Part shown: piece by piece, positions 1 to 64,000 of the stretch | How the letters are laid out: every line of letters starts with the position of its first letter | Numbering within the stretch: the stretch's first letter is position 1 | NCBI RefSeq assembly: GCF_009497155.1 | Contig: NZ_WINI01000001.1 | Location: 62,001 to 126,000, forward strand | Reading direction: 5' to 3' | Origin: Glaciimonas soli | GTDB lineage: Bacteria; Pseudomonadota; Gammaproteobacteria; Burkholderiales; Burkholderiaceae_D | DNA length: 64,000 bases | Position numbers and translations under genes: made by a program | Notes under the pieces: generated by a model | Database searches by the model: none | What the model saw: only the letters and a program-made list of their open reading frames with translations | What the model was told of the DNA's origin: nothing

Positions 1-250
1 CATGCGTAGTTGCTGGTTCGCTTTGCGCACCAGGTAACGCTGCATTAATACGCTGAGCCAGACTAGCTGACGCTTGATGATACGGCGCTTGTTTCTTGAT
101 GAAATCGCTGACTTGGTTTTGCTGCGCATACTCTTGCTGACAACTACTGCAACTGTCTAAGTGTCGCGCTAGCTCTATCGTTTCGCTCACACTCAATTCC
201 TGATCAACATAAGCTGGAATGAGTTCTAATGCTTGTTGATGATTCATCAT
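1..250 (-). CDS. Anti-sigma factor with zinc-finger (zf-HC2/ZAS), partial at left edge
   Basis: The leftward frame starts at 250 and runs off the window, giving 83 residues. Its ATG overlaps the TGA of the upstream sigma gene (ATGA), so the two are translationally coupled. Residues 30-37 read H-x3-C-x2-C, the hallmark of ZAS-type anti-sigma factors, which bind their sigma and hold it inactive. The N-terminus is cytosolic in character. Whether a membrane segment and periplasmic sensor domain follow cannot be seen. Family assignment rests on the motif and on position directly after an ECF sigma gene; the signal sensed is unknown. Confidence 0.8.
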   Translation of the reverse strand, partial: MMNHQQALELIPAYVDQELSVSETIELARHLDSCSSCQQEYAQQNQVSDFIKKQAPYHQASASLAQRINAALPGAQSEPATTH

Positions 251-897
251 AACTCCTGCCGCTTTGCTGCCACTGATACTGGCGTTGTGACACCTGAAAC
301 TCCGCTAGCAATCAGTTTTTTTGCCAATAGTTGGCGGCCGCGCCCTAAGCGTGACATCACCGTGCCAATGGGAATGTCGACGATGGCAGCGATTTGTTTG
401 TACGACAAATCTTCCAATTCTCGCAATATCATCACTTCCCGAAATTCCAACGGTAAGGTGCGCAACGCTAGCTGCAGTTGTTGTTCGCAATCCTTTTGTA
501 AGAGCAGGTTTTCCGGATCATTGTTTGCTTGCTGATGAACGTTTGCAAATTCGTTTGGATCTTCGCCTGTAGCGTTGTGATGACCGTAGCTATCGTCAGA
601 TTGTTCATCAAATAATGCCGTGTGCGCATTGCGTGTTTGCTTTTGCTCGTACCACGTGTAGAACGTATTGCGCACGATGGCGAGCAACCAGGGGCGTCCA
701 TCCTCGCCACCGTTGCTGGCATTGCTGCGATGACTGTTGAAGCTGTCAAAGAAAGTATACGCGCGCAAATAAGCCTCCTGAACCACATCCTCCGCATCCT
801 GATGGCTGCCCGTGAGCCAGCGTGCCAGGTTAAAGGCAGAGTTGAGATGCGGTAAAACGATGGCTTGGAAGCGTTCTTCTTTAGTCTGGTCGGTCAT
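247..897 (-). CDS. ECF (sigma-70 family group 4) RNA polymerase sigma factor
   Basis: An extracytoplasmic-function sigma factor of about 216 residues with only the two ECF domains. Region 2 lies near residues 16-60 (DAEDVVQEAYLRAY, then RPWLLAIVRNTFYTWY). Region 4 lies near 146-193, with the LSYKQIAAIVDIPIGTVMSR helix-turn-helix that reads the -35 element. The longest frame opens at 933, but that codon sits inside the predicted -10 element, so the true start must be downstream; ATGs at 906 and 897 are possible and 897 gives the usual ECF N-terminus. No strong Shine-Dalgarno is visible. The gene is coupled to the anti-sigma gene and divergent from a phosphoesterase/cupredoxin operon, which is its likely regulon. 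Confidence 0.88.
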   Translation of the reverse strand: MTDQTKEERFQAIVLPHLNSAFNLARWLTGSHQDAEDVVQEAYLRAYTFFDSFNSHRSNASNGGEDGRPWLLAIVRNTFYTWYEQKQTRNAHTALFDEQSDDSYGHHNATGEDPNEFANVHQQANNDPENLLLQKDCEQQLQLALRTLPLEFREVMILRELEDLSYKQIAAIVDIPIGTVMSRLGRGRQLLAKKLIASGVSGVTTPVSVAAKRQEL

Positions 898-929
898 TCT
901 GCGCATTCGACATTCGCTGTGTTTTCCTA

Positions 930-958
930 TCATACCGCCTGAGTCGATATTTTATTCC
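930..958 (-). promoter_or_regulatory. Predicted ECF-type promoter of the sigma/anti-sigma operon
   Basis: Read leftward, GGAATAAAAT (958-949) is followed after 11 bases by CGGTATGA (937-930). Counting from GGAAT, 16 bases separate it from CGGT, the usual spacing of ECF promoters (GGAA-type -35, CG-type -10). The sequence is an exact mirror of the rightward promoter at 972-1000, so both operons are probably read by the same sigma factor. Transcription would begin near 923. Confidence 0.72.
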
Positions 959-971
959 CGCAAAATTTACA

Positions 972-1000
972 GGAATAAAATTGCCGCGCTATCGGTATGA
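972..1000 (+). promoter_or_regulatory. Predicted ECF-type promoter of the phosphoesterase/cupredoxin operon
   Basis: GGAATAAAAT (972-981), 11 bases, then CGGTATGA (993-1000), identical in both boxes and in spacing to the leftward promoter. The predicted start point near 1007 lies after the first ATG of the open frame at 997 and so supports translation from 1036, where a Shine-Dalgarno AAGGAG is present at 1027-1032. Confidence 0.72.
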
Positions 1001-1035
1001 GGATTTACCGGTCATGTGATCGGACTAAGGAGAGC

Positions 1036-1965
1036 ATGATGGAAAGTACCGTACCAAATGATGCACTTTCGGCTACATTTCAATTGTCGATGAAACGCCG
1101 TAGCTTTATCAAGCTAGCTGGCTTAGGTGGGGTTGTTTATGCATCAGGCTTAAGTGGTTGGGCTGCCAATGCAAGTCCGGTTGATGATTTCTTTTTTGTC
1201 CAGTTATCCGATAGCCATTGGGGGTTTGAGGGCGCGCCTAATCCCGATGCGCGTGGCACGCTGCCAAAAGCTGTGGCAGCGGTCAATGGTTTGGAGAAAA
1301 TGCCGGACTTTATTGTTTTTACCGGTGATTTGACCCACACCACCGATGATCCGCAAGAGCGCCGTAAGAGAATGACAGAATTCAAAGCCGTCGTCGCCGA
1401 TTTGAAAGTAAAACCAGTATATTTTATGCCCGGCGAACATGATGCCGGATTGGATCGGGGCGCCGCGTATCAGGAATTTTTTGGTAAAACGCATTACACC
1501 TTCGATCACAAAGGAGTGCATTTTATTGTTCTCGATAATGTATCCGATCCCGGTGCCAGCATCGGCGATGAGCAATTGGCATGGCTGGCGGCTGATTTGG
1601 AAAAACAAACAGCCGATGCGCAGATAGTGGTCTTTACGCATCGCCCCTTATTTGATCTCTACCCGCAATGGGATTGGGCGACACGCGACGGCGCCAAGGC
1701 ATTGGCGTTGCTAATGCCGTATAAAAATGTGACGGTATTTTATGGTCATATCCATCAGGAAAACCATCATATGACCGAGCACATAGCGCATCACTCGGCC
1801 AAATCCCTGATCTTTCCATTGCCTGCGCCGGGATCACAGCCGAAACGCACACCGATAGCGTGGGACAGCGCTCAGCCATATCGCGGCTTAGGATTTCGCG
1901 AAGTCGCAACAGTGCGAAAAACGATGGAATACCAGATAACCGAATTGCCAGTGCAAAAGAGCTAA
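1036..1965 (+). CDS. Tat-exported calcineurin-like metallophosphoesterase
   Basis: A 309-residue phosphoesterase. The start at 1036 has AAGGAG four bases upstream; the frame is open from 997 but that codon precedes the predicted transcription start. A twin-arginine signal (KRRSFIK, residues 20-26, then a hydrophobic stretch ending near GWAANA) predicts folded export to the periplasm. The dinuclear-metal motifs are LSDSHWG, FTGDLTH, PGEHD, FTHRPL and YGHIHQENH. The GNHD box reads GEHD, so the usual metal-binding Asn is a Glu. The substrate is unknown. The next gene starts two bases after the stop, so the two are co-transcribed and probably under the divergent ECF sigma. Confidence 0.85.
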   Translation: MMESTVPNDALSATFQLSMKRRSFIKLAGLGGVVYASGLSGWAANASPVDDFFFVQLSDSHWGFEGAPNPDARGTLPKAVAAVNGLEKMPDFIVFTGDLTHTTDDPQERRKRMTEFKAVVADLKVKPVYFMPGEHDAGLDRGAAYQEFFGKTHYTFDHKGVHFIVLDNVSDPGASIGDEQLAWLAADLEKQTADAQIVVFTHRPLFDLYPQWDWATRDGAKALALLMPYKNVTVFYGHIHQENHHMTEHIAHHSAKSLIFPLPAPGSQPKRTPIAWDSAQPYRGLGFREVATVRKTMEYQITELPVQKS

Positions 1966-1967
1966 TC

Positions 1968-2354
1968 ATGGCTATCAATTTCCTGCCTCCCACTATTAAT
2001 AAAGAGCGTCGGCAGCTGTTGCTTGGCCTGACGGCAGTCGGATTCTGTGGCTTCGCCGTATCCGCACTGGCAGCAAGCCAAGAGCGCGTTATCAAGGTGG
2101 TTGCCAAACGATTTACTTATACGCCGGATAGGTTACTGTTGAAGCAGGGGCAATCCGTTACCTTAGAGTTAACGACGGCAGACATTCCTATGGGTTTCAA
2201 TGCGCCAGACTTTGCGGTGCGCACGGATATTTTGCCAGGTACCGTATCACGCGTGCGTTTTACGCCGGATAAAGTGGGTGAGTTTGGGTTTCATTGCGAC
2301 TTGTTTTGTGGCTCAGGACATGAGGATATGGTCGGTGTGATTGTGGTGACGTGA
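1968..2354 (+). CDS. Exported cupredoxin with Cox2-like CuA-type loop
   Basis: A 128-residue protein: a short N-terminal export signal (ERRQLLLGL, hydrophobic, cut near ALAAS) and one cupredoxin domain. The C-terminal loop HCDLFCGSGHEDM has C-x3-C-x3-H-x2-M, the spacing of the CuA site of cytochrome oxidase subunit II and N2O reductase. Aligned to Cox2, the stretch DIPMGFNAPDFAVRTDILPG matches the segment that carries the first CuA histidine, but a Met is found in its place. The protein lacks the Cox2 transmembrane hairpin, so it is not an oxidase subunit. It may be a periplasmic copper carrier, sensor or electron-transfer protein. ATG at 1968 follows the phosphoesterase stop by two bases. 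Confidence 0.82.
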   Translation: MAINFLPPTINKERRQLLLGLTAVGFCGFAVSALAASQERVIKVVAKRFTYTPDRLLLKQGQSVTLELTTADIPMGFNAPDFAVRTDILPGTVSRVRFTPDKVGEFGFHCDLFCGSGHEDMVGVIVVT

Positions 2355-2369
2355 TGCGCTAGTGCGTTT

Positions 2370-2397
2370 GTAGGGACACGATTTATCGCGTCCCTAC
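2370..2397. terminator. Hairpin between convergent operons, likely bidirectional terminator or repeat
   Basis: GTAGGGAC at 2370-2377 pairs with GTCCCTAC at 2390-2397, with a smaller CGA/TCG pairing inside. It lies between the stop of the cupredoxin gene and the stop of the convergent TonB receptor. There is no long T-run, so it may be a weak terminator or a dispersed palindromic repeat. Confidence 0.45.
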
Positions 2398-2420
2398 GAT
2401 AGAACAGTATTAATTCCTCA

Positions 2421-4652
2421 TCAAAACGCTTTCGACATCGCTACATAAAAACCACGTCGTTGCCCATATTGAGGCGCACCCACGCCAATGCCAGTGCCAT
2501 CACGGATTTCATAGACACGATCAAACAGATTTGTCACATTGAACCGGGCAGTCACTTTGCCGATAGGTGACTCTGTGAACACATGGCTGGCGCCAACATT
2601 AACTACGGTATATGCCGGTAAATGATCGGTATTTGCAAAGCCGCTACGCAAACCACTGCCAAATAAGGCATCAGTGCTGTAGGTCGTGCCGCGCCATAAA
2701 TATGACATACCCGCTGAGGCAGAGAGACGCTGATCGTGATCCAGATGTACCCAATGATTGGAGATATAGTCCAGTTCTGCCTGATCAAAGTTATATTGGC
2801 TAGAAATGATATCTTTACCCATTGCGGTAGCACGCGCCAGATTGAAATAGGCTGATAAATTATCTTTGTGATAGTTCAGGGTCAATTCAAGACCGTAGAT
2901 TTTGCCTTGAGCATAATTGAACGGGGTGTATAACAAAGCAGAGCCAAACTGACCTTCATCCAGTAAATTTTTTACTTTTTTATAGTAAGCATCCAAGCCC
3001 AAGGTCAGATGTTGCGTCAACTGCTGATTCACACCGGCATCAAAATAATCGGAGCTTTCTGCCTGCACCGCACCGTTCTGACTACTGGGCGACGCATTGG
3101 TAGTGCCATTGAAATTGGTGACGGTGGAAGCAGCGATTAACTCACTCGCGGGTGGCGTGAAGTATTTGGCATAGCCCGCATGGAAGGTGGTGCTCGGCGT
3201 CATTTGATAGACGAAGCCGATGCGTGGACTAAATTGATTCGCCTTCACATACGCATTGACCCAATCGGCACGCGCACCGTAGTTCATGGTGAGCTTGTCA
3301 GTCAATTTCCATTCATCTTGTAAGTAAACCCCGATTTGATCAGTGGTTTTTTGATCGCTTTCATTGATTGCAAAAGGCGTGGTGCTTAGCTGATTACCGT
3401 CACTATCCGCGGGGAAGGTAAGGGCATCCGTACTGTTGTTGAGAGTTTCTCGCGTATAGGCAACACCGCTGCGTATCGTGTGGCTATCATTTAATTTATA
3501 ACTTCCATCAGCTTGCAGTCCATTGGCCAAGCCAGTACGTACAACTTTGGAGGCAACGCCGGTAAACATTAAATCGCCAATGTCATCCGGATCGAATGAG
3601 GTCTTGGTATAGCGGCTGAAGGCGGCAATCTGATAATCTAATTGCGAATTGATCGAACCTTGCAAGGCAAGAATGCCATAGCGGGTAGTTTCGCGTTGAC
3701 GCTCATCCAGATCGGCTGATTGATAATCGGCTGGCGCACCGGCTAACTGATAAGTAGGTGTTTGTCCGGGAATATTGGGGATCTGAAAGCGATTATCGGA
3801 ATTGCCCAAAATCAAACTGACACGGGTATCTGGATTCAATATGTAGGAAAAATAACCAAAAGCTTTGTTTTGCAAAGTACGGTCATGTATGGCGGTTGAT
3901 GCGCCGGTGGTATTTTCGATACCGAGATCGTTGGCATCAAATGCGCCGTTGATGTAATAGCTGAAATTATCCGTGCTTCCTCTCACATCGCCAGTGATTT
4001 CTTGTGTATGGTTGCTGCCGAATTGCACGCCGATATCACCGCCATTGCCATCTTCTCCGGTTTTGGTTTGCACATTGACCACACCTGCTGTGCGATAGCC
4101 GTATTGCGCCGGCAATGCGCCTGTCAAAAAGCTGATGTTGTTGACGAAGCGGGTATCCAGGGTTTGGCCGAATCCGGAAATACTTTCCGGAAGCAAGATG
4201 CCATTCAAACGGTATTGCAAATTGGCGTGATCTCCGCGCACATGCAACTGTCCAAACGAATCTTGTGCGACGCCAGGCGCTTGTAATAGCACTTGGTTAA
4301 ATGACGTGTCATCACCTTGCGGCAGAGCGGCAATTTCTTTGGGGCCGATCCGATATATGCTGCTGCCGGTTTCAACCGAAATACTATTTCTGGCGCGATC
4401 TAAACGACCAGCGGTGACAGTGATTTGACTGATGGGTGCGGTGGTCGTAACCGGTACTGCGGCGGATGGTGCGCTATTCGCATTATTATTCGTAACATTA
4501 TTCGCACCACTGGCTGCTGGCGCATCTGTGTTGTTAACACCGATAGTCGGTTCTGTCGTAACCCCTGTCGCATCGGCATTGGCTGCAATGACGATAGTGG
4601 GCGCGTAGGCGAGCGCAATCAAGGCGCTCAGCCGTAACAAGCGTGTTTTCAT
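2421..4652 (-). CDS. TonB-dependent outer-membrane receptor
   Basis: A receptor of 743 residues counted from 4652, where GGAG precedes the ATG by nine bases and a clear signal peptide follows (MKTRLLRLSALIALAYAP, cut near VIAAN); the frame is open to 4739. After a low-complexity Asn/Ala-rich linker, a TonB-box-like ISQITVTAGRL leads into the plug domain (SFNQVLLQAPGVAQDSFGQLHVRGDHANLQYRLNG), then a 22-strand-type barrel ending in FYVAMSKAF with the terminal Phe needed for BAM insertion. It has no FecA-type signalling domain. The ligand is unclear; the nearby DUF2946-like gene, a family often found in metal-related loci, hints at copper or another metal, but this is inference. Confidence 0.85.
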   Translation of the reverse strand: MKTRLLRLSALIALAYAPTIVIAANADATGVTTEPTIGVNNTDAPAASGANNVTNNNANSAPSAAVPVTTTAPISQITVTAGRLDRARNSISVETGSSIYRIGPKEIAALPQGDDTSFNQVLLQAPGVAQDSFGQLHVRGDHANLQYRLNGILLPESISGFGQTLDTRFVNNISFLTGALPAQYGYRTAGVVNVQTKTGEDGNGGDIGVQFGSNHTQEITGDVRGSTDNFSYYINGAFDANDLGIENTTGASTAIHDRTLQNKAFGYFSYILNPDTRVSLILGNSDNRFQIPNIPGQTPTYQLAGAPADYQSADLDERQRETTRYGILALQGSINSQLDYQIAAFSRYTKTSFDPDDIGDLMFTGVASKVVRTGLANGLQADGSYKLNDSHTIRSGVAYTRETLNNSTDALTFPADSDGNQLSTTPFAINESDQKTTDQIGVYLQDEWKLTDKLTMNYGARADWVNAYVKANQFSPRIGFVYQMTPSTTFHAGYAKYFTPPASELIAASTVTNFNGTTNASPSSQNGAVQAESSDYFDAGVNQQLTQHLTLGLDAYYKKVKNLLDEGQFGSALLYTPFNYAQGKIYGLELTLNYHKDNLSAYFNLARATAMGKDIISSQYNFDQAELDYISNHWVHLDHDQRLSASAGMSYLWRGTTYSTDALFGSGLRSGFANTDHLPAYTVVNVGASHVFTESPIGKVTARFNVTNLFDRVYEIRDGTGIGVGAPQYGQRRGFYVAMSKAF

Positions 4653-4799
4653 TCTTCTAACTCCAATAAGACGGAACAAACAAGCGCAGAGCATCGAATA
4701 AGGGCAACATAACCTGATAGAAATCATTGCCATTTCCAAGTCATTGGAAAGGACATAAGTTATCCGTTGTAATCAACTTGCAATGCATAACTCATCCCC

Positions 4800-4865
4800 G
4801 TCATTCCCGCGAACGCGGGAATCCACGTTACGTTGAACATGGATTCCCGCGTTCGCGGGAATGAC
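4800..4865. repeat. Inverted pair of dRS3-like palindromic repeats (locus A)
   Basis: Two 26-base units, 4800-4825 and 4840-4865, are perfect inverted copies of each other. Each itself contains the palindrome ATTCCCGCGAACGCGGGAAT, matching the ATTCCC-N8-GGGAAT form of Neisseria dRS3 repeats. The pair would fold into a 66-base hairpin. The rest of the 315-base gap between 4653 and 4967 holds nothing I recognise. Confidence 0.8.
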
Positions 4866-4967
4866 AGTGACTTTTAAAATTGATTACGTCGATTTACTTA
4901 ACGCGCGATTTATAAAGCAGTCATGTTGCATTATTTAACGCGATCTTAGCTCGCTTCAATATGCAAT

Positions 4968-5318
4968 TTAAGTAATCTGGAAAGGAGAAGATAATGACGG
5001 CGGCGCTTGTGCCAGAGGGGTCAGATAGTGAGACGGCGGGAGCAGCAGGAAATAAATCGCCTCAATTGCAACTGGATAGACAAAAACCAATGCGGCAGTT
5101 GGCGCCACCACCGGCGGGGTGGGCGTAGGTGAGGGCAGGTTAGCCGCTAACGAGCAGGCAGCACAATCATCCGATTTTTCAGTTAAGCCATGGTTATGAA
5201 AAGCGGCGGCGACCAACTGAATCACCAGTATGGACAGCACTAACCAGAACGCGAACTGACGCCAGCGTATCTTGCGATTTCGCTTTGAGCTGTACGTGTC
5301 GTTAATGATTAGCTGCAT
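4968..5318 (-). CDS. Small DUF2946-like membrane-anchored protein
   Basis: A 116-residue protein with basic N-terminus, one hydrophobic segment near residues 22-40 (FAFWLVLSILVIQLVAAAF), then HNHG and a CAAC pair followed by a proline/threonine-rich stretch, and a second hydrophobic segment near 75-95. The H...C-x2-C plus proline-rich layout resembles the poorly characterised DUF2946 family. It lies upstream of, and in the same direction as, the TonB receptor, with the palindromic repeat between them, so co-transcription is possible. Function unknown; a metal-binding role is only suggested by the Cys/His residues. Confidence 0.6.
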   Translation of the reverse strand: MQLIINDTYSSKRNRKIRWRQFAFWLVLSILVIQLVAAAFHNHGLTEKSDDCAACSLAANLPSPTPTPPVVAPTAALVFVYPVAIEAIYFLLLPPSHYLTPLAQAPPSLSSPFQIT

Positions 5319-5466
5319 ACGGAAACTTGATTGTGGGAAACGCTAAATGCAATTGAGTTGCATAGTCTAATCGTGTTTATGTACGATTAGCAATAAAAAG
5401 AAAAAATTATGTCGTTTTTCTTATTGCTTTTTTTGTTCATTATTTATCAATGTTTTTCTTGCCTGT

Positions 5467-5491
5467 GAATAATGAAATATTCAAGGATAAT
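5467..5491 (+). promoter_or_regulatory. AT-rich control region of siderophore receptor, possible Fur-like site
   Basis: The 214-base gap 5319-5532 is strongly AT-rich. GAATA at 5467 and TATTC ending at 5482 form a short inverted repeat overlapping GATAAT at 5486-5491, a reasonable -10 element. Iron repression of such receptors is common, but the match to the 19-base Fur consensus is partial and the call is weak. Confidence 0.25.
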
Positions 5492-5532
5492 GCGAGCCCT
5501 CAGTAATTTGCTTTGGTCACGCCCAAATTCGC

Positions 5533-7797
5533 ATGAAAAACAAAAAACACAATAAAACTCAACGTAAAACCCAGCAGTTGTTAACCTTACTATTTGTTGC
5601 TGGCACGGCCGCCGCAAGTTCATATGCGGAAGATGCCAATATGACTGGTTCTGCGCCCGATACAGTGACAAGCGCTAACGGAAATGTCGCCGCGACTCCT
5701 GAGCAGCATCGCACCTTGCCGATAGTGACCGTCACCGGCAGCGCACCCATCCGCGGCAGCTATGGCGCAACATCCTCAGCCGTGAGTAGTTTTGGCGATA
5801 CGCCTTTGCTGGATACGCCGGCGTCGATTTCTGTGATGACACGTAATTTGATGAATGATCAACAATCGCGCTTGTTGACGGATGTGACGAAAAATGACGC
5901 GTCGATTGACGACAATTACGCACCATTGGGCTATTACGAAAATGTCAGCATCCGTGGCTTCCCGTTGGACCTGGCATCGAGCTATCAGTTGGACGGCATG
6001 ACAATTTCGGGTGAGCAAAACGTTGCGCTGGAAAACAAAGAACGGGTCGAAGTATTGAAAGGCCTGGCCGGTTTGCAAACGGGTATGGGGGCAGCCGGCG
6101 GCTTGATTAATTACGTCAGCAAACGTCCTGCCGATGTGCGCTCTATCACATTGGGGACCGATTCGCGTGGCTCGCGTTATCTGGCGGCGGATATCGGCAC
6201 GATATTTGGTGACCAAAATCAATTTGGGATTCGTGTCAATGCGGCGCATGAAGGCATTAATACCTATGTGCACGGCGCCGACGGCAATCGGAATTTCGGT
6301 TCGCTGGCAGCAGATTGGAAAATTTCTCCGTCTGCAAAGTTGGAATTCAATATTGAAGATCAACATCGTCAACAACGTTCTGTGCCGGGCTATCAATTGT
6401 TGGGTGGAACGACGCTTCCGACCAATGTTTCGCCATCGACTCTATTGGGCGGTCAAAGCTGGGCCAAGCCGGTGACGATAGATGCGCTCAATACCAATCT
6501 GCGTCTGGATGTCGATCTGAATGCTGATTGGCATACTTATCTGATGGCGAGCCGCAGTAAAGTGGTAATAGATGACAATGTAGCGTTTCCGTATGGTTGC
6601 TATTACGTTACCAGTTGCATCAACGGTGACAGCCCCGGTCAATATTTCAGCCCTAGCGGTGAATATGATATTTACGATTATCGCTTCCCAAAAGACACGC
6701 GCATCAATGATCAAGTGCAAGCAGTGTTGCAAGGGAAGTTCAGTACCGCACAGATCGTGCATGATCTGACAGTCGGTGTCAGTAGTTTTCGCCGTTATAT
6801 TGCGCAGACTGATGGTGTCAGTGAGTATGTCGGCAGCGATAATATTTACAACCCAAATCCGATTGCTTTTCCGCCTTCACCTGATCAGCCTGGCGCATTT
6901 TATAAGCGCCTGGATAGTCGTCAGCAAGGATTGTTTGCGGTCGATCGCATCAGTTTGAGCGACAGCTGGCAAGTAGTCGCGGGAGCGCGTCAGGTTTGGC
7001 TGAGAGAACAAGCATTCGATATCACTGGCGCTGCGACACGCACCACCGATAAATCGCTATTACTGCCGCAAGTCGCTCTGTTATTTAAACCGCAAGCGGC
7101 GATGACTTTGTATACCAGCTATAGCAAGGGTCTGACCATGGGTGGTCAGGCGCCAGCCTGGGCAGACAATGCCAACATTTTCCTGGCGCCGACTGTGTCG
7201 CGTCAAATCGAAGCGGGTATCAAATATGATGTCAGCAGCAAGCTAATGATTACCGGCGCACTGTTTCAGATGACCAAGCCGTATGAATATCCTAAGCCAG
7301 ACGGCGCAGGTGGGTTTGAATATGTGCAAGAAGGAACGCAAACAAATCGCGGTCTTGAGTTGAGTGCAGCAGGGCAGGCTAGCAGTCAATTGCGCTTAAC
7401 TGCCAGCATCAGTGCCATTCAGGCAATCGCCAACGATACTGGTACGGCGTCATATGACGGTCATCAAGCCATCAATGTGCCACGCATAAAGGCAACTGTG
7501 TATGCTGACTATGCGATACAGCAGATTGCCGGTTTGAGCTTGTTGGGTGGCTGGGAATATAGTGCGAGTAAAGCTGCCACGCGCGAAGGTAATGTCGATA
7601 TACCGGCTTACTATTTGTTTAATGCAGGTTCACGTTATACCACCACGTTGGCGGGGCACAATGTCGTGCTGCGGTTGAGCATAGACAATCTCTTGAATAA
7701 GCAATATTGGAAAGATTCGGGAGAGTTCTTGGGTGACAGTTATATTCACTTGGGGGCACCGCGGACCGCACGGTTATCGATGCAATATGATTTCTAA
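5533..7797 (+). CDS. TonB-dependent siderophore receptor (FhuA/FpvA-type)
   Basis: A 754-residue ferric-siderophore receptor. It has a signal peptide (basic MKNKKHNKTQRK, hydrophobic LLTLLFVAGTAAA, cut near SYAED), a TonB box near LPIVTVTGSAP, and the siderophore-type plug (TPASISVMTRNLMNDQ, YYENVSIRGFPLD, RVEVLKGLAGLQTGMGAAGGLINYVSKRP). The barrel ends with the family signature APRTARLSMQYDF. No N-terminal FecR-interacting domain is present. No Shine-Dalgarno is obvious before the ATG. The next gene, a kinase-like protein, starts 24 bases after the stop, suggesting a two-gene unit. The siderophore cannot be told from the sequence. Confidence 0.9.
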   Translation: MKNKKHNKTQRKTQQLLTLLFVAGTAAASSYAEDANMTGSAPDTVTSANGNVAATPEQHRTLPIVTVTGSAPIRGSYGATSSAVSSFGDTPLLDTPASISVMTRNLMNDQQSRLLTDVTKNDASIDDNYAPLGYYENVSIRGFPLDLASSYQLDGMTISGEQNVALENKERVEVLKGLAGLQTGMGAAGGLINYVSKRPADVRSITLGTDSRGSRYLAADIGTIFGDQNQFGIRVNAAHEGINTYVHGADGNRNFGSLAADWKISPSAKLEFNIEDQHRQQRSVPGYQLLGGTTLPTNVSPSTLLGGQSWAKPVTIDALNTNLRLDVDLNADWHTYLMASRSKVVIDDNVAFPYGCYYVTSCINGDSPGQYFSPSGEYDIYDYRFPKDTRINDQVQAVLQGKFSTAQIVHDLTVGVSSFRRYIAQTDGVSEYVGSDNIYNPNPIAFPPSPDQPGAFYKRLDSRQQGLFAVDRISLSDSWQVVAGARQVWLREQAFDITGAATRTTDKSLLLPQVALLFKPQAAMTLYTSYSKGLTMGGQAPAWADNANIFLAPTVSRQIEAGIKYDVSSKLMITGALFQMTKPYEYPKPDGAGGFEYVQEGTQTNRGLELSAAGQASSQLRLTASISAIQAIANDTGTASYDGHQAINVPRIKATVYADYAIQQIAGLSLLGGWEYSASKAATREGNVDIPAYYLFNAGSRYTTTLAGHNVVLRLSIDNLLNKQYWKDSGEFLGDSYIHLGAPRTARLSMQYDF

Positions 7798-7821
7798 ATT
7801 CGCTACTACACAGTTCTTACT

Positions 7822-9036
7822 ATGAGCACGGATAATCAGTCCATGGATGGCGCAACATTATTGAGCCATGGTCTTGGCACGGAGCCGGTCGCGCCCAGCT
7901 GGCCTCCGTTGACACTGGATGAAGTCAATAATTTGTTAGGACGCTATCCACAAGCAGGTAGTGCCCGGCGTTTGGTTTGGCACAGCCCGCGTCCATTTTC
8001 CAGCGCATGCGTAGTTGAAACAAGCGCTGGTGCTTTGTTTGTAAAACGCCTATTGCGTGAAATACGCAGTGTTGATCAGTTGGTTGAGGAGCACCGCTTT
8101 ATCGCCTGGCTGGCGCAGCATTTGCCATCCGATGGCCCCGCTGTCTGTACCGTACTAACAGATAAAACAGGTACTACCGCGTATGCAGATGGTGAATGGG
8201 CTTATGAGGTGCATAGACTAGCCGACGGTGACGATATTTATCGCGATGCGTTTTCCTGGACGCCATTTTTGCACATCGCGCACGCCACTGCAGCAGGTCG
8301 TGCGTTGGGGGCGTTACACGTCGCAGCCTATGGTTATGTTGCTCCGGCCCGTACCGCAACTTTGTTGGTATCGGGTTTCACCGTCTTCAATAGCGATGAT
8401 CCGTTATCCCACCTGCAAACCTATATAGATGCGCGCCCTGGTTTGGCAAGCTATATGGCGCAACGTGCATGGCGTGAAGATGTCACACGCGTGTTGATGC
8501 CATTTCACGCCCGCTTGCAACCGTTGCTAAACAGTCTCACGCCGCTGTGGACGCATAACGATTGGCATGCCTCAAATTTATTGTGGCGAACGCAAGAGCC
8601 CGTGGCGGTAGCGACGGTGCTCGATTTCGGCTTATGCGATAAAACCTGCGCTGTGTATGATTTGGCGATTGCCATTGTGACCAATATCATCGAATGGTTA
8701 GCAGTGCAGGATGTGGATATCAATAGCGTGATACATCTGGATCATATGGATGCGCTGTTAGATGGTTATGAAGCGATCTGCCCATTGAGCAGTGCGGAAG
8801 CAGCGGCACTGCCAGCGATATTGCCGTTGGCCCATGTGGAATTTGCCTTATCAGAGTTGGCTTATTTTTACGGTGTTCAAGGCTCGGCTGAAAATGCGGC
8901 GATTGCCTATGACACCTATTTATTGGGTCACGCTGAATGGTTCAATAGTGAAGCAGGGCAGCAGTTATTGGCACATATACGGCGACGTTATGCGATAAGC
9001 ACGGCGGCTTCCGACGCGACGCCGCAAAATGTTTAG
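7822..9036 (+). CDS. Aminoglycoside-phosphotransferase-fold kinase (APH family)
   Basis: A 404-residue protein of the APH/choline-kinase fold. FVKRLLRE near residue 73 supplies the ATP-binding Lys. THNDWHASNLLW gives the catalytic loop H-x-D-x4-N (Asp247, Asn252), and VLDFG near 268 the Mg-binding Asp. Such kinases phosphorylate small hydroxylated molecules. It follows the siderophore receptor by 24 bases, so a substrate linked to the imported siderophore is plausible, but nothing in the sequence fixes it. Antibiotic resistance should not be assumed: the family is broad and the context is not a resistance cassette. Confidence 0.75.
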   Translation: MSTDNQSMDGATLLSHGLGTEPVAPSWPPLTLDEVNNLLGRYPQAGSARRLVWHSPRPFSSACVVETSAGALFVKRLLREIRSVDQLVEEHRFIAWLAQHLPSDGPAVCTVLTDKTGTTAYADGEWAYEVHRLADGDDIYRDAFSWTPFLHIAHATAAGRALGALHVAAYGYVAPARTATLLVSGFTVFNSDDPLSHLQTYIDARPGLASYMAQRAWREDVTRVLMPFHARLQPLLNSLTPLWTHNDWHASNLLWRTQEPVAVATVLDFGLCDKTCAVYDLAIAIVTNIIEWLAVQDVDINSVIHLDHMDALLDGYEAICPLSSAEAAALPAILPLAHVEFALSELAYFYGVQGSAENAAIAYDTYLLGHAEWFNSEAGQQLLAHIRRRYAISTAASDATPQNV

Positions 9037-9083
9037 GCATTGACCTAAGTATTCTCATGTTCTATAGTTAGGTATATGCCTAA
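9033..9083 (+). promoter_or_regulatory. Promoter with two TTAGG-N6-CCTAA operators for the arsR-type gene
   Basis: A near-consensus promoter: TTGACC at 9040-9045, 17 bases, TATAGT at 9063-9068. Two palindromes of the same form, TTAGG-N6-CCTAA, lie at 9033-9048 (over the -35) and 9068-9083 (over the end of the -10, the start point and the start codon), 35 bases centre to centre. Transcription should start at about 9075-9076, which is the ATG itself, so the mRNA is predicted to be leaderless. The sites are good candidates for autorepression. Confidence 0.75.
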
Positions 9084-9414
9084 GCAAATCTATCAACTTG
9101 ATCGCATTTTTTATGCTTTAGCCGATCCGACACGCCGCGCCGTTCTTGAGCGACTCGGAGCGGGTTCTGCTGCGGTCAGCGAACTGGCCCAACCATTTGA
9201 CATGGCGTTGCCGTCATTTACGCAACACTTAACGGTTTTAGAGGGATGTGGATTGGTTCGTTCAGAAAAGACCGGGCGTGTACGAATTTATCAATTGGTG
9301 CCAGAACCACTACATGCGGCTGAAGACTGGATGCAGGAACAACGCACGCTGTGGGACGGCCGGCTCAATCAATTGGATAGTTATCTCATCAACATGAAAG
9401 GGAAAAAGCCATGA
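9076..9414 (+). CDS. ArsR-family winged-helix transcriptional regulator
   Basis: A 112-residue regulator: [28 protein letters not shown] followed by the recognition helix around [32 protein letters not shown]. This is the ArsR fold, close to the subgroup paired with SRPBCC proteins; it has no obvious metal-binding Cys pair. The ATG lies at the predicted transcription start, with no leader. The stop overlaps the next start (ATGA), so the SRPBCC gene is coupled. Autorepression through the two TTAGG-N6-CCTAA sites is inferred. Confidence 0.88.
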
Positions 9415-9908
9415 CTTACTTGCCGCTTAAACCGAACCCGCAACTTGATCTTGTACTTGAACGATATGTTGATGTCCTGCCAGAACAGGTGTGGGCCGCA
9501 TGGACAACGCCGGAACATATTAAACATTGGTTTACGCCCGCGCCGTGGAAAACAATCGATTGTGAAATTGATCTGCGCCCTGGCGGTGCTTTTCGAACGG
9601 TGATGCAATCGCCGGAAGGGCAGGAATTCCCAAATGTTGGCTGCTATCTTGAAATCGTCGAAAACGAAAGATTAGTTTGGACAAATGTTCTGGCGCCAGG
9701 TTATCGACCTTCAAACGCGACTTCGGACGCAGCCGCCTTTATGTTCACGGCAGTCATATCACTTGAGCTGCATGGGAAGGGGACGAAATATACGGCGCTG
9801 GTTATTCACGGCGATGAAGATAGTCGCAACAAGCACGAAAAAATGGGTTTCCACGATGGTTGGAGTAAGGCGCTTGATCAGCTTGTTGAATATATAAAGA
9901 AATGCTAG
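9411..9908 (+). CDS. SRPBCC / AHSA1-like ligand-binding protein
   Basis: A 165-residue START-like domain protein of the AHSA1 group: [30 protein letters not shown], then [17 protein letters not shown], and a C-terminal helix with [15 protein letters not shown]. Such proteins bind hydrophobic ligands in a deep cavity. ArsR-SRPBCC pairs are common in bacteria, with the SRPBCC gene coupled to its regulator, as here through a 4-base overlap. The ligand is not known. Confidence 0.88.
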
Positions 9909-9950
9909 TCAGCTATCTTGAGTTGGGCGTCACTCCGTGGTTCTGGCAAT

Positions 9951-10156
9951 GTCGGGGGTAGCCCGACAGCTACTCACTTTTCTTGCTTCGCCAAGAAAAG
10001 TAAGCAAAAGAAGGGTTGGAGCACTGCTCCAACAACAGCCGTTGCCCGCCGCAGGCGGGTTCCCAAAAGTGCGGCGGCTTATTCGGGAGGAAAGACCAAC
10101 TCGCTTCGCTCAAACATGTCTTTCCTCTTTTTCCGAATAAGCCGCCGAACTTTTGG
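9951..10156. repeat. Mosaic of five consecutive hairpins (intergenic repeat block)
   Basis: Five inverted repeats stand head to tail: GTCGGG/CCCGAC at 9951-9967; ACTTTTCTTG/CAAGAAAAGT at 9976-10001; GTTGGAGC/GCTCCAAC at 10015-10033; CCCGCC/GGCGGG at 10045-10059; and a long one at 10063-10156 whose arms pair over about 30 bases (GCGGCGGCTTATTCGG with CCGAATAAGCCGCC, GAGGAAAGAC with GTCTTTCCTC). Open frames across the block are artefacts of the symmetry. The rest of the 430-base gap to pnuC shows nothing recognisable. Confidence 0.75.
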
Positions 10157-10339
10157 CAACGTCAGCATCGGGGTACGTCAAAATCAAAACCAACGTCAAA
10201 AACAACAGCTTTGGCGACGCTAAAATATTTTATAGAGCTAGTCAGCGCAAACAAATTTTTTGTCGAATGAACGGCATTAAAATCTAATTCTGCTTTGCGT
10301 AGCTCCTAAGAAAAACATAAAAATAGAAACCCCTCCAAT

Positions 10340-10930
10340 ATGTCCGCATTAGAAATCATCGCCGTCATCATCAGCGCACTGGCCGTGTGGTTAACCGCAA
10401 GACGCAATGTCTGGTGCTGGCCGATCGGAATAGTGTCGGTATTGTTATATGCGCGCATTTTCTTTGATGCCAAACTGTATTCTGACTTGCTGCTGCAACT
10501 GATTTTCGCTGTCATGCAGCTGTACGGATGGTGGAATTGGACGCATAAAAAGGCAGCAGAAAATGCGGTAGAGGATAAATTACACATCCTGCCACAACGC
10601 TTGTCTGCTGCAGGGTGGGGTTTCGGATTGTTGATAGGTGCGCTTGGTAGCGTGCTGTTAGGTTATGTCATGGCACGCTATACCGATGCGCATATTCCCT
10701 GGATCGATTCGGCTTTAACCAGCTTCAGTCTGGTCGCACAATTCTGGATGGCGCGCAAATACATTGCCAATTGGTGGCTCTGGATCATTGTTGATGTTAT
10801 CTACGTGGGCGTTTATATCTACAAAGATTTGCAGTTGACTGCGGGTTTGTATGCCTTGTTTATTGTGTTGGCGGTTGTGGGATTGGTGAACTGGCGACGT
10901 GAGTTGTCAGAGTATGAAAAAAACAAGTGA
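10340..10930 (+). CDS. pnuC: Nicotinamide riboside transporter PnuC
   Basis: A 196-residue inner-membrane protein with about seven hydrophobic segments. The N-terminal part has the PnuC pattern WLTARRNVWCWPIGIVSVLLYARIFFDAKLYSDLLLQ followed by LYGWWNWTHKK, which carries the substrate-stacking tryptophans. PnuC takes up nicotinamide riboside by facilitated diffusion for NAD synthesis. No nadR or nadM kinase gene is adjacent, and no TPP or NAD-type riboswitch is visible upstream, so a thiamine-type PnuT is less likely. Confidence 0.88.
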   Translation: MSALEIIAVIISALAVWLTARRNVWCWPIGIVSVLLYARIFFDAKLYSDLLLQLIFAVMQLYGWWNWTHKKAAENAVEDKLHILPQRLSAAGWGFGLLIGALGSVLLGYVMARYTDAHIPWIDSALTSFSLVAQFWMARKYIANWWLWIIVDVIYVGVYIYKDLQLTAGLYALFIVLAVVGLVNWRRELSEYEKNK

Positions 10931-11111
10931 AGCAGGATGGGGCGCTGTTACGTAACTAATATAGCAATATCCATCCGCTGCACAAATCGTGATGTGATCT
11001 GACAGAATATCCCCAAACTTGATGCAGCAGAATTTGAAGAAATCATCGATACATTGCACGGTACCGCTTGGCGACGGATAATAGCGGCCACATCATTTTT
11101 AGAGCTCCCCC

Positions 11112-13316
11112 ATGGAAATCAAGGTCAACTTTCTCGATAAACTACGTCTTGAAGCCAAGTTCGATGACTTCACCGTAGTGGCCGACCAGCCTATCCGTTA
11201 TAAGGGCGATGGCTCGGCACCGGGACCCTTCGATTATTTTCTGGCCTCATCGGCCTTGTGTGCAGCGTACTTTGTGAAGTTGTATTGCGTAACTCGCAAT
11301 ATTCCTACCGAAAATATCCGCCTGTCGCAGAATAATATTGTTGATCCGGAAAACCGGTACCAGCAGATTTTCAAGATTCAGGTTGAGTTGCCGGCCGATA
11401 TCTCTGCCAAAGACCGCCAGGGAATTTTGCGTTCCATCGAGCGCTGTACGGTTAAAAAAGTGGTGCAAGCCGGACCCGAGTTTGTGATTGAAGAAGTCGA
11501 GAACCTGGATGCCGATGCGCAATCGTTGCTGACGTTAAAACCTGCATCTGATGTCAGCACCTATATTGTGGGCAAGGATCTTCCGTTGGAGCAAACCATC
11601 GTCAATATGTCGAGCGTCTTGGCGAACCTGGGCATCAAGATTGAAATCGCTTCGTGGCGCAATCTTGTCCCCAATGTGTGGTCGCTGCATATCCGCGATG
11701 CGCACTCGCCGATGTGTTTTACCAACGGCAAAGGGGCGACTAAGGAAAGCGCATTGGCGTCGGCGTTGGGAGAGTATATCGAGCGGCTCAATAACAACCA
11801 TTTCTACGCTGGCGTGTTTTGGGGCGAAGACATCGCCAACGCGGAGTTTGTCCATTACCCGAACGAGCGCTGGTTCAAGCCAGGCCCTAAAGATGCGCTG
11901 CCGGCTGAAATTCTGGATGAGTACTGCCTGCCAATCTACAATCCCGACGGCGACTTATTTGGCTCGCATCTGATCGATACTAACTCTGGCAATGTCCAGC
12001 GCGGTATTTGTTCATTGCCGTATGTGCGACAGTCGGACGGCAAGGTAGTGTATTTTCCGTCCAATCTGGTCGAAAACCTCTACGTCAGCAATGGCATGAG
12101 TGCCGGTAACACGCTAGCCGAAGCGCAGGTGCAATGCCTGTCAGAAATTTTCGAACGGGCGGTGAAACGCGAAATTCTGGAAGGTGAAATCGCATTACCT
12201 GATGTACCGCAAGAAGTGCTGGCGAAATACCCTGGCATTCTGGCCGGCATTCAAGGATTGGAAGAGCAGGGGTTTCCCGTGCTGGTCAAGGATGCGTCGT
12301 TGGGTGGGGTATACCCAGTGATGTGCGTCACCTTGATGAACCCCCGGACAGGTGGTGTGTTTGCCTCGTTCGGCGCGCACCCAAGCCTGGAAGTGGCGCT
12401 GGAGCGTAGTCTGACGGAATTGTTACAGGGACGAAGTTTTGAAGGCTTGAACGAATTACCGCGGCCCACTTTTGCAAGTGAAGCCGTGACTGAGCCAAAT
12501 AACTTTGTTGAACATTTTATCGATTCCAGCGGTATTGTGTCATGGCGCTTTTTCAGCGCCAAAGCGGATTTCAATTTTGTTGAATGGGATTTTTCTGGTC
12601 AGGGCGAAAACTCCAATGTTGAGGAAGCCGCGACCTTGTTCGGCATTCTCGAAGACATGGGTAAAGAGGTGTACGTTGCGACGTATGACAATTTAGGTGC
12701 CGTAGCCTGCCGGATTTTGGTGCCCGGTTATTCGGAAGTTTACCCGATAGAAGATTTGGTTTGGGATAACACCAACAAGGCATTGTTGTTCCGCGCCGAT
12801 ATTTTGAATCTGCATCGTCTGGATGATGATCGCCTGGAAGCACTGCTTGAGCGCTTGGAGAACAATGAGCTGGATGACTACTCCGACATAGCCACCTTGA
12901 TCGGCATTGAATTTGATGAGAATACGGTTTGGGGGCAACTGACAGTTTTGGAGTTGAAGCTGCTGATTCATCTCGCCTTGCAGCAATTTGAGGAGGCGCA
13001 TGAGTTGGTAGGAGCCTTCCTGCAGTACAACGACAACACGGTCGAGCGCGGATTGTTTTATCAGGCCTTGAATGTGATGCTAGAGGTGCTGCTGGATGAT
13101 GACTTGGAACTGGACGATTACGTGGTCAATTTCCGCCGGATGTTTGGCAACGATAGGATGGACGCGGTAATGGGGGCAGTGGATGGCAGCGTACGCTTCT
13201 TCGGATTAGCGCCAACGAGTATGAAACTGGAAGGTCTCGATAGACACCAACGCCTGATCGACAGCTACAAAAAATTGCATAAGGCTCGGGCAAATGCGGG
13301 TCCTGCAGTCAGTTAG
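11112..13316 (+). CDS. ycaO: OsmC-YcaO fusion protein, ribosomal protein S12 methylthiotransferase accessory factor
   Basis: A 734-residue fusion. Residues 1-130 form an OsmC-like domain with both peroxidatic-type cysteines in place (Cys50 in SSALCAAYF, Cys112 in IERCTVKKVV). From about residue 155 the protein follows Escherichia coli YcaO closely (VPNVWSLHIRD, CFTNGKGATKESALASALGEYIERL, YVSNGMSAGNTLAEAQVQCLSEIFER, FASFGAHPSLEVALERSLTELLQGR, DSSGIVSW), including the C-terminal helical repeat domain. YcaO proteins use ATP to activate amide backbones; E. coli YcaO supports RimO-dependent beta-methylthiolation of Asp88 of S12. rimO lies 22 kb downstream. The E. coli protein lacks the OsmC part. 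Confidence 0.92.
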   Translation: MEIKVNFLDKLRLEAKFDDFTVVADQPIRYKGDGSAPGPFDYFLASSALCAAYFVKLYCVTRNIPTENIRLSQNNIVDPENRYQQIFKIQVELPADISAKDRQGILRSIERCTVKKVVQAGPEFVIEEVENLDADAQSLLTLKPASDVSTYIVGKDLPLEQTIVNMSSVLANLGIKIEIASWRNLVPNVWSLHIRDAHSPMCFTNGKGATKESALASALGEYIERLNNNHFYAGVFWGEDIANAEFVHYPNERWFKPGPKDALPAEILDEYCLPIYNPDGDLFGSHLIDTNSGNVQRGICSLPYVRQSDGKVVYFPSNLVENLYVSNGMSAGNTLAEAQVQCLSEIFERAVKREILEGEIALPDVPQEVLAKYPGILAGIQGLEEQGFPVLVKDASLGGVYPVMCVTLMNPRTGGVFASFGAHPSLEVALERSLTELLQGRSFEGLNELPRPTFASEAVTEPNNFVEHFIDSSGIVSWRFFSAKADFNFVEWDFSGQGENSNVEEAATLFGILEDMGKEVYVATYDNLGAVACRILVPGYSEVYPIEDLVWDNTNKALLFRADILNLHRLDDDRLEALLERLENNELDDYSDIATLIGIEFDENTVWGQLTVLELKLLIHLALQQFEEAHELVGAFLQYNDNTVERGLFYQALNVMLEVLLDDDLELDDYVVNFRRMFGNDRMDAVMGAVDGSVRFFGLAPTSMKLEGLDRHQRLIDSYKKLHKARANAGPAVS

Positions 13317-13357
13317 GGCTAAGAGCTATGGCTGGATGCTCTGATACTGTTCATGCA

Positions 13358-13645
13358 TCAATGTTCGGTACCAGAGCGACCATCTAAGCCGGCGTGCCTG
13401 AGTCTTGATGCCAGCATTCGCTTTCGTGTTTCTATCTCGAGAGCTGCTGCAAGTGACCGATAGTCAATGCCCGTGATCGAATTCTATCCTTGTATGCAAG
13501 CGTTTCAACTAAAAGTAAATCCTTGTCATCCAAGAAACGCATCCACAGGTTGAAACGCCACAGTTCTCGACCCGTAAGCATTCGGCACAATGAATGCTTC
13601 TGATCCCCATAGGCGATGCGGCTTAAGGCGGTAAATGATGGGCGT
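13358..13645 (-). pseudogene. Possible decayed gene in the ycaO-trpS gap
   Basis: The 354-base gap 13317-13670 has no intact gene, but leftward reading gives protein-like text in two frames. One frame runs from about 13642 to a stop at 13434-13432 and contains GRELWRFNLWMRFLDDKDLL and LAYKDRIRSRALTIG. A second overlapping frame continues to a stop at 13360-13358 with IDYRSLAAALEIETRKRMLA and SRLRHAGLDGRSG. The composition looks coding and the break looks like a frameshift. I do not recognise the family. Confidence 0.35.
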
Positions 13646-13670
13646 CACTACTTTTCCGCCAGCCATCATT

Positions 13671-14675
<1,005 letters not shown>

Positions 14676-14879
14676 TTATAAATGAAATTCGGTGAATCTA
14701 CTTAGCTAAATATTGAAATGAATATCTGAATATCAGGTCGACGATGCGTACCCAAGCTCCTGGTTATCGTTGTTGACGACCACCTCTAAATCATTTCTAG
14801 CTGGGAATCCAGTATTTTAATGATGTATGCTCGTCAGTAGGGTGTACGTGTTCAAAAATATAAAATAGATGGAGACAGT

Positions 14880-16484
14880 ATGCAGCAAGTTTACGATTAC
14901 GTGATCGTTGGTGGTGGTTCAAGCGGATGCGTTTTGGCTGGTCGTTTGAGTGAAGACCCGAACATTTCAGTTGCCTTGCTGGAAGCGGGAGGCGGACAAG
15001 GCGACAGCTGGATAGTCAATACGCCGGTCGCCGGGGCATTGATGGTGCCAACGAAGTTGAACAATTGGGCATTTGAAACCGTACCCCAACCGGGACTTGA
15101 TGGACGCAAGGGTTATCAACCGCGCGGGAAGATTCTCGGTGGCTCGTCAGCCATCAATGCCATGGTCTATATTCGAGGCGATCGCAGCGACTACGATCAT
15201 TGGGCTGCATTGGGCAATCACGGCTGGTCTTTCAAGGACGTGCTGCCGTATTTCAAAAAAGCAGAGAACAACAGCGAATTTTCTGACGATTTGCATGGTC
15301 AGGATGGGCCGCTCCATGTCAGTAATTCGCGTACTGATAATCCGTTTCAGCAACACTATTTGCGGGCAGCCGAGCAAGTAGGCTATCCCATCAATCATGA
15401 TTTTAATGGCATCACGCAGGAAGGTATCGGTCTCTATCAGGTTACCCAGCATAACGGCGAGCGCTGGAGCTCGTATCGAGCCTATGTGGCACCACATTTG
15501 GGAAAGCGTCCCAATCTTATGGTGGAAAGCAACGCTTTTACTCAGCGTGTTCTTTTTGAAGGCAAGCGCGCAGTTGGTGTCGAGATCCGGCAAGGTGGGC
15601 AATTGCGCACTATTCAGGCCCGGCGGGAGGTAATACTTTGCGCCGGTGCGTTCCAGTCGCCACAAGTGCTGATGCTTTCCGGAGTAGGCGATGCAGCTGA
15701 ATTACAAAAACATGGCATTCCGGTATTGCATCACTTGCCAGGTGTCGGGAGGAATCTGCAGGATCATCCAGATCTCGTTTTAGGTTATAAGTCCAACGAC
15801 GCCAATCTATTCGGAATTTCGATCAAGGGTGGGATACGTTTAGTGAAAGAAATCATGCGTTTTCGGCGAGAGCGGCGAGGCATGATTACGTCTAATTTTG
15901 CCGAAGCCGGTGGATTCTTAAAAACCAGGCCAGAATTGCATGCGCCTGATATCCAGTTGCACTTCGTGATTGCACGGATAGACAACCATGCGCGCACTCT
16001 ACATGCAGGTCACGGCCTATCGTGCCATGTCTGCCTGTTGCGCCCGAAGAGCATCGGTCGTGTTTGCCTGAGCGATGGGAAGGCCGAAACGCCGCCGCTT
16101 ATCGATCCAAAATTTCTTGAGCATCCAGACGATATGGATGGTATGGTGGCAGGCTACAAAATGACTGAACGGTTGATGAAGGCTCCCGCCTTAGCGCAGT
16201 TCATAGCGAATTCTCCCGTCACGAAGCCGATCAACAATGACGATGACATTCGAGACTTGCTGCGTGCACGTGTTGACACTGTGTATCATCCAGTAGGCAC
16301 CTGCAAAATGGGCATTGACGATATGGCCGTGGTTGACCCGACTCTTCAGGTATATGGCTTGCAGGGTTTACGTGTAGTCGATGCATCCATTATGCCGACG
16401 CTCATCGGCGGCAACACCAATGCGCCATCCATCATGATTGCTGAAAAGGCTGCGCAAATGATTCAAAAAGGTGAGCATTTTTAA
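14880..16484 (+). CDS. GMC-family FAD-dependent oxidoreductase (choline/alcohol dehydrogenase-like)
   Basis: A 534-residue flavoprotein. The FAD-binding Rossmann motif is at the N-terminus ([20 protein letters not shown]), followed by the GMC signatures [26 protein letters not shown] and [15 protein letters not shown]. The C-terminal catalytic region has [11 protein letters not shown] (active-site His) and [16 protein letters not shown] (Asn). These enzymes oxidise alcohols to aldehydes. There is no betaine-aldehyde dehydrogenase or betI nearby, so calling it BetA would go too far. GGAGA stands before the ATG. Monocistronic between trpS and gcvT. Confidence 0.88.
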
Positions 16485-16519
16485 ATCATTTGCGCATCAG
16501 CCCATAAATAAACTGCTCT

Positions 16520-17647
16520 TTAGCCGCGATAATAACGCTGCTGCACAAACGGCAATTTAACGACTTCAATAACAACCGCTTTGTTGCTCACCATGGCATC
16601 TAGTTTTGTTCCCAGTTGCGCGTATTCAGTAGCGACATAGCCCATTGCAACCGGGCCATTGGCACTTGCCCCAAAGCCGCCGCTACTGACTGCGCCGACC
16701 AACTTGCCTTCGGCACCATGGATTTGCGCTCCCTCACGTACGGGGCGTCCTTCCGGGCGTAAACCAACGCGTTTGCGTGTTGTGCCTGTGGCTAATTGTT
16801 TAAGGATAATCTCTGCACCCGGAAAGCCACCGGCACGCACGCCGTCAGCACGACGCGCTTTGGAGATGGCCCATGTCAGGCTAGCTTCGATGGGTGTGGT
16901 GTGCTCATCCATGTCGTGGCCATACAGGCATAAACCAGCTTCCAGCCTCAGTGAATCGCGCGCACCTAAACCTATCGGCGCCACTTCCGGTTGCGCCAGT
17001 AGTAAGCGCGCCAATGCCTCTGCTTGTGCGTTGGGAACTGAAATTTCGAATCCGTCTTCGCCGGTATAGCCGGAGCGACTGATATAGCATTCAGCGCCAG
17101 CTAAAGTGACAGTCGCCGTTTGCATGAATATCATTGTCGATGTTTCCGGCACTAATCTCGCCATGACGCTGGCGGCTGCTGGCCCTTGCAACGCCAACAA
17201 CGCACGATCACTGAGCTCTTCGATGATGCATGAGTCAGCAAGATGCTGATGCAGATGGGCGATGTCGGCTTGTTTGCAAGCAGCGTTGACGACGATGAAT
17301 AAATGGTCGCCGTTGTTGGCTACCATTAAGTCGTCCAGGATGCCGCCTTGTGGATTGGTGAATAAAGCATAGCGCTGTTGATGTAGAGGCAAATCAACTA
17401 TGTCGACAGGTACGAGAGTTTCTAATTCTGCTGCGGCATTTTTGCCATTTTTTCCAGTCAGGCGTACTTGCCCCATATGCGAAACATCAAACAAACCAGC
17501 TTGGGCGCGGGTGTGCAGATGTTCTTTGAGAATACCCATAGGGTATTGCACCGGCATGTCATAGCCAGCGAATGGCACCATTTTCGCGCCTAGTTCCAGA
17601 TGTAAGTTGTAGAGTGGGGTGCGTAATAGCGGTTGTTCTGTAGTCAT
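16520..17647 (-). CDS. gcvT: Glycine cleavage system T protein (aminomethyltransferase)
   Basis: A 375-residue tetrahydrofolate-dependent aminomethyltransferase. It takes the aminomethyl group from lipoyl-GcvH and releases ammonia and methylene-tetrahydrofolate. The N-terminus LRTPLYNLHLELGAKMVPFAGYDMPVQYPMG, DVSHMGQVRLTG, the folate-site region SRSGYTGEDGFEIS and LGARDSLRLEAGLCLYGHDMDE are typical. It is the last gene of a leftward gcvH-gcvP-gcvT run; the usual order is gcvT first. A hairpin stands in the gap before it. Confidence 0.95.
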   Translation of the reverse strand: MTTEQPLLRTPLYNLHLELGAKMVPFAGYDMPVQYPMGILKEHLHTRAQAGLFDVSHMGQVRLTGKNGKNAAAELETLVPVDIVDLPLHQQRYALFTNPQGGILDDLMVANNGDHLFIVVNAACKQADIAHLHQHLADSCIIEELSDRALLALQGPAAASVMARLVPETSTMIFMQTATVTLAGAECYISRSGYTGEDGFEISVPNAQAEALARLLLAQPEVAPIGLGARDSLRLEAGLCLYGHDMDEHTTPIEASLTWAISKARRADGVRAGGFPGAEIILKQLATGTTRKRVGLRPEGRPVREGAQIHGAEGKLVGAVSSGGFGASANGPVAMGYVATEYAQLGTKLDAMVSNKAVVIEVVKLPFVQQRYYRG

Positions 17648-17694
17648 TGCCTGGCCTCATTTTCATATTTGTTTGATGTCCGTAAATGTCTTGC

Positions 17695-17722
17695 GCCTCT
17701 CTCCCGATTTCGGGAAAGAGGC
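17695..17722. repeat. Hairpin between gcvP and gcvT
   Basis: GCCTCT at 17695-17700 pairs with AGAGGC at 17717-17722, and TCCCG with CGGGA inside, around an ATTT loop. It lies in the 84-base gcvP-gcvT gap. With no T-run it may be an mRNA-stabilising or processing structure rather than a terminator. Confidence 0.5.
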
Positions 17723-17731
17723 GAGGAGCAA

Positions 17732-20608
17732 TTACTCGTAATCCGACATCGGCGGACACGCACAAACAAGATTGCGATCGCCATAGACGTTATCGACCCT
17801 GCCAACCGGCGACCAGTATTTGTTCTGACGCAATGCACGTACCGGATAAGCGGCTTGCTCACGCGTATACACATGTGGCCAATCGCCAGCCAGTTCTAAC
17901 GCCGTGTGAGGCGCGTGGCGCAATGGGCTATCTTCGGCGCTGATCTGACCATTTTCAACAGCGCGAATTTCTTCACGAATAGCGATCATGGCATCGCAGA
18001 AACGATCGAGTTCATCTTTCGATTCGCTTTCGGTTGGCTCGATCATCAACGTGCCGGCAACCGGGAAAGACATGGTTGGTGCATGGAAGCCGAAATCAAT
18101 TAAGCGTTTCGCCACATCTTCTACCGTGATGCCAGTTTTATCTTTGATCGGACGCAAATCAATAATGCCTTCATGTGCGACGATGTTGTGGCCATTGTCC
18201 GTATCGGCGTACAGAATTGGGTAATGCGGTTCCAATCTGTGGACGATGTAATTGGCGTTCAAGATCGCTACTTCGCTGGCTTGTTTTAAGCCTGTTTTAC
18301 CCATCAATGTGATGTATGCCCAACTGATTGGCAAGATACTGGCGCTGCCCCAAGGCGCTGCGCACACTGGCGCGATACCGGTTTCCAATTTGCCATGACC
18401 CGGCAAGAACGGCGCCAGATGGGCTTTAACGCCAATCGGTCCAACACCAGGTCCGCCGCCGCCGTGCGGGATACAAAAGGTTTTGTGCAGATTCAGATGG
18501 GAAACGTCGCCACCAAATTTGCCAGGAGCGCAAAGACCGACCATCGCGTTCATGTTGGCACCATCGATATACACTTGACCGCCGTGAGCATGGACGATTT
18601 CGCAGATTTCGCTGATGGCATGTTCAAACACGCCATGGGTGGACGGATAGGTGATCATCAATGCAGCCAAATCTTGCGCATGCTGATCGGCTTTAGCACG
18701 TAAATCAGCGACATCGACGTTACCCTGGTCATCGCATTTAACGACAACTACCTGCATGCCAGCCATATGCGCGGTGGCGGGATTGGTGCCGTGCGCCGAA
18801 CTTGGGATCAAGCAGATATTGCGCTTTTCCTGGCCGCGACTATGGTGATAGGCGCGTATCGCCAGCAAGCCGGCATATTCGCCTTGCGAGCCCGCGTTAG
18901 GTTGCAATGAAACCGCATCATAGCCAGTGCAAATACACAGCATGCGTTCCAGTTCGGAGATCAATTGCAAATAACCTTGCGCCTGACTGAGCGGAGCAAA
19001 AGGATGAATCGCACCAAACTCAGGCCATGTAACCGGCATCATTTCGGTGGTGGCATTGAGTTTCATGGTGCACGAACCGAGTGGTATCATGCTGCGATCC
19101 AACGCCAGATCTTTATCGGCCAAACGTCGCAGATAACGCAACATATGGGTTTCCGAGTGATGGCTATTGAAGATAGGATGGGTTAAAAATGCACTGGTAC
19201 GCACCAGATTAGCAGGTAGCCGATCTACACTTGCTTTCTCGGTGTTGGTGAAATTCGGCACGGTTTTCTCAGTGCCAGCAAATACCTGCCACAGTGATGT
19301 TATATCTTCCGCAGTCGTGGTTTCATCAAGCGCGATAGCGACATTATTGACATCGATATGCTGTAGATTTATTGCGTGTTTTTCAGCGGCGGCATGTATG
19401 CTTTTCGTGGCGCTGCCAGTGCGTATGGTGATGGTGTCGAAGTAATGCGACGTCGTGATTTCATAACCCAACTGATGCAAACCATCGGCTAAGGTAGTGC
19501 TCAATCTGTGAATGCGTTGGGCGATGGTGGTGAGGCCTTCTGCTCCATGATAAACCGCATACATGCTGGCAATATTGGCCAGCAATACTTGCGCTGTACA
19601 GACATTGCTGGTGGCTTTTTCACGGCGAATATGTTGTTCCCGCGTTTGCATCGCCAGGCGATAAGCAGGTTCGCCATGGCTGTCGATGGAGACGCCAACG
19701 ATACGGCCCGGCATGGTGCGCTTATACGCATCTTTGGTGGCAAAGTAAGCTGCATGCGGCCCACCAAAGCCCAGTGGTACGCCAAAGCGTTGCGCAGTAC
19801 CAATGACGACGTCTGCGCCAAACTCACCCGGCGGCGTCAGTAGCGTCAGTGCCAATAAATCAGCGGCAACCACTACCAATGCATGCTTGTCATGCGCTTG
19901 TTGTACTGTGTGCGCATAGTCATGAATTTCGCCGTTTAATGCGGGATATTGCAGCAGTACGCCAAAACACTCTGTATTTTTAAGATCGGTACGATGATCG
20001 CCAACCACTACTTCAACGCCAATTGGCGCAGCGCGGGTGCGCACCACATCTATAGTTTGTGGGTAGCAATCTTGCGAGACAAAAAATATGTTGCTGGTGC
20101 TTTTCGACAAGCGCTGACAGAAAGTCATGGCTTCGGCTGCGGCGGTCGCTTCATCCAATAACGATGCATTGGCGATTTCCATGCCGGTCAAATCCGATAC
20201 CATGGTTTGGAAGTTCAATAAAGCTTCCAGACGCCCTTGTGAAATTTCAGGTTGATATGGCGTATACGCGGTATACCAAGCTGGGTTTTCTAATAAATTA
20301 CGCAAGATTACCGGCGGTGTATGGCAGTTGTAATACCCCATGCCGATATACGATTTGAAAATCTGATTCTTAGCGGCGATCTGACGCAGCGTAGCGAGTG
20401 TTTCTGCTTCGCTTTGTGCTGAATTGAGTTCCAGCGCTTGTGTAGATAAAATGGCAGACGGGATGACTTTGTGAATCAAAGCATCTATGGACTCGAAACC
20501 GAGTACATCCAGCATGGCTTGTTGTTCTTGTTGATTGGGGCCGATGTGGCGGCCGATGAAGTCATTGTGTTGCTGCAGGTCGTTAAATGCCGGTCTAGTT
20601 TGTGTCAT
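17732..20608 (-). CDS. gcvP: Glycine dehydrogenase (decarboxylating), P protein
   Basis: A PLP-dependent decarboxylase of about 958 residues; the frame is open to 20668, but the family begins near [24 protein letters not shown], which sets the start at 20608 (20620 is an alternative). The N-terminal half has [19 protein letters not shown] and the C-terminal half [14 protein letters not shown] and [20 protein letters not shown], with the PLP Lys in the last. It transfers the methylamine of glycine to lipoyl-GcvH and releases CO2. It sits directly after gcvH. Confidence 0.95.
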
Positions 20609-20706
20609 GAACGCATCCATCAAGTGAATATCGCCAGGGATCGCCTGGCGACAAAGTGCTGTGTACATAGTGCATGTTATTGCAGGTTTTTGCTGGAGCC
20701 TCAGTC

Positions 20707-21087
20707 TTACTTCGCTTCGTCGCAGAAAGCTTTGTATGCCGCTGCATCCATCAAGCCATCCAAAGCGCTTTTGTCAGCTGGCTTTAGTTTCATGATCCAA
20801 CCATCTTTTTCGGCAGAGGAGTTGATCAGGCTTTGATCATCCGCGAGTTTTGTATTTACTTCTACGACTTCTCCAGCAATTCCCGCGTATAAATCAGATG
20901 CTGCTTTAACCGATTCAATTGCGCCAATGGTGTCGCCAGCCTCAAATGTTTTGCCAACTTCAGGCAGTTCTATGAAAACAATGTCGCCCAGCGAATCTTG
21001 CGCCAAATTGCTGATTCCCATCGTCACAATTCCATCGTCACCTAAGCTTAACCACTCATGCGATTTGGTGTATTTGATACTGCTCAT
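20707..21087 (-). CDS. gcvH: Glycine cleavage system H protein
   Basis: A 126-residue lipoyl carrier. The start at 21087 ([13 protein letters not shown]) has GGAGATGAACAA in front; the longer frame to 21138 is not needed. [15 protein letters not shown] contains the Lys that is lipoylated. The protein shuttles the aminomethyl intermediate between GcvP, GcvT and lipoamide dehydrogenase. First gene of the leftward gcv unit. No tandem glycine riboswitch is visible in the 127 bases between it and dinB. Confidence 0.95.
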
Positions 21088-21135
21088 TTGTTCATCTCCA
21101 AAATGAAATTGTTTTTTATGAAATTTCGACGTCGT

Positions 21136-21178
21136 CAAAATAGGGTGCCGTAACTTTAACCGTTTTAGCCCTATTTTG
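21136..21178. promoter_or_regulatory. Inverted repeat upstream of gcvH
   Basis: CAAAATAGGG at 21136-21145 and CCCTATTTTG at 21169-21178 are perfect inverted copies, 23 bases apart, in the dinB-gcvH gap. Either an operator or leader structure for gcvH; it has no terminator T-run. Also downstream of no gene read toward it from the left, since dinB is transcribed into it from the right. Confidence 0.4.
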
Positions 21179-21214
21179 GCAAAGCATGATCACTGATTAA
21201 TGCCTGTAAATTAC

Positions 21215-22372
21215 TTAGTCAGAAAACAATTCTTTTTGAGACAAATAATCGGATGCACTTGCTTCTTGCGGTTTGCTGAGGTTATCAACGCGTACGCCAA
21301 GCAATCTGAATCTTTGTTCGAGCGGGATGCGTTGCAGGCATTCGCCGGCGGCGCGTCGTATGGTCAACGCATCTGCAGTCGGCGTTGGTAAGGTGATTAC
21401 GCGGGTCATAATTTTGAAATCCGTGTAACGCAATTTGATGCCAACGGTACGCCCGACATAGCCTTTGCGTACCAGATCGCCTGCCACGCGCTGGCACAAA
21501 TTATCAAAAATGACTGTCAGCGCTGCGCGATCGTGGCGGGCATGCATATCGCGTTCGAAAGTGGTTTCTCTGCTGATCGATTTGGTTTCTGATACGGTCG
21601 CTACCGGACGTTCATCTATACCTTGCGCGATATCACGTAACCAGGATGCATAGCTCGCCGTGAAATTGGTTTGCAATAAATCCGGATCTGCGCTTGCTAA
21701 ATCGCCAACGGTAAAAATGCCAATTGAAGCCAACTTTGCATCTGCTTTGGGACCAATGCCGTTAACCTTGCGCGCAGGTAGCGGCCATATCCGACTTGGA
21801 ATATCCGCATACTGAAGTATCGTCAGTCCATTGGGTTTTTCTAAATCTGAACAAATTTTCGCTAACAGCTTGTTAGGCGCAATACCGATGGAACAAGAAA
21901 GTTGAGTGGCATCAAAGACAGCCGCTTTGATTTTCATCGCCAATTCTTGGGTTTCACCAGGTTCGTCGCTCAGATCAATGTAAATTTCGTCAATGCCTCT
22001 GTCTTCAATCAGAGGAGCAATTTTTGCTACGGCTTGCTTAAATAATCTGGAGTAATGGCGATACGCGTCAAAATCAGTCGGCAGCAGTATTGCCTCCGGC
22101 GCCAGGTGCGCTGCTTTCATAATTCCCATAGCAGAAAAAACACCCAGCGCGCGCGCCGCATAAGTGGAGGTGGTGACCACGCCCCGACCAGCATAATCTT
22201 TGATTTTGAAAAAGCGTCGAGTGCCATCGCTTTCAGTTACTGGCTGGTTGGCGGAGCCACCGCCAATGACAACGGGCAAACCACGCAACTCTGGATAGCG
22301 CAACAGCTCTACAGATGCATAAAAAGCATCCATGTCCAAGTGCGCAATGCGCCGACTGTTGGATGTCATCAT
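21215..22372 (-). CDS. dinB: DNA polymerase IV (Y-family translesion polymerase)
   Basis: A 385-residue error-prone polymerase. Catalytic motifs are HLDMDAFYASVE at the N-terminus and DRGIDEIYIDLSD for the second acidic pair. YAARALGVFSAMGIMKA is the steric-gate/fingers region, and the little finger ends in SQKELFSD, where QKELF fits the beta-clamp-binding motif. A roughly 20-residue insert after VVIGGGS is typical of betaproteobacterial DinB. Two Met codons (22372, 22369) are possible starts. No clear LexA box was seen upstream. Confidence 0.93.
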   Translation of the reverse strand: MMTSNSRRIAHLDMDAFYASVELLRYPELRGLPVVIGGGSANQPVTESDGTRRFFKIKDYAGRGVVTTSTYAARALGVFSAMGIMKAAHLAPEAILLPTDFDAYRHYSRLFKQAVAKIAPLIEDRGIDEIYIDLSDEPGETQELAMKIKAAVFDATQLSCSIGIAPNKLLAKICSDLEKPNGLTILQYADIPSRIWPLPARKVNGIGPKADAKLASIGIFTVGDLASADPDLLQTNFTASYASWLRDIAQGIDERPVATVSETKSISRETTFERDMHARHDRAALTVIFDNLCQRVAGDLVRKGYVGRTVGIKLRYTDFKIMTRVITLPTPTADALTIRRAAGECLQRIPLEQRFRLLGVRVDNLSKPQEASASDYLSQKELFSD

Positions 22373-22727
22373 TTAATTTCGGTGAAGTGCCTGTGCAATG
22401 ATGAATAGGCGCACGTCTTGTCTATGCCATAAACGCAGTCGACATCACGTTGGAACAATTTTCTTTGTTGATAGTTCAAGGTGCGGTAAAAGCAGTAAGA
22501 AATGGAAAAAAATACGTTATCGATTATTTTACCGTGTCGAAGTATTTTATTCCGGCAACTGGCTGACACACGCGATTTTGAGAAAAAGCTATTTAGCATT
22601 AACCAGAGGCTTAGTAGGGTTTATGTATCTTTATGTATCAACCAGACAAGTGTCATGATATTGTTATTTAAGAATTTTACATTGTTGATTTGGCTTATCA
22701 ATTTTCTACAACAGAAAGGTTGTGACC

Positions 22728-24425
22728 ATGGAATGGCTACATGAACTGTTCAAGGCATCGCCAGAAATGGCTTTGTTTTTATCGCTTGCAATCGGGTATT
22801 ACATTGGGAAGATTAAGTTTGGCAAATTTCAGCTGGGGGGTGTCGCAGGCTCTTTGCTGGCTGCCGTTGTCATTAGTCAGGTTGGTGTGCATGTAGATCC
22901 TGGCGTTAAAGCGGTGCTGTTTGCCTTGTTCATTTACGCAGTGGGTTACGAAAGCGGACCGCAGTTTTTTAGCTCTCTGGGTAAACAATCGATACGGGAA
23001 ATTATTCTGGCGGCAGTGTTGGCAGTCACCGGTTTGGCGACAGTGGTTGTGATGGCTAAGTTATTCGGCTTGGACAAAGGTTTAGCTGCAGGCGTGGCGG
23101 CAGGTGGTTTGACGCAGTCGGCAATTATTGGCACCGCCAGCGATGCCATCGGAAAACTCGGATTGGGTGCCGTTGAGACTGCGCGGCTGCAGGGAAATGT
23201 CGCAGTAGGTTATGCCGTTACCTATGTATTTGGATCTTTCGGTGCGATTATTGTCTGCGTCAACATATTGCCTAAACTGATGGGGCGCAGCATCAAAGAA
23301 GATGCCGTGAAAGCTGAAACTGCGATGCATGAAGGTGAACAGGTTTTAGGGCCTAACCAACACGCGGCCGCACCTGATCTGGTCGGACGTATTTATCAAA
23401 TATCTGAAAGTAAAATCGGCAACGCGCGAACGATCGCCGATATTGAAAACCTCAACCCCACAGCTCCCATTACGATAGAGCGTGTCAAACGTAATGGACA
23501 AATCATTGAGGCGACTCCGCAACTGACACTGGAAAACGATGACATCGTTTTAGTCGTTGGCCGTCGTGCTGCAATGGTGAGCGTTGCCCCACAATTAGGG
23601 AAAGAGGTGTTTGGTGTAGATGGCATGCAAATGACCATGCATCGTCAAGAAATTGTGCTGACTAATAATATTTATGCACATAAAACCGTCAACGAGATTC
23701 GCCAGCAAACTGCAAACGATGTTCGCCATGGAATTTATGTGCTGCAAATTAGTCGGATGGGAAAAGTGTTGGCGATGCAGCCTGACACAGTGGTGGAACT
23801 TGGTGACGTAATTTCTATTTATGGCGCAGAGCAGGATGTTAAACGTGTTGCAGCACAAGCCGGTTATGTGATTGTTCAGGATACTAAAACAGATTTTGTG
23901 TATCTGGGATCTGGCTTGGTTGTCGGTTTGTTGATTGGCATGTTGACGGCTAAAATCGGTTCGATTCCCTTGACCCTGGGCAGCGGCGGTGGGGCGTTGT
24001 TATCTGGCTTGTTGTTTGGCTGGTTCCGTGCAAAGCATCAGTCTTTTGGTGCATTGCCAAGCGCAGCAGGGCAGTTACTTCGCGACCTTGGCTTGGCTGG
24101 CTTTGTGGCGGTAGTGGGATTGACGTCAGGTTTGCAGGCAGTACAAACCGTGAAGTCGCAGGGCATGATGGTGTTTGGTGTCGGTGTAGTCGTTACGATA
24201 TTGCCGTTAATTTTGACGATGCTGATTGGGCGCTATGTTCTGAAGTACGACAATACGGCTGTTTTTGCCGGTGCGCTCAGTGGTTCGCGTAGTGCAAATC
24301 CTGCTTTCGGTGAAGTGCTGGATAAGGCCGAAAATACGATTCCGACGGTGCCATTTGCGATTACCTATGCATTGGCAAATGTGTTTCTGACCTTGCTTGG
24401 ACCATTAATTGTGGCTTTGGTGTGA
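22728..24425 (+). CDS. aspT: Aspartate:alanine antiporter
   Basis: A 565-residue inner-membrane exchanger of the AspT/YidE family. It has N-terminal membrane segments (GYYIGKIKFGKFQLGGVAGSLLAA, GYESGPQFF), two central cytosolic TrkA-C-like domains (about residues 205-370), then a second membrane half (LGSGGGALLSGLLFGWFRAKH). The start at 22728 has AGAAAGG nine bases upstream; an in-frame GTG at 22722 is less likely. With AspD downstream it exchanges external aspartate for internal alanine; with decarboxylation inside, the cycle consumes a proton and builds proton-motive force. Confidence 0.92.
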   Translation: MEWLHELFKASPEMALFLSLAIGYYIGKIKFGKFQLGGVAGSLLAAVVISQVGVHVDPGVKAVLFALFIYAVGYESGPQFFSSLGKQSIREIILAAVLAVTGLATVVVMAKLFGLDKGLAAGVAAGGLTQSAIIGTASDAIGKLGLGAVETARLQGNVAVGYAVTYVFGSFGAIIVCVNILPKLMGRSIKEDAVKAETAMHEGEQVLGPNQHAAAPDLVGRIYQISESKIGNARTIADIENLNPTAPITIERVKRNGQIIEATPQLTLENDDIVLVVGRRAAMVSVAPQLGKEVFGVDGMQMTMHRQEIVLTNNIYAHKTVNEIRQQTANDVRHGIYVLQISRMGKVLAMQPDTVVELGDVISIYGAEQDVKRVAAQAGYVIVQDTKTDFVYLGSGLVVGLLIGMLTAKIGSIPLTLGSGGGALLSGLLFGWFRAKHQSFGALPSAAGQLLRDLGLAGFVAVVGLTSGLQAVQTVKSQGMMVFGVGVVVTILPLILTMLIGRYVLKYDNTAVFAGALSGSRSANPAFGEVLDKAENTIPTVPFAITYALANVFLTLLGPLIVALV

Positions 24426-24604
24426 TGTGTCGCAATGCTCGGAAAAGCGTGGCGCCGTCCGGGCATTGGCGTCAATTTTGTGATCTTTAGCGATCGTTAG
24501 TGATCGATTGTCGGAAGGCGCTACACCTTTCTAATCTAAGTGATGGTTTGTATTCAGTTTCGCTATGGTGAGTTTCTCTTCCCTCTTGATAAGGAGTAGT
24601 GCAA

Positions 24605-26281
24605 ATGGATTTCAGTAACCCGGAAAAACTTGCGAAGTTAAGCCCTTTTGAATTAAAAGATGCATTGATCCAGACTGCGCAGCAGAGCAGTCGTTCTATG
24701 CTTAATGCTGGACGCGGTAACCCTAATTTCCTGGCAACCACACCACGCCACGGATTTTTTCAGTTTGGCCTGTTTGCAATGACGGAAGCGGAGCGTTCAT
24801 TTATTTATATGAATGACGTTGGTGGATTTCCGCAACGTGAAGGCATAGAAGCACGCTTTGAAATTTTCGTTAAGCAACACGCTCAGGCGGAAGGCGTTCG
24901 TTTTATTGCGGCGGCGGTATCGTATGTGCGCGATCAGTTAGGATTGTCTGCCGGTGACTTCATTTATGAAATGTGCGAAGCCATCCTTGGTTGCAATTAC
25001 CCTGTGCCTGATCGCATGCTGAAGTTGAGTGAAAAAATTGTAGGGCATTATATTCACCGCGAAATGGTAGGTAAGCATCCGTTCGAAGGCCGCTTCGATA
25101 TGTATGCAGTAGAAGGCGGTACAGCAGCGATGACCTACCTTTTCAACAGCTTGAAAGAAAATCATCTGATTCAGGCGGGAGATACGATTGCGCTGGGTAT
25201 GCCAATTTTCACGCCGTATATTGAAATTCCGGAACTGAACGACTATCAATTAGTAGAGTTGATGATTGATGCGCCGGAAGAAAATAACTGGCAATTCACC
25301 AAACCGGAACTGGATAAATTGTTAGACCCGAAAGTGAAGGCTTTCTTCCTGGTTAATCCAAGCAATCCACCTTCAGTCAAAATCGATGATGAAACGCTGG
25401 ACTACATTGTCGAAATCGTTAAAAAACGGCCAGACCTGATTATTTTGACAGATGATGTCTACGGTACGTTTGCGGACAACTTCGTTTCATTATTCGCCAA
25501 GTGCCCGCATAACACTATTCTGGTGTATTCGTTCTCAAAATATTTCGGTGCAACGGGGTGGCGTATGGGCGTGGTAGCCACGCACGAACATAATATTCTG
25601 GATGAGAAAATCGCCAAGTTGCCACAAGCGGTGCTGAAGGAACTGGATAAGCGTTACAGCTCGATCACAACCGAGCCACGCAAACTCAAATTTATCGACC
25701 GTTTAGTAGCTGATAGCCGCACGGTGGCACTGAATCATACGGCTGGGCTAGCGACACCTATACAGGCGCAAATGACGATGTTTTCGCTGTTTTCGCTGAT
25801 GGATGAACCGGGCAGTTATAAAGCCTCAATGAAGCGCATCGTGTCACGTCGCAAAGAAGCGTTGTACAGGGAGCTTGATTTGCCGTTGCCGCACGATCCT
25901 AACTCTGTGAGTTACTACCATTTGCTCGACATGGAATCATTGTCGGCGCAAATGCACGGTAAAGAGTTTTCGCAATGGTTGTTGAAGACGCTAAAGCCGA
26001 ATGAAGCCTTATTCCGACTTGCGGCGGAAACTGGCGTGATTCTGTTGCCGGGCAAGGGTTTTGGGACCACGCATCCATCAGGGCGCGTGTCGCTGGCAAA
26101 CCTTAATGAATATGATTATGCGAATATCGGGCGCGCCATTCGCAAGATGGCGACCGAGTTTTATGCGGTATTTTTGGCGCAAAAAGGTAAGTCGAAAACA
26201 GCAACTAAAGCGGTCAAGCAAAGTAGTAGCAGTGCCGTAAAAAGTAAGGCCGTTAAGGCGACGAAAAAAGTGAAAAAATAG
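24605..26281 (+). CDS. aspD: Aspartate 4-decarboxylase (bifunctional aspartate aminotransferase / beta-decarboxylase)
   Basis: A 558-residue fold-type I PLP enzyme that converts L-aspartate to L-alanine and CO2. NAGRGNPNFLATTPRHGFFQFGLFA, FFLVNPSNPPSVKID and the PLP-Lys motif SFSKYFGATGWRMGVV match AspD of Tetragenococcus and Comamonas. The start at 24605 has AAGGAG eight bases upstream; an in-frame GTG at 24599 is too close to it. The last 32 or so residues after FLAQ are rich in Lys, Ala, Ser and Thr (KSKAVKATKKVKK), an extra tail beyond the usual family length. Pairs with aspT, 179 bases upstream. Confidence 0.93.
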   Translation: MDFSNPEKLAKLSPFELKDALIQTAQQSSRSMLNAGRGNPNFLATTPRHGFFQFGLFAMTEAERSFIYMNDVGGFPQREGIEARFEIFVKQHAQAEGVRFIAAAVSYVRDQLGLSAGDFIYEMCEAILGCNYPVPDRMLKLSEKIVGHYIHREMVGKHPFEGRFDMYAVEGGTAAMTYLFNSLKENHLIQAGDTIALGMPIFTPYIEIPELNDYQLVELMIDAPEENNWQFTKPELDKLLDPKVKAFFLVNPSNPPSVKIDDETLDYIVEIVKKRPDLIILTDDVYGTFADNFVSLFAKCPHNTILVYSFSKYFGATGWRMGVVATHEHNILDEKIAKLPQAVLKELDKRYSSITTEPRKLKFIDRLVADSRTVALNHTAGLATPIQAQMTMFSLFSLMDEPGSYKASMKRIVSRRKEALYRELDLPLPHDPNSVSYYHLLDMESLSAQMHGKEFSQWLLKTLKPNEALFRLAAETGVILLPGKGFGTTHPSGRVSLANLNEYDYANIGRAIRKMATEFYAVFLAQKGKSKTATKAVKQSSSSAVKSKAVKATKKVKK

Positions 26282-26350
26282 AAGGAAGCGTTCTCGTTTA
26301 TTTTTTTGATTGATGGAAAATCAGGGTCTGGAGTCCCTGTAAAGTTGGTT

Positions 26351-26409
26351 AACACTGCCTCAGTGGGGCGCCGTACTGTCTGCATACGGCGCCCCACTGA
26401 GGCAGTGTT
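26351..26409. repeat. Perfect palindrome with 25-bp arms
   Basis: Bases 26351-26375 (AACACTGCCTCAGTGGGGCG then CCGTA) are exactly inverted at 26385-26409 around a 9-base loop. It is followed at once by GCGTAAGCCCC (26410-26420), the same sequence as the right end of the MITE-like element downstream. There is no T-run, so it is more likely a mobile-element part or cruciform than a terminator. It lies in the 428-base gap after aspD. Confidence 0.85.
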
Positions 26410-26511
26410 GCGTAAGCCCCACTATAAAAAATATTTGTTGTTAAGTCATTGAATTGAAATAAATTTGTCATTTTCTTGAAGTAATCCAAAGTTAGTCTGT
26501 CGTCGTCATTC

Positions 26512-26688
26512 GGACTTACGCAAAATCGCCTCAACAGCGCTATTCCGATATGCATGAGAAACGATAACTGCGTTGCTTAGCGTTGCTGTGCAACAGCACT
26601 ATCTGCGCGTCACGCCTTGTTCTCGCCTCTCATGCTTATCGAAATGTTATTTATGTTGTTCGTTGTTTGGACAATTTTGCGTAAGCCC
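26512..26688. mobile_element. MITE-like element with 15-bp terminal inverted repeats
   Basis: GGACTTACGCAAAAT at 26512-26526 is inverted, with one mismatch, at 26674-26688 (ATTTTGCGTAAGCCC), bounding 177 bases with no gene. The inside is itself partly symmetrical (CGATATGCATGAGA against TCTCATGCTTATCG). A third copy of the end lies at 26408-26420. This is the form of a non-autonomous transposon derivative. Target-site duplications could not be made out. The right end is 21 bases upstream of the OlsB-like gene. Confidence 0.5.
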
Positions 26689-26709
26689 TAAACATGAAAA
26701 GGACGACGC

Positions 26710-27477
26710 ATGAGATTACTGACGATACCTAGTGATGCTAACCCGAGTTTTTCCAAGTTAACGGTAAGCCTTGCCAGTACGCCGGAAGAAATACGTGAGG
26801 TGCAACGCCTCCGTTATAAAGTGTTTATTGAAGCACTTAGTTTGTCTGCATTAGCCAATCCCGATGGTTTAGATAGTGATGATTTTGATAGGTATTGCGA
26901 TCATTTAATTGTGCGCGATACCAAAACTTTGCGCGTCGTCGGCACTTATCGTGTAATGAGCCCGGATGCCGCGCGCCGTATGGGAAGCTATTACTCTGAA
27001 CAAGAATTCGATCTCAGTCGTTTAGATCATCTGCGCAGCCGTATCGCCGAAGCAGGACGTGCCTGCATCCATCCCGATTACCGAAGTGGCGGCGTGATCA
27101 TGTTGTTGTGGGCCGGTTTAGCGGCGTATATGCGCCGTGAACGTTGTGACTACCTGATGGGCTGTGCCAGTGTGAGTCTGGCCGATGGTGGACACAACGC
27201 AGCTGCGCTATATCACGCGCTGACCCCAGAAAATTTCGCCCCGGCAGAATATCGCGTTTCACCAATTACGCCATTCCCTGTCTATGAGCGAGAAGCTGGT
27301 CATGCGCCTATCATGCCGCCGTTGTTAAAAGGGTATTTACGCAGCGGTGCATGGGTCTGCGGAGAGCCAGCCTGGGATCCTGATTTTCACTCAGCGGACT
27401 TTTTCTTGTTGTTGCCTTTAACGAAACTCGATAGTCGTTATGCGCGTCATTATCTTAAAGAGGAGAAACCGATATGA
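26710..27477 (+). CDS. GNAT-fold N-acyltransferase, OlsB-like (ornithine lipid synthesis)
   Basis: A 255-residue protein. The N-terminal part SLASTPEEIREVQRLRYKVFIEAL and the acidic DDFDRYCDHLIV with VVGTYRVMSP, then EAGRACIHPDYRSGGVIMLLWAGLAAYM, match the OlsB/hemolysin-like acyltransferases. These take a 3-hydroxyacyl chain from ACP to the amino group of ornithine, giving lyso-ornithine lipid. No OlsA-type O-acyltransferase is adjacent, so the exact product is inferred. AAGGA precedes the ATG. The stop overlaps the start of the next gene (ATGA). The upstream DNA is a MITE-like repeat that may supply or displace its promoter. Confidence 0.7.
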   Translation: MRLLTIPSDANPSFSKLTVSLASTPEEIREVQRLRYKVFIEALSLSALANPDGLDSDDFDRYCDHLIVRDTKTLRVVGTYRVMSPDAARRMGSYYSEQEFDLSRLDHLRSRIAEAGRACIHPDYRSGGVIMLLWAGLAAYMRRERCDYLMGCASVSLADGGHNAAALYHALTPENFAPAEYRVSPITPFPVYEREAGHAPIMPPLLKGYLRSGAWVCGEPAWDPDFHSADFFLLLPLTKLDSRYARHYLKEEKPI

Positions 27478-28352
27478 AGCCCAGTGACCAGTTTCTGAAT
27501 AGCGGCATTCTTGGTAACGGAACATTGCGAGACATGAAAAAAGAACCAATACGATTTCGTACGATCTGGATATCTGATGTGCATTTAGGGACGACCGGTT
27601 GTCAGGCGGCGCGCTTGTTGGAATTTTTACGCGGCACAGAATCCGATACCTTGTATCTGGTCGGTGACATCATCGATGGATGGCAATTAAAACGCCGCTG
27701 GTATTGGGACCAAACGCACAACAATGTTGTGCAAACGGTGTTGAAAAAAGCACGTAAGGGAACTGAAGTAATTTTTGTTCCTGGCAATCACGACGAAGCG
27801 GTCAGACAATTTATTGACCTTGATTTTGGCGGTATTAAAATTCGCGATGAACTCGTACACACCACGGCGCAAGGAAAACGATTTTTAGTCATACACGGTG
27901 ATCGTTTTGATGGCGTAATTGCTTGTGCGAAATGGCTGGCCTACGTTGGTGATAACTTGTACACCGTGATTTTAAAATTCAATCAATGGTTCAATAGTTG
28001 GCGCGCTCGTGCTGGTCTGCCGTATTGGTCGCTATCGCAATATTTGAAAGGTAAAGTCAAAAATGCGGTGAATTATATTTCTTCATTTGAAGATGCATTA
28101 GCGGCAGAAGCGCAGAAAAAAGGACTGGATGGCGTTATTTGCGGCCATATTCATAAGCCGGAAATTCGTGACATCAACGGCATCACGTATTGCAATGATG
28201 GTGATTGGGTGGAAAGTCTCTCTGCTTTGGTTGAAGATACCAGCGGCGCATTGCGATTGGTGACTTGGCAAGAGATTTTTGGATATAAAAATGTGATTCA
28301 GAATAACGAAATTGCGGCGGAAGAAGGTGAGTTGTGCGAAGCACCAACCTGA
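27474..28352 (+). CDS. LpxH-like metallophosphoesterase (UDP-2,3-diacylglucosamine diphosphatase family)
   Basis: A 292-residue calcineurin-like phosphoesterase with all metal motifs: WISDVHLGTTG, YLVGDIIDGWQ, VPGNHDEAVR, VIHGDRFDG and CGHIHKPE. The pattern ISDVHLG...GDIIDGWQLKRRW belongs to the YbbF/LpxH-related group, often found in proteobacteria apart from the true lipid A gene lpxH. Translation is coupled to the OlsB-like gene by a 4-base overlap, suggesting a shared role in envelope lipids. An internal Met before KKEPIRFRTIW is an alternative start. A bidirectional terminator follows. Confidence 0.78.
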   Translation: MKPSDQFLNSGILGNGTLRDMKKEPIRFRTIWISDVHLGTTGCQAARLLEFLRGTESDTLYLVGDIIDGWQLKRRWYWDQTHNNVVQTVLKKARKGTEVIFVPGNHDEAVRQFIDLDFGGIKIRDELVHTTAQGKRFLVIHGDRFDGVIACAKWLAYVGDNLYTVILKFNQWFNSWRARAGLPYWSLSQYLKGKVKNAVNYISSFEDALAAEAQKKGLDGVICGHIHKPEIRDINGITYCNDGDWVESLSALVEDTSGALRLVTWQEIFGYKNVIQNNEIAAEEGELCEAPT

Positions 28353-28391
28353 ATCTAGCAATGTAGAGCGAGCGAATAAACGCAGGAAATA

Positions 28392-28420
28392 AAAAAAACC
28401 TCGCAATGCGAGGTTTTTTT
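28392..28420. terminator. Bidirectional intrinsic terminator
   Basis: AAAAAAACCTCGC pairs with GCGAGGTTTTTTT around AAT, with an A-run on one side and a T-run on the other. It lies between the convergent LpxH-like gene and bamD and can stop transcription from both. Confidence 0.9.
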
Positions 28421-28439
28421 ATAAGCAATATTTGCTAAA

Positions 28440-29240
28440 TTACCAAAACTTCCACCAGGACTTTTCTGCTTTGACAGGACCGCCGTGATAGTAGACGCTG
28501 TTCGGATAGTTTTTGTCGAGTACGCGTTTGGCATCATCACGAAGTTGATTCTCGCCCAGCGCATCATAGGATTTCATCATGATGTACAGCGCTTCTTCTA
28601 CCGCTGGCGCATCCGGGTACTGTTGAACCGAATTTTGCGCACGACTTGCCGCAGCGACATAAGCGCCACGACGCAAATAGTAACTGGCAACGTGAACATC
28701 GTATTGCGCCATTGCTTGCACCAGATATTTCATCCGATCGCGAGAATCCGGGGCATATTGGCTATTCGGGAAGCGTACAACCACTTGTTTGAATGCGTCA
28801 AAAGCGTCGCGCGCTGCTTTCGGATCGCGTTCGGTAGGATCTTCCTGAGCCAAAAAGTCGAAAATACTGACGCGATCGTTAAAGTTGACCAGACCACGCA
28901 GGTAGTACATGTAATCAACGTTAGGGTGATTCGGGTGCATTTTAATGAAGCGATCAATCGCAGCCAAAGCCTCAGGTTGTTCACCCTGGCGGTAATGGGC
29001 ATAAGCGATATCCATCTGTGCTTGTTGAGCGTAGGTACCGAACGGGAAGCGCGTTTCCAGCTTTTCAAAATACTGAATTGCCTTGTCGTAACCGCCACTA
29101 TTCATTTCGTCCTTGGCCTCCGAGTATAATTTGGGCGCGGACCAGTTTGCGGTTTCATCGGTTTTGTCTGGTAGTAGGCCACAGGCCGATACTGATAATG
29201 CGATTGCAATTGCAGCTAGTTTGGATAAGTTTTTTTGCAT
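28440..29240 (-). CDS. bamD: Outer-membrane assembly lipoprotein BamD
   Basis: A 266-residue lipoprotein of the BAM complex, which inserts beta-barrel proteins in the outer membrane. The signal peptide has a lipobox (ALSVSAC, Cys20) and is followed by TPR repeats (SAPKLYSEAKDEMNSGGYDKAIQYFEKLETRFPFG, AQMDIAYAHYRQGEQPEALAAIDRFIKMHP, YYLRGLVNF). Divergent from rluD with a 52-base gap, the conserved arrangement for this pair in proteobacteria. Confidence 0.95.
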   Translation of the reverse strand: MQKNLSKLAAIAIALSVSACGLLPDKTDETANWSAPKLYSEAKDEMNSGGYDKAIQYFEKLETRFPFGTYAQQAQMDIAYAHYRQGEQPEALAAIDRFIKMHPNHPNVDYMYYLRGLVNFNDRVSIFDFLAQEDPTERDPKAARDAFDAFKQVVVRFPNSQYAPDSRDRMKYLVQAMAQYDVHVASYYLRRGAYVAAASRAQNSVQQYPDAPAVEEALYIMMKSYDALGENQLRDDAKRVLDKNYPNSVYYHGGPVKAEKSWWKFW

Positions 29241-29292
29241 GGTGTTCGCGAAAATGTGAAAAGCCGTGTAAACAATTGATGGATTATAGCCG

Positions 29293-30360
29293 ATGGGACA
29301 TGCAGTGACGTCATTTACAAAACCAAATATGGTTGAAAACCCGCAAGTAACCGCTCAGGCGGACGATTTCATAGCCGACAGCGATGATATCGAAGAAGCC
29401 GGCATTAGTGTTGATGAAATTAACGAGATAGTATTGAATTTAACGCCAGAGGTCTGTGGAACCCGGCTTGATAAAGTGATATCTACTTTAATTCCGCAGT
29501 ATTCTCGTAGCCGCATTCAGCAATGGATGGAAGCCGGCCACGTTAGTGTTGATGGCAAAATTGCCACAACAAAAATGATTGCGTATGGCGATGAGAATGT
29601 CATCGTTTTGCCGCAGCCAGCACCGGATGAGCATGCCTACGAGCCAGAGGAAATGGCTTTGGATGTCGTTTACGAAGACGATGACATTATTGTGATCAAT
29701 AAACCGGCTGGATTAGTCGTTCATCCGGCCGCAGGGAACTGGTCCGGGACGTTGTTAAATGGCTTGCTATTTCGTTGGTCGCAACTGGGCGGCGTGCCGC
29801 GAGCCGGGATTGTCCATCGCTTGGACAAAGATACTAGCGGTTTGATGGTAGTCGCAAAAAATCTTGAGTCACAAACGGATTTGGTACGTCAATTGCAAGC
29901 GCGTACGGTCAAGCGCCATTATTTGGCATTGGTATGGGGCACGCCACAATTGAACGGCACCATTGATAAAGCAATGGCACGCCATCCCCGTGATCGCATC
30001 AAAATGGCAGTGTCTGACAGTTTGAGCGCGAAAACGGCGGTAACGCATTACGAGCGCCTGGCAACCGGAGCAATCGATGGGCGTCTGGTGAGTTTGATGC
30101 GTTGTCAATTAGAAACCGGACGTACGCATCAAATTAGGGTGCATATGCTATCACTCGGTTTTGCGTTGGTTGGCGACACTTTATATGGCAAACAGCATTT
30201 GATGCCGGTATTTCCACGTCAGGCTTTACATGCAACGCGTTTAGGCTTGATTCATCCTGATAGTGGAGAAGATTGCGCCTGGTATGCACCGTTGCCTGAT
30301 GATTTTGAGGAATTATTAGCGCGGGCCGGGATTGTCGTGCCTGAAACGTTGCCTGAATAA
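29293..30360 (+). CDS. rluD: 23S rRNA pseudouridine synthase RluD
   Basis: A 355-residue synthase that makes pseudouridines 1911, 1915 and 1917 in helix 69 of 23S rRNA. It has an S4 RNA-binding domain near residues 57-110 (TRLDKVISTLIPQYSRSRIQQWMEAGHVSVDG) and the catalytic GIVHRLDKDTSGLMVVAKN with the active-site Asp. LETGRTHQIRVHM and LVGDTLYG are family signatures. The acidic N-terminal extension of about 50 residues may partly reflect a start later than 29293, for example the ATG at 29329. pgeF follows by 33 bases. Confidence 0.95.
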   Translation: MGHAVTSFTKPNMVENPQVTAQADDFIADSDDIEEAGISVDEINEIVLNLTPEVCGTRLDKVISTLIPQYSRSRIQQWMEAGHVSVDGKIATTKMIAYGDENVIVLPQPAPDEHAYEPEEMALDVVYEDDDIIVINKPAGLVVHPAAGNWSGTLLNGLLFRWSQLGGVPRAGIVHRLDKDTSGLMVVAKNLESQTDLVRQLQARTVKRHYLALVWGTPQLNGTIDKAMARHPRDRIKMAVSDSLSAKTAVTHYERLATGAIDGRLVSLMRCQLETGRTHQIRVHMLSLGFALVGDTLYGKQHLMPVFPRQALHATRLGLIHPDSGEDCAWYAPLPDDFEELLARAGIVVPETLPE

Positions 30361-30393
30361 TTAAGTTTCTGTTTTTTGATTGAACACTACCCC

Positions 30394-31179
30394 ATGCATG
30401 TCATTATTCCAAATTGGATCGCTTTACCGCATCGTGTCGGTGCTTTTTCAACTACGCGGCAGGGTGGTGTCAGTCACATACCGTACGACGACGGCATGGG
30501 CGGTGGCGGTCTGAATCTTGGCTCACATGTTGATGACCAATTGGCCGATGTCGAAAGCAATCGCGCTTTGTTGGATTGCTTATTGCCGACATCACCAATC
30601 TGGTTGTCGCAAGTGCATGGAGTGAATGTGGTTGATGCTGCAGAAGTGATGGCCGGTGTTGAGGCTGATGCGGCTATTACAACCAAGCGCGGTGTCGTCT
30701 GCGCAGTGCAGACTGCAGATTGTTTACCGGTATTGTTTTATGATAATGGCGGTCATGTAGTTGGTGCTGCGCACGCCGGTTGGCGTGGCTTGGTGAGTGG
30801 CGTGCTGGAAAATACAGTGGCACGCATGCGTGCAAGCGGTGATGAGGTTGGTGAAATCATCGCGTGGTGCGGACCCGCAATAGGCCCGCAACAATTTGAA
30901 GTGGGCACAGATGTACTGGAGGCTTTTATGGCGCGTGCCATAACACTGCAGATGTCAGCAACAGTGCAAAACGAGATTCAGTCAGCTTTTGTTGCAATCC
31001 CTGAGCGTGCTGGAAAATATCTTGCCGATATCTATCGTTTGGCGCGCATTGTTTTACGTGAAGTAAATGTGCACCATGTTTATGGCGGAGAGGCTTGTAC
31101 GGTCAGCGATAAACGGTTTTATTCTTATCGCCGTGACAAAGTGACAGGGCGTATGGCAGCATTAATCTGGTTGAAATGA
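30394..31179 (+). CDS. pgeF: PgeF/YfiH-family laccase-domain protein (polyphenol oxidase family)
   Basis: A 261-residue protein of the DUF152/YfiH family. ATG at 30394 is preferred over the in-frame TTG at 30376. FSTTRQGGVSHIPY, QVHGVNVV, VQTADCLPVLF, GAAHAGWRGLVSGVLENTV and the C-terminal GGEACTVSDKRFYSYRRD contain the His/Cys metal site. In E. coli this protein removes misincorporated serine from peptidoglycan precursors; homologues also act on nucleosides or phenols. rluD-pgeF is a conserved pair. Confidence 0.9.
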   Translation: MHVIIPNWIALPHRVGAFSTTRQGGVSHIPYDDGMGGGGLNLGSHVDDQLADVESNRALLDCLLPTSPIWLSQVHGVNVVDAAEVMAGVEADAAITTKRGVVCAVQTADCLPVLFYDNGGHVVGAAHAGWRGLVSGVLENTVARMRASGDEVGEIIAWCGPAIGPQQFEVGTDVLEAFMARAITLQMSATVQNEIQSAFVAIPERAGKYLADIYRLARIVLREVNVHHVYGGEACTVSDKRFYSYRRDKVTGRMAALIWLK

Positions 31180-31238
31180 ACCAGTCAAAGTAAGTCATTG
31201 ATTTAGTTTTTGATTGAAGCTCACATACAAACTGAACA

Positions 31239-31514
31239 TCAGTTTTTCAAATTATCCTCGTCGACGTTTTTGAGAATTTTCTTAGCGCGATCATCAATCG
31301 TTTCCCCTTTTATTTCTTCTCGGATAGACAAACGTCGCTGTTCTGCGGCTCTTTGTCGATTTCGCTTGCGTTGCGGTGTGCCCATCAGGTATAAAACTAT
31401 TGCCAAAGGAAGAACGCCATAGAAAAGAAATGTCATGACACCGGCAGCTGCGGACGACTCCGTAATGGACATCATGAAGACAACATAAATCCAGCCGATG
31501 GCGATAATATACAT
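31239..31514 (-). CDS. Small conserved membrane protein
   Basis: A 91-residue protein with two hydrophobic segments (residues 1-17 and 24-44: YIIAIGWIYVVFMM, VMTFLFYGVLPLAIVLYLMG) and a strongly basic, then charged C-terminal tail (QRKRNRQRAAEQRRL). It lies on the opposite strand between pgeF and phaC. I know of no function; the coding call rests on length, membrane pattern and lack of a better frame on the other strand. Confidence 0.65.
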   Translation of the reverse strand: MYIIAIGWIYVVFMMSITESSAAAGVMTFLFYGVLPLAIVLYLMGTPQRKRNRQRAAEQRRLSIREEIKGETIDDRAKKILKNVDEDNLKN

Positions 31515-31577
31515 AGAGTATGCGATTCAAGTGATGAGATAGCCCCAGACGATACGCTAAAGTTATGGTAACAGCAC

Positions 31578-33365
31578 ATGAATAATCAAAATATCCCCAA
31601 TGCTTTCACTCTCGTGGAAATGACGCAGATATCACAGAAAATTGCTGAGCATATTTCGCATACGGTGTCGCAATTCAAAGATGCGCAGCAATGGTCATTA
31701 CCTTCCGCAAATAAGCCATTCGACTTTAGTGCGCTGATGCAGAGCATACCTTCCAGCGCAAGTTTGACTGGACCAGGCATTACACTTAATCCAGCGTTGC
31801 TAGAGCAGTTGCAAGAACAATACGCCCAGCAGTTTGCCGTTTTATGGCAAAACATGCTTGCTTCGAAAACGCCTGCACTGACCGATAAACGATTTAGTCA
31901 TGAAGCATGGCAAAGCACGTCGTTGCACGCTTTCAATGCAGCCATTTATTTATTGAACGGTCAGTTTTTATCGGCGATGGTTGATACAGTTGAAGCGCCG
32001 CTGAAAACCAAAAGAAAGATTGCTTTCGCAGTGCAACAAATGATCGACGCGATGTCACCGTCCAATTTTTTCGCCAGTAATCCAGTCGCGCAACAAAAAA
32101 TGATTGAGACGAAAGGTGAAAGCCTGGCTCGCGGTATGGCGCATTTGATGGCCGATATGAAAAAAGGCAAAATTTCACAAACGGATGAAACTGCTTTTGA
32201 GGTCGGTAAAGATGTCGCAACCACCGAGGGCGCGGTGGTATTTGAGCATCCGTTATTCCAGTTAATTCAATATAGTCCGTTGACTAAAACGGTGCATCAG
32301 CGACCTCTGCTGATTGTGCCGCCATGTATCAACAAGTTTTACATTTTAGACTTGCAGCCACAAAATTCGCTGGTGAGATTCGCTGTTGAGCAAGGCCACA
32401 CTGTATTCCTGATATCTTGGTGTAACGCTGATGCCTCGGTTGAGCAAGCGAATTGGGATCAATATATTGAAGATGGCGCGATACAGGCGATTCATGTGGC
32501 GCAAAAAATTTCAGGGCAGGAAAAGATCAATGCGCTTGGTTTTTGTGTAGGCGGCACGATTTTGTCAGCGGCACTTGCGGTGTTGTTTGCGCGCGGAGAA
32601 AAACCGGTTTCCAGCCTGACGTTATTGACGACATTCCTCGACTTCACTGATACCGGCATCCTTGATGTTTATATTGATGATGCGCAAATTAAACTGCGAG
32701 AAAAAGCTATTGGGCAGGGCGGCTTGATGCCGGGACGTGATTTTTCTTCTGCATTTTCCAGTCTGCGCCCCAACGATTTAGTATGGAACTATGTTGAATC
32801 CAATTATCTCAAAGGTGAGGAGCCAACGGCCTTTGATTTGTTGTACTGGAATGCAGATACTACCAATTTGCCAGGACCGATGTTTTGTTACTACTTGCGC
32901 AATATGTATTTGGATAATGCGTTAAAGGAGCCGGGCAAACTGACCATCGCGGGTGAGAAACTTGATCTTGGCAAAATCAGTGCGCCAACCTTTATTTACG
33001 CATCGCGAGAAGATCATATTGTGCCTTGGACGTCCGCTTATGCTTCAACGCAGCTACTTAATCCTAAGCACCCGGAGCGTAACCGTTTTGTACTCGGCGC
33101 ATCTGGTCATATTGCAGGCGTCATTAATCCTCCGGCAAAAAAGAAACGGAATTATTGGACCAATCAACAAGCAAAGCCGGGCATATCGGCCGATACTTGG
33201 TTTACTGATGCAATTGAACACCCAGGTAGTTGGTGGACAGAATGGGCGGAATTTTTGTCCCAACATGGCGGCAAACAAATAACCGCACCAAAGAAATTGG
33301 GCAGTACCAGCTTTAAACCGATTGAACCGGCGCCCGGGCGTTATGTAAAAGCCAGAGCCGAATAA
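31578..33365 (+). CDS. phaC: Class I poly(3-hydroxyalkanoate) synthase
   Basis: A 595-residue synthase that polymerises 3-hydroxybutyryl-CoA into polyester granules. The lipase-like box GFCVGG places the catalytic Cys at residue 323, near the Cys319 of the Cupriavidus enzyme. REDHIVPW and GASGHIAGVINPP supply the Asp- and His-containing regions of the triad. PLLIVPPCINKFYILDLQPQNSLVRF is the PhaC signature. It is followed by phaB and phaR; no phaA (beta-ketothiolase) is present here. Confidence 0.96.
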   Translation: MNNQNIPNAFTLVEMTQISQKIAEHISHTVSQFKDAQQWSLPSANKPFDFSALMQSIPSSASLTGPGITLNPALLEQLQEQYAQQFAVLWQNMLASKTPALTDKRFSHEAWQSTSLHAFNAAIYLLNGQFLSAMVDTVEAPLKTKRKIAFAVQQMIDAMSPSNFFASNPVAQQKMIETKGESLARGMAHLMADMKKGKISQTDETAFEVGKDVATTEGAVVFEHPLFQLIQYSPLTKTVHQRPLLIVPPCINKFYILDLQPQNSLVRFAVEQGHTVFLISWCNADASVEQANWDQYIEDGAIQAIHVAQKISGQEKINALGFCVGGTILSAALAVLFARGEKPVSSLTLLTTFLDFTDTGILDVYIDDAQIKLREKAIGQGGLMPGRDFSSAFSSLRPNDLVWNYVESNYLKGEEPTAFDLLYWNADTTNLPGPMFCYYLRNMYLDNALKEPGKLTIAGEKLDLGKISAPTFIYASREDHIVPWTSAYASTQLLNPKHPERNRFVLGASGHIAGVINPPAKKKRNYWTNQQAKPGISADTWFTDAIEHPGSWWTEWAEFLSQHGGKQITAPKKLGSTSFKPIEPAPGRYVKARAE

Positions 33366-33524
33366 AAACAAGAAAAATCGTGGCAATCTGTAGCACGAAC
33401 GTAAAGAATATTGCGAGTTTATGGATTGTAGTACCTCTGAAAGACCAGATCTTAACGAGGAGTATGGAGAGTATTAGCGATGCATTCGTATCGTTTTTGT
33501 TAATCGAATAAATAGGAGACAAAC

Positions 33525-34265
33525 ATGTCCAAGCGAATTGCATATGTAACTGGTGGAATGGGCGGGATTGGGACACCAATTTGCACTCGGCTTTGCCGAG
33601 ATGGTTATACCGTCGTAGCAGGATGCGGTCCAAATTCAACCCGCAAAGACAGATGGTTAGCCGAAATGCGTGCACAAGGATTTGATATTCACGCGTCAGA
33701 AGGCAATGTGTCGAGCTGGGAATCAACCGTAGCGGCTTTTGATAAAGTCAAAGCGGACATTGGCCAAGTTGATGTCTTGGTCAATAACGCTGGTATTACC
33801 CGCGATGGTCAATTTCGCAAAATGTCTAAAGACGATTGGGATGCTGTCATTAATACCAACCTGAACTCCTTGTTCAATGTTACCAAGCAAGTTATTGAAG
33901 GAATGGTAGATCGTGGCTTTGGGCGCATCATCAATATTTCTTCGGTGAATGGTCAAAAGGGGCAGTTTGGACAAACCAATTATTCGACTGCGAAAGCGGG
34001 AATTCACGGCTTTACCATGGCATTGGCACAAGAAGTTGCCACCAAAGGTGTCACTGTCAATACCGTTTCACCGGGTTATGTGGGAACTGACATGGTGCGC
34101 GCAATCCGGCCTGAAGTACTGGAAAAAATTGTCGCAGGGATTCCACTTAAGCGATTGGCAGAGCCAGAGGAAATCGCCTCCATCATTGCCTGGATTGCTT
34201 CCGAGGAAGGTGGTTATGCAACTGGTTCGGATTTCTCGCTGAACGGCGGCTTGCATATGGGGTAA
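33525..34265 (+). CDS. phaB: Acetoacetyl-CoA reductase
   Basis: A 246-residue short-chain dehydrogenase that reduces acetoacetyl-CoA to (R)-3-hydroxybutyryl-CoA with NADPH. It shows TGGMGGIGTPICTRL (cofactor site), NNAGITRD, and the catalytic Ser-Tyr-Lys in NISSVNGQKGQFGQTNYSTAKAG. It closely follows the PhaB pattern. AGGAGA stands before the ATG. phaC lies 159 bases upstream, so the genes may share a transcript. Confidence 0.95.
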   Translation: MSKRIAYVTGGMGGIGTPICTRLCRDGYTVVAGCGPNSTRKDRWLAEMRAQGFDIHASEGNVSSWESTVAAFDKVKADIGQVDVLVNNAGITRDGQFRKMSKDDWDAVINTNLNSLFNVTKQVIEGMVDRGFGRIINISSVNGQKGQFGQTNYSTAKAGIHGFTMALAQEVATKGVTVNTVSPGYVGTDMVRAIRPEVLEKIVAGIPLKRLAEPEEIASIIAWIASEEGGYATGSDFSLNGGLHMG

Positions 34266-34307
34266 ATAGAAGGGGCGAAAAAAGCAACTTTTATCCCCGT
34301 GGCTTGG

Positions 34308-34377
34308 TTTACAATATTTTTTGTAAAACATTAAATTCGGGCACTACCAGCACCATGTAATGTTGTGTATAGTGCCC
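34308..34377. terminator. Two inverted repeats after phaB, possible terminator
   Basis: TTTACAA (34308-34314) pairs with TTGTAAA (34321-34327), and GGGCACTA (34339-34346) with TAGTGCCC (34370-34377). They lie in the 223-base phaB-phaR gap. Neither is a textbook terminator; together they could slow transcription or stabilise mRNA ends. Confidence 0.35.
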
Positions 34378-34427
34378 GTCAGTGCTCCGTGAGACCGGCG
34401 CATTTTTACCTACGCCCAAGTAAAGTC

Positions 34428-34452
34428 AGAATGCATGATTATCATGCATTCT
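34428..34452. promoter_or_regulatory. 25-base palindrome upstream of phaR, candidate PhaR operator
   Basis: AGAATGCATGAT, one central base, then ATCATGCATTCT: a perfect 12-1-12 palindrome, ending 36 bases before the phaR ATG. It contains paired TGCA cores. PhaR proteins are DNA-binding repressors of phasin genes and of themselves, and known targets are TGC/GCA-rich inverted repeats, so autoregulation through this site is a fair guess. Confidence 0.5.
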
Positions 34453-34488
34453 CAATATGCGCCATAGCAGAATGAACTGGAAATTGAC

Positions 34489-35049
34489 ATGACTACTACA
34501 AAAAAAAATGCTGAGCGCCTGATTAAGAAATACCCGAACCGCCGTCTTTATGACACTCAGACTAGTTCTTACATCACTTTGACAGATGTCAAACAATTGG
34601 TGCTCGATAACGAAGAGTTTGCTGTAGTCGATGCCAAAACTGAAGAAAATCTCACGCGCAGCATTTTGTTGCAAATTATTCTGGAAGAAGAGTCGAACGG
34701 CACGCCGATGTTCTCCAGTCCTGCACTTGCGCAAATCATTCGCTATTACGGTCACGCCATGCAAGGAATGATGGGCTCTTACCTTGAAAAGAACATTCAA
34801 ACTTTCATTGATATTCAAAACAAGCTGACGGAAAACTCTAAAGGCATGTATGAAGGTAAGCCATTTAGCCCTGAGATGTGGACGCAATTTATGAATGTTC
34901 AGGGGCCAATGATGCAAGGCATGATGAACAATTACATAGAGCAAAGTAAATCCCTGTTTGTGCAAATGCAGGAGCAAATGCAAAGCCAAAGCAAAAATAT
35001 GTTTGGCACTTTTCCTTTTGCGTCAGCGCCACCACACAAAGAAAAGTAA
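34489..35049 (+). CDS. phaR: Polyhydroxyalkanoate synthesis repressor PhaR
   Basis: A 186-residue regulator with the PhaR N-terminal DNA-binding domain (RLIKKYPNRRLYDTQTSSYITLTDVKQLVLD) and two copies of the PHB-accumulation regulatory region (RSILLQIILEEESNGTPMFSSPALAQIIRYYG). The C-terminal part is Met/Gln-rich. PhaR represses phasin genes and leaves DNA when it binds nascent PHB. Third gene of the pha cluster; the palindrome just upstream may be its own operator. Confidence 0.95.
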   Translation: MTTTKKNAERLIKKYPNRRLYDTQTSSYITLTDVKQLVLDNEEFAVVDAKTEENLTRSILLQIILEEESNGTPMFSSPALAQIIRYYGHAMQGMMGSYLEKNIQTFIDIQNKLTENSKGMYEGKPFSPEMWTQFMNVQGPMMQGMMNNYIEQSKSLFVQMQEQMQSQSKNMFGTFPFASAPPHKEK

Positions 35050-35232
35050 ATTATTTGACAATTTTTGTTGGGAAAAATTCAATATTCAATGGCTTGCGCA
35101 ATAAAAATTGTGTAAGCCATTGTCTTTTTATAATGATGTTTCTCATCGCAGCAGCTTGAGAGGTGAGATTAGCTCGCGGTTCAATTCAGCGGAAAGGGTA
35201 CAATAGCGGATTCGTCTTGTCCCTTTCTTGCC

Positions 35233-36618
35233 ATGTCTAACACCACTCCAGTTTTTACCCCTATTTCAACTCCATCGGCGCCTAAAGTTGGCTTCGTTTC
35301 GCTCGGCTGTCCAAAAGCGCTGGTCGATTCAGAGCAAATCCTCACGCAACTGCGTGCTGAAGGCTATGAAACCGCAAAATCCTACGACGGTGCCGATCTG
35401 GTGATTGTCAATACGTGCGGCTTCATTGACGCCGCAGTGCAGGAATCACTTGATGCCATCGGTGAGGCACTCAGCGAAAACGGCAAAGTCATTGTCACAG
35501 GATGTCTGGGCGCAAAGAAAGATGCGGACGGAGACGATCTGATTCAAAAAATCCATCCTAAAGTGCTAGAAGTGACCGGGCCGCATGCGGTCGGCGAGGT
35601 CATGTTCGCTGTGCATAAATATTTACCTAAGCCACACGATCCATTTCTGGATTTAGTACCTGCGCAAGGCGTGAAATTGACGCCTAAGCATTTCGCCTAT
35701 TTGAAAATTTCTGAAGGCTGTAACCACCGTTGCAGTTTTTGTATTATTCCATCCATGCGCGGAGATCTGGTTTCACGTCCAATTGCCGACATCATGCTGG
35801 AAGCTGAAAACCTGTTTAAAGCCGGCGTTAAAGAATTGCTAGTGATTTCGCAAGATACAAGTGCCTATGGTGTTGATGTCAAATTCCGCATGGGCTTCTG
35901 GAACGGCAAGCCAGTCAAAACGCATATGACGCAGTTAGTAACTGCCTTAGGTGAGTTGGCTGCGCATTATGGCGCCTGGGTACGTCTGCACTATGTTTAT
36001 CCTTATCCGCACGTCGATCACATTATTCCATTAATGGCAGAGGGCAAAATTCTGCCTTATCTGGATGTGCCGCTGCAACATGCACACCCTGACGTACTAA
36101 AGCGGATGAAACGTCCCGCCAACGGTGAAAAAAATATTGAGCGTATTCAGGCTTGGCGTGCGATGTGCCCGGATCTCACGATTCGCTCCACTTTCATCGC
36201 AGGCTTCCCGGGTGAGACGGAAGCTGAATTTGAATATCTGTTGGATTTCTTGAAAGAAGCGGAAATCGACCGTCTCGGTTGTTTTGCCTATTCTCCGGTG
36301 GCTGGCGCAACCGCGAACGATATCGCGAATCCGGTGCCAGAAGAGCTGCGCGAAGAACGTCGTGGCCGGGTGATGCTATTGCAAGAAGAAATCTCCAAAA
36401 AGCGTTTGCAAGCCAAAGTCGGCAAAACTATGCGCGTATTAATCGACCAGGTTGATCGCAATGGTGGCGTTGGTCGTACTAGTGCAGATGCGCCGGAAAT
36501 TGATGGCGTTGTTTATGTTAAACCGCCATTTGAACCGCATAAGAAGCTGGTGGTTGGTGAGTTTGTTGATGTCACGATTACCGCTGCAGATGCACATGAT
36601 TTATGGGCTGCAGCTTAA
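35233..36618 (+). CDS. rimO: Ribosomal protein S12 methylthiotransferase RimO
   Basis: A 461-residue radical-SAM methylthiotransferase that modifies Asp88 of ribosomal protein S12. It has an N-terminal MTTase domain ([28 protein letters not shown] and VTGCLGAKK with three cluster Cys), the radical-SAM motif C-x3-C-x2-C ([13 protein letters not shown]), the [10 protein letters not shown] segment and a C-terminal TRAM domain (IDGVVYV...FVDVTIT). Its accessory protein YcaO is encoded at 11112-13316. Confidence 0.96.
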
Positions 36619-36652
36619 GTAATACCAAATAATCGCTTTGAAAACTACCGCC

Positions 36653-36716
36653 GTCATCTTCGCGAACGCGGCGATCCAAATTTCGTAATGGGGATTCCCG
36701 CGTTACTGGGAATGAC
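36653..36716. repeat. Degenerate inverted pair of dRS3-like repeats (locus B)
   Basis: A left unit at 36653-36678 (GTCATCTTCGCGAACGCGGC then GATCCA) and a right unit at 36692-36716 (GGATTCCCGCGTTACTGGGA then ATGAC) match locus A with several mismatches, so this copy is decaying. It lies between rimO and the secreted protein gene. Confidence 0.7.
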
Positions 36717-36796
36717 GAGGTCATTTTCAAAATGATAGATTGAACTTACTTAAGAAATAACCCAAATCTAATAATCTCTGTTTGAAGGTATTGTTA

Positions 36797-37270
36797 ATGT
36801 TGTTTCGAATCACATTTTCGCTGCTTTTGCTGTTTTTTACTTCAGGCGCAGTGATGGCGGCACCAGCAGATGGAATAGCCGATACTGCTGAAGCAACTAA
36901 TGCTGCCGACGCCTTAACTTGCCCCGCCACACATTTGTTTGCCCAGCCTTTGACGCTTCAAGGGACCTTGGATGAAAAGCAAATCGAAATGCATTTGCAA
37001 CTCAAGCCGAATGCTGAGGACGGTATTGAAGGGTCATACGCGACATTAAATCCGGCAACTGCTCATCCTAAGAAAGTGCTGTTAGTCGGAGAGTGTGAAG
37101 GTCAACAAATTTCGATGGAAGAGTCGGAAGATGATCAGGGCATTTCCGGTTATTGGATAGGCACCGTTGCCAATGGTGTTTATAGTGGGAATTGGTCACC
37201 GGCATCGGACGAAAATACGACTAAGCATTTTATTTTAAAATTGCAAGTGGGTATTTCGCATAAGCCTTAA
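36797..37270 (+). CDS. Hypothetical secreted protein
   Basis: A 157-residue protein. The start at 36797 has AAGG eight bases upstream and opens directly into a signal peptide (LFRITFSLLLLFFTSGAVMAAP); the frame extends to a TTG at 36782. The mature part has two Cys (TCPATHLF and GECEGQQ) that could pair, an acidic ESEDDQG stretch and a predicted beta-rich domain with SGYWIGTVANGVYSGNWSP. I do not recognise the family. Probably periplasmic. Confidence 0.7.
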   Translation: MLFRITFSLLLLFFTSGAVMAAPADGIADTAEATNAADALTCPATHLFAQPLTLQGTLDEKQIEMHLQLKPNAEDGIEGSYATLNPATAHPKKVLLVGECEGQQISMEESEDDQGISGYWIGTVANGVYSGNWSPASDENTTKHFILKLQVGISHKP

Positions 37271-37310
37271 AAATAGAATTGAACGACAATATTCAAAGAG
37301 GGACATACGT

Positions 37311-38474
37311 ATGACAAAGCCATTTTCGCAAACCGAATTGATACACAACGAATATCAGGCACCGCAAGGATTTAATGCTTTTTCAGTACCGATTCATCAT
37401 GCATCGACGGTATTGTTCGATAATGTCGCTGCGTTGCGCTCGAAGGAATGGCTGGACAAAAATGCGTACCGCTATGGCTTGCACGGGACGCCAACCACTT
37501 TTACTTTAGAAGCGCGCCTGGCGTCAATTGAAGGGGGCGAATATTGCCGCCTTGCTCAAAGTGGATTGGGAGCGCTGGCGCTGGTCGATTTCGCTTTTTT
37601 GAAGGCCGGCGACGACATGCTGTTGCCGGATAATGTCTATGGCGACAATCGCGGTTTAAGCGACTGGCTATCTGCCAACTTCAATATCACCACGCGTTAT
37701 TACCCGCCATTGATAGGCAGCGGTATTGCCGATTTAATTCAAGCCAATACCAAGCTGATCTGGGCCGAGGCGCCAGGTTCAGTCTCAATGGAAGTTCCTG
37801 ATATTCCGGCCATTTGCGCTGCAGCGCATGCAAAAGGCGTGCTTGTAGCGATTGATAACACGTGGTCTGCCGGTTTGGCATTTCGTGCTTTTGATCATGG
37901 GGCAGATATTGTGATGCAAGCGCTGACCAAATATCAGTCAGGTGGTTCCGATGTGCTTATGGGAGCGGTGATTACACGCGATCCTAAACTGGCGCAACAG
38001 ATAGAAAACTCGTACTCCAGTATTGGCTTCAATGTCAGCCCGGACGACGCTTATCTTGTTTTACGTAGTTTGCCATCGATGAAGCTACGCTTTGAAGCGC
38101 ACGATGCGGCTGGACGTGAAGTGGCAATGTGGTTAAAAGGACGTAGTGAAATTAGTAAAGTATTACACCCGGCTTTTGCTGATTGTCCCGGCCACGAAAT
38201 CTGGAAGCGCGATTTTACCGGTGCCGCAGGCTTGTTCTCAGTATTGTTCGATGCGCGCTACAGTGAAGAGCAAACTGACCGTTTTGTCGATAGCCTGAAA
38301 TTGTTCAAAATCGGCTTTAGCTGGGGTGGGGCTAACAGTCTCGCCGTGCCGTATCGCATCAAAGCGATGCGTCAAAATTGGCAGGAGCAGGGAACGTTAG
38401 TGCGATTCAATATTGGCTTGGAAGACACGCAGGATTTGATTGCGGATATTGAACAGGCGTTGAATAAGCTATAA
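37311..38474 (+). CDS. metC: Cystathionine beta-lyase
   Basis: A 387-residue PLP enzyme of the Cys/Met metabolism family. YRYGLHGTPTTFTLEARLASIEGGEYC is the substrate-site region and ALTKYQSGGSDVLMG contains the PLP-binding Lys; IDNTWSAGLAFRAFDHGADI precedes it. It cleaves cystathionine to homocysteine, pyruvate and ammonia in methionine synthesis. GGGAC precedes the ATG. Single gene. Confidence 0.9.
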   Translation: MTKPFSQTELIHNEYQAPQGFNAFSVPIHHASTVLFDNVAALRSKEWLDKNAYRYGLHGTPTTFTLEARLASIEGGEYCRLAQSGLGALALVDFAFLKAGDDMLLPDNVYGDNRGLSDWLSANFNITTRYYPPLIGSGIADLIQANTKLIWAEAPGSVSMEVPDIPAICAAAHAKGVLVAIDNTWSAGLAFRAFDHGADIVMQALTKYQSGGSDVLMGAVITRDPKLAQQIENSYSSIGFNVSPDDAYLVLRSLPSMKLRFEAHDAAGREVAMWLKGRSEISKVLHPAFADCPGHEIWKRDFTGAAGLFSVLFDARYSEEQTDRFVDSLKLFKIGFSWGGANSLAVPYRIKAMRQNWQEQGTLVRFNIGLEDTQDLIADIEQALNKL

Positions 38475-38523
38475 GCAGGCTATAAATAAGCTATAAATTC
38501 GGCACGTTAAGTAAGCATCAACA

Positions 38524-38557
38524 GCAGGTAGGAAAGCGTAGCGGCTCTCCTGCCTGC
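38524..38557. terminator. Imperfect hairpin between convergent metC and GNAT gene
   Basis: GCAGGTAGGAAAG pairs imperfectly with CTCTCCTGCCTGC between the two stops. A likely but weak bidirectional terminator; no T-run. Confidence 0.35.
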
Positions 38558-38564
38558 ATGCAGG

Positions 38565-39083
38565 TTAAGCCACGCGCTTACCAAGAATAATCAAATCTCT
38601 CTCAATACCATCTAAGGTAGCCACACCCGGCATTTTTGCCCATTGTTCAAATCCGAAAGTATTGAATAATTGCAAGCTAGGTGCGTTGTGGCCGAAAATA
38701 AATCCCAGCAAAGTATGTACCCCAACGTTTGGCGCGTAGGCTATAGCTTGCTGCATCAGATAGCGGCCAACACCTTTGCCACGTGCAACTTCATGAATAT
38801 AGATGGAAATTTCCGCGGTACCAGCGTAAGCGGGGCGACCATAAAAATCGGAATAAGATAGCCAGCCCAAGATGGGAGTGGAGCCGGTTATTGCATCTTG
38901 TGGCGCATCCACCACCCATAACGGTCGCGTAGTCGGATTATGTGCGTCAAACCAGGCTTGACGTGATTCGACGGAGACAGGCTCTGTATCTGCGGTTACA
39001 TCACGCGAGGCGATAGTGCTGTTATAGATCGCAACAATGGCGGCCAGATCGGATTGACGTGCTAGTCGGTGCTGATAATCCAT
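38565..39083 (-). CDS. GNAT N-acetyltransferase, phosphinothricin acetyltransferase-like
   Basis: A 172-residue GNAT protein: RLARQSDLAAIVAIYNSTIASRDVTADTEPVSVESRQAWF at the start, then YAGTAEISIYIHEVARGKGVGRYLMQQAI with the acetyl-CoA loop (R-G-K-G-V-G). This N-terminal pattern is that of the PAT/YncA group, which acetylates phosphinothricin, methionine sulfone and related compounds. The substrate here is not proven. Confidence 0.82.
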   Translation of the reverse strand: MDYQHRLARQSDLAAIVAIYNSTIASRDVTADTEPVSVESRQAWFDAHNPTTRPLWVVDAPQDAITGSTPILGWLSYSDFYGRPAYAGTAEISIYIHEVARGKGVGRYLMQQAIAYAPNVGVHTLLGFIFGHNAPSLQLFNTFGFEQWAKMPGVATLDGIERDLIILGKRVA

Positions 39084-39114
39084 AGATAAGAATACGAAAA
39101 TGAGTGGTTGAAAA

Positions 39115-39492
39115 TTAAAACGTATGAGTAGGGCGAGTTGATCCGAGTGCCGAGCCTAAAATTTCCTCAATCCGAGTGCGCAGACGAATACCGCTTTCAT
39201 CATTGGGGAAGTGTATGCCGATACCTTGCACTTTATTATTGTTTGCGCCGGTCGGTGTGACCCAGGCAACTTTGCCAGCGATTGGGTATTTTGCAGTGTC
39301 GTCGATCAAGCTCAAAATCAAATAGATTTCGTCGCCGATACGATATGGTTTGCTAGTCGGAACGAACACGCCGCCATTGGCTAAATACGGCATATAGGAC
39401 GTATACAAAGATACTTTTTCTTTAATCGCTAACGATAAGACTGAAGGCCGTGCAACTTTGACCTCGCTACTGATGGTGTTGCTGTCTGCCAT
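39115..39492 (-). CDS. pilZ: PilZ domain protein (type IV pilus assembly PilZ)
   Basis: A 125-residue PilZ-fold protein: LSLAIKEKVSLYTSYMPYLANGGVFVPTSKPYRIGDEIYLILSL, then GKVAWVTPTGANNNKVQGIGIHF. It lacks the N-terminal RxxxR of c-di-GMP binders, like the founding pilus-assembly PilZ of Pseudomonas. Its place after holB is the same as in other proteobacteria. It is thought to act in type IV pilus extrusion through PilB/FimX-type partners. Confidence 0.88.
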   Translation of the reverse strand: MADSNTISSEVKVARPSVLSLAIKEKVSLYTSYMPYLANGGVFVPTSKPYRIGDEIYLILSLIDDTAKYPIAGKVAWVTPTGANNNKVQGIGIHFPNDESGIRLRTRIEEILGSALGSTRPTHTF

Positions 39493-39544
39493 ATTGGGTC
39501 CTTAGATTTTAGGGCTTATGCAAATCTACTTTTGGTTATTGATT

Positions 39545-40588
39545 TTATTTTGTAAAAATTCTAGCGTAATCCAGCAACATTTCTTCGATAAAGAGCCGTG
39601 CCGACAAAGGATGATCGGCAATCGCCCGGCGTTCATTTGTCGCCTTTAATAACTGCATTAATGCTTGCGTGTGGGTGCGTTTGGCCAATGTGCGTATTGC
39701 TTGTTGATAACGCGGATAATAACGCACGGTGTCAGTCATTTTTTGCGAAAACACATCGTAAAGCCAACGCTGCTGCCAACTGACCAATTCTGTTACCGGT
39801 GTTTTTTGCAACTGTTCCGCACATTTTAACGCGGCGGCAAGATCAGGTTGGCTTAAATAGGCCAGCAAAGTATCAATTAATTCCCGACCTTCGCTCTGTG
39901 ATTGTGCTTGCGCAGTCAACGGTGCGCCGCCTTGCTCTGCCAGCCACATGTCGGCATTAGCTACACCTTGTTGTTGTAACCAGTTGAGCGCATCTTCTTG
40001 CGCAGGTACTGGCATGGCGAACTTGCGGCAACGCGATAGTATGGTCGGCAACAATTGATCCAGACTATTCGAAATCAATAAAAATACGGTGTTTTCTGGC
40101 GGTTCTTCCAGCGTTTTAAGCAAAGCGTTGGCTGCAGCTGTGTTCAAGGCTTCTGCAGGGTAGAGCAATACTACGCGCTGACCCTGCCGATGGGTGGATA
40201 CATTCATGAAGCCGGCTAAAGCACGAATTTGGTCGATTTTGATTTCTTTGGAAGGCGCTTTAGTCGCTTTTGCTGCTTTCTTTTCGCCGCCATCTTCTGC
40301 GCCATCACCTTCCGCAGCGTCTTCATCTTCCAGAATTTCAGGCCGTACGCGACGATAATCTGGATGGTTGTATTGCACAAACCAGCCGCACGATGCACAA
40401 ACACCACAGGCATGACCATCGATTTGTTGATTTTCGCAAAATAAAGACTGTGCAAATTGCTCAGCAAAGGCAGTTTTCCCTATGCCTTCAGAACCGTGAA
40501 ATAAAATAGCATGTGGTAAGCGCGCACGCATCTGCTGCAGCTGCTGCCAAGCTTGTGTTTGCCAAGGAAATATTGAGTTAGTAGTCAT
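39545..40588 (-). CDS. holB: DNA polymerase III subunit delta'
   Basis: A 347-residue clamp-loader subunit. It has a Walker-A-like GSEGIGKTAF (residues 32-41), a zinc-type Cys cluster (ACGVCASC, 60-67), and AEALNTAAANALLKTLEEPPENTVFLLIS, typical of delta'. An unusual insert at about residues 85-116 is highly acidic then Lys/Ala-rich (LEDEDAAEGDGAEDGGEKKA). It lies between tmk and pilZ in the leftward run. Confidence 0.93.
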   Translation of the reverse strand: MTTNSIFPWQTQAWQQLQQMRARLPHAILFHGSEGIGKTAFAEQFAQSLFCENQQIDGHACGVCASCGWFVQYNHPDYRRVRPEILEDEDAAEGDGAEDGGEKKAAKATKAPSKEIKIDQIRALAGFMNVSTHRQGQRVVLLYPAEALNTAAANALLKTLEEPPENTVFLLISNSLDQLLPTILSRCRKFAMPVPAQEDALNWLQQQGVANADMWLAEQGGAPLTAQAQSQSEGRELIDTLLAYLSQPDLAAALKCAEQLQKTPVTELVSWQQRWLYDVFSQKMTDTVRYYPRYQQAIRTLAKRTHTQALMQLLKATNERRAIADHPLSARLFIEEMLLDYARIFTK

Positions 40589-40612
40589 TGAAATGCGTAA
40601 AAAATGCGCTTC

Positions 40613-41221
40613 CTATAGAGCGGTAATCAGTTCTGTTAGCGATGCTTGAATTTCACTGATGGTGCGCGTCGAGTCAATGATACGAAACCGCTCTGGGAAC
40701 TGTGCGGCCCTGCGTAAATATTCGGCACGCGTATCGGCAAAGAATGTGGCCTTTTCTTGCTCAAACTTATCCAGAGTACGGCTAGCATCCAAACGCGCGC
40801 GTGCAACTTCTAACGGGACATCAAATAGCAGTGTCAGGTCAGGTTGACGTTGCGGATGTACCCACTGCTCAAGCGTTTCCAATTTTTCTAAAGCGAGTTT
40901 TCGTCCTCCGCCCTGATAAGCAAATGTGGCATCGGTGAAGCGATCAGAAATAACGGTGTCGCCACGCGCCAATGCTGGCTCAATTACTTGCGCCAGATGT
41001 TCCCGGCGGGATGCAAACATCAGCAAGGTTTCGGTTTCCAGATGCATGGGTTGATGCAGTACTAATTCACGCAAAGTCTCGCCCAGCGGTGTGCCACCAG
41101 GTTCACGTGTCGTCACTACCTTGTCGCCACGTTGACGCAATAACTCAGCGACGAAGGCAATGTGAGTGGATTTTCCAGCGCCGTCTATGCCTTCAAAGGT
41201 AATAAATTTCGCAGATGTCAT
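40613..41221 (-). CDS. tmk: Thymidylate kinase
   Basis: A 202-residue kinase that converts dTMP to dTDP. P-loop [11 protein letters not shown] (residues 10-20), the DR[Y/F] motif [17 protein letters not shown] and a lid region around [11 protein letters not shown]. It lies 24 bases upstream of holB and 36 bases downstream of mltG, in a conserved order. Confidence 0.95.
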
Positions 41222-41257
41222 AAGTTAAAAATTGAGTGTTTTGTTTTACGTAAGTCT

Positions 41258-42241
41258 TCAGCGTTGATATCTGTTTACAGCCTGATTGTGTTCACTGAGA
41301 TTGTTAGAAAAATGACTGCTGCCATCGCCTTTCGCTACAAAATACAGAGCATCTGTTTTGGCCGGATTCATTGCAGCGTGTAACGATTCTTCCCCTGGTA
41401 ATGCAATCGGTGTCGGCGGCAATCCGGCACGTGTATAGGTATTGTAGGGGGTATCGGTGGTGAGATCACGCTTATAAATTTTGCCGTCATATTTGTCGCC
41501 CATGCCATAAATCACCGTTGGGTCCGTTTGCAACAGCATGCCTAGTCGCAGGCGGTTGATGAATACGCCTGCGATATTTGTGCGCTCTGCTTTGCGGCCG
41601 GTTTCCTTTTCAACGATAGAGGCCATGATTAGCGCTTCATAGGGCGTCTTGTAAGGGAGAGACGCCACATCGCGGGTTTCCCAGGCTTCATTCAAACGCT
41701 TCTGCAGCAGAGAATAAGCTTGTTTATACACTTGCATATCACTGGCACCAGGGGCAAATAAATAGGTGTCAGGCGCAAACAGGCCTTCAGGCATGGTGAA
41801 ATCAGGCGTGATTTTGGCCAGCAACTCAGTATCGGAAAGGTTAACCGTATCATGCTTAAGCGCAGTACTAGCCGCAATCGCTGCGCGCATCTGCTTGAAA
41901 GTCCAGCCTTCAATCACCGTCAAGGACTCTTGTGCAAATTCGCCGCGAACCATCTGTGTAATTAATCTTAATGGCGTCGTTCCGGGTTTTAACGAATAGC
42001 TTCCGGCTTTAAGTTTGTCACTTTTACCCGTCAAGCGTACGAGTATATCCAACAATTCTGGATTAACGGGAATGTTGGCGCTGGCAATTTGTTGCACGGC
42101 GCTATCAAGGTGACTGCCCGATTTGATGGTGAAGGGAATGGCATTTCCAGATGTTGTAATCGGCTGTTTGCTCCAATAGGCCATACCTGCGGCTGCCAAC
42201 ATGCCCAGTACTACCACACTGAAGAATAATTTTTTAAACAA
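41258..42241 (-). CDS. mltG: Endolytic peptidoglycan transglycosylase MltG
   Basis: A 327-residue inner-membrane YceG-family enzyme that cleaves nascent glycan strands. One N-terminal membrane segment (FFSVVVLGMLAAAGMAYW), a LysM-like region, then the catalytic domain with LIMASIVEKETGRKAERTNIAGVFINRL (catalytic Glu), LQTDPTVIYG and PYNTYTRAGLPPTPIALPG. The start is a TTG at 42241 with GGAG nine bases upstream, a non-ATG start supported by that site. First gene of mltG-tmk-holB-pilZ. Confidence 0.94.
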   Translation of the reverse strand: MFKKLFFSVVVLGMLAAAGMAYWSKQPITTSGNAIPFTIKSGSHLDSAVQQIASANIPVNPELLDILVRLTGKSDKLKAGSYSLKPGTTPLRLITQMVRGEFAQESLTVIEGWTFKQMRAAIAASTALKHDTVNLSDTELLAKITPDFTMPEGLFAPDTYLFAPGASDMQVYKQAYSLLQKRLNEAWETRDVASLPYKTPYEALIMASIVEKETGRKAERTNIAGVFINRLRLGMLLQTDPTVIYGMGDKYDGKIYKRDLTTDTPYNTYTRAGLPPTPIALPGEESLHAAMNPAKTDALYFVAKGDGSSHFSNNLSEHNQAVNRYQR

Positions 42242-42348
42242 GTTCAGACACTCCGAAGGGTAATTTGAGACAAAACCAACGCCATTTTTGCGACAACTCT
42301 ATAATCAAGGCCATATGATAATCGCTGAAATAGAAATGGCTCACATTT

Positions 42349-43362
42349 ATGACTGAAATAACAAGTACTTGGCAAGAATTTTTGAAGCAACAGGCCGCGA
42401 ATTTTAGCGCTGAACTCTCCGATAACTTCGTTACTCCTTTGAATGATCTTGGCATCATCGCTGTGTGTGGTGATGATGCTGCCAGTTTTTTGCATAATCA
42501 ATTAACCAATGACGTTGAGCACCTGACTTCAAACCAGGTGCGACGAGCTGGTTATTGCACGCCCAAAGGGCGGTTATTGGCGAGCTTTTTGATGTGGAAA
42601 AACCAGCAAGGTTTTTTCCTGCAATTACCCAAAGAGATACAAGCTGCAGTGCAGAAACGCATGCAAATGTTCATCATGCGATCGAAGGTCAAGATGGCAG
42701 ATGTGTCGGACAGCCAGATAGTCCTTGCTCTCGGTGGTAATGCCGTCGGTGCGGCGCTCGCAAAGTGGTTTCCGAATTTGCCTGATGCGCCGTATGCCAA
42801 CATCGAAAACGAGCATGGTTGCCTGATGCGATTGGACGACGCGCAAGGTATTGCTCGCTATCAATGGCATACCACAACCGAAATGGCGATCACCGCATGG
42901 CCAGGTTTGGTGGAAAAACTCACACCGGTGGATAGCCGGGTATGGCGTTTAGGTGAGATTGAAGCAGGTATCCCTCAAATTACGTTAGCAACACAAGAAC
43001 AGTTTGTGCCGCAGATGATTAATTTCGAAGTGATCGGTGGGGTCAATTTTAAAAAGGGCTGTTATCCGGGCCAGGAAATTGTCGCGCGCAGCCAGTATCT
43101 AGGGAAACTTAAGCGCCGTGCCGTAATAGCCAAGATCGTTTCCGCAGAAGTGGCGGCCGGGATGGCAGTTTTTTCCAGTGCGGATCCGGCGCAGCCCTGT
43201 GGCATGATTATTAATGCAGAGAGCAGCACTTCAGATACTTTTATCTGCATATTAGAGATTAAACTAGCGGCTTTAGAAAATGGCTCTGTGCATCTTGGCT
43301 CGGCTGACGGTGCACCACTGACTGTTTTGCCGTTACCTTACGCAATGCCGGATGCAAACTAA
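42349..43362 (+). CDS. ygfZ: tRNA-modifying/iron-sulfur repair protein YgfZ
   Basis: A 337-residue folate-binding protein related to GcvT. The family signature KGCYPGQEIVARSQYLGKLKRR is exact, with the functional Cys in KGCYPGQE. YgfZ supports Fe-S enzymes such as MiaB using tetrahydrofolate. It is divergent from mltG and followed after 12 bases by the DUF4936 gene. Confidence 0.93.
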   Translation: MTEITSTWQEFLKQQAANFSAELSDNFVTPLNDLGIIAVCGDDAASFLHNQLTNDVEHLTSNQVRRAGYCTPKGRLLASFLMWKNQQGFFLQLPKEIQAAVQKRMQMFIMRSKVKMADVSDSQIVLALGGNAVGAALAKWFPNLPDAPYANIENEHGCLMRLDDAQGIARYQWHTTTEMAITAWPGLVEKLTPVDSRVWRLGEIEAGIPQITLATQEQFVPQMINFEVIGGVNFKKGCYPGQEIVARSQYLGKLKRRAVIAKIVSAEVAAGMAVFSSADPAQPCGMIINAESSTSDTFICILEIKLAALENGSVHLGSADGAPLTVLPLPYAMPDAN

Positions 43363-43374
43363 CATTAGCGCTGT

Positions 43375-43725
43375 ATGAGTATGAAACTGGATATCTACAT
43401 TTATTACCGCGTTGCAGCAGAACACGTAACACCGTTCTGCGCCGCAGCCTCGGCGATGCAAGCGACCTTATCGGCAGAGCACAAGATCGTCAGTTTGCTT
43501 AAACGGCGACCAGAAGAGTCGGCTGGCGCTGCTGCTGATCCGTCAGCTAAATTCCACACTTGGATGGAAATCTATTTAGCCGTTCCGGAAGATTTTGAAC
43601 AAGTGATTGCGCAGCATCTTAAGCAAGCTGGTATCGCCACGTGGATAGAAGGCGTACGTCATGTGGAAACTTTTTTTACAGTAGCAAAATCTGGCGTAAT
43701 GGTGGGAGAGCATGCATGTGCCTAA
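43375..43725 (+). CDS. DUF4936 family protein
   Basis: A 116-residue small protein: LDIYIYYRVAAEHVTPFCAAASAMQATL, LLKRRPE and FHTWMEIYLAVPEDFEQVIAQHLKQAG, then HVETFFTV. The alternating pattern suggests a ferredoxin-like fold. The family is restricted mostly to Burkholderiales and has no known function. It sits between ygfZ and the TANGO2-like gene and overlaps the latter by 10 bases. Confidence 0.82.
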   Translation: MSMKLDIYIYYRVAAEHVTPFCAAASAMQATLSAEHKIVSLLKRRPEESAGAAADPSAKFHTWMEIYLAVPEDFEQVIAQHLKQAGIATWIEGVRHVETFFTVAKSGVMVGEHACA

Positions 43726-44441
43726 TCGTTTTTTCCTGGCAAATTATTCCTGGCATGCCTCTCATCGCGGCAGCAAACCGAGATGAATTTTATGCTCGCC
43801 CAAGTAAAAGTGCCGCGTGGTGGGAAGATCAACCAGACATCTATGCTGGGCGAGATTTGCAAAGCGGTGGCACGTGGCTGGGGATTACAAAAAATGGCCG
43901 TTTTGCCGCCCTCACCAACGTTCGTTCGCCGGCAGAGCGACGCGATGATGCACCTAGTCGCGGTGAGTTGGTGTCCAATTTTCTCAGCAGCGATCTGACA
44001 GCAGCTGACTATATCGCGCAAATTCAGCCTAAAGCGGACAGCTACAATGGTTTCAATTTGCTGATACACGATGGCGAACAATTGATCTGGTATTCGAATC
44101 GCGGTGATGCGGATAGTAGAAATGGCCAGCCTTTAGCGCCTGGCGTCTATGGCTTGTCGAATGCTTCGCTCGATACTTGCTGGCCGAAAGTGGTACGCAC
44201 CAAAGCGCAATTTTCCAGTTTGTTGTGTCAAGGCGCGCCGGACGATACTTATTTCGAGATGCTCTGCGATACCACGCGCGCTGGTGATTGCCGCCTGCCT
44301 TCTACTGGCGTGGGCATAGAACGTGAGCGTGTATTGTCATCCGTCTTTATTGAATCGCCCGACTACGGCACGCGTTCTTCGACTTTGGTGAAAATTTCTG
44401 CCCAAGGCGAGACGCTGTTGAAAGAACATGTGATTCGATAA
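43716..44441 (+). CDS. NRDE/TANGO2-family protein
   Basis: A 241-residue protein beginning MCLIVFSWQ, with NRDEFYARPSKSAAWW giving the family name and GGTWLGITKNGRFAALTNVRSP following. Cys2 is placed as in N-terminal nucleophile hydrolases. The start at 43716 has GGGAGAG upstream; the open frame to 43641 runs back inside DUF4936. The family (human TANGO2) is linked to haem and lipid handling, but the molecular activity is unclear. Confidence 0.88.
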   Translation: MCLIVFSWQIIPGMPLIAAANRDEFYARPSKSAAWWEDQPDIYAGRDLQSGGTWLGITKNGRFAALTNVRSPAERRDDAPSRGELVSNFLSSDLTAADYIAQIQPKADSYNGFNLLIHDGEQLIWYSNRGDADSRNGQPLAPGVYGLSNASLDTCWPKVVRTKAQFSSLLCQGAPDDTYFEMLCDTTRAGDCRLPSTGVGIERERVLSSVFIESPDYGTRSSTLVKISAQGETLLKEHVIR

Positions 44442-44475
44442 GCAGAAATTTGGCTAAATTAAAGGAATGACATTC

Positions 44476-45036
44476 ATGATTGAAGGTTCTGCAATCAGTA
44501 TTCGACACGTACGTAAAAGCGATTTGATTAAGCTTATCCCTCTTATGAACAATCTTCAAATGCGTGGTCAATATTTGCCGTCTTCAATCACTTCGCCGGA
44601 TTTGATCGAAAAGAATTTTGATGCAGATCAGATGTCGACCGACGTTAAAGAAACACTGCTAATCGTCGATAAAAAAGATAACATCATCGGCTCTCTATGG
44701 CATTTCAAATCGGTTCCTTATTTTAATGCGCGTGAAATTGGCTACACTCTTTATGCTCTTGAGCAAAGAGGCCAAGGAATAGTCAGCGAGGCTGTGAGAT
44801 TGTTGTCAGCTTATTTGTTTAAGTCGCGCATGATTAATCGACTTGAAATCCGTATGGACACAAACAATATTGCGTCAGAAAAGGTCGCAATAAAGTGTGG
44901 TTATCAGAAGGAAGGGATTTCGAGAGCAGCCAATTTTGTGAATGGTAAAAACGTGGATATGTTTATCTATTCGCTCCTGCGCAACGAATGGGAGTGCGCT
45001 CAAGAAAAGCATCAAGCTTCAGAAAATAATAATTAA
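44476..45036 (+). CDS. GNAT N-acetyltransferase, first of tandem paralogues
   Basis: A 186-residue GNAT protein of the RimJ/RimL type: ISIRHVRKSDLIKLIPLMNN, an acetyl-CoA loop ALEQRGQGIVSEAVRLLSAYLF, and the typical RLEIRMDTNNIASEKVAIKCGYQKEGISR. The ATG at 44476 has AAGGA nine bases upstream; 44467 is too close to it. The next gene is a close copy. Substrate unknown; such enzymes acetylate N-terminal or side-chain amines. Confidence 0.85.
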   Translation: MIEGSAISIRHVRKSDLIKLIPLMNNLQMRGQYLPSSITSPDLIEKNFDADQMSTDVKETLLIVDKKDNIIGSLWHFKSVPYFNAREIGYTLYALEQRGQGIVSEAVRLLSAYLFKSRMINRLEIRMDTNNIASEKVAIKCGYQKEGISRAANFVNGKNVDMFIYSLLRNEWECAQEKHQASENNN

Positions 45037-45082
45037 TTTACTGATGAGTAACATACTTCACTAATTTGAAGGAACAGTATCC

Positions 45083-45643
45083 ATGATTGAGGGAGCGACA
45101 ATCAACATTCGGCACGTACATAAGAGTGATCTGGTGAAACTCATCCCTCTTATGAATAACCTCGAGATACGGGGGCCGTATTTGCCATCTTCAATCACTT
45201 CTCCCGGTCTGATCGAAAAGAATTTTGATGCAGATCAGATGTCGACGGAAGCGAAAGAAACGCTGCTAATCGTCGATAAAAAAGATAACATTATTGGCTG
45301 TCTATGGCATTTCAAATCGGTTCCGCATTTTAATGCGCGTGAAATTGCATACGCTCTCTATGCTCTTGAGCAGAGAGGACAAGGAATTGTCAGTGAGTCG
45401 GTGAGGCTCTTGTCTGCATATTTGTTTAAATCGCGCATGATTAATCGGCTAGAACTGCGCATGAATACAAAAAATATTGCATCCGAAAAGGTCGCAATAA
45501 AGTGTGGTTATCAGAAAGAAGGAATTTCGAGAGAATCCAATTTTGTAAACGGCAAGCACGTCGATACGTATATCTATTCTCTCCTGCGTCGTGAATGGGA
45601 GCACGATCAAGTAACACCTCAAGCTGTAGAAAATAATAATTAA
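45083..45643 (+). CDS. GNAT N-acetyltransferase, second of tandem paralogues
   Basis: A 186-residue near-copy of the preceding gene. By eye about 155 of 186 positions are identical, with no gaps; the acetyl-CoA loop (EQRGQGIVSESVRLLSAYLF) and C-terminal motif are kept, while changes gather in the N-terminal 45 and last 20 residues. The upstream sequence (TTGAAGGA before the ATG) is also similar. The two arose by tandem duplication and both look intact. The ClC channel gene starts 7 bases after the stop. Confidence 0.85.
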   Translation: MIEGATINIRHVHKSDLVKLIPLMNNLEIRGPYLPSSITSPGLIEKNFDADQMSTEAKETLLIVDKKDNIIGCLWHFKSVPHFNAREIAYALYALEQRGQGIVSESVRLLSAYLFKSRMINRLELRMNTKNIASEKVAIKCGYQKEGISRESNFVNGKHVDTYIYSLLRREWEHDQVTPQAVENNN

Positions 45644-45650
45644 TATACTG

Positions 45651-47396
45651 ATGCCGAATATACTTCACACTCTTCTTTCATATCGCATTCGCCTTCAGCG
45701 CTTATTCCTGATATCTGAAAACAATTCCATGCTGTTATGGGCCGCATTAGTTGGCTTGTTGGGCGCGTTGGCGACGATCGCTTTCCGTGAATGCATTACG
45801 CTGTTGCAGTTATTGTTTACTGGTAAAAGCGGTAGCTTTGTCGCCATTGCGAAGAGCTTGCCGTGGTATTGGCGTGTGTTGCTACCTACTTGCGGTGGCG
45901 TGGTGGCGGGAGCGATATTACTGCTGTCGAAAAAAGTTCCGGCTGCCGCTGCTTCCGATTATATGGAAGCGGTCGCCATTGGTGATGGCAGGGTTCCAGT
46001 ACGTCACAGTTTACTGCGTAGCTTGTCTTCGCTGATGACGATCAGTTCTGGCGGCTCGATAGGGCGCGAAGGCTCGATGGTGCAATTGTCGGCTTTGGCT
46101 GCATCTGTGTTTGGTCGATTCACCCATTTTGAACCAGGGCGACTACGCTTGCTGGTCGCTTGTGGTGCAGCGGCGGGGATTACTTCGGCCTATAACGCAC
46201 CGATTGCCGGCGCATTTTTTGTCACCGAAATTGTGCTGGGCTCGCTGGTAATGGAGAGCTTCGGGCCAATAGTTGTGGCATCAGTGGTGGCCAATATCAC
46301 CATGCGTAGCCTGCCGGGATATAAACCATCTTATGAAATGCCGGCATTTCCCGATATTAGTGGCGGCGAAGTATTACTGTTTGCGTTGTTAGGCATTTTG
46401 GTTGGCTTCGGTGCGCCGCTGTTTTTAGGGTTTCTTAACTTCACTAAAAAACAATTCAAAAAAACCGCACTGCCTTTGCCCTGGCGCTTAGGCTTGGGTG
46501 GTTTATTGACCGGGACGATTTCTGTCTGGATACCAGAAGTGTGGGGGAACGGTTATAGCATCGTCAATTCGCTGCTGCATACGCCATGGGTGTGGTGGAG
46601 TGTATTGATGATTTTGGCGGCGAAGGTAATTGCAACAGCGATCACCACCGGATCAGGCGCAGTTGGCGGGATATTCACGCCGGCTTTGTTTGTTGGCGCA
46701 TCGATAGGATTTTTGTTTGGCGTCGTGGTGCATACGTTATGGCCGGGAGCGACATCGGCACCGTTTGCGTATGCCATCGTCGGTATGGGCGCATTTTTGG
46801 CGGCCGCCACTAGCGCACCGCTGATGGCAATATTGATGATTTTTGAGATGACGCTGAGCTATCAAGTCATGTTGCCGTTGATGCTGTCCTGCGTGCTTGC
46901 TTACTTTATTGCACGCAGTTTAAATGGCCCTTCAATGTATGACATCACGCTAAAACGGCATCGTGATGAACAGGAGAGGGTGCGTTTGCGCGGCATTCAT
47001 ATGAGTGAATTAATCCGGCCCGCAGATACTATCTTGCCGATGACCGCATCATTTGAAGAAATCAGCCGTTTATTTCTGAAATACCCAGTCAAATATATTT
47101 ACATCGTCGACAGCGATCAGCGCTACTGCGGCGTGGTCGCTTTGCAAGATATCACCTCAACCCTACTGAATAAAAATGAGACGGCAAGTCATCAAGCGAG
47201 TGATTTTTTAAGACGTGAATACCTGCATGTGATTACACCAGATATGTCTTTAGGTAAAGCCTTGGAATTATTTCTTGATCATCAAGGTGAACGTTTGCCT
47301 ATCGTACGCAGTGAGAAGGATCCTGTGCTATTGGGAGCCGTGTATAAGAGCTCGCTATTAGATGCTTATTTTCGATTAGACAATCCTAAAATGTGA
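45651..47396 (+). CDS. clcB: ClC-family chloride channel/transporter with CBS domains (ClcB-like)
   Basis: A 581-residue membrane protein with about ten hydrophobic segments. ClC ion-path motifs are SGGSIGREGSMVQLSA (GREGP with the gating Glu kept but Pro changed to Ser) and GSGAVGGIFTPALFVGAS. A CBS pair at about residues 445-575 (MSELIRPADTILPMTASFEE, GVVALQDITS, YLHVITPDMSLGKALELF) is suited to nucleotide sensing. ClcB supports acid resistance and anion exchange. It follows the GNAT gene by 7 bases. Confidence 0.88.
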   Translation: MPNILHTLLSYRIRLQRLFLISENNSMLLWAALVGLLGALATIAFRECITLLQLLFTGKSGSFVAIAKSLPWYWRVLLPTCGGVVAGAILLLSKKVPAAAASDYMEAVAIGDGRVPVRHSLLRSLSSLMTISSGGSIGREGSMVQLSALAASVFGRFTHFEPGRLRLLVACGAAAGITSAYNAPIAGAFFVTEIVLGSLVMESFGPIVVASVVANITMRSLPGYKPSYEMPAFPDISGGEVLLFALLGILVGFGAPLFLGFLNFTKKQFKKTALPLPWRLGLGGLLTGTISVWIPEVWGNGYSIVNSLLHTPWVWWSVLMILAAKVIATAITTGSGAVGGIFTPALFVGASIGFLFGVVVHTLWPGATSAPFAYAIVGMGAFLAAATSAPLMAILMIFEMTLSYQVMLPLMLSCVLAYFIARSLNGPSMYDITLKRHRDEQERVRLRGIHMSELIRPADTILPMTASFEEISRLFLKYPVKYIYIVDSDQRYCGVVALQDITSTLLNKNETASHQASDFLRREYLHVITPDMSLGKALELFLDHQGERLPIVRSEKDPVLLGAVYKSSLLDAYFRLDNPKM

Positions 47397-47578
47397 AATT
47401 TGATGATGTTCAGTTGGCCGTACGGTGTTAATAATCCTCACCCAGTTAATTCCGGATTTTTTAAATAATTTTTCTCCAAGTCAATATAGTTTGTTTTATA
47501 TTGAGCAACTGGGTGTCAATAGCCTGCAAATGTGCAGAAGACATCTATCTCGTTGACAATTAACTATCAGGAGCAATT

Positions 47579-47836
47579 ATGGGTCTTATCTGGACGATCA
47601 TTGTTGGTTTCATAGTTGGTGTTATTGCTAAATTTCTGCATCCCTCGCGTGAAAGCATGGGATTTATTGTTACTACATTGCTAGGTATTGGCGGCTCATT
47701 ACTTGCCGGCTATGTGGGTGAGGCGTTGCATTGGTATCATCCAGGACAGGGCGCAGGATTTATCGGCTCCATCATTGGTGCATTTGTCCTGTTGCTGATT
47801 TACGGATTTGTTAAGGGCAAAGTAAAAAGTGACTAA
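47579..47836 (+). CDS. GlsB/YeaQ/YmgE-family stress membrane protein
   Basis: An 85-residue protein with three hydrophobic segments: WTIIVGFIVGVIAKFLHP, GFIVTTLLGIGGSLLAGYVGEAL and GFIGSIIGAFVLLLIYGFVKGK. The glycine-rich pattern is that of transglycosylase-associated (YeaQ/YmgE) proteins, which rise under stress. GGAGC precedes the ATG. The AT-rich 182-base upstream gap holds CAATATA/TATATTG and ACCCAGTT/AACTGGGT inverted repeats. Confidence 0.88.
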   Translation: MGLIWTIIVGFIVGVIAKFLHPSRESMGFIVTTLLGIGGSLLAGYVGEALHWYHPGQGAGFIGSIIGAFVLLLIYGFVKGKVKSD

Positions 47837-47917
47837 TGCTCGTCATGCCGGGTGCATGCGTCACGCTCATGCACCCAACTATGTGCGAATCTAAAACAAC
47901 CAATTGAGAGCAGATAA

Positions 47918-48457
47918 TTGATCGGGAAACGGGATAGCAAACGCGTTCAGGCGACGATTAGTAAAGATGTCTTAATTCCGGTTTCTGATAGCGCTCTGCA
48001 TCTAGTGCGCCAACGTTGCCAGCGTTTGGTCGCGCGACGTGCTTTATGGTCGGCGGGGGCATCAGCGTTGCCTATTTTTGGGGTGGACATCGCTGTCGAT
48101 ATTCATCTGCTATCCCGACTGATCGAAGAAATTAACGCCGAATTCGGTCTGACGCCCGCACAAATTGAGCGACTGCATCCTAAACTGAAAGTGGCGACCT
48201 ATAGCGCTATTGTTGGCGTCGGCAGCAACCTGATTGGCCGCGTTGTGACGCGCGAATTACTGCTCAAAATTCTTACGCGCAGCGGCGTCAAACTCGTTAG
48301 CAAGAATGCCACCCGCTTAGTTCCTATTGCTGGTCAAATGGTGTCTGCCGCAATAGGTTACTCTGCCTTTCGCGCCGTTGGGAGCAAGCATATTGAGGCT
48401 TGTGTGCAAGTAGCAGAAGAGATGTTAAAAGTGCAAGCAATCGCCGTCGTGGAATGA
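47918..48457 (+). CDS. Hypothetical protein, possible DUF697/YcjF-like membrane domain
   Basis: A 179-residue protein that starts at a TTG with GAGAG about eight bases upstream. Basic N-terminus, then amphipathic and hydrophobic segments (RALWSAGASALPIFGVDIAVDIHLLSRLIEEI, ATYSAIVGVGSNLIGRVVTREL, VPIAGQMVSAAIGYSAFRAVGS). The last segment resembles the DUF697 tail of YcjF and stress-related GTPases, but no GTPase domain is present. Function unknown. Confidence 0.65.
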   Translation: MIGKRDSKRVQATISKDVLIPVSDSALHLVRQRCQRLVARRALWSAGASALPIFGVDIAVDIHLLSRLIEEINAEFGLTPAQIERLHPKLKVATYSAIVGVGSNLIGRVVTRELLLKILTRSGVKLVSKNATRLVPIAGQMVSAAIGYSAFRAVGSKHIEACVQVAEEMLKVQAIAVVE

Positions 48458-48566
48458 AATCTGCCATCATGCTGGTGGAATTGGTAAAATGCCGGCCTTC
48501 CTTTCCTATATTACTTGCTGTGTGTCTTTTCCAGCCGAGTAAAACACTTACCTAGATTGATATTTT

Positions 48567-49472
48567 ATGCTGAGCTACCGCCACGCCTTTCACGCAGGTA
48601 ATCACGCCGATGTGTTAAAACACTTCGTGACCATCCAATTGTTGGAGTATCTCAACCAAAAAGATACGCCTTATATGGTGATTGATACGCATGCCGGTGC
48701 TGGGCTATACGCACTTGATGGCGGTTATGCAGCGAAAAACGCCGAATATGAAAGCGGTATTAGCCGCTTGTGGGATCGTAAGGATTTACCGCCTGCAGTG
48801 GCAGAGTATGTCAATGTGGTACGCAAATTGAATCCCGATGGGAAATTACGTTTTTATCCAGGTTCACCCTATTGTGCTGATGTCACCATGCGTGAACAGG
48901 ATAGATTGCGCTTGTTTGAGTTACATCCAAGCGACGGTCGGATTTTGACGGAAAACTTCCGCAAACTGGATGAGCAACGTGAGCGTAGCAACACGCGCGG
49001 CAAGCGCGTCATGATCACTCAAGGTAATGGTTTTGCCGGTCTGAAAGCCTTATTGCCGCCACCGTCACGACGTGGACTGGTGCTGATCGACCCGCCATAT
49101 GAGGTCAAAGAAGATTATCAGCACGTCAAAAAAACGCTGGAAGACGCTTTATTGCGTTTCTCAACCGGTACGTATGCGGTGTGGTATCCAGTACTTAATC
49201 GCATGGAATCACGCCAATTGCCGGATAAATTGAAACGCATCAAAGGCAATGGCTGGCTGAATGTCACTTTAACTGTGAAAACCCCATCACCAGACGGTTT
49301 TGGCTTGCACAGCAGCGGTATGTTTGTCATTAACCCGCCGTGGACGTTGGAGCCCTTGCTGAAAGAAGTGATGCCGTACCTGGTGAAAACCATGGGAACT
49401 GATGCTGGTGCCGGCTTTACTCTGGAAACAGGGACTACGATGGCAGTCAATACAGGTACGCGACGGGTTTAG
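48567..49472 (+). CDS. rlmJ: 23S rRNA (adenine(2030)-N(6))-methyltransferase RlmJ
   Basis: A 301-residue SAM-dependent methyltransferase. The N-terminus LSYRHAFHAGNHADVLKH is the family signature, MVIDTHAGAGLYAL is the SAM-binding motif and LIDPPYEVKEDY holds the DPPY catalytic motif. It methylates A2030 of 23S rRNA; homologues have been linked to DNA uptake (ComJ/YhiR). Confidence 0.94.
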   Translation: MLSYRHAFHAGNHADVLKHFVTIQLLEYLNQKDTPYMVIDTHAGAGLYALDGGYAAKNAEYESGISRLWDRKDLPPAVAEYVNVVRKLNPDGKLRFYPGSPYCADVTMREQDRLRLFELHPSDGRILTENFRKLDEQRERSNTRGKRVMITQGNGFAGLKALLPPPSRRGLVLIDPPYEVKEDYQHVKKTLEDALLRFSTGTYAVWYPVLNRMESRQLPDKLKRIKGNGWLNVTLTVKTPSPDGFGLHSSGMFVINPPWTLEPLLKEVMPYLVKTMGTDAGAGFTLETGTTMAVNTGTRRV

Positions 49473-49502
49473 TCGAACAGGGTTGCGTGTGGGTTAATGT
49501 GA

Positions 49503-50411
49503 TTAAGCCGTACGCATCGCCACACGTTTTTCCATTAAGGTCAGCCATCGTTCAGTGCATTGTGCATCGCTGATGCACATAGCGTAATCTGTCACGGTGC
49601 GTGCGGCGCGTTCCAGTAATTGAATATCGGCTTCATGCTGACGCGCTACATGCGGATCTTCAAGAAATAACACGCGACGACATTGTTGCTTGTCTAGAAT
49701 CAATTCAGCAATCTGCGCATCGCCGCCCATAGGTCCGCTTAAAAATGGTTTAACCCAATTCCGGCCGGCTTCTTCCCCTTTGATTTGTTGTGCCAACTGA
49801 TTGAGTAAACTACCTGTCGTGCCGGTAGCGCAACGAAATGCAAATTGGTCTAGTAAATTAAAGTGGTGTTTGGCGATCGTTAGCATCCGTTCTTTGCATG
49901 CATCATGGGCGATAAGAGCGATCCCTTCTTGCGCAAGATCAAAAGTCGAATCCAGTTCTGGATTACTTGGCGCTCCGGTAGCAATAGCCTCTAATTCCAA
50001 CCATTCTCGTGCGGCAGCTACAGTAGATAAAAACGGCTTGCCATGAATGATGCATTGCCGCTTGAGTGCCACCGCCTCCGGAAAGGTTGAAGATGGGTCG
50101 GTAGGATCAATCAAATAAATGACGGCATCCAAGGTCTGAGCAGGGTCGGTGTCAACAACCCGTGCGACCAATCGCATCAAGCCACCTTGATGCCCGTATG
50201 GAAAGCGCTCAATGTGCGGGTAATCAGGGAGTAAATTCAACTGCTCCATCGCATCAAGCGTGCGTCCGACGACGATCAGTTCTGGCTGCAAATGCTTTTC
50301 TATGGTTTCAGCACTGCAGCGTAATAATCTTACCAATGCGGATTGTGGCCCATCCTGATGATGTCTGTTGGATACTAATCCGATACGATAGCGGCGCGTA
50401 TGAAAGGTCAT
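49503..50411 (-). CDS. Methylglyoxal synthase family protein with two MGS-like domains
   Basis: A 302-residue protein, twice the usual 150. Residues about 170-300 form a complete MGS domain: ALIAHDACKERM (base-region Asp), CATGTTGSLLNQLAQQI (phosphate site), LSGPMGGDAQIAELI (catalytic Asp), LFLEDPHVARQHEADIQLLERAA (Asp and His). Residues 1-150 are a second, degenerate copy: RIGLVSNRHH, PYGHQGGLMRLVARVV where the catalytic Asp is lost, and DAVIYLIDPTDPSS. MGS converts dihydroxyacetone phosphate to methylglyoxal. The N-terminal copy may be structural or regulatory. Confidence 0.82.
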   Translation of the reverse strand: MTFHTRRYRIGLVSNRHHQDGPQSALVRLLRCSAETIEKHLQPELIVVGRTLDAMEQLNLLPDYPHIERFPYGHQGGLMRLVARVVDTDPAQTLDAVIYLIDPTDPSSTFPEAVALKRQCIIHGKPFLSTVAAAREWLELEAIATGAPSNPELDSTFDLAQEGIALIAHDACKERMLTIAKHHFNLLDQFAFRCATGTTGSLLNQLAQQIKGEEAGRNWVKPFLSGPMGGDAQIAELILDKQQCRRVLFLEDPHVARQHEADIQLLERAARTVTDYAMCISDAQCTERWLTLMEKRVAMRTA

Positions 50412-50535
50412 AGTGTGTGGTATTTGATAGGGCTGAATGTTGTTTGTATGTTACTCGACATTGGTTTCCTTACGGATTTATTTTATATGCATACCGCTGT
50501 AACCGGCTTTTCACAAACGCACTACAATATTGTTT

Positions 50536-51093
50536 ATGAATAAAGCCTTTGTTAAAAAATCTGACGGTGATGACGACGATCTGGAATTTGGATTGCCGCC
50601 TATTCCTGCTGGCACTAAAAATTACATGACACCAGCTGGTCATGCCCGCATGAAAGCGGAGTTGCTCGACTTGATCGATAACGCCCGCCCGGAAGTAGTA
50701 CGCATCGTATCTTGGGCGGCATCCAATGGCGATCGCTCCGAGAACGGTGATTACATCTATGGCAAGCGACGTTTACGCGAAATTGACCGGCGCATACGCT
50801 TTTTAACTAAACGCCTGGACTTGGCGGAGATCGTTGACCCTAGTGTTCATCATGGTAACGATCAAGTATTTTTCGGCGCAACGGTGATTTATCAAACGCA
50901 ATCTGGGGAAGAGCATACGGTCACCATCGTCGGGATTGATGAACTGGACCCTTTAAACGGCAAAATAAGCTGGATTTCACCGGTGGCGCGGGCACTGACT
51001 AAAGCGCGAGAAGGGGATTTGGTGACCTTGATGACGCCGGCAGGGCTGGACGAATTGGAAATATTGAGCGTCAGTTATCCAGAAGCCAATTGA
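50536..51093 (+). CDS. greB: Transcript cleavage/elongation factor GreB
   Basis: A 185-residue factor that rescues backtracked RNA polymerase. The GreA/GreB coiled coil carries the acidic tip (ASNGDRSENGDYIYGKRRLREIDRRIRFL), and the C-terminal domain follows (ATVIYQTQSGEEHTVTIVGIDE, GKISWISPVARAL). It has an acidic N-terminal extension (SDGDDDDLEF). ATG at 50536 is preferred to a TTG at 50530. No Shine-Dalgarno is visible, and TACAAT at 50523-50528 would place the transcript start at or next to the ATG. Confidence 0.92.
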   Translation: MNKAFVKKSDGDDDDLEFGLPPIPAGTKNYMTPAGHARMKAELLDLIDNARPEVVRIVSWAASNGDRSENGDYIYGKRRLREIDRRIRFLTKRLDLAEIVDPSVHHGNDQVFFGATVIYQTQSGEEHTVTIVGIDELDPLNGKISWISPVARALTKAREGDLVTLMTPAGLDELEILSVSYPEAN

Positions 51094-51116
51094 TTGATTC
51101 ACCAGTATTGCACGCA

Positions 51117-51275
51117 CCACCGTCATTCCCGCTTATGCGGGAATCCATGTTATTTCGCTCAACCAGCCTGGGTATCAATCCTCCCAATAAAGTGCATCGC
51201 CTATTGTTCGACGTAATGCAAACGGTGTTTTGCATTTCGCAAATTGGATTCCCACTTTCACGGGAATGACGGTGG
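51117..51275. repeat. Element bounded by inverted dRS3-like repeats (locus C)
   Basis: 31-base ends at 51117-51147 (CCACCGTCATTCCCGCTTAT then GCGGGAATCCA) and 51245-51275 are imperfect inverted copies, matching loci A and B but separated here by 97 bases of unique DNA. The element lies between greB and the stop of the GST gene, one base away from that stop. Confidence 0.75.
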
Positions 51276-51968
51276 TTAGTGTCGCTTGTACTGCTGATTG
51301 CCAAATAAAATATCGCGTTCTTTTTCCGTATTCATTGGTTTCCGCAGTCCGGCAAGCACTTCCACGCCACGCTTAACTGCCGGGCGTTGGCTGATGGTGT
51401 CAAACCATTTAGCCAGATGCGGGAAATCCGCTAAGTTAATCCCTTGATTTGCCCACGAGCGCAACCATGGGAAAGTGGCGATATCTGCAATGGTGTATTC
51501 ATCGCCGGCCAGATATGCATGCTGTGACAGCTGTTTATCAATCACGCCATACAGACGATTGGCCTCATTGGTATAGCGATCAACTGCGTAAGCTATTTTT
51601 TCTGGCGCATAGATTCGGAAGTGATGCGCTTGCCCCAGCATTGGTCCTACGCCGCCCATTTGAAACATCAGCCACTGCATCGTGGTGAATTTTTCTCTAT
51701 CGGTAGTGCCTAAAAATTTTCCGGCTTTACTCGCCAGATAAAGCAGAATCGCACCGGATTCAAACAGTGAAATCGGTTTGCCATCAGGGCCGTGGTGATC
51801 AACGATAGCCGGGATTTTGTTGTTGGGAGAAATGGCGAGAAATTCAGATGTAAATTGATCGCCAGCACCAATATTGATGGGGTGCGCTTGATATGCAAAA
51901 CCGCATTCTTCCAACATGATATGTACTTTGTGACCGTTTGGTGTAGCCCAGCTATAAACATCAATCAT
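51276..51968 (-). CDS. Glutathione S-transferase family protein, YfcG-like disulfide-bond oxidoreductase
   Basis: A 230-residue GST. The N-terminal thioredoxin-like domain has MIDVYSWATPNGHKVHIMLEECGF, NNKIPAIVD and LFESGAILLYLASK; the C-terminal helical domain has YTIADIATFPWLRSW. The YSWATPNGHKV start with Asn in place of the usual Ser/Tyr/Cys is that of YfcG and YghU, which act as disulfide-bond reductases with glutathione. The stop codon abuts the dRS3-like element. Confidence 0.9.
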   Translation of the reverse strand: MIDVYSWATPNGHKVHIMLEECGFAYQAHPINIGAGDQFTSEFLAISPNNKIPAIVDHHGPDGKPISLFESGAILLYLASKAGKFLGTTDREKFTTMQWLMFQMGGVGPMLGQAHHFRIYAPEKIAYAVDRYTNEANRLYGVIDKQLSQHAYLAGDEYTIADIATFPWLRSWANQGINLADFPHLAKWFDTISQRPAVKRGVEVLAGLRKPMNTEKERDILFGNQQYKRH

Positions 51969-52003
51969 GATTATTTCCTTGGTAGGTTTTTTAGACTTTA
52001 TTT

Positions 52004-53158
52004 TTAGACTTTACTTAAACGCTGTAAGGCCTGTTGCAAAGTAGTGTCTTGTTTTGCGAAGCAAAAACGCACGATACTTGATTCGCGTGGGGTCGCATAA
52101 AAGGCAGAAACCGGAATCGCGGCAACGCCAATTTCACTCGTCAACCACGTAGCGAATTCAGCTTCGTTGCTTGATGAAATGGCAGAGTAATCGACACACT
52201 GAAAATAAGTGCCGCTCGATGGTAGTAATTTGAAGCGCGAACTCTTTAAGCCATCACGGAAGAGATCACGTTTACGTTGATAAAAAGCTGGCAATTCCAG
52301 ATAGGGCGCCGGATTTTGCATGTAACTGGCAATGCCATGCTGAGCCGGCGTATTGACCGAAAATACGCTGAACTGATGTACTTTGCGAAACTCCGCCATC
52401 AGTGCCGCTGGCGCTGCGACAAAGCCAATTTTCCATCCAGTGACGTGATAAGTTTTGCCGAAACTGGATACCATGAAAGCACGCGCTGCCAGTTCCGGGT
52501 GACGACAAATCGATTCGTGCGTTAGTCCGTCGTACACCATGTGTTCGTAGACTTCATCCGACAAAATCAATATGTCGGTATTGCGGACAATATCCGCCAA
52601 ACTGTTAATGTCTGCGCTACTGAGAACGCTACCTGTCGGATTATGCGGCGTATTAATCATAATCAGGCGCGTACGTGGAGTGACCGCCGCTGCGACTTGA
52701 TCCCATGGAGCGCTGTAACCGTCGGCACCCAAAGTCATCTGCACAAATACCGGTTTGCCGCCGGCTAGTTCTATCGCAGGAACATAACTGTCAAATGCTG
52801 GTTCAATCACGATCACTTCATCGCCAGCATGGACTACACTCATAATCACTGCCAGCAGTGCTTGCGTCGCGCCAGCGGTGATTGTAATTTCGCTGGCAGG
52901 GTTGTAATGGCGACCGTGCAGCTTTTCAATTTTGTTTGAGAGCGCCAAACGCAGAGGTAATGCGCCGCTCATGGGCGGATATTGGTTCATGCCATTTTTC
53001 ATGGCATCGCTCACCGCATTAATTAAAGCCGGGTCACAATCAAAGTCGGGGAAGCCTTGCCCTAAATTAACCGCTTTCTTTTCTTCGGCCAAGAGCGACA
53101 TAGTGGTGAAAATAGTAGTGCCAATTTTCGGCAATTTTGATGAAAAACTTAGTGACAT
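52004..53158 (-). CDS. PLP-dependent aminotransferase (methionine aminotransferase YbdL-like)
   Basis: A 384-residue class I/II aminotransferase. NLGQGFPDFDCDPALINAV, NQYPPMSGALPLRLALSNKI, TPHNPTGSVLS, LSDEVYEHMVYDG and the PLP-Lys motif SSFGKTYHVTGWKIGFV are seen. YbdL of E. coli and its relatives prefer methionine, and in many bacteria take part in methionine salvage. No -mtn genes lie nearby. Start at 53158; it follows no leader gene. Confidence 0.88.
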   Translation of the reverse strand: MSLSFSSKLPKIGTTIFTTMSLLAEEKKAVNLGQGFPDFDCDPALINAVSDAMKNGMNQYPPMSGALPLRLALSNKIEKLHGRHYNPASEITITAGATQALLAVIMSVVHAGDEVIVIEPAFDSYVPAIELAGGKPVFVQMTLGADGYSAPWDQVAAAVTPRTRLIMINTPHNPTGSVLSSADINSLADIVRNTDILILSDEVYEHMVYDGLTHESICRHPELAARAFMVSSFGKTYHVTGWKIGFVAAPAALMAEFRKVHQFSVFSVNTPAQHGIASYMQNPAPYLELPAFYQRKRDLFRDGLKSSRFKLLPSSGTYFQCVDYSAISSSNEAEFATWLTSEIGVAAIPVSAFYATPRESSIVRFCFAKQDTTLQQALQRLSKV

Positions 53159-53263
53159 AGTGATGACGAGGCGATCGAAAAATACTGCGTTAAAAATGCG
53201 TGAAAATGTATTCTAGCGGTTTGTTTGAAACTGCACAGCGCGCTTGGAATTTTCTGCTATTGC

Positions 53264-53713
53264 TTATTCAGGCAAGGAAGGTGCTTGCCAGGCTTGTGGC
53301 GCAATGATGGAAAACAGTCCCAGTTTTGCCGTCTTACGCGCGAGTTTTAAAACCGCTTTATCTTTACTGATCAACATGGCTGCATTTGCGCCTAAAGCCA
53401 GCTCCAGGAATTTTTGATCATCTTTATCTGTGCAAATCGGCAGGCGAATATCAGTGCGTGGTGAAAGTGCCTCTGGCGCCATGCAAGTAATTAATGCGTC
53501 AAATTGCGCGTTAATGGCTGGGCGGGACTCGTCAGTAATGGGTAAGTGGGAATAATGCAGCACCATTTGCCACTCCATCCGACAATCAGCGCGCGTCACT
53601 GCTTCAACTGCGCCGGATTCCAATGCTGCCATCAATGCTGCCCAGCGTGGATCGCGGAAGACAAATAAATCTAAACAAACGTTGGTATCAATTACTATGC
53701 GATTCGGTATCAT
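53264..53713 (-). CDS. PIN-domain nuclease-like protein
   Basis: A 149-residue PIN-fold protein. Acidic metal-site residues appear in [13 protein letters not shown], near the middle Glu of [10 protein letters not shown], in [14 protein letters not shown] and in [12 protein letters not shown], which fits the PIN_3 type often annotated as a putative VapC-like toxin. No antitoxin gene precedes it: the gene upstream in its direction (yaaA) is divergent. It may be an orphan or a housekeeping RNase. Confidence 0.82.
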
Positions 53714-53747
53714 TGCGGACTATTCTTTTAAAGTTTCGATATTATTT

Positions 53748-54524
53748 ATGCTGATCGTTTTATCGCCTGCCAAATCGCTCGATTACACAACACCACCCAC
53801 CACACAACAACATACCCTGCCAGATTTCATTCCGCGATCGGCAGAGCTGATCGACGTGTTAAAGCAGTTGTCGCCAGATCAAGTCGGTAGTTTGATGAAA
53901 ATTTCCGATGCTTTGGCGCATATGAATGTCGCGCGTTTTTATTCATGGACAAAGAAATTCGATCCAAGTAATGCAAAACAGGCAATTTTGGCGTTCAATG
54001 GGGATGTGTATGGCGGTCTGGATGCTGGCTCGTTGAATGACAAGCAGCTTACTTACGCACAAAATCACGTGCGTATTTTATCCGGCTTATACGGCATGTT
54101 GCGACCATTGGATTTGATTCAGCCTTACCGCCTTGAAATGGGGACTCAATTAATCAATGCGAAAGGCAAGAATCTTTATGCATTTTGGGATGATGCGGTG
54201 ACATTAGCCTTGAATCAGGAGTTGGAAAGTAAAAAAGAAAAGACTCTGATCAATTTGGCATCGGAAGAGTATTTTAAAGTGGTGAAGCCTAAATTACTTG
54301 ATGCCGATGTCATTACGCCTGTGTTTGAGGATCACAAAAATGGCAAATACAAGATTATTTCTTTTTACGCCAAGCGTGCGCGCGGCTTGATGGCTCGCTA
54401 TGCGGCGTTGAATAAAGTGACACAAGCTGAGCAGCTCAAAAAATTTGACGTAGAAGGATATAAGTTTGTCAGTGACGAGGCAAGCCAGGGGCGCTGGATT
54501 TTCCGGCGGCGGCTGGAGGCTTAA
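53748..54524 (+). CDS. yaaA: Peroxide stress protein YaaA
   Basis: A 258-residue protein beginning [13 protein letters not shown], the family start; the open frame runs back to 53682 into the PIN gene region. [46 protein letters not shown] and [15 protein letters not shown] are hallmarks. YaaA lowers free iron and DNA damage under H2O2 stress and binds DNA. Divergent from the PIN gene. Confidence 0.94.
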
Positions 54525-54718
54525 GTATGGAAATTTTCGAAATGTGTTGCTGAGGCGCATTAATCCATCATGCGCTCATGCCATTTCTCAAGATGCTTAA
54601 TGGCAACAAGTTGTTCAGCTTTGCCTTGCATTTTAATGACATGCTGTCAATTTCCATCAGGAAAACCTCTTTTTCATCAAAATCATCAAAAAATGCGATT
54701 GTCTTAGGTATATCCGGT

Positions 54719-54748
54719 TTGACCGCCTTGGTTACGGCGCGTTACAAT
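54719..54748 (+). promoter_or_regulatory. Predicted sigma-70 promoter of tpiA
   Basis: TTGACC at 54719-54724, 18 bases, TACAAT at 54743-54748, giving a start near 54755 and a leader of about 24 bases before the tpiA ATG. Confidence 0.6.
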
Positions 54749-54778
54749 GTTGGGTTATTGAAATGATGGATATTGTCG

Positions 54779-55534
54779 ATGGTGCGTCGCAAACTGGTAG
54801 TCGGTAACTGGAAGATGAATGGCAGCTTGGCTGCCAATTCGGCATTGTTGGCGGATTTGTCTGCTGGATTGATGTCTGAGAAAATTGACTGTGATATTGC
54901 TGTTTGTGTGCCGGCACCATATTTGGCGCAATGTCAGGCTGCGTTGTCAGGTTCAGCGTTGGCATGGGGTGCGCAAGATGTCTCGATTCATGCGTCGGGC
55001 GCTTATACTGGCGAAATTGCTGCGACTATGTTGTGTGACTTTGGTTGTCGCTATGTGATTGTTGGGCATTCCGAAAGACGCGCTTATCACGCGGAAACAA
55101 GTCAGTTAGTAGCGCAAAAAACAGTCGCTGCTTTGCAAGTGGGATTGACGCCTATCGTATGTGTAGGTGAAACATTGGCAGAGCGCGAAGCAGGGCGCAC
55201 CGATGTGGTAGTCGGGCAGCAGCTTGATGCGGTTTTGGCGCTTTTAGACGCGTCAGATGTGGCAAAAATTGTAGTGGCTTATGAGCCGGTTTGGGCAATA
55301 GGTACTGGAAAAACAGCGACGCCGCAAATGGCGCAAGATGTGCACGCAGCTTTACGCCTGAGGTTGGCGGCGAAAGATGCTGGTGCTGCGCCGATGATAA
55401 GCATTTTGTACGGCGGCAGCATGAAGCCGGATAATGCGGCAGAGCTGATGGCCATGGTGGATATCGATGGTGGCTTGATTGGCGGAGCTGCATTAAAGGC
55501 TGCTGATTTTTTAGCGATAGCAGCTGCGGCTTAA
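54779..55534 (+). CDS. tpiA: Triosephosphate isomerase
   Basis: A 251-residue TIM-barrel enzyme that interconverts dihydroxyacetone phosphate and glyceraldehyde 3-phosphate. [12 protein letters not shown] near the start (catalytic Asn and Lys), VIVGHSERR (His), [17 protein letters not shown] (Glu and the loop-6 hinge) and [15 protein letters not shown] are all present. ATG at 54779 is preferred to a TTG at 54773. tpiA-secG is the usual pair. Confidence 0.96.
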
Positions 55535-55653
55535 AGAATTTTTGAGCAAGTTTTGGTTTATGTAGATGTAGCAGTGAAGATGTGGAAATGAAAAGTCCGC
55601 AGCAAAGTAAAGATAATTAAAGAATTAACCCTCCCTATTTGGAAAATCATTAA

Positions 55654-56088
55654 ATGAACTCTGTACTTACTATCATTATCGTCGTTCAAGTGTTATCTGC
55701 ATTGGCGATCATTGGCCTGGTCTTGCTTCAACATGGTAAGGGTGCCGACATGGGTGCAGCTTTTGGCTCGGGTGCTTCGGGCAGTTTGTTTGGTGCTACT
55801 GGCTCTTCTAACTTTTTGTCTAAGTCAACCGGCTTGGCTGCGCTGATTTTTTTCTGCGCGACTTTGGCGTTGGTATTTTTGGGTAATCATCGTACTGCTG
55901 AAAGTGGCGGTGTGATGGCCAATTTGCCAGCGGCGGCAACTGCGCCGGCTGCAGCAATTCCAGCGACATCAACTCCTGAAGTGCCGACAGGTGCGGCGGC
56001 AAGTTCGGCTAGTTCGGCAGCGGCAGCGGCGGTAAGCTCATCGGCATCGGCACATGGCTCGGAGCAGTCTAATCAAATTCCAAAATAA
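55654..56088 (+). CDS. secG: Preprotein translocase subunit SecG
   Basis: A 144-residue SecYEG subunit with two membrane segments (TIIIVVQVLSALAIIGLVLL and LAALIFFCATLALVFLGN) and the conserved loop QHGKGADMGAAFGSGASGSLFGATGSSNFLSKSTG. The last 60 residues are Ala/Ser/Pro-rich, common in Burkholderiales SecG. It lies between tpiA and tRNA-Leu. Confidence 0.95.
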   Translation: MNSVLTIIIVVQVLSALAIIGLVLLQHGKGADMGAAFGSGASGSLFGATGSSNFLSKSTGLAALIFFCATLALVFLGNHRTAESGGVMANLPAAATAPAAAIPATSTPEVPTGAAASSASSAAAAAVSSSASAHGSEQSNQIPK

Positions 56089-56183
56089 GTAGCGCTGTAT
56101 GCAAAATATCAGCGTATTTATTGGGTTTTGATCAAATTGTGCATTGAACAAAAGCACTAAATCGGGTTAAAATAACCCTTTAT

Positions 56184-56268
56184 GCCGACGTGGTGAAATT
56201 GGTAGACACGCTATCTTGAGGGGGTAGTGGCGAAAGCTGTACGAGTTCGAGTCTCGTCGTCGGCACCA
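56184..56268 (+). tRNA. tRNA-Leu (anticodon GAG)
   Basis: 85 bases including an encoded CCA. Acceptor GCCGACG pairs with CGTCGGC. The anticodon stem CTATC/GGTAG closes a loop TTGAGGG with GAG at 56218-56220. A long variable arm (TGGCGAAAGCTG region) marks class II. The T-arm is CGAGTTCGAGTCTCG. Closely similar in layout to E. coli tRNA-Leu(GAG). Confidence 0.96.
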
Positions 56269-56281
56269 AGCTATAAAGATC

Positions 56282-56310
56282 GATCAAGCCTCTCTTGATC
56301 TGATTTTTTT
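56282..56310 (+). terminator. Intrinsic terminator after tRNA-Leu
   Basis: GATCAAG-CCTCT-CTTGATC followed by TGATTTTTTT, 13 bases after the tRNA. It separates the tpiA-secG-tRNA unit from the nuo operon, which should have its own promoter in 56311-56456. Confidence 0.88.
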
Positions 56311-56456
56311 ATCGAGGAATTTATAGTGCTTGGTTTTTGATTTGATGTATTGAAGTTGTGGGCTTAAGTTGTAGATCGGCCTTAAGTGCGCTAGCTTTAA
56401 TTTTTAAAAATCGTGCTATTTTCCATCGCTCAAACTACTAGCATTAGCGAAAAATC

Positions 56457-56816
56457 GTGAACCTCGAAAATTATTTTCCCGTCTTGTTATTTATATTGAT
56501 CGGTATTGCGGTTGGTGTTATGCCGCAATTGCTAGGTCGTCTTCTGGGGCCGCATCGGCCTGACGTTCAAAAAACTTCCCCATACGAGTGCGGCTTTGAG
56601 GCATTCGAAGATGCGCGTATGAAGTTCGATGTGCGTTATTACCTTGTCGCCATTTTGTTCATTTTGTTCGATCTGGAAACCGCTTTCTTCTTCCCGTGGG
56701 GCGTCGCGATGCGCGACCTTGGATGGCAGGGCTTTATTACGATGATGGTGTTTATCGCCGAATTCGTAGTTGGCTTCTGGTACATCTGGAAGCGCGGCGC
56801 TTTGGATTGGGAGTAA
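56457..56816 (+). CDS. nuoA: NADH-quinone oxidoreductase subunit A
   Basis: A 119-residue membrane subunit of Complex I with three helices. [41 protein letters not shown] is the family core, with the Cys of the flexible loop. Translation starts at a GTG. First gene of the nuo operon. Confidence 0.95.
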
Positions 56817-56820
56817 AAAG

Positions 56821-57297
56821 ATGTCTATTGAAGGTGTGTTGAATGAAGGTTTTGTCACCACTACGGCTGACAAACTCATTAACTGGACGCGTACCGGCTC
56901 GCTGTGGCCAATGACCTTTGGTCTGGCTTGCTGCGCGGTTGAAATGATGCATGCAGGTGCGTCGCGTTACGATATGGACCGTTTTGGTGTCATTTTCCGT
57001 CCATCGCCGCGTCAGTCTGATGTGATGATAGTAGCAGGGACTTTGTGCAATAAAATGGCTCCGGCGTTACGTAAAGTGTATGACCAGATGCCAGAACCAC
57101 GTTGGGTTATCTCTATGGGTTCTTGCGCAAATGGTGGTGGTTATTACCATTACTCCTATTCGGTTGTGCGCGGTTGTGATCGCATTGTTCCTGTGGATAT
57201 TTATGTCCCTGGTTGCCCACCGACCGCTGAAGCACTGTTGTACGGCATTATTCAGCTGCAAAATAAAATCCGTCGCACTAATACGATTGCACGCTAA
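56821..57297 (+). CDS. nuoB: NADH-quinone oxidoreductase subunit B
   Basis: A 158-residue subunit carrying the terminal N2 [4Fe-4S] cluster, which passes electrons to quinone. The adjacent Cys pair is in [11 protein letters not shown], with further ligands in MGSCANGGG and [14 protein letters not shown]. The start at 56821 is five bases after the nuoA stop; the frame extends upstream into nuoA but the family begins MSIEGV. Confidence 0.95.
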
Positions 57298-57312
57298 GAG
57301 AGCATAGAGCAA

Positions 57313-57912
57313 ATGACGACGAAACTGGAAACCCTTGAAGCCGCCGTGCGCAATGCGCTTGGCGACTCTATTCAAAGTCTGACTGTTGCCTTTGGCGAAG
57401 TGACGATTATTGTAAAAGCCGCTGATTATTTATCGGCAATGCGTACGCTGCGTGATCATGCGGATACGCGTTTTGAAGAATTGATCGATTTGTGCGGGGT
57501 CGATTATTCGGCCTATGGCGATGGCGCCTGGGATGGCAAGCGCTTTGCTGCCGTATCCCATTTACTGTCCATCGAGCACAACTGGCGTTTGCGTGTGCGC
57601 GTCTTCGCGCCGGATGACGATATGCCAGTGTTGGCATCGTTAATGGACGTGTGGTCGGCGGCCAATTGGTATGAGCGTGAAGCCTTTGACTTCTTTGGCA
57701 TTTTGTTTGAAGGTCATAACGATTTGCGCCGTATCCTGACTGATTATGGTTTTATCGGTCATCCATTCCGCAAAGATTTCCCAGTATCTGGTTATGTCGA
57801 GATGCGTTACGACCCAGAACAACGACGCGTCATTTATCAACCCGTAACGATAGACCCGCGCGAAATTACGCCGCGCGTAATTCGTGAAGAAAATTACGGG
57901 ATCAAAGGGTAA
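57313..57912 (+). CDS. nuoC: NADH-quinone oxidoreductase subunit C
   Basis: A 199-residue 30-kDa subunit of the peripheral arm, separate from nuo[44 protein letters not shown] is the classic Complex I 30-kDa signature. It lies 15 bases after nuoB. Confidence 0.95.
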
Positions 57913-57916
57913 CGTA

Positions 57917-59170
57917 ATGGCAGAAATTAAAAACTACACGCTCAATTTCGGTCCTCAGCATCCTGCCGCGCATGGTGTTTTGCGCTTGGTACTGGAGCTC
58001 GATGGTGAAGTAATTCAGCGTGCAGATCCGCATATTGGCTTGTTGCACCGCGCAACTGAAAAATTAGCCGAACAAAAAACCTATTTGCAATCTGTGCCTT
58101 ATATGGATCGACTCGATTATGTGTCGATGATGTGTAATGAGCACGGCTATGTGATGGCAATTGAGCGTTTGCTCGGCTTGGAAGTGCCACTGCGTGCGCA
58201 ATATATTCGTGTCATGTTCGACGAAATTACGCGTTTGCTGAACCATTTGATGTGGATCGGCGCACATGCATTGGACGTCGGTGCGATGGCGGTATTGTTG
58301 TATGCATTCCGTGAACGCGAAGATTTAATGGATTGCTACGAAGCCGTATCTGGCGCACGTATGCATGCGGCTTACTATCGTCCAGGCGGCGTTTATCGCG
58401 ATTTGCCTGACACTATGCCGCAGCACAAAGCATCGCTGGTGCGCAATGCGAAAGCGATCAATGCCTTGAATGAAAATCGTCAAGGTTCGTTGCTGGACTT
58501 TATCGAAGATTTTACCGTTCGCTTCCCAACTTACGTCGATGAATACGAAACGCTGCTAACCGATAACCGTATCTGGAAGCAGCGTCTGGTCGGCGTTGGT
58601 GTGGTGTCTCCTGAGCGTGCGAAAGCGATGGGCTTTTCTGGTCCTATGCTGCGCGGCTCCGGTATCGAATGGGATTTACGCAAGAAACAACCATACGAAG
58701 TGTATGATTTGCTCGATTTTGATATTCCTGTCGGCAAAAATGGTGATTGCTACGATCGTTATCTGGTACGCGTAGAAGAAATGCGTCAATCCAACCGCAT
58801 TATCAAACAATGCGTAGAATGGCTGCGCAATAACGGTGGTCCGGTAATGACGGATAACCATAAAGTTGCACCATCTTCACGTGTGAATATGAAGTCGAAT
58901 ATGGAAGAGTTGATCCATCACTTCAAATTGTTCACTGAGGGTTTCCATGTGCCGCCGGGCGAGGCGTATGCTGCGGTTGAACATCCGAAAGGTGAATTTG
59001 GTGTTTACATCGTTTCTGATGGTGCGAATAAGCCTTATCGTTTGAAAATCCGTGCCCCAGGTTTCCCGCATTTGCAGGGACTCAACGAAATGGCAAAAGG
59101 TCACATGATTGCTGATGCCGTGACCATCATTGGTACGCAAGATATTGTGTTCGGTGAGATTGATCGTTAA
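57917..59170 (+). CDS. nuoD: NADH-quinone oxidoreductase subunit D
   Basis: A 417-residue 49-kDa subunit that forms the quinone site with Nuo[23 protein letters not shown] and [14 protein letters not shown] near the start contain the quinone-site His; [14 protein letters not shown] follows. The start at 57917 ([11 protein letters not shown]) is four bases after nuoC; the frame is open to 57884. Confidence 0.96.
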
Positions 59171-59221
59171 TTTAATAATCGATCCTCAGAAGCATCCGGT
59201 AAGCATTAAGAATTTTAAAGA

Positions 59222-59725
59222 ATGGCCAACAACATGTTGTTAAGTCAAGACACATACAAAAAAATAGATCGCGAAGTGGCGAAATTCCCGCCCGACCAAA
59301 AACAGTCGGCGGTAATGGCTGCGTTGGCGATTGCGCAGGATGAAAAAGGTTGGCTCGCGCCAGAAACGTTGCAGGATGTTGCCGATTACCTCGGAATGCC
59401 TGCGATCGCGGTGCAAGAAGTGGCAACTTTTTACAACATGTACAACACGAAACCTGTTGGCAAGCACAAGATCAGCATTTGCACTAATTTGCCTTGCCAA
59501 CTATCTGGTGGCGAAAGAGCCGCGGCGCATCTAAAGCATAAACTCGGGATCGACTATCGCGAAACTACTGCGGATGGCCAATTCACACTGGTTGAAGGTG
59601 AATGTATGGGCGCTTGCGGTGACGCACCAGTATTGTTGGTAGATAACAAGCGCATGTGTAGCTGGATGTCGAATGATAAAATTGACGGCCTGTTGGCGGA
59701 ACTCAGTGAGGCAGCCCCAAAATGA
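59222..59725 (+). CDS. nuoE: NADH-quinone oxidoreductase subunit E
   Basis: A 167-residue thioredoxin-like subunit with the N1a [2Fe-2S] cluster. Ligands are in [12 protein letters not shown] and [31 protein letters not shown] is typical. Its stop overlaps the nuoF start (ATGA), so the two are coupled. Confidence 0.95.
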
Positions 59726-61017
59726 CCAGTCTACATAATCGCCACATCAATCCCCTTATTCTTAAAGACCTCAATGGTGACAATTGGCATTACGCCGATT
59801 ACGTTAAACGCGGTGGTTATTCTGCGTTAAAACGTATCCTGTCCGAAGGTATTACCCCCGAACAAATTATCGCTGAACTGAAAGCCGGTTCTTTGCGTGG
59901 CCGTGGTGGTGCGGGCTTTCCAACCGGTCTGAAGTGGAGCTTCATGCCGCGTCAATTTCCAGGTCAAAAATATTTGGTCTGCAATACGGATGAAGGCGAA
60001 CCGGGTACTTTCAAAGATCGCGACATTATTCGTTATAACCCGCATGCCTTGATTGAAGGTATGGCAATTGGCGCTTTTGCTATGGGCATTAGCGTTGGTT
60101 ACAACTACATTCATGGCGAGATTTGGTCAGCCTACGATCGCTTTGAAGAAGCACTGGAAGAAGCGCGTGCTGCGGGCGCATTGGGCGATAAAATTTTCGG
60201 CAGCAATTTCAATTTCCAGTTGCATGCGTTCCACGGTTATGGCGCATACATCTGCGGCGAAGAAACTGCGTTGCTAGAGTCGTTGGAAGGTAAAAAAGGG
60301 CAGCCGCGCTTTAAACCGCCGTTCCCTGCCAGCTTTGGTTTGTATGGCAAGCCAACCACGATCAATAACACCGAAACTTTCGCCGCTGTTCCTTTCCTGT
60401 TGAACATGGGCGGTGAAGCCTATGGCGCATTAGGTAAGCCGAACAATGGTGGTACCAAAATTTTCTCTATCTCTGGCGACGTTGAAAAGCCAGGCAATTA
60501 TGAAGTGCCATTAGGCACACCATTTGCGACATTGATGGAGCTGGCCGGCGGTATGCGCGGCGGCAAGAAAATCAAAGCAGTGATTCCTGGTGGTTCTTCG
60601 GCGCCGGTAATTCGTGGCGAAGTCATGATGGATACCGATCTGGATTACGATGCGATTGCAAAAGCCGGCTCTATGCTCGGTTCAGGCGCCGTCATTGTGA
60701 TGGACGATACACGTTGCATGGTTAAATCATTGCTGCGCTTGTCCTACTTTTATTTCGAAGAATCTTGTGGTCAATGTACACCTTGCCGTGAAGGTACGGG
60801 TTGGTTGTATCGCTTGGTACATCGAATTGAAACAGGTCACGGTCGTCCTGAAGATATGGAACTGCTGGATACGGTTGCGGGTAACATCATGGGACGCACT
60901 ATTTGTGCGTTGGGTGATGCGGCAGCGATGCCAGTACGAGGCTTCCTGAAAAACTTCCGCGAAGAATTTGAATATCACATCGAGCACAAACACTGCTTGG
61001 TACCGGCATACGTTTAA
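59722..61017 (+). CDS. nuoF: NADH-quinone oxidoreductase subunit F
   Basis: A 431-residue subunit that binds NADH, FMN and the N3 [4Fe-4S] cluster. [17 protein letters not shown] is the nucleotide/FMN glycine-rich motif, [16 protein letters not shown] follows, and [15 protein letters not shown] with the later Cys gives the cluster. Overlaps nuoE by 4 bases. Confidence 0.96.
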
Positions 61018-61085
61018 ATAGAGCTGTACGTAACTACTGCAAAATAAACCGTAAGCAAAATACTTAGGCAAGAAAAGCAAAAGCC

Positions 61086-63440
61086 ATGGTCGAAATCGAA
61101 ATAGACGGCAAAAAAGTGGAAGTCCAAGAGGGCAGCATGGTAATGGATGCTGCCAATAAAATTGGTACTTACATTCCTCATTTTTGTTATCACAAAAAAC
61201 TCTCAATTGCAGCTAACTGCCGCATGTGTCTGGTCGAGGTGGAAAAAGCACCGAAGGCTTTACCGGCATGCGCTACACCAGTCAGCGCCGGTATGATCGT
61301 GCGCACTGCTAGCGATAAGGCAGTCACAGCGCAAAAAAGTGTAATGGAATTTTTGTTGATTAATCACCCGCTTGATTGCCCAATCTGCGATCAAGGTGGT
61401 GAATGTCAACTACAGGATTTGGCGGTCGGTTACGGTAAATCCTCATCACGTTACGAAGAAGAAAAGCGCGTTGTTAATCCTAAGGATGCAGGCCCGCTGA
61501 TCTCCATGCAGGAAATGAGTCGTTGCATTCAATGTACACGTTGCGTTCGTTTCGGTCAGGAGATCGCCGGCGTAATGGAATTCGGTATGATCGGCCGTGG
61601 TGAGCATTCCGAAATCACCACCTTTGTTGGCAAGACTGTTAATTCCGAATTGTCGGGCAACATGATTGACCTATGTCCAGTCGGTGCGCTGACTTCTAAA
61701 CCATTCCGCTACAGCGCTCGTACCTGGGAGCTGTCACGCCGAAAATCAGTCAGCCCGCATGACGGTTTAGGCGCTAACTTGATCGTTCAAGTCAAGTCCG
61801 GCAAAGTGATGCGTGTACTGCCATTAGAAAATAACGATGTCAACGAATGCTGGTTGTCTGACAAAGACAGATTTGCCTACGAAGGCTTGAATAGTGCAGA
61901 GCGTTTGACTAAGCCTATGCTCAAGCAAGATGGCAAATGGCAAGAAGTTGAATGGCAAACTGCGCTGGAATACGTGGCGCACGGATTGCGTAATATCAAA
62001 CATGAGCATGGTGCTGACGCGATTGCCGCTTTAGGTACGCCGTATTCAACATTAGAAGAACTATCGCTGCTGCAAAAAGTGGTACGCGGCATCGGTTCTG
62101 GCAATATCGATTTCCGTACGCGTCAATCTGACTTTACTTTAGACGGCAAAGTCAGTCCTTGGCTCGGTATGTCGATCAACGATTTCGCCGCATTAGATCG
62201 CGTTTTCGTGATTGGATCTTTCTTACGCAAAGATCATCCATTGTTGTCTGCACGCCTGCGCTTGAGTGTCAAACGCGGTGCCAAGCTAAGTATTTTGCAT
62301 GCGACAGACGATGATTTGTTGATGCCTGTTGCAAACAAAATGATCGTCGCACCATCCGCTTGGTTGGCTGCCTTGGGCGAAATCATTGTTGCAGTGGCAC
62401 AAGCCAAAGGAATCGCCGCTCCTGCTGGTTTCGAGAAAGTTACCGCTACCTCCGCAGCGCAAGCAATTGCGGCAAGCCTGTTGTCAGATGATGCAAAAGG
62501 CGTGTTGTTGGGTAACGCAGCAGCTCAGCACCCACAAGCCTCGCAATTGCATATGGCAGCACAATGGATTGCCGAGCATACTGGCGCGAAATTTGGATAT
62601 ATGACCGAAGCGGGTAATACCGTTGGTGGTTATGTGGCAAATGCGCTGCCAAGCGATGGCGGTGCTAACGCACAGCAAATGTTCGCACAAGCACGTAAAG
62701 CGTATGTGTTGCTGAACGCAGAACCTGAATTTGATAGTTTTGATCCGCAAACTGCACGCGCTGCGTTGAATCAGGCTGAGATGGTGGTTGCTTTATCAGC
62801 CTACAAACACGGTATGGATTACGCCGATGTGTTGCTGCCAATTGCGCCATTTACTGAAACATCTGGCACTTTCGTTAATTGCGAAGGCCGTGTGCAAAGT
62901 TTCAACGGTACGGTTAAACCATTAGGTGATGCTCGTCCAGCTTGGAAAGTTTTACGCGTGCTGGGTAACTTGCTAGGTCTGGCGGAGTTTGATTACGACA
63001 CTTCGGAAGCGATCCGGAACGACGTGCTGAACGCTGGACACGTTGTAGAGCCTGTTTTGCCAACTGTTTTACATACGCGTTTGAACAATATCGCGGATCT
63101 GCCATTGCAAGTATCTACTTCAAATGGTGCGGCAAGCGGAATTGAACGCATTGCGGATGTGCCGATTTATTTTGCAGATGCAGTTGTGCGTCGTGCCGCA
63201 TCTCTGCAAGAAACGACAGATGCTCAAGCGCCACAAGCATGGTTGTCGGCAGCATTGGCAGAGAAATTGGGTATCGCGCATGGCGACAGGGTTCATGTGA
63301 AGCAAGGGCAGGGAAGTACAACCTTGTTTGCGGCAATAGATAAAGCGTTGCCGGACAGCGTAGTGCGTGTTGCAGCAGCACATGCATCGACCGTTGCACT
63401 TGGTGCGATGTTTGGCGCAATCGCAGTGGAGAAAGCATAA
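61086..63440 (+). CDS. nuoG: NADH-quinone oxidoreductase subunit G
   Basis: A 784-residue subunit holding several Fe-S clusters. N-terminal [2Fe-2S] ligands are in [41 protein letters not shown] provides the His/Cys cluster N5; [10 protein letters not shown] and the later DLCPVGAL the N4. The rest is a molybdopterin-oxidoreductase-like domain without cofactor. Its stop overlaps the start of nuoH (TAATG). Confidence 0.95.
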
Positions 63441-64000
63441 TGGACCAACTTATTGCTACCCTCAACGCTGCTGGTTCAGAACATCTGGGTATGATTTGGC
63501 CGTTGATCTGGAATTTGCTCAAGATCATTGTGATTGTCGTTCCACTGTTGCTGTGCGTCGCTTACATGACTTACTGGGAACGTAAGCTGATTGGTTGGAT
63601 GCACATTCGCTTAGGCCCGAATCGTGTTGGTCCTTTTGGTTTGTTGCAACCAATTGCTGATGCATTAAAGCTGCTGCTTAAAGAAGTGACTTTGCCGTCA
63701 CGTGCCAACAAGTATCTATTCTTTATTGCACCGATCATGACCATCATGCCTGCTTTGGCAGCATGGGCGGTGATTCCGTTTGGTCCAGAAACTGTATTAG
63801 CCAATGTTAACGCCGGCTTGCTATTTGTTATGGCCATCACTTCAATGGAAGTGTATGGCGTGATCATCGCGGGTTGGGCATCTAACTCCAAATACGCTTT
63901 CCTGGGCGCGATGCGTGCATCGGCACAAATGGTGTCGTACGAAATCGCGATGGGTTTTGCGCTGGTGATTGTCTTGATGGTATCAGGCAGTTTAAATCTG
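63440..64000 (+). CDS. nuoH: NADH-quinone oxidoreductase subunit H, partial at right edge
   Basis: The first 187 residues of this membrane subunit; the gene runs off the window. The start overlaps the nuoG stop. [38 protein letters not shown] is the NuoH signature that lines the quinone tunnel; [35 protein letters not shown] is also typical. Several membrane helices are seen. Confidence 0.95.

Follow-up and report, generated by a model that had tools for sequence, protein, structure and literature searches.

In the 64,000 nucleotides of Glaciimonas soli DNA analysed here (the window), the genes for an ECF sigma factor and its anti-sigma factor very probably form a self-contained switch, in which one sigma factor would read two back-to-back promoters. 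The system is ordinary in kind and well supported: its kind is already known and its details are new, the new detail being a candidate 5'-terminal hairpin in the effector mRNA, whose distance from the -10 box is constant over 17 loci. The boxes, the genes, their geometry and their conservation are read directly off the sequences. In the mechanism proposed from them, the membrane-bound anti-sigma factor, with its zinc-finger N-terminus, one hydrophobic segment and a presumed periplasmic C-terminus, would bind the sigma factor until an envelope signal releases it, and the freed sigma factor would then read two back-to-back promoters of the form GGAATAA-N16-GTxT. The sigma-side promoter would remake sigma and anti-sigma, providing autoregulation with the inhibitor as a brake in the same operon; the effector-side promoter would yield a Tat-exported metallophosphoesterase and a CuA-like cupredoxin, preceded in some relatives by a cytochrome c. 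The module may act in redox, metal or sulfur stress of the periplasm.

Genes and twin promoter sites of the locus

The sigma factor matches the Pfam domains Sigma70_r2 (1.9e-10), Sigma70_r4_2 (2.3e-14) and Sigma70_r4 (2.5e-8) and no other sigma domain in Pfam, so that regions 2 and 4 of sigma-70 are present alone, as in ECF (group 4) factors. It passes the cut-off of TIGR02937 (sigma70-ECF), and its top NCBIfam model is NF009185 (PRK12533), matched with 221.7 bits, below that model's cut-off of 248. As is also typical of group 4, the sigma gene adjoins that of a cognate anti-sigma factor, in what is putatively a shared operon (Table 1). The latter gene starts at position 250 and exits the window on the left (L003:6429-7250); its product has 273 residues, with the hydrophobic segment at residues 109-127 and a C-terminus that finds no match in Pfam.

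Table 1. Features of the sigma/effector locus in window coordinates.
Feature	Positions	Strand	Details
Anti-sigma gene, first part	1-250	-	overlaps sigma stop codon; zf-HC2, one hydrophobic segment
ECF sigma factor gene	247-897	-	Sigma70_r2, Sigma70_r4_2; likely start 897 or 906
Sigma-directed promoter	930-958	-	-35 GGAATAAAAT (949-958), -10 CGGTATGA (930-937)
Spacer separating both -35 boxes	959-971		13 bases, A+T-rich; CGCAAAATTTACA
Effector-directed promoter	972-1000	+	-35 GGAATAAAAT (972-981), -10 CGGTATGA (993-1000)
Inverted repeat CCGGTC-ATGT-GATCGG, CCGGTCATGTGATCGG	1008-1023	+	predicted effector mRNA 5' end; candidate 5' hairpin or dimeric operator
Metallophosphoesterase, Tat-type signal KRRSFIK	1039-1965	+	PF00149
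CuA-like cupredoxin, exported, CDLFCGSGHEDM	1968-2354	+	PF13473, PF00116

On the effector side, residues R21, R22 and F24 of the Tat signal are unchanged across 14 aligned phosphoesterase sequences, all of which read GEHD; the usual form in the metallophosphoesterase fold is GNHD. In the cupredoxin, C110, C114, H118 and M121 (CxxxCxxxHxxM) are invariant in 14 of 14 aligned sequences, and the upstream CuA histidine position is His in seven and Met in seven, Glaciimonas soli having Met. The gene that comes next, on the minus strand, encodes a TonB receptor, which among the matches listed from 20 stretches has relatives only in the same genus (L091-L094). Near this gene, at 4797-4870, lies a long inverted repeat (GTCATTCCCGCGAACGCGGGAATCCA ... 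TGGATTCCCGCGTTCGCGGGAATGAC) that by eye resembles the REP type.

The two promoters are 29-base sites of the form GGAATAAAAT-N11-CGGTATGA, with exact boxes on each strand; boxes, spacing and the 13 bases between the -35 boxes are all as the first-pass annotation had described them. Searched with up to 3 mismatches, the window contains these two sites alone (0.07 expected), and the genome scan which that annotation had recommended returns two exact matches, with no third copy in the whole 4.27 Mb and none for the reversed-pattern control. The spacer is possibly an UP-like element shared by both promoters; over 70 pairs, the A+T content of the inter-box gap averages 56%, versus 46% in the sequence downstream of each -10 box (Wilcoxon p 4e-6). 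Two holoenzymes side by side are probably not feasible on a gap of 13 bases, so that the promoters may compete. Scanning positions 1-2500 for sigma-70-type promoters and terminators returned nothing above shuffles.

The printed promoters of Sinorhizobium meliloti rpoE1 and rpoE4 stop 8 nt past GTCT in Table 1 of PMC6180224, an end that is read as the start point. Carrying over this distance, the predicted transcription starts would be about 924 (-) on the sigma side and about 1006 (+) on the effector side, both downstream of the first ATG in the respective frame. These ATGs, at 933 in the sigma frame and 997 in the phosphoesterase frame, each fall within the -10 region of their own promoter; the earlier correction of both gene starts, by which the first ATG lay upstream of or inside the promoter, is thus borne out, with both inside. 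The sigma gene likely starts at 897 (or 906) and the phosphoesterase gene at 1039 (or 1036), with the ribosome-binding site AAGGAG at 1027. Among 24 other family loci, 16 have a sigma alignment that opens between residues 11 and 13 of the long reading; the ATG at 897 corresponds to its residue 13.

Conservation of the sites and the sigma factor that reads them

The phosphoesterase is present in 33 of 195 sampled genomes of the family, Glaciimonas soli counted. Thirty family loci were taken, 25 of them including the 5' end of the sigma gene and 5 without it, and in all 25 both strands carry boxes. The family search demanded GGAATA, and the box letters are thus partly conserved by construction, the -10 letters and their distance being free; GT is found at the identical position in 49 of 50 family sites (the plus-strand site of L010 was assigned by eye, and a matrix search later recovered the same site). 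Throughout the family loci, the spacing from box to -10 is near-constant and the gap between the boxes variable. The pattern GGGAATAAA-N13-CGGTMT has 22 sites in 17 of 190 genomes and none in the reversed control; with a spacer one base shorter it has 2, as does its control. By position or gene content, in some cases only via the distance to a phosphoesterase match, 19 of the 22 sites are placed at the sigma locus or a sigma copy. L076 has its site at a sigma/anti-sigma copy beside which no phosphoesterase was recognised, and around the sites in L070, L084 and L085 no relatives of sigma or effectors were found within 8-11 kb. A second sigma/anti-sigma copy with a promoter site was also seen in L106 (~4700-5600, genome G142), with no recognised phosphoesterase adjoining; there an altered remnant of the effector-side promoter seems to be retained.

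The 50 family sites gave a matrix that was used as it stood, with a threshold of 12 bits, on 68 named loci; these are the best 80 of 363 relatives, minus 12 in which sampled 60-mers coincided with those of family loci. The genes are divergent in 56 of these, lie on one strand in the order effectors, sigma, anti-sigma in 8, and show other layouts in 4. Sigma-side sites occur in 52 of the 56 divergent loci (4 misses), effector-side sites in 41 (15 misses), both in 39 and neither in 2 (L151, L154); when the letters of each locus are shuffled 20 times, the averages are 0.1, 0.0 and 0.0 for sigma-side, effector-side and both. Where the sigma gene follows the effectors on their own strand, the sigma-side site is absent from all 8 loci, and none is found directly before the relocated sigma gene either; the difference from 52 of 56 has a Fisher p of 1e-7 if loci are treated as independent, the eight being partly related (L173/L177 and L143/L149 resemble close pairs). 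A strong effector-side site is kept in seven of the eight, that of L168 being weak (12.1). In L162 the effector site, at 4006, lies ahead of its open frame and barely within the aligned stretch. In L169 and L190 sigma and effectors are separated and each gene is preceded by boxes; L153 has the sigma-side site alone, and no sigma gene was detected within the 5.4-kb stretch of L175.

Plasmids carry the genes as well. Sigma and phosphoesterase are divergent on one from Cupriavidus campinensis, with sites on both sides (21.7 and 22.8), and on one from Caballeronia, with sites of 20.4 and a weak 10.4; on a Burkholderia stagnalis plasmid (L200) they lie apart, with a site for each (16.9 and 21.8). 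A plasmid of Gemmatirosa, from another phylum, has divergent genes with a sigma-side site (13.0), and neither an effector-side site nor a cupredoxin match; on a Streptomyces plasmid the phosphoesterase adjoins a cupredoxin gene, and neither sites nor a sigma match were found. Two further arrangements were seen in passing. On a Janthinobacterium plasmid (L205:2900-4001), a related sigma gene preceded by a site of 21.5 is divergent from genes for a cytochrome c and a cupredoxin, which have a site of 14.1; no phosphoesterase is annotated there. In the lineage of L101, sigma, anti-sigma, cytochrome c, phosphoesterase and cupredoxin are all encoded on one strand; one pair of boxes lies upstream, and another, which looks degenerate, is close to genes for small lipoprotein-like products (L101:3400-3800 and 4580-4680).

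Three of these observations argue that, as the first-pass annotation had suggested, one sigma factor would read both promoters: the distance from box to -10 is kept while the gap between boxes varies, the boxes stay with their genes, and the sigma-side box is absent where sigma sits behind the effectors. The first of them also bears on the possibility that the inverted GGAATAAAAT boxes are the operator of a dimeric regulator rather than two promoters, as might be suggested by the perfect inversion of one box against the other between divergent genes. In 73 site pairs collected at a laxer 10 bits, however, the inter-box gap spans 8 to 110 bases (median 27), which is useless to a rigid dimer, and the box-to-minus-10 distance is near constant; moreover, lone boxes occur where one promoter suffices, and promoters of the same form are already published. 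A dimer operator is thus highly improbable. Within the genus, the gap is 13 in Glaciimonas soli and 41-44 in four congeners (L008-L011). All 18 box letters agree between the two sides in just one of the 73 pairs, that of Glaciimonas soli, and full box identity is a trait particular to this genome; 19 pairs share the four -10 letters GTxT. The sigma side mostly has GTCT (31) or GTAT (24), and the effector side GTAT (37), GTTT (11) or GTTA (8). Helical phasing of the two boxes, tried over the 73 pairs with periods of 10.0, 10.5 and 11.0 bp (Rayleigh p 0.87, 0.21 and 0.012), is unconvincing after three tries.

The sites could also be genuine ECF promoters that another sigma factor of the cell reads wholly or partly, given that the genome holds 10 other loci with sigma-70 region 2. 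When about 3 kb at each of the 11 such loci was searched, the sites of the sigma locus described here scored 19.9 and 25.9 bits, and the next-best, near an RpoE-like gene, 12.6; no other locus thus has a comparably strong promoter of this type, and from genome to genome the sites track this sigma gene. Cross-talk of this kind is therefore unlikely, and reading by the locus's own sigma factor remains the preferred explanation.

Extent of the regulon and the repeat behind the effector promoter

With up to 3 mismatches, the Glaciimonas soli genome contains three further sites, all with 3 mismatches, versus four in the reversed control. The looser core GGAATAA-N14-CGGTHT, with at most 1 mismatch, has 33 matches versus 18 in the control. 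Among the 28 of 31 extra core matches inspected (L039-L066), 22 overlap an open frame of at least 60 residues, some of which may be spurious, 2 more lie inside long frames, and 4 are clear of open frames (L041, L046, L059, L063). L041 precedes a metallo-beta-lactamase-fold gene and L046 a TonB receptor gene (both named by eye); as further targets they are weaker candidates, and unlikely ones. No gene start was found downstream of L059. L043, whose letters are close to those of a relative's promoter, coincides in part with the start of a gene that by eye is motA-like. The motif had been offered as a means of finding the whole regulon; in its strict form it is too specific for this, its 18-base identity being confined to one pair in 73, and in Glaciimonas soli the regulon seems to be just the two back-to-back promoters.

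Elsewhere the regulon may be wider. The 68 named loci have 23 sites outside the expected places, one of which is L162's own effector site, and several precede genes of apparently exported proteins. Such off-place sites are found before DsrE-like genes (L190, and L124, where the match is below the Pfam cut-off), a gene for a beta-propeller with a cupredoxin domain (L153; the neighbour in L170 looks similar), a HiPIP gene (L135), genes for HAD-family and TPR proteins (L174) and a cytochrome c gene (L171, by eye). L175 has five promoter-like sites within 3 kb (900-3910), three before CzcE-like genes, one before the phosphoesterase and one elsewhere; of the three CzcE-like products, both that were scanned matched Pfam and the third was named by eye. 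Other off-place sites, such as those of L131, L136, L145, L146, L160, L165 and L187, are chance-like or ambiguous. The common theme of these targets would be periplasmic redox, metal or sulfur.

The inverted repeat that follows the effector promoter might, with the arguments nearly in balance, be a second control point, either as a hairpin at the mRNA 5' end or as the operator of an unknown repressor; the effector operon would then differ from the sigma operon, in addition to the switch. In 17 loci the best repeat (score at least 8) is centred exactly 17 nt past the four -10 letters, which puts its start at about +2 of the effector mRNA; other positions account for at most 5 loci. In 21 sequences, which were picked for forming the repeat, so that the counts are biased in its favour, 85% of cells are paired and covariation is 0.225 versus 0.129, values that none of 500 shuffles reaches; both sides are altered in 4 of 7 pairs and in 9 cells (matched by 8 and 0 of 500 shuffles). 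L115 is the most informative row, with GGTC/GACC pairing in place of GATC/GATC. Further pair types, however, are ordinary (208 of 500 shuffles), and in 11 of the 21 the two outermost bases do not pair. In 28-mer leaders a local hairpin forms in 19 of 19, at -0.6 to -8.6 kcal/mol (weakest in L113, -0.6), but 75-nt folds keep it in only 15 of 19 and lose it in four (L007, L011, L113, L137); Glaciimonas soli is among the latter, its 5' arm pairing with the start-codon region instead (-13.6 kcal/mol, z -3.6). TGATCG is found in only 18 of 75 loci, and a palindromic operator would give a pattern similar to that of a hairpin. Tried as a possible genome-wide operator, the palindrome CCGRTCA-NN-TGATCGG has five places with at most 1 mismatch (seven strand matches), the repeat described here included, versus one in the reversed control, and no regulon is claimed for it.

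Relation to known systems

The ECF26 promoter consensus is -35 GGAATA and -10 GT (PMC6180224), and both sites carry it, with a spacing equal to that of rpoE1 and rpoE4 of S. meliloti. The resemblance extends to autoregulation, predicted in Glaciimonas, and to a downstream anti-sigma gene whose product has an N-terminal anti-sigma domain, a membrane segment and a periplasmic C-terminus, presumed in Glaciimonas (PMC6180224 and PMC3511301), as well as to a small regulon with redox proteins, which in S. meliloti are the SorT sulfite dehydrogenase, a cytochrome c and a pseudoazurin (PMC3511301). According to PMC3511301 and PMC6527743, RpoE4 drives the genes for these three proteins, and RpoE1 and RpoE4 answer sulfite, a response reported for these two and no trait of the ECF26 group as a whole. 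The Glaciimonas output differs, consisting of the metallophosphoesterase and the CuA-like cupredoxin, without a sulfite dehydrogenase. This likeness to published ECF26 promoters provides an experimental parallel for reading of the sites by a sigma factor.

With the matrix, 5 of 10 published ECF26-linked promoters of S. meliloti score 21.2 (rpoE1), 14.7, 14.4, 12.2 and 11.2 (rpoE4); the other five are low (SMc02156 5.0, SMa0148 3.7, ecfR6 1.4, SMa0139 -3.6, sorT -6.7), and ECF15, RpoD-like and RpoH2-like promoters of the same organism score -4.8, -12.4 and -22.3. In a tree of the sigma factors, built from 33 named sequences minus L137 and L160 (which have a stop in the translated range), RpoE6, the single ECF26 reference compared, lies on a long branch outside a clade of 24 rows (support 97/99); it is 32% identical to the sigma factor. 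Anti-sigma factors of the ECF26 group have a C-terminus of COG5662 / RsiW-like type; a tblastn search of the anti-sigma C-terminus against a 20-kb stretch of pSymA with rpoE6 gave no significant match. The locus is accordingly termed ECF26-like in promoter and layout and is a candidate member of the group. The low-scoring published promoters and the position of RpoE6 count against the switch, as do the effector-side and sigma-side misses and the excess of core-pattern matches.

Bacillus subtilis UpsH, under SigM, is likewise a metallophosphoesterase-like envelope enzyme controlled by an ECF sigma factor; sigma factor, neighbourhood and phylum are different, and the enzymes are likened by description (PMC11898649). 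By profile, the nearest solved relatives of the phosphoesterase are Rv0805-type phosphodiesterases, which are distant (E ~1e-8); unlike these, the Glaciimonas enzyme is predicted to be exported and has the GEHD form. In titles and abstract openings of the literature on sigma factors with metallophosphoesterases and/or cupredoxins, subscription journals and supplements aside, the module is not described, and the available portions of PMC9045368, PMC3420878 and PMC8999054 contain nothing bearing on the Glaciimonas locus.

Tentatively, and with more doubt than attaches to the repeat, the locus might represent an undescribed envelope-stress module that is widespread in Betaproteobacteria. An ECF26-like sigma factor would make a periplasmic electron-transfer set (the Tat metallophosphoesterase and CuA-like cupredoxin and, in some species, cytochrome c, HiPIP, DsrE-like or CzcE proteins), phosphoesterase and redox chain jointly countering a redox-active metal or sulfur toxicant; in one clade, a 5'-terminal mRNA hairpin would further set effector output apart from sigma autoregulation. 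The sigma switch, whose two promoters stand back to back and whose regulon is very small, is a clean and cheap test case, and its promoter matrix is usable across genera. It also links a widespread, uncharacterised pair of exported phosphoesterase and cupredoxin to a promoter class with sulfite-answering members, which suggests a testable signal for the switch.
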